Source: Anaerolineae bacterium
Lineage (GTDB): Bacteria > Chloroflexota > Anaerolineae > Promineifilales > Promineifilaceae
Assembly (NCBI GenBank): GCA_015486215.1
Contig: WFSA01000107.1
Span: 1 to 60,746, forward strand
Direction: 5' to 3'
Length of the DNA stretch: 60,746 nucleotides
Shown: in pieces, positions 1 through 60,746 of the stretch
Layout: each line of letters opens with the position of its first letter
Numbering within the stretch: position 1 is the first letter of the stretch
Notes under the pieces: model-generated
Told to the model about the DNA's origin: nothing
Database searches by the model: none
Seen by the model: the letters and a program-made list of their open reading frames with translations, nothing else
Position numbers and translations under genes: made by a program

Positions 1-1
1 C

Positions 2-162
2 GAGCCTTCCCTAAGGGAACACTCGTTTTTAACTTTGGCGTTTTACCCTCACCCCAGCCCTCTCCCAAAGGGAGAGGGAGCAAGTTCCCTCCCCCTAAAG
101 GGGGAGGGTTAGGGTGGGGGGGCGATGACGAAAGTCCAAAGTTGTTTACGAACCTTCCCTAA
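2..162. repeat. Dispersed GC-rich hairpin with direct-repeat flanks
   Basis: A hairpin-forming block (44-122) begins TACCCTCACCCC and ends in GGGTTAGGGTGGGG, with an inner CTCTCCC/GGGAGAG stem. It is bracketed by AACTTTGG (31-38) and its complement CCAAAGTT (136-143). Near copies of GAGCCTTCCCTAA lie at 2-14 and 150-162, which could be an old target duplication. A second copy of the block is at 51109-51184. No gene is seen in 1-253. Confidence 0.7.
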
Positions 163-178
163 ATACATCAAACAAAAA

Positions 179-222
179 AATTCTAACGCAGATTGGGCAG
201 GTGAACGCAGATAAACGCGGAT
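179..222. repeat. CGCAGAT-type dispersed repeat, degenerate
   Basis: Short run of CGCAGAT and CGCGGAT words, related to the better preserved inverted repeats at 9771-9838 and 19614-19682. Confidence 0.5.
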
Positions 223-239
223 TTTTTGGATTGATACAT

Positions 240-246
240 AAGGAGG
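240..246 (+). promoter_or_regulatory. Displaced Shine-Dalgarno of the lipoprotein gene
   Basis: AAGGAGG lies here, but the start codon it should serve is at 384. If the B element at 254-376 and one copy of its target duplication are removed, the sequence reads AAGGAGG, six bases, ATG, which is ideal spacing. The ribosome binding site was therefore split from its gene by the insertion. Confidence 0.8.
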
Positions 247-253
247 AAAAATA

Positions 254-376
254 GTATCTTCTCAATTTTTTGGGGTGATTACAACAAATTAAGAAAGGAA
301 CAGATTGTGCCAGTCGAGTAAATTTGTTCCTTTCCCAATCTATTGTAATCATGTTCCCAATTTTTTGAAAAGATAC
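254..376 (+). mobile_element. Family B miniature inverted-repeat element
   Basis: The 123-bp element starts GTATCTTCTCA and ends in GAAAAGATAC, an imperfect complement. Its inner arms around ATTACAAC and GTAATCAT can pair, so a transcript would fold into one long hairpin. It is flanked by a perfect 8-bp duplication, GAAAAATA, at 246-253 and 377-384. It has no coding capacity. Relatives are at 17804, 56093 and 56322. Confidence 0.9.
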
Positions 377-383
377 GAAAAAT

Positions 384-1376
384 ATGATAAAAAATATGAC
401 GAAAATAGGAGTTATCATTGTAATACTCAGCCTGTTCTTGGCAGGATGCGGCTCTGATGAGGATAGCGTGCCGCTTGACGATGGCGCGGCGCGAATCGCT
501 GCTGTGGATATGGGAGCGAATATGGCTCAAGCTCTGCCGCCGACAGCGATCCCGTATCATTTTATGCAGCTCTCCGTCCCCGATGGGGTGGTGGATGAGT
601 TGACAACGGCCGTTGGCAATGATCCCGTCATCATCTACAAAAAAAGTGGCGGCGTGATGGGGGGAACGCGGGAGTGGAATGTTTACGCTGACGGCCGTAT
701 CGAACAGAATGGCGAAATTGTCCAAACCGTCCATCCTGCCCTCATCGCCAATCTTCTGATCGCGGCTGATGACGCGCGTTTCTACGATATTGAAAAGGAG
801 TATATGGATGTTGATCCATGCTGCGATCTGTACATCTATGAGTTGACGATAACGGATGGACAGCAGTCGCATACCGTCACCAAACTGGAAGGTGCGCCGT
901 ATGCACTTGCGTATGGGGCGATGGAAACGGCCGTTGAAAATTTACTCCATCAAACGGAGATTCCCGTTGAAGAGAAGTATGTCACAGTGGCTGATGCGAT
1001 GATGGAGACCTTTATAACGGCCGTTGGCAATGATCCCGTCATCACCTACCAAAAAAGCGGCGGCATTACGGGCATGATGCAGGAGTGGAATGTTTACGCT
1101 GACGGCCGTATCACACAAAACGGTGAAGAGATCGGCGCAGTCGCCCCAGTTCTCATCGTCAATCTTGCCATAGCGGCTGAGGATGCCGGCTTTTATGTAA
1201 CAGAGGAGGAGTATCTTGATACCGATCTTTGCTGCGACCTTATTTCTTATGAATTGACAGTGACGAATGGGAGCAAAACGCATACGATTGAGACGATAGA
1301 TGATGCGCCGCGCCCATTTGCGGTTGATGTGGTGATGACGGCCGTTGAAGGGTTGATTCGTATGTTGGGTGAATAA
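384..1376 (+). CDS. Lipoprotein with two tandem homologous domains
   Basis: A 330-residue protein with a signal peptide ending in a lipobox (LAGC, about residues 19-22), so it is probably anchored on the outer face of the membrane. The mature part is a tandem duplication: residues about 70-195 and 205-325 both contain the series TAVGNDPVI, then a KSGG turn, then EWNVYADGRI with QNGE, and later a CCDL motif. I do not recognise the family. The ATG at 384 lies in the target duplication of a B element and has no nearby Shine-Dalgarno. An in-frame ATG at 396 has none either, so present translation is uncertain even though the frame is intact. Confidence 0.8.
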   Translation: MIKNMTKIGVIIVILSLFLAGCGSDEDSVPLDDGAARIAAVDMGANMAQALPPTAIPYHFMQLSVPDGVVDELTTAVGNDPVIIYKKSGGVMGGTREWNVYADGRIEQNGEIVQTVHPALIANLLIAADDARFYDIEKEYMDVDPCCDLYIYELTITDGQQSHTVTKLEGAPYALAYGAMETAVENLLHQTEIPVEEKYVTVADAMMETFITAVGNDPVITYQKSGGITGMMQEWNVYADGRITQNGEEIGAVAPVLIVNLAIAAEDAGFYVTEEEYLDTDLCCDLISYELTVTNGSKTHTIETIDDAPRPFAVDVVMTAVEGLIRMLGE

Positions 1377-1382
1377 AACGAA

Positions 1383-1411
1383 GTGACAGGCACTTGCCAA
1401 GTGCCTGTCAC
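1383..1411. terminator. Hairpin between convergent genes
   Basis: GTGACAGGCACTTG and its exact complement are separated by a single base, giving a strong stem. It lies between the convergent ends of the lipoprotein gene (1376) and rlmB (1428). It has no U-tract, so it may be a dispersed repeat that serves as an end-stabilising hairpin rather than a classic intrinsic terminator. Confidence 0.5.
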
Positions 1412-1427
1412 CTTGAAGTTGAACTGT

Positions 1428-2168
1428 TTAGGTATACCCTCGCGCCTGCCACGCCATATAAAGCAGAACAGAGCCGGCAACGGCCGCATTCAACGATTCC
1501 ACATGCCCGCGCATTGGCAGTTCTAGCAAAATATCACAATGCTTGCTGACCAAACGGCGTATTCCGTCCCCTTCATGCCCAACGACGATGCCGACGGGAA
1601 TATCGAGGTCAACTTGAGCCAACGGCCGTGCATCTCCCCCCATATCCATCCCCACAATCCACACGCCGGCCGCCTTCAACTGCTCAATCGTGTTCACTAA
1701 ATTGGTCACCTGCGCTACCAGCAGATGCTCTGTCGCACCGACGGAGTATTGGGCCACAACGGGGGTAATATCAGGGGCGCGACGGTCTTGTACGATAATT
1801 CCATGCACGCCGCAAATTTCGGCCGTTCGCAGCAGGCTGCCGATATTTTGCGGCCCATGCAGCAGATCGAGAAGAAGGATAAACGGCCGTTCCCCCCTCT
1901 TTTGCGCCAGCCCCAAAATCTCATCAACCTCCGCATACAAATAGTCGCCCGCTTCCAGCACGACTCCTTGATGTCGGCTATCTTTGGCGATTTGACTCAT
2001 CTTTTGTTTAGCCAACTCTTGCACAGGAATACCGCGCTCCTTAGCCGCCTCCACAATCGGACGAACCAATTTACGATCCATCCCCTTTTGCACCCACAAT
2101 CGGTACAACTGCCGCCGATTACCGCGCAACGCTTCTAAAACTGTATTCCTTCGCGTCAAAATATCCAT
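1428..2168 (-). CDS. rlmB: 23S rRNA 2'-O-methyltransferase, RlmB/TrmH family
   Basis: A SpoU-class (knotted SPOUT fold) methyltransferase of 246 residues, the usual size. It has an N-terminal substrate-binding domain (residues about 5-80). The catalytic part shows motif 1 (GPQNIGSLLRTA, about 106-117), motif 2 (VVGHEGDGIRR, about 195-205) and motif 3 (LPMRGHVESLNAAVA, about 217-231). RlmB methylates the ribose of the P-loop guanosine in 23S rRNA; the family match is clear, the exact target is inferred. It lies 29 bp downstream of cysS on the same strand, a common bacterial pairing. Confidence 0.9.
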   Translation of the reverse strand: MDILTRRNTVLEALRGNRRQLYRLWVQKGMDRKLVRPIVEAAKERGIPVQELAKQKMSQIAKDSRHQGVVLEAGDYLYAEVDEILGLAQKRGERPFILLLDLLHGPQNIGSLLRTAEICGVHGIIVQDRRAPDITPVVAQYSVGATEHLLVAQVTNLVNTIEQLKAAGVWIVGMDMGGDARPLAQVDLDIPVGIVVGHEGDGIRRLVSKHCDILLELPMRGHVESLNAAVAGSVLLYMAWQARGYT

Positions 2169-2197
2169 AATTTAATGTTTGCGGGCGTGCAAACCTT

Positions 2198-3652
2198 CTA
2201 CTCCACTTTCCAAATCGTGCCGTCAGAACGATCTTCCAACGAAACCCCTAATCCTTTTAGCTGATCGCGGATTTGGTCGGATGTTGCCCAATCTTTGTTG
2301 GCGCGGGCTTGCGCTCGCAGGGTGATGAGCAGTTCGATCATGCCCGCTTCACGATCCGCGCCACTGCTATTACTGCCGGCCGTTCCGTCAGGGATGATGC
2401 CCAGCACGTCGCCGCCGAGTTCTTGGAATAACGCATCAACGGCCGTTAAACTCCCAATCGTCTGCCCTGAACCTTCGTTCAGCAATTTGTTCACCTGCTT
2501 TGTCAAATCCTGCAACACTGCCAACGCCGCTGGCGCATTAAAATCATCATCCATCTTGGCGATGAAATTCGCTTTTGCCTGTGCTAGCAACGCGGTGACC
2601 TCTTCCGACGCTTCGCCTGCTGGAGCCGCCCCCATTTGGGAACGAACCAGCGAGAGTGCGCTCCAGATTCTCTTCCACCCTTTGGCGGCGGCCTCAACGG
2701 CCGTTTTTGAAAAATCAATCGGGTTGCTGTAATGGCTAGACAAGATGAACGACCGAATCGCCTCTGGCCGCCAGCGTGCCAACGCATCCTTGATCGTCAT
2801 CGTATTGCCCAAACTCTTGCTCATCTTCACACCATCAAGCGTCAACGTACCGCCCAATAACCAATAATTAGCAAACGCTCGTCCATGCGCCGCCTCACTT
2901 TGGGCGATTTCGCACTCATTATGCGGAAAAATGTTATCAATCCCGCCACCATGAATATCAAAAGTTTCACCCAGATATTTAGTCGCCATCGCTGAACATT
3001 CAACATGCCAGCCAGGAAAACCATCACTCCACGGGCTGTCCCAGCGCAAAATATGCTCTGGATCGGCACGTTTCCATAAGGCAAAATCGGCTGGATTTCT
3101 CTTTTCCTCACGCACAGCAACACGCGTCCCCTCTTCCATCTCTTCCACAATACGGCCGCTCAATTTGCCATACTCAGGAAAAGAGGAGACATCAAAATAG
3201 ACCGATCCATCCACCTCATAAGCGTGTCCTTTCTCGATCAACGTCTCCACCATCCCGATTTGCTCTGGCACATGGCCGCTGGCGCGGGGACTAATATCGG
3301 GACGACGCACACCGAGCGCGTCCATGTCGGCAAAATAATCGCGCATATACGTTTCCACAACCTGCATCGGTCCAGACGACGTTTGCCGCGCTTTGCGTAA
3401 AATGCGGTCTTCACCCGTGTCCAGCATATGACCGACATCGGTGATATTTTGCACATACAAGACATCGTACCCGCTATACCGCAAATAGCGGGAGATCACA
3501 TCAAAGCTGATATATGTTTTTGCATGACCAATATGTGAATAATCGTAAACGGTAGGGCCGCAAACGTACATATTTACCTTTCCTTCGGTCAAAGGGACAA
3601 ATTCTTCTTTTTTTCTGGTTAGAACATTATAAAGTTTTAGGGACATCATCAC
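2198..3652 (-). CDS. cysS: Cysteinyl-tRNA synthetase
   Basis: A class I aminoacyl-tRNA synthetase that charges tRNA-Cys. Seen: the zinc/active-site segment [16 protein letters not shown] (the cysteine and HIGH motif) near residues 29-44, [10 protein letters not shown] for further metal ligands, [10 protein letters not shown], and KMSKSLGNT as the KMSKS loop (about 277-285). The 484-residue length is normal. The frame starts MMMSLKLYN; the third methionine gives the usual family start. It forms a minus-strand run with rlmB. In related genomes ispD and ispF often lie near this gene, but neither is here. Confidence 0.97.
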
Positions 3653-3728
3653 TCCATCATAATTATCTCATGCCTGTGCGGGCAGGAGTTTGTTTTTCAA
3701 AGTATTGGGTTGGGATGAGAAAACGAAA

Positions 3729-3768
3729 GGAAAATTTGTCAAGTCTCCCCAGAATACTGAGAAGATAC
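3729..3768 (+). mobile_element. Family A element, right half only
   Basis: These 40 bp match the right end of the A element (AAATTTGTCAAGTCTCCCC through GAGAAGATAC). The left half is missing, so this is a decayed remnant. It lies in the 250-bp gap between cysS and the PIN/TRAM gene, which otherwise shows only weak inverted repeats. Confidence 0.8.
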
Positions 3769-3902
3769 CTCATCAAGACAATACCCGTTTATTGCCACAA
3801 TTCGTTTGCTCTACAAAAGGGGGACAGGCAGTTTCGGACAGGTCGAAACTGCCTACATACAGGCGCAGCAATGTACAGGGGAAAAGAGATAAATGTGCAT
3901 CA

Positions 3903-4949
3903 TCATTTTGCAAAAACCATGCGGCCAGCGGATGTTTGTAAAACCTTCGTCACTGTCGCATCCAATTTTTTACCAATTTGACGGCCGCCGCCTTCGACAA
4001 CAACCATCGTACCATCTTCTAAGTAGCCGACACCTTGATCATGCTCTGTCCCTTTCTGTATCATTTTGACGCGCAATTGCTCGCCGGGCAGATAGGTTAC
4101 TTTGATCGCGTTCGCCAAATCGTTGACGTTCAAGACTAATACCCCTTGCAGTTCGGCCACACGATTCAAATTATAATCGTTGGTCATAATGGGGCAATGC
4201 AGATGGCGTGCTAAAGAGACTAATTTGCTGTCCACTTCACGCACTTCGGTCGCGTCCATATCGGTGATCTGCACAGGAATAGGCGAATCGCTTTGCATTA
4301 TGCTGAGGATTTCTAAGCCGCGACGGCCGCGTTGACGGCGTATTGAGTCGGAACTGTCAGCGATATGTTGTAATTCGATGAGGACAAAATTGGGGATAAG
4401 CATCGTCCCTCGTAAGAATCCTGTTTTGGCGATGTCAGCTACACGGCCGTCTATAATCACACTTGTATCCAGTAAAATATAGTTGGGTTCGTCAACCGTT
4501 TTGTCCGACTTGACTGGGGTTGCACCCGGCCGTATCCCTTTGACCAATGTTTGCAAATCATGCTGGCGGGCTGTCAAGACGACGATGCTCAAATACGCCA
4601 AGACGAACGCTAAAACCATCGGCAAGACCTCGCCAAACGGGTCAGGCAGCAGCGAGACGGGCAACGCCAATAGTGCCCCCGCAATCAAACCGATAAACAG
4701 ACCAATGATGATGGCCACCAAACGGCCGCTTGGCATTCCAATCAAATTGCGGCGCACTGCCCGCACAGGGCGCACCGTGATATACGGAGTGATGATTAAC
4801 CCCGTCAACACTCCCAGCATACTGAAAATAACAATAAACGCGGATGGGTCATTATTAACCAGATCAGCCGCATAATCACCCAAAAACCCGCCGCCGATGC
4901 CGATGATGACTGCCCCGATAAGGCGGAAGAAAAACTCAACACTAAACAT
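3903..4949 (-). CDS. PIN and TRAM domain membrane protein (YacL-like)
   Basis: A 348-residue protein with four N-terminal membrane segments (residues about 8-28, 36-57, 82-104, 108-128). A PIN nuclease-type domain follows, with acidic residues in YILLDTSVIIDGR (about 152-164) and in the VDSKLV and MTNDYNLN regions. A C-terminal TRAM domain (about 285-345) should bind RNA. This architecture is widespread and known as YacL in Bacillus; its RNA target is not established. In many bacteria it sits next to ispD, ispF and cysS, which matches the cysS and rlmB genes downstream here. Confidence 0.9.
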   Translation of the reverse strand: MFSVEFFFRLIGAVIIGIGGGFLGDYAADLVNNDPSAFIVIFSMLGVLTGLIITPYITVRPVRAVRRNLIGMPSGRLVAIIIGLFIGLIAGALLALPVSLLPDPFGEVLPMVLAFVLAYLSIVVLTARQHDLQTLVKGIRPGATPVKSDKTVDEPNYILLDTSVIIDGRVADIAKTGFLRGTMLIPNFVLIELQHIADSSDSIRRQRGRRGLEILSIMQSDSPIPVQITDMDATEVREVDSKLVSLARHLHCPIMTNDYNLNRVAELQGVLVLNVNDLANAIKVTYLPGEQLRVKMIQKGTEHDQGVGYLEDGTMVVVEGGGRQIGKKLDATVTKVLQTSAGRMVFAK

Positions 4950-5256
4950 AAAATAAGTCCTTTATATAAAATAATATGAAGGCAAATGGTATCACAGGGG
5001 GAGGGATGGGGCGAGTGGCGGCAGCCATGTTTAATAGTAGATCGCCGATGACTATACGGCCGTCCAGCCGTCCCACACCCCCTTCCGCAGGGGCGGATCC
5101 GCTGGGTTGCCCAACGCAAGGATGGATGAGCAATAGCGGTGAGAGTTTACGATACATGGTGGATGCGTATACAATAGGTGCAGGAGTGTGGAGTGGTGGA
5201 ATTGGAGGAGGGATTCGTTTTCAGAAAGCAGGCACGCTTCAAAATAGAAAAAATAT
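4950..5256. other. Intergenic region without a recognised gene
   Basis: Divergent region between the PIN/TRAM gene and the amidohydrolase gene. It contains one ATACGGCCGT site and a GGCGGATCCGC/GGGTTGCCC stretch resembling the GGGCGACCC repeats elsewhere. I see no RNA gene or protein-coding frame worth calling. Confidence 0.6.
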
Positions 5257-5368
5257 GTATCTTCTCAATAAATCGTGGACAAGAGTTGACAAATTTCATC
5301 AGCACTTTATTTTACACGAGTATCATTAGGAAAATTTGTCAAGTCTCCCCAGAATACTGAGAAGATAC
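5257..5368 (+). mobile_element. Family A miniature inverted-repeat element
   Basis: Intact 112-bp element from GTATCTTCTCA to its exact complement TGAGAAGATAC. A subterminal inverted repeat (TTGACAAATTT / AAATTTGTCAA) extends the stem. No target duplication remains at the flanks. It ends 35 bp before the amidohydrolase start, so the promoter of that gene must lie in, or be carried across, the element. Confidence 0.9.
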
Positions 5369-5403
5369 ATTTGAACGACATAATTTATAAATAGGAGAAC
5401 CAT

Positions 5404-7377
5404 ATGCAAGATATAGATAGTTTACTAATCGGCACGGCCGTTGTCACAATGAACAAAACATACGACATCATCATGGGCGGCGCGGTGGCTGTCAAAAATG
5501 ATACGATAGTGGCTGTGGGGACAGTTGAGGAGTTGACGGCCGTGTACACCCCAGCAGAAACGATACAGTACGAGGATAAAATCATCATACCCGGCCTCAT
5601 CAACGCCCATACCCATGTGCCGATGACCCTCTTTCGCGGCTTATATGATGATTTGCGCCTTGATGTGTGGCTCGGCTATCTGATGCCCGTTGAGCGGGAG
5701 TTTGTCACCCCTGAATTTGTCAAACTGGGGACACGGCTGGCGTGTGCCGAGATGATCCGCTCCGGCGTGACCTCCTTTGCCGATATGTATTATTTTGAAG
5801 AGGCGATTGCCGAAGAGACCGCCGCCGCAGGCATGCGGGCATTATTGGGGCAGACAATTCTCATCTTCCCCGCGCCCGACGCACCCACGTATGAAGACAG
5901 CCTTATTCGCTGCCGCCGCTTTATCGAAAGCTGGAACGGGCATGAACTGATTCAACCGGCCGTCGCCCCGCACGCGTGGTACACCTCCACCCCCGAAGTG
6001 CTGCAAGCGTGTTCCGATTTGGCGCGGGCGTTCGATGTGCCGCTGCACACCCATGTCAGCGAAAGCAGCTTTGAGGTCGCCAACTGCAATGAGCAGCACC
6101 ACATGCCCGTCGTGCCGTGGATCAACAAACATGGACTGCTGGAAACGAAATTATTAGCCGCTCATTGCGTCCATCTGGACAAAAGCGAAATTTATGCCTT
6201 GAAAAACGCGGGCGCGGGCGCGTGTCACTGTCCCAGCAGCAATCTAAAATTAGCCAGCGGCATTGCCCCTGTGGGGGATATGTTGTCGGCTGGTTTGAAT
6301 TTGGGCGTGGGGACGGATGGAACGGCGAGCAATAACGATCTCGATATGTTTGAGGAGATGCGTTTGGCCGCCTTATTAGCCAAAGTGAGTAGCAACGATC
6401 CGACCACTTTGCCCGCCCGTCAAGCGTTAGAAATGGCGACCATTCAGGGGGCACGCGCCATGCACATGGCGGACATAACGGGCAGTTTAGAGGCGGGCAA
6501 ACGGGCGGACATCACTGTGGTGGACATCAGCGGCGTGCATAATCAGCCCCACTTCCGCCATAATAGCAATTCAATCTATTCGCAGCTGGTCTATGCGTCC
6601 AAAAGTTCGGATGTGACGGATGTGATGTGTAACGGCCGTTTTCTTATGCGCGGCCACAACCTGTTGACCGTAGACGAAGCGCAAGCGATAGTTGATGCGG
6701 GCGATGTGGCCGCCCAAATCGATGCGTTCGTGGCACGGTGCGAATCCAACACCTACAACAAACTCGTCCTGCTGGCTGGTGTAGAGCGGCAAGAGAGCTT
6801 TGAGGTGCAAGTGAAAGCTCCCATCGAAGATGAAGATAAACTTCACGCTCTCATCGCCTCTGACGCGATTGAGATCACGAAAAAATCCCATTATATGCAG
6901 TATGACAGCTATATGCTGTTCAACAATAACGATCCCGACGCGACCCGTCTCCGTTATCGTGAAGATGAGTATCTGGATGACGGAGGCAATGTCGTCCAAT
7001 CCCGTGCGCGTCTGACGCTGATCGGCGAAGCGGAGCAGGTAGAGTTCCCCAATGCGGTGATGTTGTCTCAATCGCGCTATTTGGCGAACGCCGACCATAC
7101 GATGCGTTTCTACCGCGAATACTTCGCCCCAGAACAGGTGATCAATATCCAAAAAGATCGGCTGCGCTGGCGGGTGATGTATAAAAAGACGGAGTTCGCC
7201 ATCAATCTGGACAGTTTGATCGTGCCAGAGTGGCCGGGGCGGTATCTGGAGATCAAAGCCCGCACATGGTCACGCAAAGATGCTGAGCGCAAAGCGGTAT
7301 TGATGGCCGAGCTGCTGGAGCTGATCGGTATTGAAGATGACAGTTACGAGCGGCGCGGATATGCGGAGATGGTGTAG
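5404..7377 (+). CDS. Amidohydrolase (SAH/MTA deaminase type) fused to a CYTH-like domain
   Basis: Residues 1 to about 440 form a metal-dependent amidohydrolase of the SsnA/MtaD group. Metal-site elements are visible: H69 and H71 in NAHTHVP, the HTHVSES segment, LLAAHCVHLD, and GVGTDGTASNN with the catalytic aspartate. Known relatives deaminate S-adenosylhomocysteine, methylthioadenosine or related compounds. The protein continues for about 215 residues. That part resembles a CYTH (triphosphate tunnel) domain: a charged first strand (FEVQVKA, about 462), LRYRED, RWRV, NLDSL and GRYLEIKAR near 605. The first motif reads ExQxK where ExExK is usual. The frame is continuous, with AGGAG spaced well before ATG 5404. 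The fusion is seen; the CYTH identity is a motif-based inference. Confidence 0.85.
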   Translation: MQDIDSLLIGTAVVTMNKTYDIIMGGAVAVKNDTIVAVGTVEELTAVYTPAETIQYEDKIIIPGLINAHTHVPMTLFRGLYDDLRLDVWLGYLMPVEREFVTPEFVKLGTRLACAEMIRSGVTSFADMYYFEEAIAEETAAAGMRALLGQTILIFPAPDAPTYEDSLIRCRRFIESWNGHELIQPAVAPHAWYTSTPEVLQACSDLARAFDVPLHTHVSESSFEVANCNEQHHMPVVPWINKHGLLETKLLAAHCVHLDKSEIYALKNAGAGACHCPSSNLKLASGIAPVGDMLSAGLNLGVGTDGTASNNDLDMFEEMRLAALLAKVSSNDPTTLPARQALEMATIQGARAMHMADITGSLEAGKRADITVVDISGVHNQPHFRHNSNSIYSQLVYASKSSDVTDVMCNGRFLMRGHNLLTVDEAQAIVDAGDVAAQIDAFVARCESNTYNKLVLLAGVERQESFEVQVKAPIEDEDKLHALIASDAIEITKKSHYMQYDSYMLFNNNDPDATRLRYREDEYLDDGGNVVQSRARLTLIGEAEQVEFPNAVMLSQSRYLANADHTMRFYREYFAPEQVINIQKDRLRWRVMYKKTEFAINLDSLIVPEWPGRYLEIKARTWSRKDAERKAVLMAELLELIGIEDDSYERRGYAEMV

Positions 7378-7505
7378 GTAAGTGGTGTGAATAGAACGCG
7401 AATGGGGCGGATTTAACGGATGAATGCGGACTTTTTCTGTTTTATCCGTGTTCATCTGCCAAATCCGCCCGTGTCCCATCGTCCCGTCAACCGCGACGTT
7501 GAATA

Positions 7506-8882
7506 ATGAAAACAGAGTACATTCTAGACGCAGATAAGCCCTTATCCCGCTCCCTTTTGTGGCAGATTCAGCGGCGTTATTTTATGGAAAATGGGATGGC
7601 GGCGTGGCAGGATGATGTCGTGCCGCATCAGATCAGTAGCAGCCCATATATGGCACGGGCGTATGCGGATATGGCTTTGGCGTATGTGGAAGAGATGGCT
7701 GATACGCTTGATTTTAGCAAGCCGTTCGTCATCATCGAATTGGGGGCGGGATCGGGGCGGTTGGCGTACCATTTTATGCGCCAATTTTTTCCACGATTGG
7801 CTGCTTCTCCCTTTGCTAAATTGGATGTAAAGCTGATTTTGACTGATTTTGTGCCTGAAATCGTGCAATTTTGGCAGATGCATCCCCGTTTTCAAAAATA
7901 TATCGTCGCTGGGCGGCTTGATTTTGCTCTTTTTGATGTGATGGATAGACGGCCGTTACACCCGCTCAACTCCCCGCATCCCATCACCCCCAACAACGGC
8001 AACCCGATCATCCTTATCGCCAACTACTTTTTTGACAGTATCCCGCAAGATAGTTTTGTGCTGCAAAACGGGCAGTTGCACAGCAATCTGCTCACTCTCT
8101 ACAGCGATCAGCCTGAACCTGATTTGGCCGATCCCGCCCTCTGGGAACGCCTGCGATTGGCGTATGAGCCGATCCCGCAATCGCCGCCCTATTACGACGA
8201 TCCTCTATACGATGAGATTTTGCAGCTTTATGAGGCGTATCTGCCCGACACGGCCGTTTCCTTCCCCAATATCGGCCTTGATTGCCTTCGCTTTTGGCAG
8301 GGAACGGGGGAGTTGCTCCTGCTGAGCAGCGATCGCGGCCATAGCAGTGCGGAGGAGTTGGTCGGGCAGGGTGACCCGCTGCCGAATCTGCATGGCAGCT
8401 TTTCGCTGATGGTCAATTATGATGCCATCGCCCGTTATGTGGAGATGGCGGGCGGGACGGCGTTGCATGTGCCGCATTATCAGGATGGGCTGCAAACGGC
8501 CGTTTACCTGTTGGGCGATCATTCGGAAACGGCCGTTATCCATCGCGCCTTTGACCGTGCCGTCGCCCAAAACACGCCCGACGACTTTTTTGCCGTCAAA
8601 CAAGCGATCACGCCCCATTTGGACAGTTTCACTTTGCCACAGCTGCTCAGTTTTATCCGTCTCAGCCAATGGGACGGGGCGGTCTTTGAGGAGTGTTTCC
8701 CCGCGCTATTGGCGCAGCTGCAAGAGGCTGACCCCGTTTGGTATGGGGATGTGATCGATGTGGTGACGGCCGTTCACGAGAATTATTTGCCGCTGACCGA
8801 TACCGATCCGCTTGAGCAAAAAATCAGCACAATCCGTGCAATCTGTGTCCAAGTTTGGAAGTTACAATCCCCCTCCCTATAA
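7506..8882 (+). CDS. SAM-dependent methyltransferase, MidA/NDUFAF7-like
   Basis: 458 residues. The SAM-binding loop IELGAGSGRL is at about residues 78-87, and the segment ILIANYFFDSIPQD (about 168-181) matches the AN-x-F-D-x-(L/I)-P signature of the DUF185/MidA family. Mitochondrial NDUFAF7 of that family methylates an arginine of a complex I subunit; the bacterial target is unknown. The C-terminal 200 residues are acidic and less conserved. The 128-bp gap upstream carries weak CGGATT/ATCCG repeats. It lies 87 bp before yebC on the same strand. Family call is good, substrate unassigned. Confidence 0.75.
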   Translation: MKTEYILDADKPLSRSLLWQIQRRYFMENGMAAWQDDVVPHQISSSPYMARAYADMALAYVEEMADTLDFSKPFVIIELGAGSGRLAYHFMRQFFPRLAASPFAKLDVKLILTDFVPEIVQFWQMHPRFQKYIVAGRLDFALFDVMDRRPLHPLNSPHPITPNNGNPIILIANYFFDSIPQDSFVLQNGQLHSNLLTLYSDQPEPDLADPALWERLRLAYEPIPQSPPYYDDPLYDEILQLYEAYLPDTAVSFPNIGLDCLRFWQGTGELLLLSSDRGHSSAEELVGQGDPLPNLHGSFSLMVNYDAIARYVEMAGGTALHVPHYQDGLQTAVYLLGDHSETAVIHRAFDRAVAQNTPDDFFAVKQAITPHLDSFTLPQLLSFIRLSQWDGAVFEECFPALLAQLQEADPVWYGDVIDVVTAVHENYLPLTDTDPLEQKISTIRAICVQVWKLQSPSL

Positions 8883-8888
8883 TACGTC

Positions 8889-8951
8889 AGCTAGAGGCCG
8901 AAGCGAAAGCTAGAGTAAGCCCCTCTAGCTCTATCTCTATACTCTAGCTTT
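8889..8951 (+). promoter_or_regulatory. Interleaved inverted repeats in the yebC leader
   Basis: Four arms share the core CTAGAG/CTCTAG. AGCTAGAGG (8889-8897) pairs with CCTCTAGCT (8922-8930), and AAAGCTAGAGTA (8906-8917) pairs with TACTCTAGCTTT (8940-8951). Because the arms interleave, both helices together would make a pseudoknot; alternatively arm 2 can pair with arm 3 inside an arm 1-arm 4 helix. It lies just upstream of the GGAG before yebC, so it could be a terminator for the methyltransferase gene or a leader controlling yebC. Confidence 0.55.
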
Positions 8952-8969
8952 GTTACAGGAGAATTAAGT

Positions 8970-9713
8970 ATGTCTGGTCATTCAAAATGGTCTACCATCA
9001 AACATAAAAAAGCAGCCACCGATGCCAAGCGCGGCAAAGTTTTCACCCGCATCGCCAAAGAACTCACCATTTCCGCCCGTGAAGGCGGCGGCAACCCCGA
9101 AATGAATAATCGGCTCGCCCTTGTTATGGCTAAAGCAAAAGCAGCTAACATGACGAAGGACAGCATTGAACGCGCCGTCAAACGCGGCACGGGCGAATTA
9201 GAAGGGGGCGAACTGTTCGAGTTGACATATGAAGTGTACGCGCCTAATGGTATCGGACTGATCATCGAAGTTGTCACCGACAATAAAAATCGTTCCATCG
9301 CCGATTTACGCCACGTTGTCAATAAATTTGGCGGCACGATGGCTGCCTCTGGCGCAGTTTCATGGCAATTCACCCGCAAAGGGTATATCACCATCGATCA
9401 AGAGGTGGACGAGGACGAACTGTTCATGATCGCTGCCGAAGCGGGCGCGGACGATGTTCAATTTGATGAAATCGCCGAGATTTATGTTGATATTGATAAT
9501 TTCCAAGCGGTACAGACCGCTCTAGCTGAAGCCGACATCAAACTCAAAGAGGCAACGTTGCTCTATGATCCAAATACGCCATCCGAATTGGGCGCGAAAG
9601 AGAGCGTGCAGGTGTTGAAGTTCATCGACAAGGTGGAAGATGTGGATGATGTGCAAAATGTGTACTCCACTCTTGAAATTTCCGACGAAGCCATTGCCGC
9701 GATGGGTGACTAG
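8970..9713 (+). CDS. yebC: YebC/PmpR family DNA-binding or translation factor
   Basis: 247 residues, full length for the family. It opens with the family hallmark MSGHSKWSTIKHKKAATDAK and contains KDSIERAVKRGTGE and GGTMAASGAVSWQF. Members are described as transcription regulators, and more recently as ribosome-associated factors helping proline-rich stretches. GGAG stands 10 bp before the ATG. The order yebC-ruvC-ruvA is common in bacteria, and the first two members are adjacent here. Confidence 0.95.
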   Translation: MSGHSKWSTIKHKKAATDAKRGKVFTRIAKELTISAREGGGNPEMNNRLALVMAKAKAANMTKDSIERAVKRGTGELEGGELFELTYEVYAPNGIGLIIEVVTDNKNRSIADLRHVVNKFGGTMAASGAVSWQFTRKGYITIDQEVDEDELFMIAAEAGADDVQFDEIAEIYVDIDNFQAVQTALAEADIKLKEATLLYDPNTPSELGAKESVQVLKFIDKVEDVDDVQNVYSTLEISDEAIAAMGD

Positions 9714-9770
9714 AGGAGAATGGGTACACGGATTTCACGGATAAAATTAGGCTGGGACGGAGAAATAGTA

Positions 9771-9838
9771 ATCCGCAGATGACGCAGATTGCCGCAGATT
9801 TCTTATTTAATTTGCGAAAATCTGCGTCATCTGCGGAT
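9771..9838. repeat. CGCAGAT dispersed inverted repeat
   Basis: Perfect 20-bp arms beginning ATCCGCAGATGACGCAGATT at 9771-9790, with the complement at 9819-9838. It fills much of the gap between yebC and ruvC and can form a hairpin. The same word family occurs at 19614-19682 and, decayed, elsewhere. Confidence 0.8.
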
Positions 9839-9888
9839 AATTTATCAGCTTAAAAACCCGTGTTCACCCGTGTCCCTTTCATACATTT

Positions 9889-10374
9889 ATGCGAATTTTA
9901 GGGCTTGATCCGGGTACGGCGACGACGGGGTTTGGGATTGTTGATTTGATTGATGGGGAGTTGACGGCCGTTGTCTACGGTGTCATCAAAACATCACCCA
10001 AAACAAAGATGCCCAATCGCCTGCAAAAAATCTATCGAGAATTGACGCAGTTGATTCACGATTACGCACCTGATGCAGCGGCCGTTGAAGAGCTTTTTTT
10101 CGGCCGTAACGTCACCACCGCCATCACCGTCGGGCAGGCGCGGGGCGTACTGCTCCTCGCCCTCGCCAACGCCGATCTGCCCATCAGCGAATACTCGCCG
10201 CCCAAAATCAAGGACGCAGTAGCGGGCTACGGCAAAGCGAACAAAGCCCAAATGCAGCTCATGGTTCGCAACTTGCTCAACCTCGAAGAAACACCCCGCC
10301 CCGATGATGCCGCCGACGGTCTGGCCGTCGCCATCACCTATTCCCAGTATTACCGTTACGAGGCGTTACTGTAG
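9889..10374 (+). CDS. ruvC: Holliday junction resolvase RuvC
   Basis: 161 residues. The catalytic acids of the RNase H-like fold are visible: D7 in [18 protein letters not shown]67 in [11 protein letters not shown], and the C-terminal [10 protein letters not shown] pair. It cleaves Holliday junctions with the RuvAB motor. Its usual partner ruvA follows only after a 4.9-kb insert (15274). No ruvB is in the window. Confidence 0.97.
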
Positions 10375-10609
10375 AAGCTAAAGGTGCTACTGACGACGGC
10401 GAAGAGTAGCTGATATAAATGACAACTGTCATTTGTCGTGATCTGATGAAGTTAAGAAAGCGGAAATCATGTCTCAAAAACTGTCCATTTATTCCCCAAT
10501 CTGATATAGTTTCGAGAAGTGGTAGAGACCTCCCCCATTACTAATAATTTAAACTGAATCGGAAATTTCAACAAATATAAAATCAACAACGTACCCCATT
10601 AGGCCAAAA
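10375..10609 (+). promoter_or_regulatory. Gap at left edge of accessory island with a palindrome
   Basis: No gene is seen. AAATGACA (10417-10424), two bases, and TGTCATTT (10427-10434) form a perfect dyad about 175 bp before the first island gene, suitable as an operator. From here to 15156 there is no CGGCCG site, in contrast to both sides, so the island boundary probably lies shortly after the ruvC stop. Confidence 0.5.
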
Positions 10610-11560
10610 ATGAAATATGCATATGAAGATTTAAGCTCCGAACAATTTGAAGACTTGGTGATTTTTATATGTCAACCGCTATTGGGCATTGCAGTCCAAG
10701 GTTTTGCTACTGGCCCAGACGGAGGGCGAGATGCAAAATTTATAGGTACAGCAAATATATTTCCAAGTACAGCGTCCCCTTGGTCTGGGACGACCATAAT
10801 CCAAGCAAAACATACCAACGGATACAATAAAAACTTTGCAGATTCGGATTTTTTCAGTAAAGAAAGCAATAGTAATGTCATTGCAAAAGAAATACCGAGA
10901 ATTAAAAAATTGCGTATAAGCAAAGAACTTGACCATTACATGTTTTTTGCAAATCGTAGACTGACAGCAAACACACAACATGAAATTCAGAAATATCTAT
11001 CAACCGTGTGTGATATACCAGTAGGGTCAATTTATCTGTGTGGAATTGAGCAAATTGAGGTCTGGATAAAAACATTCCCCTCTATTACTCAAATAGCGAA
11101 TATCGATCCTATTGACTCCCCGCTAATCGTCAGTCCAGATGACCTCGCGGAGGTTGTGCAAGCGTTAGCAAAGAATAAAGATTCTTTTGATGATGTACCA
11201 GACGACCCACCATCACCACGTGTTTCATACGAACGCAAAAATGAATTGAATGACATGAGTCCTGAGTATGCAAAACATCAACGAAAGCAGTACTTAAAGG
11301 AGACTTCAACCATTCAAAATTTTCTTTCTATGCCTGGAAATAATACGGTATTACAACAATACGAAAGTGTTGTGGATGAATTTCAATTAAAAATTATTGC
11401 CAAACGAAAGAACTATCAATCTTTTGATGAGATCATGAACTACTTACTTGATTTGTTGTTTAAAAGAGATGTAATTCTTAGTAGAAATAAACGCTTAACT
11501 AGAGCAATGCTGTTCTATATGTATTGGAATTGCGATATAGGAAAAACCGATGATGCTTAG
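10610..11560 (+). CDS. ABC-3C system effector with restriction-endonuclease-like domain
   Basis: 316 residues. The N-terminal part (about 5-175) looks like a PD-(D/E)XK endonuclease: YEDLSSEQFEDL helix, then GPDGGRDAKF with D41, then IIQAKH with Q65 and K67, the D...QxK arrangement seen in Mrr-like enzymes. The C-terminal part (about 205-316: ERKNELNDMSPEY, then ...SRNKRLTRAMLFYMYW) resembles the adaptor region of ABC-three-component effectors. It overlaps the next frame by 11 bp. Established knowledge: such triads (effector, middle component, DUF2326-like ATPase) are predicted biological conflict systems. The nuclease activity is inferred. Confidence 0.8.
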   Translation: MKYAYEDLSSEQFEDLVIFICQPLLGIAVQGFATGPDGGRDAKFIGTANIFPSTASPWSGTTIIQAKHTNGYNKNFADSDFFSKESNSNVIAKEIPRIKKLRISKELDHYMFFANRRLTANTQHEIQKYLSTVCDIPVGSIYLCGIEQIEVWIKTFPSITQIANIDPIDSPLIVSPDDLAEVVQALAKNKDSFDDVPDDPPSPRVSYERKNELNDMSPEYAKHQRKQYLKETSTIQNFLSMPGNNTVLQQYESVVDEFQLKIIAKRKNYQSFDEIMNYLLDLLFKRDVILSRNKRLTRAMLFYMYWNCDIGKTDDA

Positions 11561-11801
11561 TTTAACTAAACACGCTCACCCCGATAAAACGCTATTAAGC
11601 ATTTCGCTTACCCTATTATCATCCATCAAACGCGATAGATTGGTTGATTATGGGAAATTAAAGGCTATTGCTAAAAAGTCAGTTGCGGGTGGAGAGTTTC
11701 TGTTTTTACCCGCATTAAATTTTCTGTTTTTGCTAGGGTTAATTGAATATCGTTCTAAAATAGATGCAGTAGAATATATAGGTTCCCGTGAAGCTATCTA
11801 A
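11550..11801 (+). CDS. ABC-3C middle component
   Basis: 83 residues, compact and helical, with the winged-helix-like pattern DYGKLKAIAKK...FLPALNFLFLLGLIEYR. Small proteins of this type link effector and ATPase in ABC-three-component systems. It overlaps the preceding gene by 11 bp and the following one by 14 bp, which implies translational coupling and fixed stoichiometry. The call rests mainly on position, size and this pattern. Confidence 0.75.
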   Translation: MMLSLTKHAHPDKTLLSISLTLLSSIKRDRLVDYGKLKAIAKKSVAGGEFLFLPALNFLFLLGLIEYRSKIDAVEYIGSREAI

Positions 11802-13587
11802 ATTATATACAAATAAGCCTATTGTGTTTGAGCCGATATTCTTTAATTCTGGCTTGAATATCGTGCTGGCTGAAATTAGGTTGCCAGAAAATAAAAACAA
11901 AGATACTCATTCTTTGGGTAAGTCTACACTTGGTCGAATTATAGATTTTTGTTTATTGTCACAGAAAAACAACAAACTTTTTCTTTTTAAACATAACGAT
12001 GTGTTTGAAGAGTTCGTTTTTTTCTTAGAAATAGAATTACTTAACGGAAAATTTCTAACAGTGCGACGAAGTGTTAGAGGGGCTACTAAAATTAGCTTCA
12101 AGAATCATACCGAACAAAAACAAGATTTTAGAAACGTAGGTGATGAAGAGTGGGATCATTTGAATATACCTTTCGAAAAATCTAAAAAACTATTAGATGG
12201 CTTGTTAAATTTAACCGCTCTAAAACCTTGGAGTTATCGGAAGGAATTGGGGTATTTACTTAGATCCCAATATGATTATGCAGATGTTTATCAACTCAAA
12301 AAATTTTCTGGGAAGCATGTTGACTGGAAGCCTTATCTAGCACACATTCTTGGGTTTAATGCACAGATTGTTGAGGAGTATTATAAAAAAGAATCTGAAG
12401 AGAAAAAGAAGAAAGAGGATATCAGTATAATAAAACGCGAACTTGGAAATACAGATCAAGATGCAGGTAAGATTGAAGGAATATTGCTTTTGAAAAAAGA
12501 AGCTATTGAGAAACAACAGAGTATCCTTGATTCCTTTGATTTCAGGTCGCAAGATAAGGAAAAAACAAAAAAACTGGTCGAGGATATTGATCAGAAAATT
12601 GCTTCCCTAAATTCTGAAAGATATGCCTTGAGACTAAATAGAAAGAAAATCATGGATTCCTTGAAAGAAGAACAAGTATTATTTTCTCCTAAGGAGGCTC
12701 AGAGATTATTTGATGAAGTGGGTGTTTTCTTTCAGGGTCAACTAAAAAAAGATTACGAACAACTTGTTGAGTTTAACAGTGCTATAACCAGTGAACGTCG
12801 CACATATCTAATTGAAGAGAAAAACGAATTAGATGCAAGATTAAGGGATCTAAATCATCAATTAAATAAATTAGGTGAAGAGCGAGCTAAATCACTTCAG
12901 TATTTAAGTGATTCAGACATATTCCAGAAATACAAGACTATTGGTAATGAATTAGTTGTGCTAAAAGCAGATGTCATTGCGCTAGAGCGTCAAAAAGAGT
13001 TTATATACAAAGTACAAGAACTTCAAAAAGATATTCGTATTTTACATGATGAAAAAGAGCAAATCCGAATCCGAGTTGAAGAGGATGTGGCAAAACAAAA
13101 TTCAGATGCCCACAGTTTCTTTTCTACGTCACGTTTGTTTTTTAGTGGAATAGTGGAAGAAATCATAGACCGAAAAGCCCTTTTAAGCGTTTCTGTCAAT
13201 CAACAAGGTCATTTGGAATTCAAAGCTGAAATTTTAGATGAATCAGGAAATACTACTAGTGCTGATGATGGAAATACATATAAGAAATTCCTGTGTATTG
13301 CATTTGATTTGGCTATGTTGAGAGCGCATAAAAATGATAATTTCCCCAAATTCGTTTTCCATGATGGTGTTTTAGAATCACTTGATGATCGAAAGAAAGT
13401 AAATCTTTTTGATGTGATTCGAAAATATGAAAATTTTGATATTCAACATATCGTAACATTGATAGATTCCGATCTTCCTCGACAGGTTACCAGTTATGAA
13501 CAGCCTCTTTTTGATGATTCTGAGGTAGTGCTTCTACTTCATGATGAAGGAGAGGCTGGACGTTTATTCAAGATGCAATCTTGGTAA
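11788..13587 (+). CDS. ABC-3C ATPase, DUF2326/SMC-like
   Basis: 599 residues starting at GTG 11788. The N-terminus has a P-loop of the form HSLGKSTLGR (residues 41-50, K45). The middle (about 190-440) is a long coiled coil rich in K, E and Q, as in SMC/RecN-type ATPases. The C-terminus has FVFHDGVLESLDDRKK, which matches the Walker B/D-loop region of the DUF2326 family. The role inferred from related systems is sensing an invader-linked nucleoprotein state and licensing the nuclease. Base composition is strongly AT-rich compared with ruvC and ruvA. Confidence 0.85.
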   Translation: MKLSKLYTNKPIVFEPIFFNSGLNIVLAEIRLPENKNKDTHSLGKSTLGRIIDFCLLSQKNNKLFLFKHNDVFEEFVFFLEIELLNGKFLTVRRSVRGATKISFKNHTEQKQDFRNVGDEEWDHLNIPFEKSKKLLDGLLNLTALKPWSYRKELGYLLRSQYDYADVYQLKKFSGKHVDWKPYLAHILGFNAQIVEEYYKKESEEKKKKEDISIIKRELGNTDQDAGKIEGILLLKKEAIEKQQSILDSFDFRSQDKEKTKKLVEDIDQKIASLNSERYALRLNRKKIMDSLKEEQVLFSPKEAQRLFDEVGVFFQGQLKKDYEQLVEFNSAITSERRTYLIEEKNELDARLRDLNHQLNKLGEERAKSLQYLSDSDIFQKYKTIGNELVVLKADVIALERQKEFIYKVQELQKDIRILHDEKEQIRIRVEEDVAKQNSDAHSFFSTSRLFFSGIVEEIIDRKALLSVSVNQQGHLEFKAEILDESGNTTSADDGNTYKKFLCIAFDLAMLRAHKNDNFPKFVFHDGVLESLDDRKKVNLFDVIRKYENFDIQHIVTLIDSDLPRQVTSYEQPLFDDSEVVLLLHDEGEAGRLFKMQSW

Positions 13588-13601
13588 TATAAGTCTAGAT
13601 C

Positions 13602-13784
13602 GTAACTACTCAGGCATAAATGCGGATATTTTTCAAAAATCATCATCATTTGATCACATATAGGTATGGTTTTGGCAAAAAGCAGATAATTTAACGTATC
13701 CCATTACAGAAAATTTATTACAAAACCCCACATATGGTGCTTTTTCGATTAACTACCCCCGACATGTATGGCCTGAGTAGTTAC
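13602..13784. repeat. Inverted repeat downstream of the ABC-3C operon
   Basis: GTAACTACTCAGGC (13602-13615) recurs inverted as GCCTGAGTAGTTAC (13771-13784), and the outer bases CTAGA/TCTAG also mirror. The 155-bp interior has no open frame. It could be a decayed insertion element or an end signal of the operon. Confidence 0.6.
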
Positions 13785-13799
13785 TCTAGATCAATACAG

Positions 13800-14153
13800 C
13801 AATTCCAATTCTGAAATTAGATTGACATTCAGTCGAGTAAAAACTTGATTTTCGCGCAAAAGTCCTTGCTATTTTTAATGTTTTGGAAAGAACAGCAGGA
13901 AATTTCTATCAATATCTGCGCGATAATGAGGCTTTTTCATTCAAAATATGGACATGGTTCATTTTTGATGAAATGATCTTTGCACTTTTTGGGCGACCCA
14001 GCGGGTCGCCCCTACGATTCCCTCTTGTAGGGGCGATTCGCTGAATCGCCCAACACAACATAAATTGTAAAGATGATTTGCCCAATTTTGAACCATGCCA
14101 AAATATGAGATTCTACTCGTGTGTAAAGTAAACGAAGTTTAGAATTGGAATTG
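13800..14153. repeat. Nested inverted repeats at right edge of the island
   Basis: An outer 13-bp repeat, CAATTCCAATTCT (13800-13812), returns inverted at 14141-14153. Inside it is a second hairpin (13953-14097) with CATGGTTCA / TGAACCATG ends and a core of GGGCGACCC and GGGTCGCCCC blocks (13991-14052). The inner hairpin matches the one at 59166-59311. No gene lies in 13588-14170. Confidence 0.65.
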
Positions 14154-14170
14154 TTGGAAAACGGAGATAG

Positions 14171-15259
14171 ATGCTTATGAGTAAGGCAAAAATTTATTTG
14201 GCGAATCAAGCACGAAACGCACTCATCCCGATGGTCGAAACAAAATATACGCAGGAAGAAATTTTGCAAGAATTGGTTGCCCATTATCCAGATTTATTGC
14301 CGGGTGACCAAATCAATTCAGAACATCCCCGCCGCTGGCTGTTGGTGGATCGGGAGATGGGCATACCTGATGCAGATACGGCTGGAAATCGTTGGAGTCT
14401 TGACCATCTGTTTTTAGATCAAGATGCCATCCCCACATTTGTTGAATGTAAACGAAGCCAAGACACACGCATTCGCCGAGAAGTCATCGCACAAATGTTA
14501 GAATATGCGGCTAACGGCATTGCCTATTGGCCGATTGACCAATTGCGTCAGGCGGCATCTGAAACAGCAAAAAGCAGCGGTTCTACGCTAGATGAATCCA
14601 TACTTACCCTCATTGATGCAGACGATGAGGGTGAGGTACACCTATTTTGGGATCGGGTAAAAGCGAATTTGAAGAACGGTATTGTTCGATTGTTGTTTGT
14701 GGCTGATGAAATTCCAAATGAGCTCCGTCGTTTGGTTGAGTTCTTGAACGAGAAATTGCAAGATATTGAAGTATTGGCTGTAGAGATTAAACAATTTCAT
14801 GGCAGTGGGCAAGAGGCGTGGGTATCACGCATTATTGGACAAACAGAGGCTATTCGTAAACAAAAATCAGGAAATAAGGGCAGGAAACTCCTAAAATTAG
14901 ATGAAGACGGTTTTATGTCAACATTACCAGATCATTTACTTCAATTCTGCAAAGATATTATGCAAGAGGCCAAAAGACGTGATTTTGAAATTGGATGGGG
15001 ATCTAAGAACTTAATAATCAAATCACCACACATTAAAAAAGGGTTCTTGTATGTAAATTCTGAAAGACTTGAATTTTATTGGGCGTACATGAATCTGACA
15101 GAGCGGCAAACAGATGATTTACAGGCAAAATTTGCAGATTATAGCGTGAAGAGAAACGGCCGTTGGACTTATTTGGTACTTTTTCAGGAACGAGAACAGA
15201 AAGATGTGCGAGCTATTTACCAAATGGTCTTTGATATGGTAGAGAAATTTGAGCTTTAG
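14171..15259 (+). CDS. PD-(D/E)XK nuclease-fold protein
   Basis: 362 residues. The core shows a nuclease-type motif: D78 in SLDHLFLD, then E92 and K94 in FVECKRSQD, followed by RREVIAQMLEYAAN, the helix that often follows this active site in very short patch repair-like and DUF4268-like proteins. The C-terminal 110 residues (WGSKNLIIKSP onward) form a separate beta-rich domain I cannot name. GGAG at 14163-14166 supports ATG 14171; ATG 14177 is possible. It contains one AAACGGCCGTT near its 3' end, so it may be a longer resident than the ABC-3C genes. A role in defence or repair is inferred from the neighbours. Confidence 0.7.
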   Translation: MLMSKAKIYLANQARNALIPMVETKYTQEEILQELVAHYPDLLPGDQINSEHPRRWLLVDREMGIPDADTAGNRWSLDHLFLDQDAIPTFVECKRSQDTRIRREVIAQMLEYAANGIAYWPIDQLRQAASETAKSSGSTLDESILTLIDADDEGEVHLFWDRVKANLKNGIVRLLFVADEIPNELRRLVEFLNEKLQDIEVLAVEIKQFHGSGQEAWVSRIIGQTEAIRKQKSGNKGRKLLKLDEDGFMSTLPDHLLQFCKDIMQEAKRRDFEIGWGSKNLIIKSPHIKKGFLYVNSERLEFYWAYMNLTERQTDDLQAKFADYSVKRNGRWTYLVLFQEREQKDVRAIYQMVFDMVEKFEL

Positions 15260-15273
15260 GAAACTAAAATAGT

Positions 15274-15849
15274 ATGATTGCTTCGCTTGCAGGACAAATA
15301 CAGTTGATTGAGGAGGCCGCGCTTGTGGTGGCTGTTGGCGGCGTGGGGGTGCGCGTTTTTGTGCCCAAAACGGCGATGGAAAACGTGGGCGTGGGACAGA
15401 CGATCAGTTTGCATACCCATCTCATCGTGCGCGAGCAGGAATTGTCGCTTTATGGCTTTCATACGCTGGATGATTTGCGCTTGTTTACGACGATGTTGAG
15501 TGTGCGCGGCATTGGGGCAAAGGTCGGGCTGGCGATTTTGTCTACGCTGAGTCCAGAACTGATCCAAACGGCCGTCATGCAGGAAGAAGCCGTCATCCTA
15601 CAGCGCGTGCCGGGCATCGGCAAGAAAACGGCCGAACGCATCATCTTCCAACTGCGCGATAAAATTGACTTTACCGCCCTCGCATCCGCTCCGCTGGTCA
15701 GTGATGTGGATGCGGATGTCATTGACGTGTTGACGGCGTTGGGGTTCAGCATTGTGGAAGCGCAAACGGCCGTTCAGAAAGTGCCGCGCGGCGTAACGGC
15801 CGTTGACGAGCGTGTCAGTTTAGCCTTACAACAGTTAGACATGGGGTGA
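15274..15849 (+). CDS. ruvA: Holliday junction branch migration protein RuvA
   Basis: 191 residues. The OB-fold N-terminal domain is at residues 1-62. The two helix-hairpin-helix motifs lie around LLSVRGIGAKVGLAIL and LQRVPGIGKKTAERIIFQL. The C-terminal RuvB-contacting domain ends ALQQLDMG. It binds the four-way junction and loads RuvB. Its stop overlaps the next gene by 4 bp. Probably once contiguous with ruvC at 9889. Confidence 0.96.
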   Translation: MIASLAGQIQLIEEAALVVAVGGVGVRVFVPKTAMENVGVGQTISLHTHLIVREQELSLYGFHTLDDLRLFTTMLSVRGIGAKVGLAILSTLSPELIQTAVMQEEAVILQRVPGIGKKTAERIIFQLRDKIDFTALASAPLVSDVDADVIDVLTALGFSIVEAQTAVQKVPRGVTAVDERVSLALQQLDMG

Positions 15850-17801
15850 TCCCTATGTATCATCAAGCAGAAGCCAAGCGATCCGATTTACGCCTTAATG
15901 CCGCTTCCATGCTGATCGCCGCCCTTTTGGCGATCCTGCTTTACGGCCGTTCCCTTCATTTCGGCTTCTTCAACGACGACCCCACTGGCAACTTTGCGTG
16001 GATGGCAGGGCAGTCAATCAGCGATCTCTTCACCAGTTCCGCCGGTTACGGATTTTATAGACCCGTCGTCTTTGTCCTTTGGAAAGTGCTGGCCGCCCTC
16101 GTCGGCGGATACGCGCCGTTCGCCTTTCACGCCGTCAGCCTGATCGTTCATGGGCTGAACGCCGCCCTGCTCTGGCAGCTGGCATACACGATTTCTCAGC
16201 GTCGCGCCTATGCGTGGCTGGTCACCCTCATCTTTGCCGTCATCCCATTTAATTACGAAGCGGTCGCTTACGTTGCCGCCTTGTTCCATCCGATCATCAC
16301 TTTTTGGACATTGCTGGCCTTGTGGCTGTACCGCCGCGCCCGCCTTTCTCAATCACCCATCTATATGGCCGCCGCCCATCTGGTGCTGCTTTTGGGGCTG
16401 TTCAGTCACGAAAACGGCCTGTTTATCCCGTTTGCATTGGTCGGGATGGAGTGGCTGCTGTTCCCCCCGCGTTCTCGACAGATAAAAGCGTGGGCGGCAC
16501 GGCCGTTTCTCCCCTTTTTCATCCCCGCCGCCCTTTTTGCCGCCCTCTGGTTTGCCATCCCCAAAGCGGGCGAGCAATCGCTGCCCACACTGAACGGAAT
16601 CAGCAGCAATATGCTGCCCGCATTGCAAACCGTCGTTTATCCGTTGCTGCCCCTTTTTCGATTGGACACAGGCCGCCCGTTTACGCTCTGGCTGCTGGCT
16701 GGCGGCACGGTCGGCGTACTGCTTTTCCTCACCAGCCGCATACGGCGCGTGCCGTTATTCGCCTTTGGGGCGGGATGGATCGCCTTCAGCGCAGCTCCGT
16801 CCATTTTAGCCTTGAATTCTGATTATTTTTATGGCAGTCCCCGCCTGCATTATTTGCCGTCGGTCGGTGTCGCGCTGCTCTGGGGGCTGCCGTTGTTGTG
16901 GGCGGTCAACTGGGGGCGCGCGGGCGAAACGGCCGTTGCCGCATTATTGATCATCGCTATCGGCTGGCCGCCGCTCTCCTTCATCCGTTGCGAACTCGAT
17001 TTTTATGAGCAGGCAAGCCGCATCGTTCACCAAATGGGGCGATTGGGGAACGAAACGCCGCCCGAAAAGGAGATGATTTTTGTCAATCTCCCTTTCTTTT
17101 TTAGCTCTTACGACGCTCATCCCGATGGCTGTCCCAATCCGTACCGATGGACACCTGTCGGCGCGGTCATTATGCCGCCGTATGCGTCGGCACGGGATTT
17201 TGTGCGGTTTAATGGGGGGATGGATCGAACGGTAACGGCCGTCACCGTTCCCGATTACGCTCCCGGCTGGATACCTGTCGGGCAGGAGACCGCTTTAGCG
17301 GCATTGCGTGCGGAGATGGGCGAAACGGCCGTTTACATCTTTCAATTAGGGGACGGCACATTTTTTGATCTAACAAAAGCGTGGCGGCCAGATCAAGAAA
17401 TCATCCCGTCGACAGCCCTGTTCAGCGACGAAATCGGCTTGACTGCATCCCATATCGAACAAAATGAAGGGGGAATTGTGGTGGAAACGGTTTGGCAGGT
17501 GAAGGAAGGGGGGGGACGGCCGTTGACCCTCTTCATCCATCTATATGACCAGAGCGGCGCATTGGCCGCCCAGCAGGACGGGCTGTTGGCCGAAGGATTT
17601 GTCCCGTCACAACAGTGGCAGACGGGCGATCTCATCACCGATCAGCGCGAGGTGAAATTGCCGCCCGCATTAGCTGCTGGTCAGTATCGGCTGGCTGTCG
17701 GCCTGTATGATCCCATCAATGGCGAACGGCTGCCCGCCACCGCCGATGCCGTCCCCCTTGCCGACGATGTGTATACGTTGGAACAGATTTTGATCAAATA
17801 A
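15846..17801 (+). CDS. Polytopic membrane protein, GT-C-like
   Basis: 651 residues with about ten membrane segments in the first 400 and a soluble C-terminal domain (about 420-651) that ends in a beta-sandwich-like region (GGIVVETVWQVKE...). An early luminal loop has FFNDDPTGN (about residues 40-48), an acidic pair in the position where GT-C glycosyltransferases of the ArnT/PMT type keep a catalytic aspartate. The protein may transfer sugars from lipid carriers, but this is only architecture-based. GTG 15846 overlaps the ruvA stop, so translation is coupled; ATG 15855 is an alternative start. Confidence 0.65.
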   Translation: MIPMYHQAEAKRSDLRLNAASMLIAALLAILLYGRSLHFGFFNDDPTGNFAWMAGQSISDLFTSSAGYGFYRPVVFVLWKVLAALVGGYAPFAFHAVSLIVHGLNAALLWQLAYTISQRRAYAWLVTLIFAVIPFNYEAVAYVAALFHPIITFWTLLALWLYRRARLSQSPIYMAAAHLVLLLGLFSHENGLFIPFALVGMEWLLFPPRSRQIKAWAARPFLPFFIPAALFAALWFAIPKAGEQSLPTLNGISSNMLPALQTVVYPLLPLFRLDTGRPFTLWLLAGGTVGVLLFLTSRIRRVPLFAFGAGWIAFSAAPSILALNSDYFYGSPRLHYLPSVGVALLWGLPLLWAVNWGRAGETAVAALLIIAIGWPPLSFIRCELDFYEQASRIVHQMGRLGNETPPEKEMIFVNLPFFFSSYDAHPDGCPNPYRWTPVGAVIMPPYASARDFVRFNGGMDRTVTAVTVPDYAPGWIPVGQETALAALRAEMGETAVYIFQLGDGTFFDLTKAWRPDQEIIPSTALFSDEIGLTASHIEQNEGGIVVETVWQVKEGGGRPLTLFIHLYDQSGALAAQQDGLLAEGFVPSQQWQTGDLITDQREVKLPPALAAGQYRLAVGLYDPINGERLPATADAVPLADDVYTLEQILIK

Positions 17802-17803
17802 TC

Positions 17804-17925
17804 GTATCTTCTCAATATTTCGGGGTGAGTACAACAGATGAAGAAAGGAACAGATTGCGTCAGTCGAGGAGATCTGTTTTTTCCTTAATTGTTGTACTCT
17901 TGCCCCCAGCTTCTTGAGAAGATAC
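17804..17925 (+). mobile_element. Family B element, complete
   Basis: 122 bp from GTATCTTCTCA to TGAGAAGATAC, with long imperfect arms around GAGTACAACA and TGTTGTACTC. It starts 3 bp after the stop of the membrane protein gene. The flanks show no simple target duplication, because a second partial copy follows directly. Confidence 0.88.
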
Positions 17926-18015
17926 AAAATTTCGGGGTGAGTACAACAGATGAAGAAAGGAAGAGATTGCGTCAGTCGAGGAGATCTGTTTTTTCCCTAA
18001 TCTGTTGTACTCTTG
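17926..18015 (+). mobile_element. Second, truncated family B copy in tandem
   Basis: Repeats the interior of the previous element at an offset of 112 bp with few changes and lacks both terminal GTATCTTCTCA sequences. The two copies fill the whole gap between two convergent genes, and each can form a hairpin flanking TTTTTT runs, so they may act as a shared terminator. Confidence 0.8.
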
Positions 18016-18020
18016 TGTGA

Positions 18021-19586
18021 TTATTCAAGCCCGCCCAATCCACTCACCCCCTCACGCAATACATACCGAATCACGAGCGAATCAATGAGCGTTTCGACGG
18101 GGGCGCGTTCATCGGTGAAGATGAGGGCGGAAGGGGACAAGGGGGCGAGATTGGTAACGGCCGTTTGCAGCACTTCCTTCAAAAGCGGATCCGTATCCCC
18201 CGATAAAGCGGCTGAATTATTGAGTAGATTGCTCGCGTCAGTCGGCTCCATCGTCGCTATTAAAATCGTATTGAGCGATCTTGGCACGTCGATAGCGTGG
18301 ACGGTCGGGTAGACTGTTTGCAGCGTCGCTGTCAGCGCATCCACAAGGCGGCGATCTTGCGGCGCACGCCCCACATTCATCGCCAGCACGCCGTCGTCGT
18401 TGAGATGGGCGGCAATCTCCTCAAAAAATTGGCGCGTGGTGAGATGCCATGGAATGTATGGGACTTTGTATGCGTCAAGGGTGATGATGTCGTAACGGCC
18501 GTCTAATTGGTTTAACTCAAAACGGCCGTCGCCGATGATCACATTCAATTGCGGGTCGTTCATCGCAAAATACTCCCGTCCCGCTTGGGCGATGGCTGGG
18601 TCAAGCTCGATGCCGTCAATGGCGATCTTTTCGTAGACGCGGATATATTGTTTGGGGATTGTGCCTGCCGCCAAGCCGATGACGGCCATCGTCTCTATAT
18701 TGTCCACTGTTTCGTTAAAATAGGGGGCGGCCAGCATGATGCTCCAGACGGAAATGCGGGGAATACGGCCGTTGTCACAATAAAACGAATGAAACGCCTG
18801 CCCTTCGTTGAGCAATAAATAGTTGCAATCCTCCCGTCGAATGACTTGAATATAATTGTAGGGGGATTCGGTCTCAAAAATCTGTCCCTCATACGCTTTC
18901 AGCGTTCCTCCTGTCCAAAAAGCGGCGATGGGGATGAGAAAAAGGGAGAGGGCGAGGGGGATGAGGCTCTTTTTGCGGTTGATCTGCCATAAGCCGCCCA
19001 GCCCGATGAGCAGAAGGAGCGTGCCAAAGATGACGGCCGTTATCCGCGAGCCGTAGGTTGGAATGACCCATAAGACGGGCAAATACGTCCCTAACAAACT
19101 GCCCATCGTCGAGGTCGCATAAATACGCCCGCTGATGCGCCCCGCCTCGTCCACATCGCGCACCGCCAGCCGAATGGCGAATGGCGACATGCAGCCCAGC
19201 AAGGTGACGGGTATCGCCAACGCCATCATCACGCCAACAAGCGAGCCGGCAATCAGCCCGCCGTTCATGCCAAAAATAGCGGCGGAGGCGACTTTGAGCA
19301 GGACGCTGGTCAGCAGCAGGAAAAAGATGCTGGCGGCGCCGGTGATGGTGACGAGGGTGTAGAAGGTGGTGGGAAACGGCCGTTTGTCCGCCAACTTTCC
19401 GCCGAGAAAATATCCCAGCGTCAAAAACAGCATCACCAACCCAATCACATTCGCCCACACAATGTTGGACGTGCCATACACCGTCTGCAACAGCCGACTA
19501 GTCGTGAACTCCGTCGCCAGCGTACTCATACCAGCGATGAAAACGGTTAAAAATAGATACTTACGAGAAAAAGGGGAAACGGGCAT
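18021..19586 (-). CDS. Membrane-embedded spermidine synthase-like protein
   Basis: 521 residues. The N-terminal half has seven membrane segments (first about residues 8-30) resembling a transporter. The C-terminal half (about 255-480) is a Rossmann domain of the SpeE type: AVIGLAAGTIPKQ, GIELDPAIAQAGREYF, VIIGDGRFEL and IITLDAYKVPYIPWHLTT. Such fusions are frequent in Chloroflexota and have not been shown to make polyamines. The motif after LDAY differs from true spermidine synthases, so another product is likely. Confidence 0.8.
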   Translation of the reverse strand: MPVSPFSRKYLFLTVFIAGMSTLATEFTTSRLLQTVYGTSNIVWANVIGLVMLFLTLGYFLGGKLADKRPFPTTFYTLVTITGAASIFFLLLTSVLLKVASAAIFGMNGGLIAGSLVGVMMALAIPVTLLGCMSPFAIRLAVRDVDEAGRISGRIYATSTMGSLLGTYLPVLWVIPTYGSRITAVIFGTLLLLIGLGGLWQINRKKSLIPLALSLFLIPIAAFWTGGTLKAYEGQIFETESPYNYIQVIRREDCNYLLLNEGQAFHSFYCDNGRIPRISVWSIMLAAPYFNETVDNIETMAVIGLAAGTIPKQYIRVYEKIAIDGIELDPAIAQAGREYFAMNDPQLNVIIGDGRFELNQLDGRYDIITLDAYKVPYIPWHLTTRQFFEEIAAHLNDDGVLAMNVGRAPQDRRLVDALTATLQTVYPTVHAIDVPRSLNTILIATMEPTDASNLLNNSAALSGDTDPLLKEVLQTAVTNLAPLSPSALIFTDERAPVETLIDSLVIRYVLREGVSGLGGLE

Positions 19587-19613
19587 TAAAAGAGGATTGA
19601 ATACAAAAAGACA

Positions 19614-19682
19614 ATCCGCAGATTACGCAGATTAGCGCAGATTTATTCGTTTAATCTGCACTAATCTGCGTAATCTGCGGAT
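19614..19682. repeat. CGCAGATTACGCAGATT inverted repeat
   Basis: 30-bp arms (19614-19643 and 19653-19682) with about one mismatch. It lies between the SPFH gene stop and the SpeE-like gene start, where it could stop or stabilise the upstream transcript. Confidence 0.85.
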
Positions 19683-19693
19683 CAACTATACGT

Positions 19694-20755
19694 TTAACCA
19701 GCGAGGAACGCTTCCATGCTAGCCTTGCTGATACGGACAGCGTTGCCTAATTTACGCGCTTTCAAATCGCCGGCTTCGATGGCGGCTAAAATATCTTCGG
19801 GAGAAACTTGAAGGATTTCGGCGGCCTGTGCGGGAGTCATTACCGCAGGCATTCCCGCTTCTGCTGGTGCGGCGGCGGGGGGAGCGGCTTGCGGCGGCGG
19901 GGCTTGCTGGTATTGCGGCCGTTGCTGCTGTTGTTGATACCCTTGCATCGCGGCCATTCCCATCGCCCCCATGCCGATTTCGGCCATATTGCCGCCAGAT
20001 GGGTTGCTGGCGGCGGCGACGAATGCGTCCGCTTGTTGTTTGGCGGTGTAGCTGGTGCCGTATCCCATATTGGTGACTACTTCCAATGATTTGGGATGCA
20101 ATGCAATACGGATATTGAAATCAACCAACACCATGCCAATCGCGTCAAACTCTTCTTGCAACAGGCCGACGAGCAGTTCGTTAATATCTTTGGAAAAAGA
20201 TTGAATCTGTGCCGGCCCCATATTTTTGGCGATGGCAAGTTCGCTCAATTTATCTTGCATCATCACGCCCAACATCGGGTCGAGACGCTGTTTGATCTGT
20301 TGTTGGCGCACGCTGTCACGGAATGCGTCCATCGCGTTGAGGAAACGCCATGGGTCTTTTACTTTGGTCACAAAGGTGCCGTTACCGACGATGGCACTTG
20401 CGCCCGGCCCGCGTTGCGGATGTTCGATGATAATGGGATTTGCGGTTCCCCATTTCATCGTTATGTCGGCAGTCTTGACATAATATACATCGGCGGTGAA
20501 TATGTTTTTACCGCTAAAGGCGACATTTTGCATCAGGTCGGTGAGGAAGGGGACGTTTTTGGTGGTCAGGGTGTGGGTGCCGGGTGTAAATGTTCCCATC
20601 GCCTCGCCGCCGCGCACAAAAACGGCCGTTTCCCCTTGATTTACAATACATTGCGACCCCAGCCGAATGTCGCCCAGCCCGCCGCGCGGGAATTTCTGGA
20701 CAAGTTCGTCTCTGAGCCAAGATTCAATTGCTACACGATCAAATATACGAGCCAT
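19694..20755 (-). CDS. SPFH-domain protein with C-terminal excisionase-type HTH
   Basis: 353 residues. Residues about 20-250 form an SPFH (band 7) domain of the YdjI or virion-core-protein-like kind (RGGEAMGTFTPGTHTLTTKNVPFL; VLVDFNIRIALHPKSLEVV). A linker rich in G, A, Q and P (about 255-300) follows. The last 50 residues (TPAQAAEILQVSPEDILAAIEAGDLKARKLG) are a MerR/excisionase-type helix-turn-helix. Relatives usually end in a zinc ribbon, so the HTH tail is unusual. SPFH proteins form membrane-associated oligomers. It follows the coiled-coil and zinc-ribbon genes on the same strand and probably works with them. Confidence 0.8.
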   Translation of the reverse strand: MARIFDRVAIESWLRDELVQKFPRGGLGDIRLGSQCIVNQGETAVFVRGGEAMGTFTPGTHTLTTKNVPFLTDLMQNVAFSGKNIFTADVYYVKTADITMKWGTANPIIIEHPQRGPGASAIVGNGTFVTKVKDPWRFLNAMDAFRDSVRQQQIKQRLDPMLGVMMQDKLSELAIAKNMGPAQIQSFSKDINELLVGLLQEEFDAIGMVLVDFNIRIALHPKSLEVVTNMGYGTSYTAKQQADAFVAAASNPSGGNMAEIGMGAMGMAAMQGYQQQQQRPQYQQAPPPQAAPPAAAPAEAGMPAVMTPAQAAEILQVSPEDILAAIEAGDLKARKLGNAVRISKASMEAFLAG

Positions 20756-20780
20756 GATTTTTTATCTCCGTTTTTTGGAT

Positions 20781-20847
20781 GTCATACCTGCGAAGGCAAG
20801 TATCCATTCTTTACATAATTATGGATTCCCGCCTACGCGGGAATGAC
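20781..20847. repeat. GTCAT...GAATGAC dispersed hairpin
   Basis: Imperfect inverted repeat of the ATTCCCGC/GCGGGAAT type found in many bacterial genomes, lying between two co-directional genes. A second copy is at 26490-26579. Confidence 0.7.
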
Positions 20848-20857
20848 GGATGTTGAC

Positions 20858-21406
20858 TTAAAATTGGTCTGTCACGCCTTTTAGTACTTCATTGCGGGAA
20901 TTGAAGATGTCGTTTGCATTGCGAACGGCCGTGTCCAGCCCCCGTAACGCCCCGCGAATATCGCCATCATCTATTGTTGCTTTTTCTAACGCCGCCACAT
21001 CGGCACTGATTTGGTCTGCATGACCAATCATGCTTTCGTCAAACGCATATATACGCGCTAAATCGTCTTCTTTGACCTTTACCGCATCAAAAAAGCCAGC
21101 ATACCCTTGTGGCGCATCCTTGATTTTACCAATCAAGCCCATCAACCGATTGTCGGTGCGGCCTAAATCTTCGGCATAATCCATCGCCTTGATGATGTCA
21201 CGGCTGAGTTCTTGGTGGGTGCGGCTTAATTGCAACCGCGCCTCTTCTAATCGAGAAGAGACCGTTTCGCGCAACAACTGGTCAGCTTCGCGACGGCGGC
21301 TTTTTTCCATGTAGCCGCTTAATCCAGGTACTTTTTCCAACAGCTTGCCTAAACCGCCGCCTTCGCCTTGAATTTTGTCATAGAGGTCAGATACTTGATC
21401 TTTCAT
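20858..21406 (-). CDS. Helical cytosolic protein linked to SPFH gene
   Basis: 182 residues, almost wholly helical, with charged heptad stretches (EKSRRREADQLLRETVSSRLEEARLQ is the clearest block, residues about 34-59). There is no signal peptide or membrane segment. I do not recognise the family; the general look is that of PspA-like or coiled-coil scaffold proteins. It lies between the zinc-ribbon and SPFH genes, all on the minus strand, which suggests a membrane stress or scaffold module. Confidence 0.65.
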   Translation of the reverse strand: MKDQVSDLYDKIQGEGGGLGKLLEKVPGLSGYMEKSRRREADQLLRETVSSRLEEARLQLSRTHQELSRDIIKAMDYAEDLGRTDNRLMGLIGKIKDAPQGYAGFFDAVKVKEDDLARIYAFDESMIGHADQISADVAALEKATIDDGDIRGALRGLDTAVRNANDIFNSRNEVLKGVTDQF

Positions 21407-21455
21407 TACTTGTTATCTCCTTTGTCGAATAATGATTACAACTTCGTTATTTGAT

Positions 21456-21968
21456 TTAATCCAAAAAATACTCGGTGCCACAATAGGGGCATCGGATGAC
21501 ACCTTTTCCAGCTAATTCGAGTTCGCCGTCACAGTTGGCGCAGTTATGCAGTTCGCGTAGTTTTGTTGCCTGTTGCGAGTATAGCATACCTTCATCCCAA
21601 TTAACATAGCCCGAGAACAGCCCCATCCCGACCAAATCTTGCAATAATCCTTTCACTTCTTCGGTGGATGATCCCATTTCGATGACAAGATCGCCAATGT
21701 CAACTTGCCCTTGTGTTTTGACGATGTTGAGCAGGTCGCGTTGCTTTTTGGCGCGGTCTGAATCTTCTGCTTCTTCACCGCCTTTCCATAGAAAGAAGCC
21801 GCCAAAGCCGAGTTGGGGCAACACGAGAGCGAAAAAGCCGAGTGTACAGCCAAGAAATGCAGCCATCGCATTACCTGCATCTTGATACATGATGAACATG
21901 AGGACAGCAATAACGATGCCGACGAGTACGCCGCCGATTAGTAAAATGATGCCTATAATTTTTCCCAT
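21456..21968 (-). CDS. Two-TM protein with C-terminal zinc ribbon
   Basis: 170 residues. Two membrane segments (about 4-28 and 36-62) are followed by a winged-helix-like region (LLNIVKTQGQVDIGDLVIEMGSS, about 83-105) and a zinc ribbon with two CxxC pairs (NCANCDGE and RCPYCGTEYF) at the C-terminus. It probably sits at the inner membrane with a cytoplasmic regulatory tail. Likely partner of the two genes downstream. Confidence 0.7.
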   Translation of the reverse strand: MGKIIGIILLIGGVLVGIVIAVLMFIMYQDAGNAMAAFLGCTLGFFALVLPQLGFGGFFLWKGGEEAEDSDRAKKQRDLLNIVKTQGQVDIGDLVIEMGSSTEEVKGLLQDLVGMGLFSGYVNWDEGMLYSQQATKLRELHNCANCDGELELAGKGVIRCPYCGTEYFLD

Positions 21969-21987
21969 TTTGTTCCTTGTTTTAAGG

Positions 21988-22044
21988 TAGGGGCGTGGCC
22001 TTGTGCCCGCCCAAAATCAGGGCGACCCAGCGGGTCGCCCCTAC
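21988..22044. repeat. GTAGGGGCG / CGCCCCTAC dispersed hairpin
   Basis: Inverted repeat with a GGGCGACCCAGCGGGTCGCCC inner stem (21-base block, positions 22019-22039). Related copies are at 13991-14052, 35754-35779 and 59212-59265. It separates the DUF2207 gene from the zinc-ribbon gene. Confidence 0.75.
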
Positions 22045-22053
22045 AGATATATT

Positions 22054-23964
22054 TTATCCGAATCCACGACTGCCGCCGCCGCTGCTGAATCCGCCGCCGC
22101 CGCTGAACCCGCCGCTAAAGCTGCTGCCTGAACTGCTGCGGCTGCTGGGTTTTACGCTTTTCATAATGGTGGAGGATGAGTTTAACATACGGGTAAGCCC
22201 GTTGGACATGGAGGAGAGACCGCCTGTCATGCCGCTGGACATGCCTTTTAAGGTGGGCATGGAGGGGCCGCTGCCGCTGATAGGGGTGCCAGCGGCTGTA
22301 GGTGTGCGGCCAACGCCTCTGCGTCCCATGCCGTAATAGCCGTAGGGGTGATACCAGCGGGGGATGGGGGTGGATGGCACGCGGGCAAATTTGCGTATCC
22401 ATGTGTTTTCTAGGCCAAAGACGGTGGCGTAGGCGAGGTATTTCTCGAAAATATCACCGGCCGTTTCCAAATCTTGATACTTCTCTATATTTTTAAGGTA
22501 ATTTTCAAACGCGCCCCACATTGCGGCCGCTTGTGTGCCTTTGTGTGTTTTGGCGGGCATATGACGGGCGATATACCATATAAGTGCGCCAACTAAAATG
22601 ACGCTGATGGATGGGCAAACGGCCGTGCTGATTGAATCGCTGAATAGACTGAGTATGCCGGGAAGCAGAAAGAATGCTCCCCCCCCCAGTGCTAATATGC
22701 CCATACCTAAACAGCCGTATTGGGTGCGAACGGTGTCTGGTGATTTGGGGAACATTCCTTCTGCGGCTAACTCTTTATAGATAGATTTACGCAATCCGGG
22801 CAATTTGTCATTAAATTTATAACGCAGACTGCTGAGATGCCGCTCCTCTTTTCCTTGAAAAATGGCCTCAAGAAATTCACGTTCAAACGGCCGTAAATCT
22901 CCATCCGCCTTATCTGTGCGGGTAAACGTGTGGTCACTCTTCTTTTTATTCTTTTCCGACATCACAAGATATCCGCGTCGTGCCAGATCGACCAGCGTGG
23001 AGAGAATATCATGCAAGTCGGCGCGTTCATCAATCAGTGTGCCGACAAGCGCAGGCGGAAGGTCGTTGGGCGGTTCGGTGATGTATTCGGGAACGACGAT
23101 GCCCGTTTTGGGATCGCGTCCAAGCATGTACCAGAGAGCGAGAACGAGCAATACCCCGCCTACCGCCATGCCGAGTGATAGAACACCAACAGCGAGCGAT
23201 ATTGTGTCACCGATCTGTTGCCGGCTTTGCCACTGGGGAACTTCGATGGGCAGGCTGTTGTGCGGGATTTGCACTTTGGTGATGAGTTCTTGTCCAGGCA
23301 TGAGCGATTGGTTGAGGGTGTACGTTATCGTACGGCCGTTGTCGGAAACGGCCGTTGCCACCGCCGACGCATCTCCATCAACCAACCCCTCCACCAAATA
23401 ATCCATCGTCTCCGTATACAGTTGCGGAGTGATCCCTTCGGGCAGATGGATTGTTACCGTGCTGGCCGCCACACGGCCAGGATGGTCTTTTGGAATAGCG
23501 ATCCACGAGAGCGTGTCTCCATTCTCGTCTACAAAAATGCCCCCTTTAACCGTGTAGCTAAACGCATACTGCTGACGACCTATTGCCGGCTCAAAATACC
23601 ATTTTATTATTACATCGTCAGCATCGTGATTGACTGTAAACGTATTGGGATTATTGCCATATTCCTGTATATATTGCACTCCATTACCAGAGACGGCGAC
23701 ATTGACAATACCGTCATTACTCCCCTTCTGATTGGTATAAATCGTGCCATACCCATATGTAAACGTGCCGCCAGAAAAGTCAAGCACCTGTGTTTCGGTG
23801 ATACGCATATCTCCATTCTCTAGCAGAGTTATGTCAACATCAAATCTTTCCCAATAGAAACTTTTACTTTGGGCTTGGCTCTGCTGCGGGGCAACAAACA
23901 GAAGAAATAGAGCGAATGGAAGTAGGAAGAGTAGTCGGTTTAATGACGGTAATCGTTTACGCAT
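22054..23964 (-). CDS. DUF2207 membrane protein with glycine-rich tail
   Basis: 636 residues with an N-terminal signal peptide (LLFLLPFALFLLFVAPQQSQAQ). An extracellular DUF2207 domain (about 35-240) begins FYWERFDVDITLLENGDMRITETQ. Membrane segments follow near residues 255-285 and 425-465, with a cytoplasmic part between them. The C-terminus is a low-complexity SGGFSGGGGFSSGGG tail, typical of this family. The function is unknown; the family is often found with LemA or SPFH-type genes. AAGGA upstream supports the start. Confidence 0.88.
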   Translation of the reverse strand: MRKRLPSLNRLLFLLPFALFLLFVAPQQSQAQSKSFYWERFDVDITLLENGDMRITETQVLDFSGGTFTYGYGTIYTNQKGSNDGIVNVAVSGNGVQYIQEYGNNPNTFTVNHDADDVIIKWYFEPAIGRQQYAFSYTVKGGIFVDENGDTLSWIAIPKDHPGRVAASTVTIHLPEGITPQLYTETMDYLVEGLVDGDASAVATAVSDNGRTITYTLNQSLMPGQELITKVQIPHNSLPIEVPQWQSRQQIGDTISLAVGVLSLGMAVGGVLLVLALWYMLGRDPKTGIVVPEYITEPPNDLPPALVGTLIDERADLHDILSTLVDLARRGYLVMSEKNKKKSDHTFTRTDKADGDLRPFEREFLEAIFQGKEERHLSSLRYKFNDKLPGLRKSIYKELAAEGMFPKSPDTVRTQYGCLGMGILALGGGAFFLLPGILSLFSDSISTAVCPSISVILVGALIWYIARHMPAKTHKGTQAAAMWGAFENYLKNIEKYQDLETAGDIFEKYLAYATVFGLENTWIRKFARVPSTPIPRWYHPYGYYGMGRRGVGRTPTAAGTPISGSGPSMPTLKGMSSGMTGGLSSMSNGLTRMLNSSSTIMKSVKPSSRSSSGSSFSGGFSGGGGFSSGGGSRGFG

Positions 23965-24046
23965 AAAAATATCCTTTATACATGAGGTGAAGTTTTGGAG
24001 TTACGGGATCATCTGTTTTTGCATAATCCCGTAACATATAGGCTTG

Positions 24047-25399
24047 CTATTTCAGAGTGACGGGTAAGTAAGTTTTGTATATCGTATTAGCAACAACGAC
24101 GGTAACTGTCTCACTATCTGTTTGACTTGATGCGTCGCTGACTTGAACAGTGGCGGTTGTACTGCCGCTCCATCCGCCTGTTGGGCTTACGCTGATAAAA
24201 TGACCATTTGTTATGCTTATTCCCGCGCCTGCGGTGCCAGCATTTGTCAAGGTATAGGTCAAGCTGCTTATATCAGATGCACCTGGCGTAGTGTAATCAT
24301 GCAAATCAAAGGCGGGGTTACGAGATGTGCTTGTTTCCATGAGTTGCGTAGGTAAGGATGATAGTTCAGGGGCGGTATCAGCCATTGTCCACCCTAAATC
24401 TTCTAATAAACCTAAAGTAACAGAGCCTGGACTATAGTTTGTTTCCCCGTTGGTTAAAGACCATGTCATAAGGGCATGGTCGGTGTTATTAAATATCTCG
24501 TCTAAGTGAGAGTAACTAGAGCCAGATTTCCATGTAGAGGGAGCGTGTAGTTTAACGGGATTGCCTCCATTCGCCTCTTTAGAGTGGGTGCCGTCAAAAA
24601 AGATATTGTTACTGGTTAATTGGTCGCCTAAAGCGGTTGTATTGTTTCCAAAAGAGAAAAGCGATGTTCCAGAGCCATTCTCAGTGAAGCGATCATAGAT
24701 GAATGGGTACGGGCTTCCTGATCCCCAACTACCTGTACCGCCACTAACGCGCATAGAGCCGGCAAAACCGAGTCCATGCCCAATTTCATGCAAAACAACG
24801 GTGGCAAAATTCCACTTATCGTTGGGGGTATTGCTGTCTGTACCGAAATACCAATGTGAGAAATCGCTATTGAAATTGGCATTGATTTCAGAATCAGAAC
24901 CGTTTAGGTCGGAGCCGTGAAGGGTGTTGGCAAGGGGCATGGGGTACCATGTATTCGATTGTGGCAGGTCGCTTTCGTTGGCGACATATCCATGTGCGCC
25001 AGCAGAGCCTAGAACATTTGCTCCAAGAGGTTTCCAGTAAGCATTAATAACGATAGTTGTATTTGAATCAAGTAAGGAAGCCCAAATATCAACAGCGTAT
25101 TGGAAAGCGTCTTCTGCTCCCGCCTGTTGATCCCAAGTAGCCGCTTTATTGATGTAATTGACTGTTATAGTCGCTGCTTGTGGGCTGCGCCCTTGACGGA
25201 AAGATGCAGGGGCTAAGACAGGCTCGGGCGGATTGTCTGTGTGAACAGCGATGATGCTGGTCTCTGTTTGTATAGATGCGGCGAGGGATTCTGGCTGAGA
25301 CGGTGTTTTTGTTTGGGCAACGGCCGTTTGCAAGAGCAGCGTCAGTAATATAAATGAAGTCAATAAAACGGTACGTCTAACAGAAAATATCAGGTTCAT
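24047..25399 (-). CDS. Secreted HExxH metalloprotease-like protein with C-terminal Ig-like region
   Basis: The start at 25399 is chosen because AAAGGAG stands five bases upstream; the open frame extends to 25486. A signal peptide ends near VAQT. VVLHEIGHGLGFAG is a zinc-protease helix, but the third histidine of the HExxHxxGxxH metzincin motif is not in place. A putative cadherin/Ig-like segment (TYTLTNAGTAGAGISITNGH...VQVSDASSQTDSETVTV) follows, and the protein ends YLPVTLK. That ending resembles the YLP-V ending seen on many secreted Chloroflexota proteins and may be a sorting signal. The substrate is unknown. Confidence 0.75.
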   Translation of the reverse strand: MNLIFSVRRTVLLTSFILLTLLLQTAVAQTKTPSQPESLAASIQTETSIIAVHTDNPPEPVLAPASFRQGRSPQAATITVNYINKAATWDQQAGAEDAFQYAVDIWASLLDSNTTIVINAYWKPLGANVLGSAGAHGYVANESDLPQSNTWYPMPLANTLHGSDLNGSDSEINANFNSDFSHWYFGTDSNTPNDKWNFATVVLHEIGHGLGFAGSMRVSGGTGSWGSGSPYPFIYDRFTENGSGTSLFSFGNNTTALGDQLTSNNIFFDGTHSKEANGGNPVKLHAPSTWKSGSSYSHLDEIFNNTDHALMTWSLTNGETNYSPGSVTLGLLEDLGWTMADTAPELSSLPTQLMETSTSRNPAFDLHDYTTPGASDISSLTYTLTNAGTAGAGISITNGHFISVSPTGGWSGSTTATVQVSDASSQTDSETVTVVVANTIYKTYLPVTLK

Positions 25400-25482
25400 C
25401 ATTACTCCTTTTGGGGTTAAATATATAGTAAATACGAGGTCAATAATAGTAGTATAAAGGATGAAAGAAGTGTTGTCTATCA

Positions 25483-26256
25483 TCACTTATCTAACCAATT
25501 TAACAGGATGTTGTCTAAACGGCCGTCTGCCCCCATCCTTCCCAGCACCTCATTAAGCTCACGCAGCAGAATTTGATCATCCTTACGCACAACAATGGCG
25601 AATGGCTCCGTTGTAACAGGATCGGGCAACAGGCGCAGATCGGGATGAGATTGCAGGAGCAAACGGCCGTTTATCCCATCCATCACCGCCCCGTCAGCTT
25701 TGTGTTGGAGAACGGCCGTTAACGTCTCTTCGGCCGTGTTGTACGGCAGCACCTGCAACATCGGCGACACTGTTTGTTGTGCCATCGCCTCCACATGCCC
25801 CTGCGCGCCTAACTCGACAGCGATAGTACTCAATTCATCTATATCAATACTATCTGAATCTATCGGCACGATCAGCCGTTCGCCCGCATCAAAATAAGGG
25901 ATGCTGTACGCAAAATCATCCATCTGCGACGGCATGATGACGAGCGCGGAAATGAGCAGATCAACTTTCCCCGTCAACAGCCCATCATACAAGCCATCAT
26001 ATCCAATCCAGATAAATTCAGTTGTTAAGCCCATCTCATCGGCGAGCATTTCAGCCAGATCGACATCAATACCGCGCAGCCCGTTTTCATCCCCGATTTC
26101 AAAAGGGGGATAGGTGGGATCAAGCCCGACACGCAAAATACGCTCTTTTTGGATGCGCTCCCATGTGCCGCTGTCACTGGTGCAGGCGGTGAGGAAGAGT
26201 ACTAGAAGAAATAAAGCTCTGGCACAGCGGCCAAACCGTGTCGGGGAAGTATTCAT
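25483..26256 (-). CDS. Amino-acid type solute-binding lipoprotein (SBP_bac_3)
   Basis: The chosen start (MNTSPTRF) gives a signal peptide with lipobox LTAC; the frame is open to 26313. The mature protein has the two-lobed binding fold: RVGLDPTYPPFEIGDENGLRGIDVDLAEMLADEMG at its beginning (about residues 38-72 of this start), then DLLISALVIMP and PFAIVVRKDD. Such proteins deliver amino acids to ABC permeases, yet none is encoded near by. It lies directly after the sensor cluster on the same strand, so it may instead present a ligand to a sensor; this is inference. Confidence 0.85.
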   Translation of the reverse strand: MNTSPTRFGRCARALFLLVLFLTACTSDSGTWERIQKERILRVGLDPTYPPFEIGDENGLRGIDVDLAEMLADEMGLTTEFIWIGYDGLYDGLLTGKVDLLISALVIMPSQMDDFAYSIPYFDAGERLIVPIDSDSIDIDELSTIAVELGAQGHVEAMAQQTVSPMLQVLPYNTAEETLTAVLQHKADGAVMDGINGRLLLQSHPDLRLLPDPVTTEPFAIVVRKDDQILLRELNEVLGRMGADGRLDNILLNWLDK

Positions 26257-26356
26257 TCCACAATATCGGACAGGTTTCTCCCAAGTTAGGCCATTCATGA
26301 AAAATAATGACAATCAAAGTTTTGGGTGATTCAAATTTAGAAATGGCCTAAACGGA

Positions 26357-26453
26357 TTGGACAAGACTTGACAAATTTTCCTAATGATGCTCGTGTAAAA
26401 TAAAATGCTGATGAAATTTGTCAAGTCTTGTCCACGATTTATTGAGAAGAGAC
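26357..26453 (-). mobile_element. Family A element, degenerate
   Basis: Reverse-oriented A copy with a lost left end and an altered right end (GAGAAGAGAC instead of GAGAAGATAC). It lies in the gap between the histidine kinase gene and the solute-binding protein gene. Confidence 0.75.
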
Positions 26454-26489
26454 GGAATAAGGATTAAATAAAATTAGAAACTTCCATCT

Positions 26490-26579
26490 GTCATTTCTGC
26501 GAAGGCAGGAATCTACAGTCTGGGAAATCATGGATTCCCGCCTTCGCGGAGCCTGCCCTCATGAAAATGGGGGAATGAC
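26490..26579. repeat. GTCATT...GAATGAC dispersed hairpin
   Basis: Copy of the inverted repeat at 20781-20847 with an inner GATTCCCGCC/GGCAGGAATC pair; its right arm is disturbed by a short insertion (CCTGCCCTCATGAAAATG). Confidence 0.65.
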
Positions 26580-26609
26580 AACTTTGGTAGTTAAATAAAT
26601 CCTCGTTCC

Positions 26610-29600
26610 TTAGGCTATTGCTTCACTTTTCTGACGCGGGCGACGACGCGGGATAGTAAAGAAGAATGTGCTGCCAAACCCATATGTACTATCCACCCAA
26701 ATTTCACCGCCATGTAATTCGACCAAATTCTTAGTAATAGGCATGCCTAACCCCGTTCCGCCTGCTATACGATTTAAGGTGCCGTCAATTTGACGGAATT
26801 GTTCAAAAACAACGGGGATGTCTTCCGTTCTAATGCCAATTCCTGTGTCTTGCACAGAAATAATTAGGAAATCAGCATCTTGCATGCGTACATCAACCAT
26901 CACGCCACCTTTCTTTGTAAATTTAATGGCATTACTGACGATATTATACAAAATCTGACGGAAGCGCATCCGATCAACTTCAATGTGTTCAATATCTGGA
27001 GAGATGTATAGATCAAGATATAACGATCTTTCTTCGGAAAGTGGTTTTGCGGTGGCTATAATATCGTGAATTAGAGTTCCTATGTCTAAACTCTCGTACC
27101 GTAAATCCATCCGCCCAGCTTCAATTTTAGACATATCCAGAATCTCGCTAATTAGATCACGTAAGTGGATACCACTGCCCCGAATAAGACGAATATCTTC
27201 GTCCATTCTTTCGTTTAGGTCACCATCTAACCCTTCTAATAAGATGTCAGAAAAGCCTATGATGGAGTTGAGCGGGGTTCGCAGTTCATGGCTCATGCTC
27301 GCTAAGAATTCTGATTTAAGCTGATCTACTTGCCGTAATTTCTTGGCGGTGGCGACCTGTTCGGCATACAGCCGGCTATTTTGCACAGAAACGGCAATTT
27401 GTGAGCTTAATGTATGCTGAATCTTGACATCATCTTCGGTGAAATAGTCTACTTGATCGGATTGTAGATCAAATACACCGATTAAGTTTTCACCAACAAT
27501 AAGGGGGACGGCCATCTCTGATTGAGTGTTAGGTAGTAATGGGTGGGGCAAGAAATTATCTGTATCATGCACGTTGTTTTCAATGACGGCACTTTTTTGA
27601 CGGGCAACTTGGGCGACGATGGAACGGGCATTGATGTCAATTTCGCGTCCTTCTAAAACCATCAACCGACCAACAGCGCCGGAGCCAGCTTGTAGTACTA
27701 ATTGCTGTTTATTCTCATCCATAAGATAGATATGGGCGTGGTATAGATTGAAACTTGCTTTGGCGAGGTCTGTGACGACTTGAAGTAGCTTATCTGTTTC
27801 AAGAATGGTGGAGGCTGCGGTGCTGACTTCGGCTACTGTTCCTAGTTCGGAGGAGAGACGCTCTTGTACGGCGAGGGAATTTTGCGTTTGCTCAAAAAGG
27901 CGGGCTGCTTCGAGTGCTTCGGAAATTTGTTCTGATATCTGTTGGAATAGCTCGCGTTCGTCATCGGTGAGTGGTTGATCGGGGTCTTCCTCTATGCCAA
28001 GAGTTCCGAATTGTTGGCCGCGAATGGATAGTTCTGTGGTGACGGAAGGGGGGGAGAGGGCGGTGTCTGTTGTTGTCGCAACGGCATTGGCGGTTCCGAT
28101 TGGTTTGCTCAAGGTAAAGGGCTGCAATCCTGTATGATCGTATTGATACCCGATTAAACCATCTTTTTCTGCTTGTTGTTCCCAGCCTTCGCGGCTGCGT
28201 TCCTGTTGTAAGGCATTTAATTCGGCTAGCTGCATTTTTGTCTCATGCATGAGGTTGATGCTGCCAGTGGCAATGGCAATTTGCCCGCATAATCCTTCTA
28301 TGATGAGTTCGTCATCAGAAGAAAGTGTGTTGGCTGTATCGCTTTGCACGTCTAGTACGCCTAAAATTTTGCCGCGTAGAATAATGGGTGAGGCAAGTTC
28401 CCCTTTTATCTCTGGAAGGTAGGGAACGGCCTGCCAAATGGGATCGTTAGAAATGTCGGAACGGAGGATTGATTCTTGGGTAGTAATGGCCGTGCCTGCC
28501 AATCCCACACCGCTCAAGGTTTCATATCCTTCGGCTACTAATTTTTGGCCGACATCACCATAACTACTGACTAATCTGACACGTTCACGTACGGCATCAT
28601 AAAGAAATAGGTGTACATGATAAAAGTTAAAGGTTTCTTTTACTAATATAACTACTCGATCATATAGCTCTTTTAATGTATGGGAGGTAACGATTTCTTG
28701 AGCGACGGCCGTTGCCATTCTCATTTTTTGCCCGCGTCGATCTAATGATATTTGGAGTTCTTGTTCGGCTCTTTTTTTAGCTATCTCATTACCTAATGAG
28801 AGGCCGTAAAGTGACAAGAGTTCTAATTGATACGGGGCGACTGGTTCCTGTGTAATCAAATTATCGGTTGCCAGCCAACCTAGTAGATCGTCATGATTCC
28901 AAATACCAGAGAGCATTGCCGAACCGCGCCCGACGATTTTGTCAGCATATTTTAAGTCGCAATGATCGAAGAGTAACGGCCGTTTATCTCCGGTCAATAT
29001 CAGCTGCATCGCTTCTGTTATCTCTCCATGGATATTACTTTCATCTACTATTTTTCCATTCTCGTCTGTCCCTGTTGTGCCGATATATTCCCCGTTTTGT
29101 GGATCGTGCAGTAACAATCCAAACCGACCGAATCCTAGTCGGGTACGCCCCATAATAACGGCTTGCTCATACAGGTTTTCCAGCGTATTTAGGTTGCTCA
29201 ACTCCATACTTATTTTTTGTAAGGTCTGCAATTTTTCCTGAAAAATCCGTGCTTCAGCCTCACTTTGACGCAAAGAATTTGTTGCTTTTTTCTGCTCTGT
29301 GATGTCATTCAACACGGCATAAACCATATCTTTGCCGCTTATTTTTACAATAGTAAGGGTTACATTTACCGAAAAATCTTCTCCATTTATACGACGGTGA
29401 ACCCATTCAAATTGATGTGTGCCTTTTTCATAGGCAATTTGGATCATTTCGCGCTCTTTTTCATCAGAGTTACGGCCGTCTGGCTGTCTAGGAGGTGATA
29501 ATTTATACGGGTGTAAAGATAGAAGTGATGTTTTGTCCTTTGCCCGCATCATTTTTGTTGCTGCTAAATTACAATCAATAAAAACATTCTTGTCCAATAT

Positions 29601-30032
29601 TAAAATGGCATCAGCCGAGCGTTCAAAGAGTTGGCGAAACTTCGTTTCACTTTCTTGTGACTCTTGATTGCGTAAGATCATGATCAAACCAGATAGGTTC
29701 TTATTTTCATCAGTAAAGAGAGATGCACTAAGTTGGACGGTGATAAGACGGCCGTCTTTCGTATATCGTTTTGTGTTCATTGCATGAATATTGCCGTTTC
29801 CATCATGCAGCTGCTCAATCGCCTGTGTCGTCTCCTCTTTATTTTGCTCGGGCACAAAATCAATATGTTTACCGAGTAATTCATCAGATGACCAGCCAAA
29901 GGTCTCTTCAAACGCATGGTTAATATAGATGGCGTGACCATCCATATCATAAATGGCGATAGGGTCTGGGGATGCGGCTAATAGCTGCTTGTATATTCCC
30001 TCCTCTTGTGGTAATTGTGCATTATTGCTCAT
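26610..30032 (-). CDS. Soluble PAS/GAF hybrid sensor histidine kinase
   Basis: 1140 residues with no membrane segment. Domains in order: PAS (about 12-125), PAS (130-255), GAF (290-420), GAF (445-600), a short REGW-type module (610-710), GAF (735-885), HisKA and HATPase. The phosphoacceptor is H915 in MSHELRTPLN. The N-box asparagine is about 1034, DTGIG starts about 1062 and GGTGLG about 1091. No receiver domain is attached and no response regulator gene lies in the window. It is the last gene of the sensor run and the only one with a transmitter. It overlaps the preceding gene by 11 bp, so production is coupled to the 1875-residue protein. Confidence 0.93.
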   Translation of the reverse strand: MSNNAQLPQEEGIYKQLLAASPDPIAIYDMDGHAIYINHAFEETFGWSSDELLGKHIDFVPEQNKEETTQAIEQLHDGNGNIHAMNTKRYTKDGRLITVQLSASLFTDENKNLSGLIMILRNQESQESETKFRQLFERSADAILILDKNVFIDCNLAATKMMRAKDKTSLLSLHPYKLSPPRQPDGRNSDEKEREMIQIAYEKGTHQFEWVHRRINGEDFSVNVTLTIVKISGKDMVYAVLNDITEQKKATNSLRQSEAEARIFQEKLQTLQKISMELSNLNTLENLYEQAVIMGRTRLGFGRFGLLLHDPQNGEYIGTTGTDENGKIVDESNIHGEITEAMQLILTGDKRPLLFDHCDLKYADKIVGRGSAMLSGIWNHDDLLGWLATDNLITQEPVAPYQLELLSLYGLSLGNEIAKKRAEQELQISLDRRGQKMRMATAVAQEIVTSHTLKELYDRVVILVKETFNFYHVHLFLYDAVRERVRLVSSYGDVGQKLVAEGYETLSGVGLAGTAITTQESILRSDISNDPIWQAVPYLPEIKGELASPIILRGKILGVLDVQSDTANTLSSDDELIIEGLCGQIAIATGSINLMHETKMQLAELNALQQERSREGWEQQAEKDGLIGYQYDHTGLQPFTLSKPIGTANAVATTTDTALSPPSVTTELSIRGQQFGTLGIEEDPDQPLTDDERELFQQISEQISEALEAARLFEQTQNSLAVQERLSSELGTVAEVSTAASTILETDKLLQVVTDLAKASFNLYHAHIYLMDENKQQLVLQAGSGAVGRLMVLEGREIDINARSIVAQVARQKSAVIENNVHDTDNFLPHPLLPNTQSEMAVPLIVGENLIGVFDLQSDQVDYFTEDDVKIQHTLSSQIAVSVQNSRLYAEQVATAKKLRQVDQLKSEFLASMSHELRTPLNSIIGFSDILLEGLDGDLNERMDEDIRLIRGSGIHLRDLISEILDMSKIEAGRMDLRYESLDIGTLIHDIIATAKPLSEERSLYLDLYISPDIEHIEVDRMRFRQILYNIVSNAIKFTKKGGVMVDVRMQDADFLIISVQDTGIGIRTEDIPVVFEQFRQIDGTLNRIAGGTGLGMPITKNLVELHGGEIWVDSTYGFGSTFFFTIPRRRPRQKSEAIA

Positions 30033-33000
30033 TTTCCACCTCGCCTATTCTTTGCTCTGGATTCAGTTGGATAAATGCACGTCGGCCTAATGCGCGGGAG
30101 AGTTCCTGAACGGCCGTTTGCAGCACCACCTCCACTGTAGCCGAGCCGCGTACACGCTCTGTAATTTGTCGCAGCATCTGCTCACGTTCGGCGCGTTTCG
30201 CGGTCTCTTCTAATAAGTGAATGCTGTGAATGGAAACGGCCGCTTGTCCAGCCAACGCCATCAATCGGCGCACTTCATCATCTGGAAACAGTTTAGTCTT
30301 ATCATAAACTGCATTGATATATCCAAACCATTGACCGCCGGCAACTAATGGTACAAATATGGTGCTGACCGCTTCAAACAGATGCACATATAATTGACGC
30401 GCCTTATCATCCATTCGCGGATCAGTTATGAGATCTTCAATTAAAACTGGTTCATCTGGGTTTAATATAGTACGTGCTGATGGAAAAGATCGTAGAGGGT
30501 AGCTTGGTGTGGTGAAGCGGCCTTCGTATTTAACGGCCGTTTTCCGTGCCATCACATGTACCGTTTCGGGGATATTATTCCCTACCCACGCCTCGCTAAA
30601 ATAGTTCAAACTAACATTATGCGCCCCAGAGCCAAGCAGCGTATATGCACGCAACACATCCATAACATCATCATACGAATCGGCACTATTCAGCTTTTCG
30701 CCCGCCTCATATAACGTTTCCGTTTCGCGCAATGTGCCTTGTTGTGCCATAAAGGCACGCCGCCTCGCCACAACAGCCGCCAACGGCTCTCGCAATCTTG
30801 TCCACAAGAACCGTTCATCTTCTGTAAATTGATGTGCCTCTGCCCACCGCAAAGAGATGAACCCTTGCCAACGCCCCGCGCTTTGCATAGACACAATAAT
30901 TACCGCCCCATCCTCATCCCCCATACGTTCATCTTCGGCATTGTCAACAATAAATGTCACTTGAGAGGGGTTACGCAAGCCGGTATGCGTCTCTCCATGC
31001 TGCTCAATAAGAAACGGCTTCATCAACGTTTCTTCCTCTAATTGAGGCTTTCCATCTTTCCAATAAGCGGCCGTATACGCATATACTGGTATCTCATCGG
31101 CCGACTCCTCTACATAATACAAGGTGATTGATTGCTCATCATTGATTAGCAAAGCTAACGCTTCAACAATATCAGATTCATTTCTTGCGCGTGATAAAGC
31201 TCCTTCAACGTTAGATAGTTTTTCTAATTGAGCCGCCCGCATTTGCGTATCGGCAAACAAACGAATATTTTCAATGGCAACAGCAAGATATTGGGCAATA
31301 CCCATCATCAACTCTATATCTGATTCTGTATACGCATCAAATGCATATGTCTGAATGGATAAAACGCCCATCATCTTTTGCCCTGATTGCATTGGAACAA
31401 ATAGTTGTGACTTTGTGTACTCTTTTGATCTGTCTCCTATAGATTCGCTGGCACGCTTATCTTCTTGCTCTAAAAGAAGAGCTTCTTCACGAATCAGATG
31501 ACGCACAACAGGGTTGCCGCTATCAATTACTATACGTGAATTGGAAGAGTTGCGTAGTGGAACCGCGGGGCTGGTGGAGCGGTATTCCTCTTCAAAAATG
31601 AAGGGATACTCTACGGTATCATACTCGGCATCATAAAAGCTAATAAAGAAAGCGTCAACAGGCAGCGCAACACGAAGTTCATTATAGACAACTTCAACAG
31701 CATTTTTCAAATCTAACTGTTTAGAAATCGCTTGTGCCACACGGTTAATAATGGCAAGCTGCTCCGCACGCTCTTCTGTTTCACTAAACAGGCGGATATT
31801 TTCCAAAGCGATAGCCACATAATTGGCAATACCTTGTATTAGGTCGGCATCGGAATCCTTGTACACATTATATTGATCACTTTGAATAGATAATACACCT
31901 AATTGTTTTGTTCCTGCCCGTAATGGAACAAACAGTTGTGAAACAGAAGGATGCTGCTCAAGATCGCCCATGAAGCTTTCACTAAGTGGGTCTTGAGCAA
32001 TGGATTCTCTTGGTGTCAGATGTTTTATGAAATACTCATCCGTCTGTATAACGTGGTGCGATCCAGTTCCTGGTATTAATGTCTTCACTTGTTCTTCCTG
32101 ATACAGTTTTCCATTCTCTATATACATGGGCACTATCAAGGTATCAGATTCAATATTGTATGACCCTAAAAACAAGCTGTTTATGGGAAGGATACGCTCA
32201 ATTTGATGATAGATTACGTTTAGTATGCGTTCTATGTCTGATTCTTGAGAAACAGCTTGGGCAACTTGATTGATGATTGTTAATCGTTTGGCCTGATCTT
32301 CTGTGGCCGAAAGGGCACGTTGGGTTTCGTCTGTAAGTCGTAAGTTTTCGATACGGGCGGTGAGTTGGTCGGCAACGGCCGTTATAATTTCAACTTGTTC
32401 GTTATCCCATTCTTCTTCATCACTTTGAGCAAACAGGGCAAGATTGCCGATTTGTTCCCCATAAACGAGGAGCGGATGATCATATGGAGTTGTGCTGGTA
32501 ACGGCCGTTTCTACCTCATCTACTTTTTGCACCCCGCCAGCATTATACATAAATGATAATGCCTCATCTTGTGTATCTGTATACGCATCCCACCCTTCGC
32601 GCGTCAAGCGGCGCGTCAATAGCTCCTTCTCCCGCAATGTCTTTTCCGACTGCTCATACAAACGCGCATTTTGAATGGCAAACCCGATTTGCTGTCCCAC
32701 AGCCGACAACCACTCAATGTTAGAGTCCTGTATTGTTAACCGCTGTATGCCAAACAGGCAGAGTGTTCCCAATATCTTCCCTTGCGCTATCAACGGCACA
32801 CCTTGATAAGAGTAATACCCATCGACCACCATGCCGCTGACATCAATTGGCGCATCTGTACTCATATCTGTAATTAAAATCGGCTTCTCGTCACGATAAA
32901 CCAGATCGCATAATGTTCCATCCATTCCCGTGTCATGGAAACGAGCCACCCACTCTTCTGGCAAATGATGTGCATGTAATTCAAGCGATGCACTTTCAGG

Positions 33001-35649
33001 GCTGACAACGCTAAATAAACCTGACTCAAAGGTCGTGACCTTCAATACCTCTTCTAGCACCTCTTCTAGCACCTCTTCTAACGCTAACGTACCATTAGCT
33101 GCTTCTGTGATGGTGAGTAATGCTTCCGTTTCTAACAATGCTTCTTGTGTTTCATTATATTGACGGGCATTATCTAATACAACGGCGATTTGCGAAGCTA
33201 ATGTGGTATGTATATTCAAATCTTCTTTAGAAAAAAGGTCTGTTTCATCAGCTTGCAAATCCAATACACCCAGCACACGTTCACCCATAAGAATCGGAAT
33301 CGCCATCTCAGATTGTGTATTTGGCAAATACGGGTTGCTCATATAATCAGGCAGCGTCTTTACATCATTGACGATAACGCCCTTGCGGGTACGGGCCGCC
33401 TTGACCACCAAAGAGTAAGGATGATCGAATGAAATATGATGCTGTTCAGCAACCAATGCCCGGCCAGCCTCACCAGCACCAGCCTTTAGTCGCAGGGTTG
33501 TTTTATCATCACTCATTAAATAAATATGGGCATGATACAACTCAAACTGTTCTTTTGTACTATCTGATACTAATTGCAATAGTGCATCTGGTTCTAATAT
33601 AGATGAAATGGCAACACTAACTTCGGTGACCGCTTCTAACTTATCTGCATGTTCTTGAATGGCCGCCTCAATTTGTTGTTGCTCGGTAATATCACGATTA
33701 TAAATAACAATCCCTGTCATTTGATCGCCATCATAAATTGTTCGTGCTTTACGCCATATGGGAACAAGGGTGCCATCTTTTTTAAGCAGTTCAAGTGTGC
33801 CTTCGGCTGCTCCTTCCTCTTTAAGTTTAGGATAAAGCTGCTTAAACATAGGTATGCAATGTGGTGCAAAAAATTTGGTTGTGTGCTGCCCAATCATTTC
33901 ATCCCGTTCATATCCTAATATTTCTAAATTCGCTTCATTGCAATCTATGATATTCCCTTGGGCATCAAGCTGTTCAATTCCATCTGAGGCAATATCAAAC
34001 AGCATACGGTAACGTAATTCGCTGGCTTGTAAAATCTCCTGGTCTTTTTTACGTTTAGTAATATCCCGCTTAATGGCAATAAAATGGGTTATTTGCTCAT
34101 TAGTTGCCTGCACAGGTGTAATGGTCATTTCCTCTATATATAATGAGCCATCTTTACGTCGGTTGACAAGTTCATTGTGCCATACATGACCATCTAAAAC
34201 AGTTTCCCATAAATTTTTGTAAAAACTGGGTTCATGCTCTCCTGATTTTAAGACATGCGGGTTATTACCAAGTGATTCTTCAAAGGTATAGCCTGTCAGG
34301 GCTGTAAATGCTGGGTTTACCCATTGAATTATGCCCTTTGTATCGGTGATGAGCATAGCCTCGGCGATCGCTTTCAAAGCTTTATCTTGTAATTGCAAGC
34401 GTGCTTGTGCCTGCTTACGCTCTGTAATATCCTGTGCAAATGCGACGAAGCCAATTGGAGCGTCGGCATCATCTTTTAACAAAACAACTGACATCCATGT
34501 GGGGAATACTGTGCCGTCCTTTCGTTTGTGCCCAACTTCATCTTGATGACTGCCTGATTTTCTTACATATTGATTAAATACAGCGACTTCATTTGCCAAC
34601 TGTTCTTTGGTATGGAGTACTGATAAATCTTGCCCTATAAGTTCATCTGGTTTATAGCCGTGCATCTCTGCCCATGCTGGATTAACAAATTGGATAACGC
34701 TTTCTATATCGGCAACGGCCGTTCCATCTAATGATTGTTCGACAGCCATTGCTAACTGTCGTCTCTGCTTCTGTTCCTGTTTGCGGCTGGTCACATCACG
34801 AAAGCTCCATACCCGCCCCACGACCTGATCATTTACTCTTTGGGGTTTGGATATGCGTTCAAAGACACGGCCGTCTTTGAACGTCAATACATCAAAACTT
34901 TCCGCCTCTGGATTGGCGTATAACTCTTCTACCTTGCGTATAAATTGGTCGGGATCGGACAATTGATCAAGGATGAAGGCTAGACCCGGCTCCTCATCCT
35001 TAGCGGCCAATATCTCAGCCGGCATACGCCACATTTGGGCAAATTGTTGATTTGCACGAACAATTTTTCCTTGCCCATTCACAACCAAAATGCCATCGGC
35101 GGTAGAATCCAATGTTGCCGTCAATAGTGATGAAGCATCATCCAATGCTTGTTGTTTATCCTCTTCTAGCAGACAAGCGTTTGCTGCCATGGCCAATTTT
35201 TGGAGCAACGGCCGTAATGATTTCATCAATAACGGATCGATTGGCTCTTTATTCTTCACCAGCAGCAAAAATCCAAAACTGGGCAGCTCAAATAAGTGAT
35301 AGTAATTGCCAGATTCAGCCCGCCTCACAAGCGGCATCTTTTCTGCATAACTGGCAAGCTCTTTTTGAACCAGCATATCGGTAATAAATGTCATCGCCTC
35401 TTGATAAGCAGTATTACGTTTGGTACGGTGCGGAATGGTATACTCTTTCTCAAATGACCATGTGCCATCTCTCCCATCTGCGACATGGTAAACACCACCA
35501 GCCACACAATTTATTTTTCTCAGAAAAACGCTGAGGCTGGATTTCAACATATGGCGCATATCCAGGCTGTCACCAATAGACATGGACAGTTCGTAAAGAA
35601 TTTCAAGCTGTTGAAGATTTTGGCTTTGGGCTGTTGTTGACTTGCTCAT
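30022..35649 (-). CDS. Giant soluble PAS/GAF protein without output domain
   Basis: 1875 residues, no membrane segment. An N-terminal GAF-like region (about 1-170) is followed by four PAS domains (about 175-295, 300-415, 420-540, 545-665; each opens with the VNPAW or VNPAF type of motif or a near relative), then GAF (675-835), GAF (845-1000), a REGW module (about 1013-1105), and four further GAF domains (about 1130-1830). It ends with a truncated GAF start (REQMLRQITERV onward). I find no HisKA, HATPase, GGDEF, EAL, PP2C or DNA-binding motif. A run of LEEV repeats (about 857-868) is noted separately. Probably it passes signals to the kinase encoded next. Confidence 0.88.
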   Translation of the reverse strand: MSKSTTAQSQNLQQLEILYELSMSIGDSLDMRHMLKSSLSVFLRKINCVAGGVYHVADGRDGTWSFEKEYTIPHRTKRNTAYQEAMTFITDMLVQKELASYAEKMPLVRRAESGNYYHLFELPSFGFLLLVKNKEPIDPLLMKSLRPLLQKLAMAANACLLEEDKQQALDDASSLLTATLDSTADGILVVNGQGKIVRANQQFAQMWRMPAEILAAKDEEPGLAFILDQLSDPDQFIRKVEELYANPEAESFDVLTFKDGRVFERISKPQRVNDQVVGRVWSFRDVTSRKQEQKQRRQLAMAVEQSLDGTAVADIESVIQFVNPAWAEMHGYKPDELIGQDLSVLHTKEQLANEVAVFNQYVRKSGSHQDEVGHKRKDGTVFPTWMSVVLLKDDADAPIGFVAFAQDITERKQAQARLQLQDKALKAIAEAMLITDTKGIIQWVNPAFTALTGYTFEESLGNNPHVLKSGEHEPSFYKNLWETVLDGHVWHNELVNRRKDGSLYIEEMTITPVQATNEQITHFIAIKRDITKRKKDQEILQASELRYRMLFDIASDGIEQLDAQGNIIDCNEANLEILGYERDEMIGQHTTKFFAPHCIPMFKQLYPKLKEEGAAEGTLELLKKDGTLVPIWRKARTIYDGDQMTGIVIYNRDITEQQQIEAAIQEHADKLEAVTEVSVAISSILEPDALLQLVSDSTKEQFELYHAHIYLMSDDKTTLRLKAGAGEAGRALVAEQHHISFDHPYSLVVKAARTRKGVIVNDVKTLPDYMSNPYLPNTQSEMAIPILMGERVLGVLDLQADETDLFSKEDLNIHTTLASQIAVVLDNARQYNETQEALLETEALLTITEAANGTLALEEVLEEVLEEVLKVTTFESGLFSVVSPESASLELHAHHLPEEWVARFHDTGMDGTLCDLVYRDEKPILITDMSTDAPIDVSGMVVDGYYSYQGVPLIAQGKILGTLCLFGIQRLTIQDSNIEWLSAVGQQIGFAIQNARLYEQSEKTLREKELLTRRLTREGWDAYTDTQDEALSFMYNAGGVQKVDEVETAVTSTTPYDHPLLVYGEQIGNLALFAQSDEEEWDNEQVEIITAVADQLTARIENLRLTDETQRALSATEDQAKRLTIINQVAQAVSQESDIERILNVIYHQIERILPINSLFLGSYNIESDTLIVPMYIENGKLYQEEQVKTLIPGTGSHHVIQTDEYFIKHLTPRESIAQDPLSESFMGDLEQHPSVSQLFVPLRAGTKQLGVLSIQSDQYNVYKDSDADLIQGIANYVAIALENIRLFSETEERAEQLAIINRVAQAISKQLDLKNAVEVVYNELRVALPVDAFFISFYDAEYDTVEYPFIFEEEYRSTSPAVPLRNSSNSRIVIDSGNPVVRHLIREEALLLEQEDKRASESIGDRSKEYTKSQLFVPMQSGQKMMGVLSIQTYAFDAYTESDIELMMGIAQYLAVAIENIRLFADTQMRAAQLEKLSNVEGALSRARNESDIVEALALLINDEQSITLYYVEESADEIPVYAYTAAYWKDGKPQLEEETLMKPFLIEQHGETHTGLRNPSQVTFIVDNAEDERMGDEDGAVIIVSMQSAGRWQGFISLRWAEAHQFTEDERFLWTRLREPLAAVVARRRAFMAQQGTLRETETLYEAGEKLNSADSYDDVMDVLRAYTLLGSGAHNVSLNYFSEAWVGNNIPETVHVMARKTAVKYEGRFTTPSYPLRSFPSARTILNPDEPVLIEDLITDPRMDDKARQLYVHLFEAVSTIFVPLVAGGQWFGYINAVYDKTKLFPDDEVRRLMALAGQAAVSIHSIHLLEETAKRAEREQMLRQITERVRGSATVEVVLQTAVQELSRALGRRAFIQLNPEQRIGEVENEQ
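33050..33085 (-). repeat. In-frame 12-bp tandem repeat inside a GAF domain
   Basis: The unit ACCTCTTCTAGC is repeated three times (last copy altered), encoding three LEEV units in the first helix of a GAF domain. The 12-bp unit keeps frame and lengthens a helix by about one turn per copy, so copy number may vary between strains. Confidence 0.75.
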
Positions 35650-35753
35650 AAACTATCCTGAATATAAAAGGGAGAGAAGGTGTACACCATCACTCATTAC
35701 TCATTAAAACGCGGCTATAACGGCCGTGTTATTATAAAATTGGGCAAATCTTT

Positions 35754-35779
35754 GGGCCACCCAACGGGGTCGCCCCTAC
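35754..35779. repeat. GGGCCACCC...GGGTCGCCCC dispersed repeat, partial
   Basis: Half-preserved copy of the GGGCGACCC hairpin family, in the 134-bp gap between two sensor genes. An AACGGCCGTG site lies near by. Confidence 0.55.
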
Positions 35780-35783
35780 TTCT

Positions 35784-37721
35784 TTAATGCAGTTTTACGA
35801 CTGCTTTTTTTACTTTCAATGCCCGTCCTAATTCGGCAACGGCCGTTTGCATTGCCCCTTCCACCGTTTGCGCCCCGCGAATCTTTTGGTTAATCTCGTT
35901 GATCAATCGCTCCCGCTCGGCGCGCTTTTGCGTGGTTTCAAACTGTCGGGCATTTTGTACTGCTATGCTGATTGCACCAGATAAAGTGCTTAACAGCCGC
36001 TGATCTTCATCATCATACAGATGATCTACGCGATAACTATTGACTCCGATGACACCAATTACTTTATCGGCAATTAACATAGGCACACCGATAAAGGTGT
36101 CTGGAATGCGCCGCAAACCTTCTATTAAACCACCGCGTTCGATGAACTCTGCTTTTGTGCTATTGAAGATAAACGGCCGTTTTGTCCGAATAACCTCGGC
36201 CGTAAAACCGCCTTCCTCGTCAGCCAATCGAGAAGGCACATGCTGTATACCAATATCTTGATTATAAAAATAAGGGAAATCAATCATATTAGAAGAGGCG
36301 TTGTACAGGGCAAAAAAGACACTTTTAGCAGAAAACGCTTCTTGCAAATGCGGCCCCACACTCTCAAATAATGTTGATAACTCCAGATGGGTAGAAACCA
36401 TTTTGCTGATCTCATTGAGCAGAGTCAACTCTTCACTGCGCTCTTCTGTTTGACGTAGCGCATCTTCTGTGGCGGTGAGCAAGCGGGCATTTTCTAGAGA
36501 AACGGCCGTTTGCTCCACAACATCCATCGCCAATCGCAACGCCTCATCATCCCATTTTTTATTGCCAAATATATCTACCAACTTTACCGTGCCAATTATC
36601 TCCCCGCGCACAGAGATGGGAACAGCTAAGACATCCTCATCCGCATGTGCCTGCCAATCATCAAATAACCAAGCCGGCCTATTTTTATCATCAGCCTCCG
36701 CAGCCGTATCCATCGACAAAAAAGCGTCTGCACTCTGCTCATAAACATACGCCGTCTGTATCTCATCAGAACCTGTCCACGCATCCCGAATGTAACGACG
36801 ATGCGTGCTTCTCTCCTCTTGCAAACTTTCTTCCACTTGCGTAAACAGACGCGCACTATCAATCGCTGATGATAATTGATCCGCTAATACTTCCAAAATA
36901 GAGAGTTCCTGCTCTGAAAATCTATTCAATTCCTTGCTTTGAAGGGTGATTGCGCCCAGAACATGATCGTATGAACGGAGAGGGAACATAATTTCCGATT
37001 GTGTGTCTGGTAAAAGCTCGTTCTCTTGCGGGGTACGGCTGTCTGTATGCTCAACAAGGATAAGCGGCTCACCATTCCGAATACATTTTCCGATTGATGA
37101 CTCATCCTCTAAAGAGATTCTATATCCACGATGAATCAATTCCTGCCCAGCTATGCCCGTGCCAGCATGAAAAACAGCCCACTGTTTATATTTATCTATT
37201 AAGAATACGCCCACATAATAAAAATCAAACTGGCTGCGAATCTGTTCCACAGATACGGTCAGCAACTCCCATAAATCTAATGTAGAAGCGGCCGTTTGCC
37301 CAATTTTAGATACAGCTTGCACCTGCGCTGCATATTTTGCCACTGTCTGAACATAACCTTTCATCACCTCAGCATGATAATCATCAGCTATATCAAGAAC
37401 AGTCATCTGTTGCTCTGGCAATACCGTTGCCAGACAAAAATGGCGTACCGTCCGCCCCATCTGCATAACCGACTCTTCGCTCAAGCCGATTTCATAATGC
37501 GCTTGGCCGCGTTGCTGGGGCAGTGTTGGATCCATCTGCTCTACATAAGCAAAAAAAGTATCTGCCTCAGATTGATGTATCTGTTCAAGCTGAGATGGTT
37601 GCAGCTTATCCTTATTTGTCATCCTCGTATCTAACAACGCCTGTTTATATAACGAAGCCAGCTCTGATTTATGATTACTCAATGCGTTTGAAATAGATTG
37701 ATAAGCGGTCATTTTATTCAT
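35784..37721 (-). CDS. GAF-repeat sensor with helical N-terminal domain
   Basis: The start is taken at ATG 37721 (MNKMTAYQ) or 37712, because the longer frame to 37775 is read out of a mobile element. The N-terminal helical domain (about 5-125) resembles an RsbR-type or globin-like sensor in outline, not firmly identified. GAF (about 135-300), a REGW-type module (305-415) and GAF (425-585) follow, then the shared truncated GAF tail (RERLINEINQKIRGAQTVEG onward). No catalytic output is found. ATG 37721 lies in the target duplication of the A element at 37727, so the leader of this gene is the element itself. Confidence 0.85.
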   Translation of the reverse strand: MNKMTAYQSISNALSNHKSELASLYKQALLDTRMTNKDKLQPSQLEQIHQSEADTFFAYVEQMDPTLPQQRGQAHYEIGLSEESVMQMGRTVRHFCLATVLPEQQMTVLDIADDYHAEVMKGYVQTVAKYAAQVQAVSKIGQTAASTLDLWELLTVSVEQIRSQFDFYYVGVFLIDKYKQWAVFHAGTGIAGQELIHRGYRISLEDESSIGKCIRNGEPLILVEHTDSRTPQENELLPDTQSEIMFPLRSYDHVLGAITLQSKELNRFSEQELSILEVLADQLSSAIDSARLFTQVEESLQEERSTHRRYIRDAWTGSDEIQTAYVYEQSADAFLSMDTAAEADDKNRPAWLFDDWQAHADEDVLAVPISVRGEIIGTVKLVDIFGNKKWDDEALRLAMDVVEQTAVSLENARLLTATEDALRQTEERSEELTLLNEISKMVSTHLELSTLFESVGPHLQEAFSAKSVFFALYNASSNMIDFPYFYNQDIGIQHVPSRLADEEGGFTAEVIRTKRPFIFNSTKAEFIERGGLIEGLRRIPDTFIGVPMLIADKVIGVIGVNSYRVDHLYDDEDQRLLSTLSGAISIAVQNARQFETTQKRAERERLINEINQKIRGAQTVEGAMQTAVAELGRALKVKKAVVKLH

Positions 37722-37726
37722 TAGGC

Positions 37727-37838
37727 GTATCTTCTCAATAAATCGTGGATAAGGCTTGACAAATTTCATCAGCACTTTATTTTACACGAGTACCATTAGG
37801 AAAATTTGTCAAGTCTCCCCAGAATACTGAGAAGATAC
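37727..37838 (+). mobile_element. Family A element with intact target duplication
   Basis: 112 bp, ends GTATCTTCTCA and TGAGAAGATAC. The perfect 8-bp duplication CATTAGGC lies at 37719-37726 and 37839-37846. It separates two sensor genes and abuts the start codon of the downstream one. The rest of the gap (37847-37988) has only a decayed repeat. Confidence 0.93.
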
Positions 37839-37988
37839 CATTAGGCCATTTCAGATAAATACTTATTTGTGTAAGTGGTCACCCTCTCTCATTATTTGTA
37901 CATTGATTACATGGATGAACACAGATAAAAGCAAAAAATCAGTGTCGTCAGCGCATCAGTGTCCCATTTTAGCTGAGGGTGTTAGTAA

Positions 37989-40900
37989 TTACTCTTTCTG
38001 CTCATTCATATCGCCTATACGGACAAAAGCGTGAGAAGCACCCAATGCTTGTGTAAGTACTCGCGCCGTTGTCTTTAATACTGCCTTTACATCGGTAGCT
38101 TTGCCAATTTCAGCGGTGATTTCACGGGTCAATTGCTCGCGTCGTGCGCGTGCCTGCGCTTTGGCGAATAAATGCAGATTCTCCAGAGCTAATCCCACAT
38201 GGTTGGCAATACCATATAGTAATGAAACATCATCTTCTGTAAAATTATGGAATTGATAATTTTGTACTGACATCACACCGATAGTTTTTGTACCTGCCTT
38301 TAGCGGGATGAATGCCATGTTAGACGGCCGTTTCCCCTCATCCTCACCATCAGCTAAAATCAGATGGTGATCATCTGTCTCACTGTCCCAGAATTGCTCT
38401 GGTGTATAATTTACACAAATTGGCTTGCCGATTTGCCACACCTCCACCGTCTCTAATGCGCTGTCAACACCCATCGGCTCTGGCTGGTGCATCTCTCCAT
38501 TATCATAGAAATAGGGGAAGGTGAAATAGTTATGGGCATCATCATAAATAGCGATAAAGAACGTATCGGTAACAACTGCACGGGCAATTTGTTCATGGAC
38601 AGATCCGAACAACTCGCTCTCATCAACCTGTTGTGAGACGACTTGTGCCACTTCATTGATAACTGCCAACTGTTCAACACGCTTATCTAGCTCTTGACGG
38701 CTTAACTCTGTTGTTTCTAACAACCGCGCCCGTTCCAACGCAGCCGCAATTTGGTCTGCGGCTGCTGCTAATAACGCTTGTTGTTCATCTGTCAACGGCT
38801 CGCCAGATGGGTTTCGCGCATTCAAGCCGCCGATTGCGGCTCCTCGCACTGTTAGTGGGGAGTGGACGGCCGTTTTGTCCATAATACCATCCCCGTTCAC
38901 ACCATCCTTAATCGCCTGCACGCCGCGATATTGATTAAATAGATACCCTTGCACCGCTTCTTTCTGTTCATCAGCAAACGCTTTCCAATCTTCACGAGAC
39001 ACCCTTTGTTGCAATTGGGTCAATTCAGCTAACGCCTCTTGTACTTCTTGATATTGGTCTATGTTCCGTAATGCAGCCGCAAGCTGTGATGCCAATGCCG
39101 TCTGCACATCAATATCTACCTCTGTAAAATAATTTGATTCATCGGCATATAAATTGAGAATGCCAAGCAATTCGCGGCCAACACTCAAAGGAACAGCCAG
39201 CATAGCGCGGGTATTGGGCAGCGTGTCCATCATTATATGCTCTGCTTTCAAAGAGAGATCGTTAACAATTATCGCTTTACGCTGATATGCAGCACGAGAA
39301 ATAATACATGCCTTTTCATTTACCATTACTAGTCGGGCAGACTCGATGGGAGGATGCTTCTTGGGAGTGGAAACGGCCGTTAGTCGCAATGTCCCCGTCT
39401 TTTCATGCAGTAAGAAAATCCGCACATGATAGAGATCGAATTGCTCCTTTATCTCATCAACCACAAATTGCAACAATGCGCTGCGTTCCATCATTCCAGA
39501 TGCCGCACGACTGATCTCGGTCACAATTTGCAGCTCGTGTACCCGTTTACTTGAGACATTTGCCATCCGTTTACGCACGATCACATTTGCCAACAGATTT
39601 GTAAACAGATTTAGTAACTCTGGCTCATAAGATTGCATCGGCCGTTGATGCAGTAAATTATCTACAGCTAACCAACCAAGCGGTTTTTCTTCATAGTATA
39701 GAATTGTCACTATACTCCAGCCTCGCCCAACAACCTTACCATCATAAAATAAATCCGTGTCTACCCTGACTTGCCGCCGCTGTTTTGCTTGCAAAAGCGG
39801 CTCTACCCATGACCCTGCAATACGGATCGGCCCCATTTGTTCAGATTCATTTTGCACAATACCATCTACATCTACGCCAACAGTACCAAACATAACGGTA
39901 TTATCGGCATCAAATAGCCATAATCCTAACCTGTCGAACCCAAGAAGTGAGCGACCTAGCTCAATCGCCTGCCTATAAATATCATCTAACGTTTCTGTAT
40001 TGCCTAATGTTGTGCCAATTTCATGTAAGCGTGTCAACTTCTCTTGGAAATCGCGGGCGGCTTGTTCACTACTTTGCAAAGCAGCGGCGGCAGCATGGCG
40101 TATTGTCATATCGCGCATAGTGATGTTGAAGCCGACTACTTTACTGTCCATATCATAATTGATACCCACAGTTTCTTCAACGGTGATCCATGAGCCATCT
40201 ATACTGCGTAATGCTGTTTCTCTAACCCACTGCCCATGTTCTATGGCAAAGGACAGCCCCACTGTTATAAGATTGTCTGCATCTACCGGTGTATAAAAAT
40301 CGGTGCGGTTCATTTTACTAACATCATGATCGGCAGCCAGTCCCATCATCGCTAAACCAGATGGATTAATATAGGTTACTTTTCCATCTATCGTTCCCAC
40401 ACCAATGAAATCGGGATGATTTTCTACGATACCAGCTAATAATTGCGCCCGCTCGGCTAATCGTTGACTTTCAATAGTCACAGATAAGATATTGGCTAAC
40501 TGACGTACAAAACCAATATCTACAGAGTTGAGAAAATTTTCTCTTGTGCTGCCGATATTGAGTACGCCAAACGCATTGGCACCGACAGATAAGGGGGCTA
40601 AGATAACGCTTTTGATATTATTTGCCTGCCAATAGGTGTAATCGGGACAATCGATTAATGGTTGTTTATTGGGGAAGCACATGAGCTTGTTCTCACGAAT
40701 AACTACACCCGCCACCGTTTCATCAATAGGTATAGATGTTCCCGCAGACATCACATTCTCTATACCGCTTACAGACATAATGTTTAATTTAGTTCCAGAT
40801 GGAGATAGGTTTAATATAGAAACTCTATCTGCGTGCATCATTTCCATGATGTGTATTTCAGCGATGCGATATACATCTTCCAAATCGGCAGCTATGGTTA

Positions 40901-43259
40901 ATGATGTACTCAACTCGTTTAATAAGGATAGGTTGCGCGATTGTTGCTCGCTGATGGTCAATGTTTCAGCCAGCTTCAACTGTTGTTGTTCCGCACGCTC
41001 AAATGTGCGGGCATTTTGGAGCGCGAGCGCGGTTTGGGCGGCAATAGCTTGCAGGAGATTGACTGTATCCTCGTTAAAAACATGAACAGTGTCATGTTGA
41101 ATATCTAAAATACCCAACACCCGATCTCCAATAGAGATGGGGACACCAATTTCGCTTTTTGTATGGGGCAGGTTGGCATTGTATAACCAGCCAGTATCTT
41201 GCATTACATTATCAATCAAAACGACTTCATTGTTCATTGCCGCACGACCAATAACACCCTCTCCCATCCGTATTTTATGCCCGGCAAGCAACATTTTTTG
41301 CCCAACTTTGCCGCTTCCGCTATGCAGCACAAGGTATTCCCCTTCTTCATCAAGCAAAAGCAGTTGAGCATGATAATAGCCAAAGGCGTTGACCATCTGT
41401 TGCACAACTTCGTCAACCAATGCTTCTACAGATACGATCGTGGAGAGGGTGCGGCTGACATCGAAGCTGGTTGTCAATACATGTGTACGACTAGCGACAC
41501 GCTCTTCTAATGAGCTGATGGAACTGCGTAATTGATCGGTCATGCTGTTAAAAGCGATAGCTAATGTGCCGATTTCATCTTTTGTTTCGACAGCAGCATA
41601 TTGATTGATATTCCCTTTAGCGATGGAAACGGCCGTTTCTGTTAAATGATCAATTGGTTTTGTAACCAATCCAGCCATATATGCTGTAATCAGACCGCCA
41701 GCCACTACCGCAATGATGCCTAATACCAAACTGGCACGTTTCAATGTTTCAACTGACTCAAATGCCTCCGTGTACTCTTGTTGTGCCACCATACCCCAAT
41801 TTAGGTTATCCAATGTTGACAGATCTCCCTCTGTAGTCAGGCGGGAGAACATAAGTGCATAACGCACTGTGTTGATATTAGTAATCAATAGATCATCGGG
41901 GGAAGAGATTATCTGATTGACAATATCTATATTAATAAGCGGTGGCTGTAATTCAACAGTGCCACTTGCGGCATCAAAGATCGCTGCTTGACCGTCAAAA
42001 AGAAACTCTATCGTCCCTGTCTCCTCAAATTGATGTGACAAAGCAAGCAAAATCCTCAGATCATATGATGTATACAAAACACCGATAATATCGCTTCTAT
42101 CATCTGTATAAATTGGTACGGCAATAGGGATAACGAGTATATTATTATGATCGTAGATTGGCTGCCCGATATAAACAGAACCGTCGCCATTGTTGTAAGC
42201 CGCTTGCCACCATATTGTATCTCTGTAGGTATATTGGTCTGGTATATAGGTGGCTCCAACCAAGCCGCCATACTTATCAGCTGCCAGTATATTCAAATGA
42301 TCGTTAAAGGTTTCTTGGAATGCGGTTAATGTATGGGATGCGGCACTATCTGTAATATACTCCTCCAATATCTGCCGCCCGTCCTCGTCAGCCCATTGTG
42401 CTTCTAGCTCGTCAATTGCTGCCAATGCGTATTCTGGCTCCCCATACTCAGCGGTTTGATTTTGCACTAGAACATGCAAAAAGCGATCTAAGCTCAACGC
42501 TCTCAATACTTGAACTTGTTGGGTTAATAGTTTTACGGCCGTCTCGCTTACTGAATGGGTGGTGAACTCCATATTAATAGCCAACTGTTTTGCTAAGGTA
42601 TTATAAGCGATGTCCCGTGCCTGCCGTACTACTAATCCAATAGTAAGTATAAGTAGCAATGCTGAGATAAATGTCAATTTCCCCCGTAAGGTGTAGTGAG
42701 AAAATTGCACAAAAGTTGCTATTAAAGAGAGCGAAAAAATAATAAATGTAGCTGTGTATATAATGGCCGCATCAGCAGTATATAATGCGGCACGTGGAGC
42801 AACCCATGGCAAACTAGCCCAATAAAGATCAAGCAGGACAATCAAGATTCCCGTTACAATAACGGCGAAGATCGCTTTGTTTGCCTGTTTTGGCGGCCAA
42901 AATTGAGTGATGATAAGGGGGATGATACTGGTAAAAGCAAATGTGATTGGTAATCCAACACCTGAAAATCCAACCGTTAAATAAATATCAAAAGCAAAAG
43001 CTGTAACAGCCATCAAGGAAACACCTTGTACATATGCCCCTTTTCTAACAAGTATTACAGCAGCAAAAAGGATAGCCGAAGCAACCAATCCGATGACGGG
43101 TTCGATCCAGCTTGTGCCAATGGATAGTGACCACGCTAAATCCAGCAAAACAGCAATTGTGGTTGCTACAGCCAGAATGGTAAGGGTTAGTACCCCCCAT
43201 TGCTTCTGTTTTTCTCGGTATTCTAACTCTTGTGATAGTTGCGATTCAACTGTTGTCAT
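37989..43259 (-). CDS. Membrane dCache/HAMP/PAS/multi-GAF sensor without kinase
   Basis: 1756 residues. About six membrane segments (residues 20-190) precede a further segment near 195-215. An extracellular double-Cache domain follows (about 220-500; TYIPDQYTYRDTIWWQAAYNN is its ligand-pocket region), then a segment at 505-530, HAMP (530-580) and a signalling coiled coil. The cytoplasmic part holds GAF (about 600-760), GAF (775-930), PAS (940-1055), GAF (1075-1215), GAF (1235-1395), a REGW module (1415-1515), GAF (1530-1690) and the truncated GAF tail. No output domain. Family A elements flank the gene on both sides. Confidence 0.88.
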   Translation of the reverse strand: MTTVESQLSQELEYREKQKQWGVLTLTILAVATTIAVLLDLAWSLSIGTSWIEPVIGLVASAILFAAVILVRKGAYVQGVSLMAVTAFAFDIYLTVGFSGVGLPITFAFTSIIPLIITQFWPPKQANKAIFAVIVTGILIVLLDLYWASLPWVAPRAALYTADAAIIYTATFIIFSLSLIATFVQFSHYTLRGKLTFISALLLILTIGLVVRQARDIAYNTLAKQLAINMEFTTHSVSETAVKLLTQQVQVLRALSLDRFLHVLVQNQTAEYGEPEYALAAIDELEAQWADEDGRQILEEYITDSAASHTLTAFQETFNDHLNILAADKYGGLVGATYIPDQYTYRDTIWWQAAYNNGDGSVYIGQPIYDHNNILVIPIAVPIYTDDRSDIIGVLYTSYDLRILLALSHQFEETGTIEFLFDGQAAIFDAASGTVELQPPLINIDIVNQIISSPDDLLITNINTVRYALMFSRLTTEGDLSTLDNLNWGMVAQQEYTEAFESVETLKRASLVLGIIAVVAGGLITAYMAGLVTKPIDHLTETAVSIAKGNINQYAAVETKDEIGTLAIAFNSMTDQLRSSISSLEERVASRTHVLTTSFDVSRTLSTIVSVEALVDEVVQQMVNAFGYYHAQLLLLDEEGEYLVLHSGSGKVGQKMLLAGHKIRMGEGVIGRAAMNNEVVLIDNVMQDTGWLYNANLPHTKSEIGVPISIGDRVLGILDIQHDTVHVFNEDTVNLLQAIAAQTALALQNARTFERAEQQQLKLAETLTISEQQSRNLSLLNELSTSLTIAADLEDVYRIAEIHIMEMMHADRVSILNLSPSGTKLNIMSVSGIENVMSAGTSIPIDETVAGVVIRENKLMCFPNKQPLIDCPDYTYWQANNIKSVILAPLSVGANAFGVLNIGSTRENFLNSVDIGFVRQLANILSVTIESQRLAERAQLLAGIVENHPDFIGVGTIDGKVTYINPSGLAMMGLAADHDVSKMNRTDFYTPVDADNLITVGLSFAIEHGQWVRETALRSIDGSWITVEETVGINYDMDSKVVGFNITMRDMTIRHAAAAALQSSEQAARDFQEKLTRLHEIGTTLGNTETLDDIYRQAIELGRSLLGFDRLGLWLFDADNTVMFGTVGVDVDGIVQNESEQMGPIRIAGSWVEPLLQAKQRRQVRVDTDLFYDGKVVGRGWSIVTILYYEEKPLGWLAVDNLLHQRPMQSYEPELLNLFTNLLANVIVRKRMANVSSKRVHELQIVTEISRAASGMMERSALLQFVVDEIKEQFDLYHVRIFLLHEKTGTLRLTAVSTPKKHPPIESARLVMVNEKACIISRAAYQRKAIIVNDLSLKAEHIMMDTLPNTRAMLAVPLSVGRELLGILNLYADESNYFTEVDIDVQTALASQLAAALRNIDQYQEVQEALAELTQLQQRVSREDWKAFADEQKEAVQGYLFNQYRGVQAIKDGVNGDGIMDKTAVHSPLTVRGAAIGGLNARNPSGEPLTDEQQALLAAAADQIAAALERARLLETTELSRQELDKRVEQLAVINEVAQVVSQQVDESELFGSVHEQIARAVVTDTFFIAIYDDAHNYFTFPYFYDNGEMHQPEPMGVDSALETVEVWQIGKPICVNYTPEQFWDSETDDHHLILADGEDEGKRPSNMAFIPLKAGTKTIGVMSVQNYQFHNFTEDDVSLLYGIANHVGLALENLHLFAKAQARARREQLTREITAEIGKATDVKAVLKTTARVLTQALGASHAFVRIGDMNEQKE

Positions 43260-43278
43260 AATCTATTACCGTGTCAGG

Positions 43279-43390
43279 GTATCTTCTCAATAAATCGTGG
43301 ACAAGACTTGACAAATTTCATCAGCACTTTATTTTACACGAGTATCATTAGGGAAATTTGTCAAGTTTCCCTAGAATACTGAGAAGATAC
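43279..43390 (+). mobile_element. Family A element between sensor genes
   Basis: 112-bp copy with exact GTATCTTCTCA ends and a few internal changes (GGGAAATTTG, TTTCCCTAG). No target duplication is left, so it is older than the copies at 37727 and 51249. It fills the gap between two sensor genes. Confidence 0.9.
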
Positions 43391-43404
43391 ATGAATAGGG
43401 TGTA

Positions 43405-46400
43405 TTACTCTTCCACCTCGTCTAAATAGGCAAATATCTCTAATCCCATTGCCTGACCGACTTCTTTAACTGCCGTTTTCAATACCGATTCGACATCAAC
43501 AGTGTTGTTTACACGATTTGTAATTTCGCGCAATGTATGTTCATGCCCTGCCCGTTTTTCTGTTTCATCCAACAAATTACGATTTTCAATAGCGACAGTA
43601 GCTTGTACACCAAATGCTGTTAACAACTCTACCTCTGCTTGTGTAAAATCGGGTTGATTAAGTTGGTTAGTAATGGTCAATGTCCCTAAAATATCGTCTT
43701 GATAAATCAGCGGCACAACGAGTATAGAGCCGATATTGCGGCTCAATCTATATTCATGTGCAAAGACAGTTTCGCGCTCATCACGTGTAAATTTAGGAAC
43801 AAATGCAGTCTCTTTTTCGCGCAATGCCCATCCGCTTAACCCATCCCATATATCTTCAAACTGAATATCTAGATCGGTTCTTTTGCGCTTTTCACCGCCA
43901 GAAACTATATGTGTAATTATCTCTTTTTCCATATCACATAATAGCAACAGGGTGTTGTGTGCATGGATAGAGTTAGCTGCGCTGTCAGCAATTGTCTGTA
44001 ACAACTCTCTATTATTATCAATGGTCGGCAATATACGTCCGATGTCATAAAGTGTTTCTGTCTGATGTCGGCTGAGTTCTGTCTCTTCAAATAGGCGTGC
44101 TCGCTCCAATGCTTCTGCCACCTGTTCCGAAATAGAGTCTAATAATGAGAGATCGTCATCAGAAATATCCCTTCCATCCACTTTAACATTAATGCCGCCA
44201 ATTGCAGTGCCACGGACAGTCAGTGGAACGGTAATTGTCTCATCATTGGTACGCGCTTCTATCGTGTCATTTGGGTTGATAGCTGTTATTTTTCCATGAA
44301 CGGCCGTGTACCCTGTCATATCCCGATTTGCAGAAGTCAAAAATGTCTGCCAGCCTTCATATGAGGAGATACGCTGCAAAATACCCAAATTCTGCAATGC
44401 TGTCTGCGTCTTTTCATACTGTTGTGCATTTTGCAATGCTATCCCGATCTGTGTTGCCAATGTTATGTAAACAGAAATGGCTTCATCATCAAAATGGGCA
44501 ACCTTATCTGACTGAATATCCAATACTCCCATCAACTGCTCACCAACAATCATCGGAACAGTCAACTCAGAACGTATATCTGGAAGCAATGGGTGAGACA
44601 AGAAGGCGGCTTCTGTACGTACATCATTAACGATTACACCTCGTTGCTCGCGTGCGGTTTTGGCTGCAACGGACCCCATATTGCTCATGCCGATAATAAT
44701 CTTCTGCCCTGCCGCCATACGACGACCAATCTCGCCGGATCCAGCAACAGAAAGTAAATCTTGGGATTTCTCATCTATCAGAAAAACATGGACATGATAC
44801 AGGTTAAATCGTTTCTCGATCAAATTGACAACGGTTTGTAAGAGTTCTTGCGGATCGAGAATAGAGGCAACGGTCGTTCCCGCCTCAGCCACAATTTGCA
44901 ACTCATCAGCGCGTGTCTGTACTTGAGTAAGAAGCATCCGTGTTTCCAAATACGACGTGATACGATGAGATACACTACTAATCCAGATTTTGTCATCTTC
45001 TTCAAACTGCCGATCTGACTGATACGCCACTATAAGCTGTCCTGCATACTCATCCTGAACGCGCAACCCTTCAATAATATGGGTTTGTGTTTGTATGGCA
45101 GTGGCATCCCCATAAATTTGTCCTTCATAAAGGATAGCGGCCAAAGGATTATCCACATTACTCATCGCTTGTGGAATACGTGCCGCTGTCCATTCCAAAA
45201 ATGGCACTATTTGCGGCATCTCTTCAATTTTGCGCCCAATGGCATTAAACAAGTTAAGCTGCGCCACTCGCCCTGCCAGCTCAAGTTCAACCTCTTTCAT
45301 GTCGGTCACATCAGTAGATATGCCAGCGACTGCATAAACCTCTCCTTTCTCATCGAATAAGGGGAATTTAACAGAAATATATGTATGTATTCCATCAGAA
45401 TGGGGAACTTTTTCTTCATAAGAGAGAGAGTCCTGACGATCTAAAACATCAAGATCGGATCGACGCATGGCATTAGCAGCGTCTACAGAGAAGATGTCAT
45501 GATCAGTTTTTCCTTTAATCTCTTCATTGCTAATCCCAAATATATTTTCATACTGCTTGTTTACAAGTAGGTATTTACCATCCACCTGTTTGATATAAAT
45601 TACAGCCATCGCATTATTAATCACGCTAGAAAATAATGTCTCGCTATGATACAACAATGCGTCTGCGGCTTGTTGACGCTCGGCTAATAGATGTGCATTA
45701 TCAATAGCGATGGCGATCTGACTGCCCATCGTCTCGAAAACAGATAGATGGCTTTCATTAAATGTGCCAATCTGGGTATGCTGTATATTCAAAATGCCTA
45801 GTATGCGATCACCAACTAGCAAGGGGACAACGATCTCTGATTTAGCTTGCTGCCACGCTTCTACAACGGCCGTGTCTGAGTCCCATACCGTTCGTTTTTC
45901 CAAAACGGCCGTTGTTTGACTAGAGTTGATCATTAACGGAATCTGACGCATCCATTCAGGAATGCGCTCCTTAATTTCCCCCGCCACCGCGTGTAAAATT
46001 AATGCATCCTCAGATTCTGATACACTTTCCAACAGATAAATTTGTGCCTGATACAAATCATACTGCTCACAGATTGTATCCACACTATTTTGCATCAATT
46101 TTTCAATATCAAGGCTACGTGCCGCATAACTGCCAATTTTAGCCACATTCTGCAAATCGCGGAGCCGCCTTTTAGCTTCTATATCCAAATTCACCGTTAG
46201 CAATTCTAATTCACGACTGCGTGACTCGGCCAATTGGCGAATACGTATAAGGTTAGAGACACTTACATACTCTATGCTAATACCAACAATAAATAGGATT
46301 GTCCATGTTAATGCTGAAGTGTAAGGTAAACTTAGCTCTATGGTGATCAATTTAACAACTTGTAAATAAGCGAATACCCAAACAGAAGCAGCACTCAATC

Positions 46401-46797
46401 CTGTAAATAATAGAGCAGCACGCCAACCCAACAGTAATGCGGCGACAATAATAATAATTAAGTAGAAGGCAGGATTATGCCCGCTGACCCCGCTTAAAAA
46501 CCATGTCTCTGCAGTTATGTGTAAAAACACCAGCGAAATAAACAAGAAACTAGTCAACTGCGTATATCCTAATCGCAATATAAAGACAAGCACGATATTA
46601 AGCAGTGTAAAAAAGAATAGAATCGTACTCGTTGCTGAGAATAAACTGATGCTCTTGTCAAATAGGGCACCAACAAGGCCGGCAGTAGAGCTAATTATGG
46701 CAACAAACAAAAAGCCATTCAGCAGAGTGATCTTACGCGCTTCTTCCTCATCTCCCATAATGGGCAAAACAATAAGAGATTTTATCTTATCAATCAT
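43405..46797 (-). CDS. Membrane GAF/PAS multi-domain sensor without kinase
   Basis: Start at ATG 46797 (MIDKIKSL), overlapping the previous gene by 8 bp; the longer frame to 46848 runs back into it. The N-terminus has six membrane segments (about 25-190), with no large periplasmic domain, so the sensor may respond to the membrane itself. The cytoplasmic part has GAF (about 210-375), PAS (385-510; VDGKYLLVNKQYENIFG), a weak GAF (515-630), GAF (640-800), a REGW module (815-915), GAF (925-1080) and the truncated GAF tail (REITNRVNNTVDVESVLKTA, about 1090-1109). No transmitter or effector domain is visible. Confidence 0.88.
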   Translation of the reverse strand: MIDKIKSLIVLPIMGDEEEARKITLLNGFLFVAIISSTAGLVGALFDKSISLFSATSTILFFFTLLNIVLVFILRLGYTQLTSFLFISLVFLHITAETWFLSGVSGHNPAFYLIIIIVAALLLGWRAALLFTGLSAASVWVFAYLQVVKLITIELSLPYTSALTWTILFIVGISIEYVSVSNLIRIRQLAESRSRELELLTVNLDIEAKRRLRDLQNVAKIGSYAARSLDIEKLMQNSVDTICEQYDLYQAQIYLLESVSESEDALILHAVAGEIKERIPEWMRQIPLMINSSQTTAVLEKRTVWDSDTAVVEAWQQAKSEIVVPLLVGDRILGILNIQHTQIGTFNESHLSVFETMGSQIAIAIDNAHLLAERQQAADALLYHSETLFSSVINNAMAVIYIKQVDGKYLLVNKQYENIFGISNEEIKGKTDHDIFSVDAANAMRRSDLDVLDRQDSLSYEEKVPHSDGIHTYISVKFPLFDEKGEVYAVAGISTDVTDMKEVELELAGRVAQLNLFNAIGRKIEEMPQIVPFLEWTAARIPQAMSNVDNPLAAILYEGQIYGDATAIQTQTHIIEGLRVQDEYAGQLIVAYQSDRQFEEDDKIWISSVSHRITSYLETRMLLTQVQTRADELQIVAEAGTTVASILDPQELLQTVVNLIEKRFNLYHVHVFLIDEKSQDLLSVAGSGEIGRRMAAGQKIIIGMSNMGSVAAKTAREQRGVIVNDVRTEAAFLSHPLLPDIRSELTVPMIVGEQLMGVLDIQSDKVAHFDDEAISVYITLATQIGIALQNAQQYEKTQTALQNLGILQRISSYEGWQTFLTSANRDMTGYTAVHGKITAINPNDTIEARTNDETITVPLTVRGTAIGGINVKVDGRDISDDDLSLLDSISEQVAEALERARLFEETELSRHQTETLYDIGRILPTIDNNRELLQTIADSAANSIHAHNTLLLLCDMEKEIITHIVSGGEKRKRTDLDIQFEDIWDGLSGWALREKETAFVPKFTRDERETVFAHEYRLSRNIGSILVVPLIYQDDILGTLTITNQLNQPDFTQAEVELLTAFGVQATVAIENRNLLDETEKRAGHEHTLREITNRVNNTVDVESVLKTAVKEVGQAMGLEIFAYLDEVEE

Positions 46798-49700
46798 CAG
46801 ACAGCCCTCTATCCATCTTGGATGCAGCACCACTTTTGGATGGAGCATCCAGATAGACAGTTATTTCCAATCCTAGCGCACGGTTAATTTCTGCGGCGGC
46901 AATGCGTAAGATGGATTCGGCATCAACGGCCGTATGTATCTGCGCCGCCACCTCACGTAATGTTTGTTCACGACGGGCACGTTTGCGCGTTTGGTCAAAC
47001 AGGCGTGCCTTTTCCATCGCTACCGCCACATAATTGGCAACACCAACTAACAGAGAGAGGTCAGCTTCATTATAAGCGTCTTGTTGATAGCTTTGTACAG
47101 AAAGCACCCCTGTTACCATCTCCCCAATCATCAATGGCGCATACAACAAGGATGATATTCCTGTATTTTCAACATCACCAATGATAATATCAGACTCTAT
47201 AACAGCCTCTATTTTCTCAGGCGTAAGCGTTTCCATAAGGGGTTTCCCTGTATGAATCACCTTATAAATATAGCTGGCTGGATTTAATGCTAACGCTTGC
47301 TGCTCTACACGCACATTATGTTCATATATCACAGGATATTCCATGATATTTTGTTCACGGTTATAAATAGCGATAAGGAACGAGTCGGTATCCATCACTC
47401 TTTTTATTTGTTCGTAAACAACTTGCAAAATTTGCTCAAGCTCTAACTGCTGCGACACAATTTGAGCGATACGGTTCACAGTTTCCACCTCTTTACCACG
47501 CTGTTTTGCCTCAGCAAGTGCCTTTTCTGTCTGCTCAAAAAGACGGGCATTTTGCACTATTGTGGCTGTTTGGGTAATGATGGTACCAGCTAATTGTAAC
47601 TGCTCTTCTGTAAGAGGCTGTCCAGATTGTTTAACATCCAACCCCACTGTGCCGATCACCTCATCGTTGACAATCATGGGGAAAACAAAAACGGTGACAA
47701 TATCCCATTGACGGAATATGTCATGAAGATTACGCATTAGTGGATTGTTTTGTACATCCTCAACACATGCATATTGGCGCGTTTTTAGCACACGCTGCGT
47801 CAATATATTGCCTTCAATGGGGATAACAACCCCCTCTACCTCTCTGCCTGATGGATAAGAGGCGATAATAACTAGATTTTCCCGCGCATTATCCATTAAG
47901 GTGATACTAGATTGAGCAATATCTAGCGTAGTTACTAATTCTTCAACCACAATGCGTAGACTTTCCTTCAAATCCAATGTCTGAGACACTTTAGTGACGA
48001 TAGCGTTTAACTGTGCCATTTCACGACTGCGTCTCTGGGCATCTGCCAATGCAGCTTCCGTTTGATTTTCTAGTCGTAAAGTTTCGATATGATTGCTTAA
48101 CTGGACGGCAACTTGCTCTAGCAAAACGGCCGTCCCCTTTTCCTCCTCCGTATCAGCAACAAGGAGAGAGCCTATTTCTTGTCCGCCAACAACAAGCGGA
48201 ACTGATTTAAGCGCAATAGTATCTGCAAATCTGCTCTCTCCCTCTCCTTGCACAGCCGCAGCCCCCTTACCATCATACACATACCCCAATGCCGCCATCT
48301 CCACATTACGCTTCTGGAAACTAGCCCAGCCATCCCGCGTCATACGGCGCAATGCTTGTTCAGCTTCAGCACGATACCGAGCCGTTTCATCTAATAGACG
48401 TAAATTTTCGATATGCTGGCCTACCTGTTGTGACACCAATTTAACTAAATTCCGATCATCATCTGTCCATTCTTGATCTCGGTGACCAAGTAGTTGAATG
48501 ATGCCAACAGCCTCATTATTAACCGAAACGGCCGTTTCCATTCCATTTTGCCGCTCCCTTATCTCTGTGATCTCTTCATTAATTAAAGTTGACTCAATCT
48601 GGTCATAACGATATGTAATATGTTCCCGCCGATCCACAGCATTAAGGTAATCCCCCCAGCTGTCATGCGTTATCCGGCGTGTCTGCGCTTCGATAGAAGC
48701 TTGTGCATTGATAGTTTCTGCAAATAAATTTGAGTTTTGCAAAGCTGCTGTCAATTGAGAAGCTAACACATTAAAAATAATACTATTACTTTTAGCCAGC
48801 ACACCAGGTTGATCGGCCTGCATATTCAATGTGCCAATCAACGTTGACCCAATTAATAAAGGAACTGCCATCTCAGAACGTGTATGCGGCAGTAACGCAT
48901 TAGAGCGGAAGAGCGGGCTATTGCGCGTATCCTCAATGACGATAGTTTTTTGTTCTGCCGCCGCCATCCCATTGATCGATCCTGTTCCTATAGGCAAATA
49001 ATGGGCACGCCGCATCAACTCTTCACCAATTTCACCAGTGCCAGCCTGCAAGCGCAAGGTATGCCCCAGCGCATCCACAAGATAGATTTGGGTGTAGTAC
49101 ATACGGAACTGTGTGCCGATGATATTAACGGCCGTTTCCAGCAACTCCCGCTGATCCGTAATCTGTATCAACTGACTGCCAATCTCTGCCGACAACTCCA
49201 GCCCGCGCGTTCGCTGCGCCACTTGTGTCTCTAACGAGCCAACCAAAGTCCGTAATCGTTCCGTCATCATATTAAATGATTGCGCCAAGATACCAATTTC
49301 ATCCTCAGTATCAACAACCAGCGTCGCATTCAGATTACCAGCAGCCACATCCTCCGCTGAACGGGTGATGCTCACAATTGGCTTAGTAACGATATGGCTA
49401 AATGAAACGGCGATAATAGGAACAAGTAACAACGCTATTGCCAATACAGATTGAACGGGAGTTAGAACCTCCATAATAGGTGCAAAAATAACATCCTGTG
49501 ATGCGGAATTCAATAAATACCAACGCGGACTGCCCTCACCTGGAATAGTAACAGGTTGATAAGTAAATATATCGCTGTCCGTGCTTATACTTCCCGATCT
49601 ACCAGTCAATAATGCAGCTTTTATCCCGATCTCATCATCTTCAAATTTAATTCCCGTTCCTAAATCTTGTCCCCATCTCTGCTCCTCATCTGGATGATAT

Positions 49701-50926
49701 AAGTAATACCCATCTTCATCTAGCAAATATGTTTGCAACTCATCATCATTATCATCCAATAAATTGAGGAAGTTTTGAGCCAGTACATTCGTGACGATGA
49801 TCCCCTTAACTGTGCCATTAAAAATAACAGGAGTGCCATACCGTAACATCGGTTTATGCGGCTTCTCAATCTCCCCATGCTCCATATTCAAATCTAATTT
49901 TGAAATCATCAACTCACCAGGCCTCAGCTCAATAGTGTCATCAAAATAATATCGCCCAGATTTATTTTGCAAATCAGCCGCATCCACAATAGAGGCTGTA
50001 CCATTACTACTGTTATTAACCCGCACCACCTCTTGTCCCGTTTTGTCAATAAAACGCACTTGATCATATATCTGCCGCGTCTCGGCAAAAGTTCTAAACT
50101 CCTCATTCAGCATCGCAAGTGATGAGGCGATCTTTGCGCTGTCCCCTTCTTCTACCGCGCTTAAATAAGCTGTCAATACAGATGATTGACTTAAAAAGAA
50201 AATATCTGACTCAGTCACCTGTAAAAAATTTTTTAAATCATTAACTTTGCTTTCTCCATCAAGATGATAGTACAACTTTAATTCATTATTTAACCGATTG
50301 GTAAGCTGGGCAATAAAGTAGCCGCCAACAACAGTGGTGACAATGATAGGTGTCATCATCATGATGACCATCAATTTGCTGCGTAATGCAAGAAAACGGT
50401 ATCGAATGAGAACCCCAGCAAACAAAAGCCCTGTGCCGACAGCCATCGCAATAATCGGTGTCGATGTTAGATCTGGTGTAACACGCGGCATAAGCCCCCA
50501 CCAATCCAACAATACTGTAACAACCATAAAAATTGAACCGATAATGATCGCTCTATTTGATTGCTTTTGGGATAATCCTTGCGTAGCAATAGCAATAATC
50601 AATACCATTGTTACCAATGCAAACAGTGTTGCCCGCTCGGCCACAATGAAGGGAACAATTATTGTGGTGATCATCAACCCTGCCAAAATCAGCATAATGC
50701 CCAGCGAGGAACGCCCGCGCCGACACAACCGTATACTGACGACAGCAATAATTGCTGTTCCACCGATAGCAAGGAGCGGCAATATCTTCTGCCATGTCTC
50801 CAAGCCTTCCATACCACTCAAGTTCTTGGCGGCCCCTATCCAGACAAAAAACATAACGATAGCGACGGCCGTTGACACCCAAGATGATACCTGTTCCCGG
50901 TTTGACTTACTCTCTTTTCCACTCAT
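46790..50926 (-). CDS. Membrane dCache/HAMP/multi-GAF sensor with two REGW modules
   Basis: 1378 residues. Six membrane segments (about 15-180) and one more at 185-210 lead to a dCache domain (215-490), a membrane segment (495-515) and HAMP (515-565). The cytoplasmic part contains GAF (585-740), two successive REGW modules (about 755-845 and 855-950), GAF (970-1120), GAF (1150-1310) and the truncated GAF tail (TLREVAAQIHTAVDAESILR). No output domain. The stop codon overlaps the start of the next gene, so the two are made together. Confidence 0.88.
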   Translation of the reverse strand: MSGKESKSNREQVSSWVSTAVAIVMFFVWIGAAKNLSGMEGLETWQKILPLLAIGGTAIIAVVSIRLCRRGRSSLGIMLILAGLMITTIIVPFIVAERATLFALVTMVLIIAIATQGLSQKQSNRAIIIGSIFMVVTVLLDWWGLMPRVTPDLTSTPIIAMAVGTGLLFAGVLIRYRFLALRSKLMVIMMMTPIIVTTVVGGYFIAQLTNRLNNELKLYYHLDGESKVNDLKNFLQVTESDIFFLSQSSVLTAYLSAVEEGDSAKIASSLAMLNEEFRTFAETRQIYDQVRFIDKTGQEVVRVNNSSNGTASIVDAADLQNKSGRYYFDDTIELRPGELMISKLDLNMEHGEIEKPHKPMLRYGTPVIFNGTVKGIIVTNVLAQNFLNLLDDNDDELQTYLLDEDGYYLYHPDEEQRWGQDLGTGIKFEDDEIGIKAALLTGRSGSISTDSDIFTYQPVTIPGEGSPRWYLLNSASQDVIFAPIMEVLTPVQSVLAIALLLVPIIAVSFSHIVTKPIVSITRSAEDVAAGNLNATLVVDTEDEIGILAQSFNMMTERLRTLVGSLETQVAQRTRGLELSAEIGSQLIQITDQRELLETAVNIIGTQFRMYYTQIYLVDALGHTLRLQAGTGEIGEELMRRAHYLPIGTGSINGMAAAEQKTIVIEDTRNSPLFRSNALLPHTRSEMAVPLLIGSTLIGTLNMQADQPGVLAKSNSIIFNVLASQLTAALQNSNLFAETINAQASIEAQTRRITHDSWGDYLNAVDRREHITYRYDQIESTLINEEITEIRERQNGMETAVSVNNEAVGIIQLLGHRDQEWTDDDRNLVKLVSQQVGQHIENLRLLDETARYRAEAEQALRRMTRDGWASFQKRNVEMAALGYVYDGKGAAAVQGEGESRFADTIALKSVPLVVGGQEIGSLLVADTEEEKGTAVLLEQVAVQLSNHIETLRLENQTEAALADAQRRSREMAQLNAIVTKVSQTLDLKESLRIVVEELVTTLDIAQSSITLMDNARENLVIIASYPSGREVEGVVIPIEGNILTQRVLKTRQYACVEDVQNNPLMRNLHDIFRQWDIVTVFVFPMIVNDEVIGTVGLDVKQSGQPLTEEQLQLAGTIITQTATIVQNARLFEQTEKALAEAKQRGKEVETVNRIAQIVSQQLELEQILQVVYEQIKRVMDTDSFLIAIYNREQNIMEYPVIYEHNVRVEQQALALNPASYIYKVIHTGKPLMETLTPEKIEAVIESDIIIGDVENTGISSLLYAPLMIGEMVTGVLSVQSYQQDAYNEADLSLLVGVANYVAVAMEKARLFDQTRKRARREQTLREVAAQIHTAVDAESILRIAAAEINRALGLEITVYLDAPSKSGAASKMDRGLSDD

Positions 50927-50996
50927 AATTGATAATCGATAACAATATCTACGCCAATTTCAGGGGATTAACGCAGGTCGTATAATAATTGATAAG

Positions 50997-51059
50997 GGGT
51001 GTGTTTCAAATGAGTTGAACCAAAGTGACTGTTACTCCTACTGAGATGAAACACACCCT
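50997..51059. mobile_element. Family H element, short form
   Basis: About 63 bp with GGGTGTGTTTC and GAAACACACCC ends and little interior. The 8-bp duplication TTGATAAG is at 50989-50996 and 51060-51067. A longer copy with the same ends is at 59008-59120. The 50927-51480 gap contains this element, a GC-rich hairpin and an A element, and no gene. Confidence 0.85.
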
Positions 51060-51108
51060 TTGATAAGGAATGAGCCTTAAATAACTTACCCATTTAACTT
51101 TGGAGTTT

Positions 51109-51184
51109 TACCCTCACCCCAACCCTCTCCCAAAGGGAGAGGGAGCAAGTTCCCTCCCCCTTCGGGGGAGGGTTAGGGTGGGGG
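51109..51184. repeat. TACCCTCACCCC...GGGTGGGG dispersed hairpin
   Basis: Second copy of the block at 44-122, with the same AACTTTGG word on its left. Confidence 0.75.
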
Positions 51185-51248
51185 ACGACAAAACTCAAAT
51201 ATCGGCAAAACGGGTAAGTTAATAAAGTCTTATTCCTAAGTAATGAGA

Positions 51249-51360
51249 GTATCTTCTCAATAAATCGTGGATAAGAGTTGACAAATTTCATCAGCACTTT
51301 ATTTTACACGAGTATCATTAGGAAAATTTGTCAAGCCTCCCCAGAATACTGAGAAGATAC
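51249..51360 (+). mobile_element. Family A element with intact target duplication
   Basis: 112 bp, GTATCTTCTCA ends, with TAATGAGA duplicated at 51241-51248 and 51361-51368. It lies in the gap between the two membrane sensor pairs. Confidence 0.93.
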
Positions 51361-51480
51361 TAATGAGACTTAAATAAGTGTCCTGTATCAAAAAATTATC
51401 ATTCCGAATCCCCGTTCCCCGTAGGGATGGTTGAAATGATAATTTTGCAAACGGGTAAGTTATTAAAGTCTCATTCCTAA

Positions 51481-53862
51481 TTATCCCTTTTTCCTGCTGA
51501 TCTGTACCGTTGTCTGTCGCGCACCTAATGATTCGCCCAATTCGCGGGCGGCAATACGCAATACACTATCCACATCTACCGCAGCCTGAATCTTTTGCCC
51601 AATAAGGTTTACTGTCGCTTCGCGTGCAGCTTGATCCTGCATTCGTTGGTATAGACGGATATTTCGCAGTGCAACGGCCGTTTGATTTGCCACCGATTGC
51701 ATCAAACGCAAATCTTCCTCTCCCAATCCCCCAACCGTATCTTGCTGAATATCCAACACGCCCAACACCTCATCCTCACCAAAGGAGATAGGAACTGCTA
51801 ATTCAGAACGTGTATCTGGCAACAGCGTATTGGGCTGCCAATCATCATTTTGCAATGTATCAGCAACCAAAACCGTTTCATTATTGACAGCCGCACGCCC
51901 AACAAGCCCCACACCCATCAACATTCTATGACCGCTACTCAACATGCTCAGCCCCGCTTCACCAGTGCCGCCAGCCATAATCAAGTCACCTGACTTATCA
52001 TCTGTCAAATATATGTGAACATGATAATAGTTAAATGTCTGTTGTATCATATTGACCACTTCAGCAACCAGTTCCTGTTGATCCAAGATGGTTGAAATAT
52101 CACGACTAACCTTGATCACAGTTTCCAAGGCTGCCGTTCGTTCAATAATACGCCCTTCCAAAACAGACATTATCTGCTGAATCTCATCGGCCATACCGTT
52201 AAACGTCATCGCCAATTCCCCGATTTCATCTCTAGTTCTTACAGATGCGCGTACACTTAAATCACCTGCGGAAATAGCTTGTGCGGACACGATCAAATCC
52301 GTAACGGGGCGAATCAAGACACGTCCAAACAGGGCAACAAGAATTGATGAAACGATCAATGCAATAAGGCCAAGTGTGAGCAAGCCGCGTCGCTGTTCAA
52401 CGACTGGCTCTAAATCAGATTGCAGCTTTTGCTGTGCAACTATAGACCACCCCAAATCATAGATAGCAGATTGATTGTATGTTGTGCGTACATCAACCCG
52501 ACTAACCATCTGTGATGTATCAGCAAAGTCAGTAATCACATATACTCTATTTTTTGCCTTCGCCAATGCAGCAACCTCTGCTGATGATAACTCAGTCGAA
52601 GAAAAAGTTGTGGCATCTAAGAACTTGTTTTCTGGCAGCAGCAACCCCAACTCACCCGTTTCACCCAAATCATACTTAGCCTCTAACAATATGCTGCGTA
52701 AATCACTCAAACTATATACCGTATACAATGCTCCAATCACATTATCTGAAACGGAAGCATGAATAGGGATAGCCATACCAACAGCAACAACACGGCTTAT
52801 TGGGTCTATATCTGGGTCACCGATATAAATGTTCCCTTCTTTTACGACTTGCCACCACACGCTCCCACTCTGATCGTAATGCTCAGGGTAGAACGTACTG
52901 GCAACCAATGCGCCCTGTTGATCAACAAGTAACATATCCGAGTATGTTCGAAATTTATCACGAAACAAATCCAAATCTTGCGCCAGCGTGTTATTTAATA
53001 CCTGTTGCACGAGCGGCCCAGCAAATTCAGCCGTATGCCACGCCTCATCTGCTTCCGCAAGTCGTATCGAGTCACCCTCTCCTGCATATCTCTCACCATA
53101 CATTTCTAATTCAGATTGAAATGTCGTATTTAAGCTATACACTTCTAGCATAGCGAGCTGCTGGGCAAATAAGTTACCAGTATTTACAGCTTGCGCATCA
53201 ACTGTGCTGTACAACGCTTCACCGATTGAATTTTTAACCGTTTTACTTGTACTGGAATTAATAAAATAAACAATGCCGGCAACTGCTCCCAGCACAACAA
53301 GCACATTTGTGATAAATAGTTTTGTCAATAAACTATAGTTAGGGAATTGTCGAATAACAAAATAGATAGATGGCAATGAACCTATAATAAAAATTAGGGG
53401 AACGATAGAATCAAGTGGAGGGGGGAGTGAGGAGCGTGTATACGGCCAATATAAGTCTAACAATACTAAAGTAATGGAAGCAAACGCATTAATGCCTCCT
53501 CCGACAACCAACTTGCTGGGAACAGACTGGGATATGATGATAGATGTTATCAAAAAAGCAAAAATACTCAGCCATAAACCTATACCCGTCGTTTGAGTCG
53601 TTGTTCCATAAGCAGACAGCCACATCCCCCCAATAAGGATCGTACTACCTAACTGTACACGGCCGTATCTAATCAACAGCATACTCGCCAATGACAATAA
53701 CATGACAGCCATAGGCGATATTGTTTTTGTGAAATCCTGATTACCCTGTGACCGCACTACAAATGATGCGATTGTCGTCAAAAGCATTGTTATAAAGACG
53801 ATCACATTAATACGTAATGCGCGTGCCTGTATACTTGATGCGTTCAGGTCAGGCTCTATCAT
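51481..53862 (-). CDS. Membrane dCache/HAMP/GAF sensor without kinase
   Basis: 793 residues. Six membrane segments (about 15-185), one more (190-215), dCache (225-490; STFYPEHYDQSGSVWWQVV is the pocket region), a membrane segment (495-515), HAMP (515-565), a coiled coil (565-590), one GAF (590-745) and the truncated GAF tail. It has the membrane plan of the 1756- and 1378-residue proteins with a single GAF, so it is the minimal form of this design. Its start overlaps the stop of the upstream gene by 4 bp (ATGA). Confidence 0.9.
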   Translation of the reverse strand: MIEPDLNASSIQARALRINVIVFITMLLTTIASFVVRSQGNQDFTKTISPMAVMLLSLASMLLIRYGRVQLGSTILIGGMWLSAYGTTTQTTGIGLWLSIFAFLITSIIISQSVPSKLVVGGGINAFASITLVLLDLYWPYTRSSLPPPLDSIVPLIFIIGSLPSIYFVIRQFPNYSLLTKLFITNVLVVLGAVAGIVYFINSSTSKTVKNSIGEALYSTVDAQAVNTGNLFAQQLAMLEVYSLNTTFQSELEMYGERYAGEGDSIRLAEADEAWHTAEFAGPLVQQVLNNTLAQDLDLFRDKFRTYSDMLLVDQQGALVASTFYPEHYDQSGSVWWQVVKEGNIYIGDPDIDPISRVVAVGMAIPIHASVSDNVIGALYTVYSLSDLRSILLEAKYDLGETGELGLLLPENKFLDATTFSSTELSSAEVAALAKAKNRVYVITDFADTSQMVSRVDVRTTYNQSAIYDLGWSIVAQQKLQSDLEPVVEQRRGLLTLGLIALIVSSILVALFGRVLIRPVTDLIVSAQAISAGDLSVRASVRTRDEIGELAMTFNGMADEIQQIMSVLEGRIIERTAALETVIKVSRDISTILDQQELVAEVVNMIQQTFNYYHVHIYLTDDKSGDLIMAGGTGEAGLSMLSSGHRMLMGVGLVGRAAVNNETVLVADTLQNDDWQPNTLLPDTRSELAVPISFGEDEVLGVLDIQQDTVGGLGEEDLRLMQSVANQTAVALRNIRLYQRMQDQAAREATVNLIGQKIQAAVDVDSVLRIAARELGESLGARQTTVQISRKKG

Positions 53863-55643
53863 ATCGCATCCTCCAAGACCATATTCCCATTAACTATGCG
53901 GGCATCTTCTGCCTGTGTATCCATAAAATCAGATAACTGGACAGCCGCATATTCCGATTCTGTTGCCCGCCCAACTTCACGTACTGCAATTTGCAATGCG
54001 TTTTCGACTGTAGTTGCTTGTTGGATTTTTTGGTTAATCTCATTCACCAGCATCTGTTGATCGGCCGTTTTCTGTGTCTCGGCATATAAACGCGCATTCC
54101 GCAGTGCAATTGCAAATTGGTTTGCCACTGATTGCAACATACGCACATCTTCATCATGGATGCCGTCAACTGTATCTTGCTGCACATCTAATACACCCAG
54201 CATTTTGCCACCAACAGAAATAGGAACGGCCGCTTCCGATTTAGTCTTTGGCAGTAATGGATTGCTCAACCAGTTTTCATTTTGTTCTACATCTGCCGCC
54301 ACAATAGCCGACTCCGTTTCCGCCACACGCCCAACTAGACCTTTGCCCATTGGGATAAAGTGCCCCTTTGCCAACATGGCTTTCCCCGCTTCCCCTGTGC
54401 CGCCAGCCAACACCAGCTTACGCCCTGCCTCATCTAACAGATAAATATGTGCATGATAATAATGGAAAGCGTCTTGAATTTGGGTAACAACTTCACTTAC
54501 CAATTCATCTTGCTCCAACAAAGTTGAAAGGCTGTGGCTGACTTCAATACTGGTTTCTAATGCTTGTGTACGAGCAACAACATTTTGCTCTAACGTATCA
54601 ATAGATTTGCGTAAACGGGCGGTCATATTATTAAAGGCAACGGCTAACTGGCTTACCTCTTCCACCCCGCGTTCATCAGCCCTCTGCGAAAAGTCCCCTT
54701 TCTGAATCGCTGTCGCTACATTAACTAAATCTGTAAGTGGTGTTGAAATACGAGTCACAACCATAACACCCATTGCGACCGCTATTGCTAAAGAAATCAC
54801 AATAATTAGCAGCGTAACCATCATAGATGAAGTTGTTTTCTCCAACACATTCTGTGCCGAACGTTCAACCACAATATCCAGATGGCGAATGCCAAGAGTC
54901 ACCTCTGTTCTCGCTATAAATGAATCTTCACCATTTAAGCCAGGATAACGGCCGTCTTTCTTTGGCACCTCAAACATAACAGATTGCAGCACCATTGACA
55001 GATCACGATGTGCCACAACCTGATTGCGTGAATCTACAATATAAATACTTTCCCCTTCACGAACCTGCGTATCAGCAATTGAATTCCAAACATCTTTAAA
55101 TCGTACAGTTGCAATCAACACCCCTGCGCTAAACCCTGTCTTCAAATTGGTAACAGGAATAGAAATTGCCATCAGCGGCTCCCCAATTTCCTCATCAAAT
55201 TGGATTGCGCCAAAGTAACTACGTTCCTGCATTAACGGCTGATAAAAAGCAACATTATCCCGCCAATATTGTGAATCATTAGCAAGAGTCGTTCCCGTTC
55301 TGGAAACACGTGCTAACTCATCCCCCTCTCTATTTACCCATGTCAACTCTTGAAACGCATCATTATGCGCCCACAATTTTTCTAATGCCCGCTGTTGCTC
55401 TTCTGGGCTAAGTGCTGGCAAATCCTCCAATTCTATTAATAACTTCAAATCCCCTTCAGTTTGCTCAACAAAGTGAGTAATCTGCTGGGCAACACGCTGA
55501 GATAATTGAGATTGTAAAGCAAACGTCTGCTCTTGTTGCGTGACAGAATTTTGATAAATTAAGTAGCCGCCAATAAACAGCAAAGGAAAGATTGCTAACG
55601 CAATATAAGTAAATAACAATCGGCTGCGAATGCTCTTAAACAT
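53859..55643 (-). CDS. dCache/HAMP/GAF sensor, first gene of the cluster
   Basis: 594 residues. Membrane segment (about 10-30), extracellular dCache (35-270), second membrane segment (275-298), HAMP (300-350), a coiled coil, GAF (370-530) and the truncated GAF tail (LVNEINQKIQQATTVENALQ, then AVREVGRATESEYAAVQL). This is the layout of a chemoreceptor or kinase, but neither MCP signalling tips nor HisKA is present. No strong Shine-Dalgarno is seen before ATG 55643. The cluster promoter should lie in the 400-bp AT-rich stretch upstream. Confidence 0.9.
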   Translation of the reverse strand: MFKSIRSRLLFTYIALAIFPLLFIGGYLIYQNSVTQQEQTFALQSQLSQRVAQQITHFVEQTEGDLKLLIELEDLPALSPEEQQRALEKLWAHNDAFQELTWVNREGDELARVSRTGTTLANDSQYWRDNVAFYQPLMQERSYFGAIQFDEEIGEPLMAISIPVTNLKTGFSAGVLIATVRFKDVWNSIADTQVREGESIYIVDSRNQVVAHRDLSMVLQSVMFEVPKKDGRYPGLNGEDSFIARTEVTLGIRHLDIVVERSAQNVLEKTTSSMMVTLLIIVISLAIAVAMGVMVVTRISTPLTDLVNVATAIQKGDFSQRADERGVEEVSQLAVAFNNMTARLRKSIDTLEQNVVARTQALETSIEVSHSLSTLLEQDELVSEVVTQIQDAFHYYHAHIYLLDEAGRKLVLAGGTGEAGKAMLAKGHFIPMGKGLVGRVAETESAIVAADVEQNENWLSNPLLPKTKSEAAVPISVGGKMLGVLDVQQDTVDGIHDEDVRMLQSVANQFAIALRNARLYAETQKTADQQMLVNEINQKIQQATTVENALQIAVREVGRATESEYAAVQLSDFMDTQAEDARIVNGNMVLEDAI

Positions 55644-56042
55644 AATTTTTCATGGGTGATAGACGATTCAGAAAAGAGAGGTGAATAAATCTCTATTGAT
55701 AATTACGATTATGGTTTATCCATGTTTAGATATTCTATATTCAAATGATGGGGGCAATAATACAAAAAATCACAGGGCATATATCAACATAAGCTTAAAC
55801 GGCTACATAACATATTGATGGTCAATAAAAAAGATGAGTTAATAATGTCCTTGTTCCATCAGACAAATACAGAAGTTTCTTCCCATATTTCTCAAAAAGA
55901 TCGCCCATTATGATAACACAAAACTGATCAAATAACGTGAAAAATGAGTAGAAGAACAATTAATTAAGTCGATCTTAAAGCTAAACAGTACAAAAGTACT
56001 ACGTCTGTATTTTCCGTCTATTTATTTTTTAGAGGTTAGAAG
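55644..56042 (-). promoter_or_regulatory. AT-rich upstream region of the sensor cluster
   Basis: A 400-bp stretch without a gene. It is AT-rich and has no CGGCCG site. It is the only long non-repetitive stretch before the first sensor gene and so the likely main promoter region. I cannot point to convincing -35/-10 boxes. Confidence 0.4.
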
Positions 56043-56305
56043 GTATCTTCTCAGCATTCTGGGGAGACTTGACAAATTTTCCTAATGATACTGTAACTTC
56101 TCAATATTTCGGGGTGACTACAACGGATGAAAGAAATAAACGGATAGCGCAGTCGAGAAAACATCCGTTCATTTTCATAATCCGCTGTAGTCACGCTAAA
56201 AACAAAATAATTTTCCCGCTTTTTTGAGAAGGTACATGATACTCGTGTAAAATAAAGTGCTGATGAAATTTGTCAAGTCTTGTCCACGATTTGTTGAGAA
56301 GATAT
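56043..56305 (-). mobile_element. Family A element interrupted by a family B element
   Basis: An A copy in reverse orientation, flanked by the perfect duplication GTTAGAAG (56035-56042 and 56306-56313). It is interrupted after ATGATACT by a B element; removing the B element and one ATGATACT restores the A consensus seen at 59520-59631. Confidence 0.93.
56093..56235 (+). mobile_element. Family B element nested in family A
   Basis: 143 bp, from GTAACTTCTCA to TTGAGAAGGTAC, flanked by the 8-bp duplication ATGATACT (56085-56092 and 56236-56243). It carries GACTACAAC/GTTGTAGTC-like arms as other B copies do, but is about 20 bp longer. Confidence 0.93.
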
Positions 56306-56321
56306 GTTAGAAGCGTGGAAG

Positions 56322-56428
56322 GCATTTTTCTGATATTTTGGGGTGAGTACAACAAATTAAGGAAGGAGCAAATTGTGTCAGTCGGGTAAATCTGTTGTAC
56401 TGATGCCCCCAACTTTTTGAGAAGATAC
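56322..56428 (+). mobile_element. Family B element, left end decayed
   Basis: Interior and right end of B (TGAGAAGATAC at 56418-56428) with a mutated left end and an internal deletion before TCTGTTGTACT. No target duplication. Confidence 0.8.
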
Positions 56429-56474
56429 TGCTAATGTATCTAATGCTGTATTTGGCATGGGTGGGGTTTATAAC

Positions 56475-56514
56475 AAAAAACGGCCGTTCCCATCGCTGGG
56501 AACGGCCGTTTTTT
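56475..56514 (-). terminator. Intrinsic terminator after tRNA-Glu
   Basis: Perfect 18-bp arms (56475-56492 and 56497-56514) around a TCGC loop. Each arm consists of A/T runs plus an AACGGCCGTT palindrome and CCCA/TGGG. Read on the minus strand it ends in a T-run, 12 bp after the tRNA. It would work in both directions. Confidence 0.9.
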
Positions 56515-56525
56515 CACCTACTTCA

Positions 56526-56598
56526 TGCCCCCTAGGAGACTCGAACTCCTGTTTCAGCCTTGAGAGGGCCGTGTCCTAGACCGCTAGACGAAGGGGGC
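56526..56598 (-). tRNA. tRNA-Glu (anticodon CUC)
   Basis: The complement folds as a cloverleaf: a 7-bp acceptor GCCCCCT/AGGGGGC, the D-arm TCTAGCGGTCTAGGA, an anticodon stem CGGCC/GGCTG with loop CTCTCAA (anticodon CTC, codon GAG), and a T-arm with GTTCGAGTC. The discriminator is A and no CCA is encoded. It closely resembles bacterial tRNA-Glu in its arms. Confidence 0.95.
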
Positions 56599-56732
56599 TA
56601 ACGTGAGGGAGATGATAGCAAACGGCCGTTTACTTGTCAAACCTTTGGCACAACCCAGCAGGGTAGCGGCAGCCCCGATTTTCGCGGGGAATTAATATGT
56701 ACCTATTTTGGAGGCTGTAAGCCAACGGCTCA

Positions 56733-57578
56733 TCACCAAGCAATCAGAACAACGGCCGTTAACGCCACAATCAACCCAACCCATTGCCAGCGACTGATAT
56801 GTTCATGCAGCACAAATCGCGCTAACAGCACCGTGACTGCTGGATAGAGAGAGGAGATCACAGAGGAGATGTCCAATCGTCCGACATTGACAGCTAGAGC
56901 AAAAAACCCATTGCCAGCCGCATCAAATAGAGCGGCAAAGAGCAAAATCGGCCATTGAGAAGCAGACGGCCGTTTCCATTTTCGTCCTTTTGTGATGAGC
57001 AATCCAATAATGCTCACCGAGCCGATCCGCGTAGCCAGCACCGGCCATAAGACCGCATTTTGGCTCGCCTTATCTATCAGGATAAAAAACAGCCCAAACC
57101 CTATCCCTGCAGCGAGCGGAATTTTTAACCCTTGCCACGTGATGCGCCCCGCCTTCCCATTGCTGGAAATGATCCAAATAGCGACTAATGCGAAGCCAAA
57201 GCCGACCATTTTATGCGGCTCTACCGCCCCTTCGCGTAATAAATTGTAAATAACAGGGATGGATGAACCGATAACGGCCGTCAACGGGGCAACACTCCCC
57301 ATATCTCCATGAGATAAGCCGTGCAACAGAACGACAAACCCCATCGACCCCAATGCGCCCGCCGCCGCGCCCCACAATAACTCAGGGAGAGAAGGACGCA
57401 CTTCGCCGACCACAACAATCGTCGCAATAATACCAAGTAAGCCAAAAAAATTGACAATAAAAACAGTCAGCCGCGCCCCTGTCTTTTTAGCAGCGACCCC
57501 GCTGCTAAAATCACCCGTTCCCCAGCCGATAGCGGCAAATAAACTAAATAAAACTACTGTTAATTCTGTTCCAATCAT
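56733..57578 (-). CDS. EamA/DMT family transporter
   Basis: About 281 residues from ATG 57578 ([12 protein letters not shown]); the longer frame to 57710 crosses a repeat region and is not used. Ten membrane segments are arranged as two EamA repeats of about 140 residues. [17 protein letters not shown] closes the first repeat and [29 protein letters not shown] marks the second (last 45 residues). Family members export or import small metabolites; the substrate is unknown. Transcribed away from the RfbH-like gene. Confidence 0.88.
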
Positions 57579-57590
57579 GCAGAGAGTATA

Positions 57591-57690
57591 CAGGCAGGTT
57601 TGCAGGTTTGCAGGTTTGCAAGTGACACTTGCTGCTTGCATACTTGCCGCTTGCACATTTGCAAACTTGCTGCCTGCATACTTGCTCGCT
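57591..57690. repeat. TTGCAGG/ACTTGC repeat cluster between divergent genes
   Basis: Three to four copies of GCAGGTTT (57594-57620) are followed by reversed-sense CTTGCTGCTTGC and ACTTGCC words (57628-57690), so the block folds on itself. It is the divergent promoter region of the EamA and RfbH-like genes. The spacing is irregular and not CRISPR-like. Confidence 0.65.
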
Positions 57691-57702
57691 ATAGTTGGGT
57701 AT

Positions 57703-59028
57703 ATGAGCAAAAGTGATGAAATTAGACAGAAGATATTGGACTTGGTGGGCGACTATCACGAGGCGGCATTTGTAGAACGGCCGTTTATTCCCGGCCAAAC
57801 GGCCGTTCCCGTCTCTGGCCGCGCGTTTGATGCCGATGAACTGAGCAGCCTCGTCGATGCCTCGCTTGATTTTTGGTTGACGACGGGGCGGTACGCCGCC
57901 AAATTCGAGCGCGAACTCGCCCATTATGTGGGAACGCGGCACGCGCTGCTCTGCAATTCTGGATCATCAGCCAACTTGCTGGCCTTAACCGCGCTCACCT
58001 CTCCTCGTCTAAAAGAGCGACGACTAAAAGCGGGCGATGAGATCATCACCGTTGCCGCCGGCTTTCCGACGACGGTCAACCCCATCCTCCAAAACGGGCT
58101 TGTCCCTGTCTTTTTAGACATTGACATAGAGACACATAATATCGACACGGCCGTTCTTGAAGAAGCGATCAGCCCCGCCACAAAAGGGATTATGCTGGCG
58201 CATACGCTGGGCAATCCGTTTGATTTAGAGACGGTGACGGCCGTTGCCGAGGAACATAACCTCTGGCTCATCGAAGACAATTGTGATGCGTTGGGGGCGC
58301 GGTATAACGGCCGTCTCACCGGCAGTTTCGGCCACCTCTCCACCTCCAGCTTTTATCCCGCCCACCACATCACCACCGGCGAAGGAGGCGCGGTCTACAC
58401 AAACAAGCCGCTGCTCAAAAAATTAGTCGAATCATTCCGCGATTGGGGGCGTGACTGTTGGTGTCCGCCAGGCGTAGACGACACTTGCGGCATACGCTTT
58501 CGACATCAATTAGGCGATCTGCCGTATGGATATGACCACAAATATATCTATTCCCATATTGGCTACAATTTGAAGATGACGGATATGCAAGCGGCCGTCG
58601 GCGTGGCGCAAATGAAAAAACTGCCCCGCTTTATCGCCGCCAGGCAACGGAATTGGGGAAAATTACGGGATGGATTACGGCCGTTTTCCCAATACCTCAT
58701 GCTGCCCGTCCCCACCTCGAACAGTCAACCCAGCTGGTTCGGCTTCCTGATCACCATCCGCCCCGATGCCCCCTTCAACCGCAACACCCTCATCCAACAT
58801 TTACAAACGCACAAAGTGGCAACACGACTGCTATTCGGCGGCAACCTGCTTCGCCAACCCGCCTACAAAAATATCCGCCACCGCGTCGTCGGCGATTTAC
58901 ACAACACCGACATCGCCATGAATCAATCCTTCTGGATCGGCGTTTACCCCGCACTCACAGATGAGATGATCGCCTACATGATCGAAACCTTCACCTCATT
59001 TTTCAATGGGTGTGTTTCATCTCAATAG
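57703..59028 (+). CDS. RfbH-type CDP-6-deoxyhexulose 3-dehydrase
   Basis: 441 residues from ATG 57703. It belongs to the DegT/DnrJ/EryC1 aminotransferase fold, but the PLP lysine position is occupied by histidine ([14 protein letters not shown]), and the [2Fe-2S] spacing C-X57-C-X1-C-X7-C of the E1 dehydrase is complete: the cysteine of EDNCDALG, the two of DCWC, and DDTC. Known E1/RfbH enzymes take CDP-4-keto-6-deoxy-D-glucose towards 3,6-dideoxyhexoses of surface glycans. No other pathway gene is near. The last six codons (GCVSSQ) are supplied by an inserted H element; the ancestral end was probably TLKTK. Confidence 0.92.
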
Positions 59029-59120
59029 AAGTGACAGTCACGGGGCGCATAACTTCGAGTAAGCCAAGCCCGTTCGCCCCGTGACTGTCACTTTGCTTCA
59101 GTTCATTTGAAACATACCCT
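59008..59120. mobile_element. Family H element overlapping the rfbH-like 3' end
   Basis: 113 bp with GGGTGTGTTTCA and TTTGAAACATACCC ends and an inner GTGACAGTCACGGGGCG / CGCCCCGTGACTGTCAC stem. It is flanked by TTTTCAAT (59000-59007) and GTTTCAAT (59121-59128), seven of eight bases equal. Confidence 0.88.
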
Positions 59121-59165
59121 GTTTCAATACCCTCAAAACAAAATAGCCTCTGTTAAAAATCCCGA

Positions 59166-59311
59166 CATCGTTCAAAATAGGGTGAATCATCTTTACAGCT
59201 GTTACGCGACTGGGCGACCATAAAGGTTGCCCCTACAGGAGTAAATTGTAGGGGCGCGGCCTTGTGTCCGCCCTCAACCTGTAAAGATCATCTTGCGTAA
59301 AATGAACCATG
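59166..59311. repeat. Composite hairpin with GGGCGAC/GGGGCG core
   Basis: Outer arms CATCTTTACAG / CTGTAAAGATCATC lie about 80 bp apart, with GGGCGACC and GTAGGGGCG blocks inside. It matches 13953-14097 in plan. Downstream (59325-59390) are decayed CGCAGAT words. Confidence 0.65.
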
Positions 59312-59519
59312 CCCGATTTTCAAGATAAACACAGATTTCTTCTGTTTTGTCTGCGTTTACCCTAAAAATCTGCGTTATCTGCGTCCTATTTTTAGCAGGC
59401 AACGTAACCCATTTGCCTATATCCGTATCCTATTTTACAGAAAGATAAACAAGTATAAGTAATAATGGTAGATAGTGGATATTGACAACCTTGTCTGTCA
59501 GATTTTTAATCTGCATTTC

Positions 59520-59631
59520 GTATCTTCTCAGTATTCTGGGGAGACTTGACAAATTTTCCTAATGATACTCGTGTAAAATAAAGTGCTGATGAAATTTGTC
59601 AAATCTTGTCCACGATTTATTGAGAAGATAC
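59520..59631 (-). mobile_element. Family A element, complete
   Basis: 112 bp, reverse orientation, exact GTATCTTCTCA ends. The flanks TGCATTTC (59512-59519) and TGCACTTC (59632-59639) differ at one base, an ageing target duplication. It lies 125 bp upstream of the secreted protein gene. Confidence 0.92.
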
Positions 59632-59756
59632 TGCACTTCCTTAAACACATTATAATCACACACCCAACGCACCATACCCATTTATAATTATATTGTTGTA
59701 ACCCAGTAATGCCCCTGCGAATCATTATATAATTCAAGCGGGAGCATGGAGAAAAA

Positions 59757-60746
59757 ATGAATAATAACAACATCCCCTCCCGTAATCGTACAAATACCCT
59801 GTTAAAATGGGGAATTTCCGCATGGATACCTCTTATTTTGTTGACGGCCGTATTTTCCATTTTACAACCCCGCCCCGTCTACGCCGCAACCATCGTCGTC
59901 AATACGACTGATGATGAGTACGGCAGCGGCACCGGCTGCTCATTACGTGAAGCCATCCAAGCGGCCAATAATGATGCAACATTCGGCGGCTGCACAGCAG
60001 GTAGCGGCGACGACATCATCACCCTGCCCGCTGGCACCTATACCTTAAGCATTACGGGCATAGGCGAAGAAGATAATGCCACAGGGGATTTGGATATTGA
60101 CAGCAACATCACCATCAATGGAGCCAGTGCCAGCACAACCATTATCGACGGTGCCGATATAGATCGTGTTATACACATATTAAATACAGCTGATACAACA
60201 CTCAATAATTTAACCATCCAAAACGGATCTATTAATAGCGGCGATGATGGTTATGACATTGGCGGCGGTATTTATCACCAAAGTAGCGGTCAGCTAACCT
60301 TATCCACCGTTCACGTTTTAGATAACTTTGCCAACTTCTCTGGCGGCGGGTTTGCCAATGCGGGCAACGCGACAGTAACAGATTGCACCATTTCTGAGAA
60401 CAGAAGCGAATGGGGTGCTGGAATCAGTAACTTAGACAGCGCAGCTATGATGACTATTAGTAATACTGTCGTCTCCACCAACACAGCAAGCGGGGTTGGA
60501 CGAGGCGGGGGTCTTAACATTGATGCAGGTTCTGTTGTAATAGAAAACAGCTTGTTTACGGGCAATGTGGTCACACTAACTACCTTTGTTGAAGAAGATA
60601 TTGATTATGGTAACGGGGGGGGCATATCTAATAGTGATCGGTTAACCATAACTAATAGCACTCTTACCAATAATAGTGCCGCGCGTTATGGCGGCGGCAT
60701 TTTTACATTTAACACAGCCGCCTATACTGGAAGTTCAGTAACGATA
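59757..60746 (+). CDS. Secreted CSLREA-domain beta-helix protein, 3' end outside window
   Basis: An open frame of 330 codons running off the window edge. GGAG lies five bases before ATG 59757. A signal peptide (ISAWIPLILLTAVFSILQ) ends near VYA. Then comes the CSLREA motif (CSLREAIQAAN, about residues 61-71) with the TVNTTDD-type strand before it, followed by repeated N, G and T-rich rungs (ITINGASA, LNNLTIQNGS, GGGFANAG, TISNTVVSTN, LTITNSTLTNN) of a right-handed parallel beta-helix. Proteins like this are often long surface adhesins or polysaccharide-active proteins, frequently with C-terminal repeats that cannot be seen here. Confidence 0.88.
   Translation, partial: MNNNNIPSRNRTNTLLKWGISAWIPLILLTAVFSILQPRPVYAATIVVNTTDDEYGSGTGCSLREAIQAANNDATFGGCTAGSGDDIITLPAGTYTLSITGIGEEDNATGDLDIDSNITINGASASTTIIDGADIDRVIHILNTADTTLNNLTIQNGSINSGDDGYDIGGGIYHQSSGQLTLSTVHVLDNFANFSGGGFANAGNATVTDCTISENRSEWGAGISNLDSAAMMTISNTVVSTNTASGVGRGGGLNIDAGSVVIENSLFTGNVVTLTTFVEEDIDYGNGGGISNSDRLTITNSTLTNNSAARYGGGIFTFNTAAYTGSSVTI

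Follow-up and report, generated by a model that had tools for sequence, protein, structure and literature searches.

Probable insertion of a MITE between a Shine-Dalgarno sequence and the start codon of a predicted lipoprotein gene in an Anaerolineae bacterium

In the window (the whole stretch of DNA that was analysed, 60,746 nt of contig WFSA01000107.1 of an Anaerolineae bacterium) a perfect-looking Shine-Dalgarno (SD) sequence is separated by a near-palindromic element from the start codon of a predicted lipoprotein gene (Table 1), which raises the question how the two came apart and whether, and in what way, the gene is still translated. The first-pass annotation of this DNA had described an AAGGAGG followed by an element with a duplication on both sides, the second copy of which supplies the A of the ATG, at a present distance of 137 bp and in front of an intact gene frame; direct reading of the sequence bore out each of these points. 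The earlier arrangement that it proposed (AAGGAGG, six bases, ATG) was reproduced by computation, as deletion of the element and one repeat reduces the SD-to-ATG spacing from 137 to 6 nt.

Table 1. Features of the leader and of the downstream gene (positions in the window).
Feature	Position	Strand	Basis or remark
SD, AAGGAGG	240-246	+	direct reading; probably formerly 6 nt before ATG 384
Target-site duplication, left copy, GAAAAATA, 8 bp	246-253	+	direct reading
MITE, family B, 123 bp, near-palindromic, terminal repeats GTATCTTCTCA / TGAAAAGATAC	254-376	+	genome alignment, terminal-repeat pattern
Target-site duplication, right copy, GAAAAATA	377-384	+	final A is base 1 of the ATG
ATG start codon	384-386	+	direct reading
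Intact ORF, predicted lipoprotein (LAGC lipobox), duplicated domain, 330 aa	384-1376	+	ORF reading, repeat search

The probability that a MITE inserted between the SD and the ATG and thereby moved them apart is, judged from the sequence, about 0.95. This reading follows from the two copies of GAAAAATA, which are identical at 8/8 bases (an exact match between random 8-mers has a chance of roughly 1e-5 at intergenic composition), from the existence of a large family with duplications of equal length, and from the paralogous sequence without insert that joined-flank queries retrieved for 75 other elements, the 254-376 copy not being among them. The empty pre-insertion state of this particular leader is what we infer from these observations. 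As to the suggestion to look for the empty site in a sister strain, the set of genomes searched contained no same-genus genome, and hence no sister in which the site is empty; the relatives in it are only 26-42% identical, and a scan of the genome contigs yielded none. Nor did an upstream repeat emerge as the origin of the SD: the local repeats overlap 185-235 and end before 240.

The element has the properties of a MITE, in that it is short, has terminal inverted repeats and a target-site duplication of constant length, and occurs in many dispersed copies. In its own genome (4.13 Mb, 341 contigs) 40 copies align to it, the nearest of which, on C30, is 98% identical with two differing positions, the remaining ones being 82-87% identical. 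The terminal-repeat pattern has 958 exact matches genome-wide (476 + 482; reversed control 0); as every element has two ends, there are probably some 480 elements or more. Within the 1.75 Mb of the genome that was examined element by element, an element being accepted when at least 7/8 bases of its duplication agreed, exact 8/8 duplications flank 201 of the 244 accepted elements, and the most frequent lengths are 112 and 123 bp. The duplications are A/T-rich at positions 2-7, their middle six bases, and landing in AAAAAT therefore fits the habit of the family. When 58 other genomes were searched, six proved to contain related sequence. Like known prokaryotic MITEs, such as MITEAba12 of Acinetobacter and the Correia elements of Neisseria, the members of the family are about 110-125 bp long, end in inverted repeats, duplicate their target, insert at AT-rich places and are present in many copies, but they differ from MITEAba12 in the length of the duplication (8 instead of 9 bp). 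A parent transposase with matching terminal repeats was not found in the 341-contig assembly with the profiles PF01609 (whose two matches lack the repeats at their flanks), PF00872 and PF03050 (zero matches each). A few long element pairs that share ends and duplications (482-1241 bp, in the 1.75 Mb) were seen, one of them consisting of two A copies, and none was shown to carry a transposase. At C27:2652-3570 (locus L134) an ORF that, judged by eye, resembles a response-regulator receiver domain lies between two A elements of 112 bp, and GATAATTG is present at each of the four junctions.

A member of this abundant family has very probably landed, with an 8-bp target duplication, in the AT-rich bases that separated AAGGAGG from the lipoprotein gene, and has put the SD outside working distance. 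Four readings of what followed were weighed, and we favour weak initiation without an SD at 384 or 396 (the second in-frame ATG), or decay of the gene, over bridging by a hairpin. For continued SD-independent translation, the likeliest of the four, we see roughly even odds from the sequence: the gene may now be expressed at a lower level from AUG 384, AUG 396 or both, which lie in A+T-rich DNA past the hairpin. The region from -20 to +12 around the start is 84% A+T (mean 61%), and the predicted opening energy amounts to 5.3 kcal/mol for ATG 396 and 9.4 kcal/mol for ATG 384, the median of SD-less starts being 8.7 kcal/mol. Such initiation is plausible because about 45% of the called genes lack an SD: no match of at least 4 nt precedes 568 of 1259 called starts (87% for random positions), as determined with our own dicodon caller, which awards an SD bonus and called 1296 genes in the 1.75 Mb. 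This outcome, absent from the first-pass annotation, fits that proportion. The frame is intact despite the two differences between the element and its nearest copy, which is weak evidence for function, as we estimate that a dead gene of 1 kb could also stay open at about 1.6% divergence. A start elsewhere with a separate binding site, use of which had been named as a finding that would overturn the original proposal, did not turn up on reading the sequence: an AGGAG is present at 407-411, and the in-frame codons that follow nearby are only ATC, ATT and GTA. The gene itself contains an internal duplication (571-829 / 982-1240, 72% DNA identity) and gives sub-threshold matches to Emfourin/DUF6438 profiles; several of its distant lipobox homologues have an SD-like sequence near the start (e.g. 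AAGGAG in L067, L072 and L075, and GGAGG in L071).

That useful expression was lost upon insertion, leaving an early pseudogene with its frame still intact, is possible but rather doubtful. The predicted duplex energy with the anti-SD tail is -10.8 kcal/mol for the joined-flank sequence and -0.2 kcal/mol for the present start, and the 7-nt SD responsible for this pairing is now 137 nt away; against a loss stand the intact ORF and the frequency of SD-less starts in this genome. Hand-counted, an SD in the joined-flank sequence is rarer at starts at most 11 nt from an element (2/10) than at 12-40 nt (23/32; Fisher p 0.008), a contrast that we do not rely on because the caller prefers starts with an SD. 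A simulation over the observed distances gave 2.9 expected SD-losing cases (95% range 0-6) where 1 was observed, and a single case is no significant deficit.

This one case is ATG 384, the only start within 40 nt of an element in the 1.75 Mb that has an SD of at least 5 nt entirely on the far side. A search of the whole genome with fixed-length patterns (112 and 123 bp) retrieved the present site on C107, with its 123-bp element, and a pair of sites on C169 with elements of 112 bp, and no second SD-element-ATG case was confirmed in it: at C169:19755-19886 the 8-bp repeat would put GGAG on the start side, and C169:4194-4319 is a further candidate for the layout. The insertion at 254-376 is the only clear SD-splitting case among about 500 elements in the genome. 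Other elements are situated 0-11 nt ahead of starts that had no SD before insertion and have none after it, for instance the family A element at 37727-37838 of the window, 5 nt ahead of the called start of gene 35784-37721, with a duplication (GCCTAATG) that includes an ATG. At C12:7986, C5:15855 and C22:21190 elements lie in or just past an SD, and the 8-bp duplication re-made the SD beside the start.

Bridging was the second of the two outcomes, next to lost expression, offered by the first-pass annotation. It supposes that the MITE folds in the mRNA and joins the SD to the AUG, a split ribosome-binding site like those of phage T4 genes 38 and 25, in which a hairpin is also situated between SD and AUG; we regard it as unlikely, and a functional site of this kind, with the MITE as part of the leader and its hairpin coupling the displaced SD to AUG 384, as quite improbable. 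In favour of the proposal is the predicted hairpin: the fold of 230-400 has a predicted energy of -46.6 kcal/mol (z -6.4) and leaves both the SD (97-98% unpaired) and bases 377-383 (at least 96%) accessible. Against it is the spacing, since the eight bases added by the duplication lengthen the linker, so that the predicted hairpin leaves 7 + 7 = 14 nt rather than 6. This exceeds both T4 cases, where short structures, backed by mutation or reporter tests, reduce a spacing of 22 nt to 5 nt in one gene and of 27 nt to 11 nt in the other, distances at which both genes function (PMC3014915), whereas here a 123-nt transposon would do so in a predicted fold. Compensatory change in the stem was likewise no higher than in shuffles among 28 distinct copies (pairs altered on both sides 1, shuffled mean 3.4; covariation score 0.062 vs 0.061), and there is therefore no sign of selection for an RNA hairpin, at the level of the element family, as these copies come from different loci. 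On the favoured reading the hairpin would be the inherited palindrome of a transposon rather than a structure selected for holding SD and AUG together. Moreover, a long duplex may be a substrate for RNase III, whose cleavage of Correia elements has been reported (PMC10969869). A new promoter in the element or at its junction, giving a transcript with a short leader or none, is very improbable even though outward promoters have been reported for another MITE (MITEAba12), as the sole plus-strand match in 1-600, a weak one that spans the left junction (TTGATA at 231, TATCTT ending at 260), scores 9/12 and its transcript would retain most of the element.

In a literature search that, beyond the cited papers, covered titles and the openings of abstracts, no MITE between an SD and a start codon was recognised, and the terms Shine, ribosom and start codon are all absent from the text of a review on prokaryotic MITEs. 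The leader at 240-386 amounts to a natural before/after experiment on the importance of a strong SD in a genome with so many SD-less genes. Should it prove to be still functional, then either initiation here tolerates the lack of an SD or a mobile element has become a component of a ribosome-binding site.

Another repeated sequence in this genome is the palindrome AACGGCCGTT, many copies of which lie in the window: it occurs 1330 times in the 1.75 Mb, 1.5 being expected from base composition, with 1103 of the occurrences within gene calls, and it is similar to the highly iterated palindrome of cyanobacteria.
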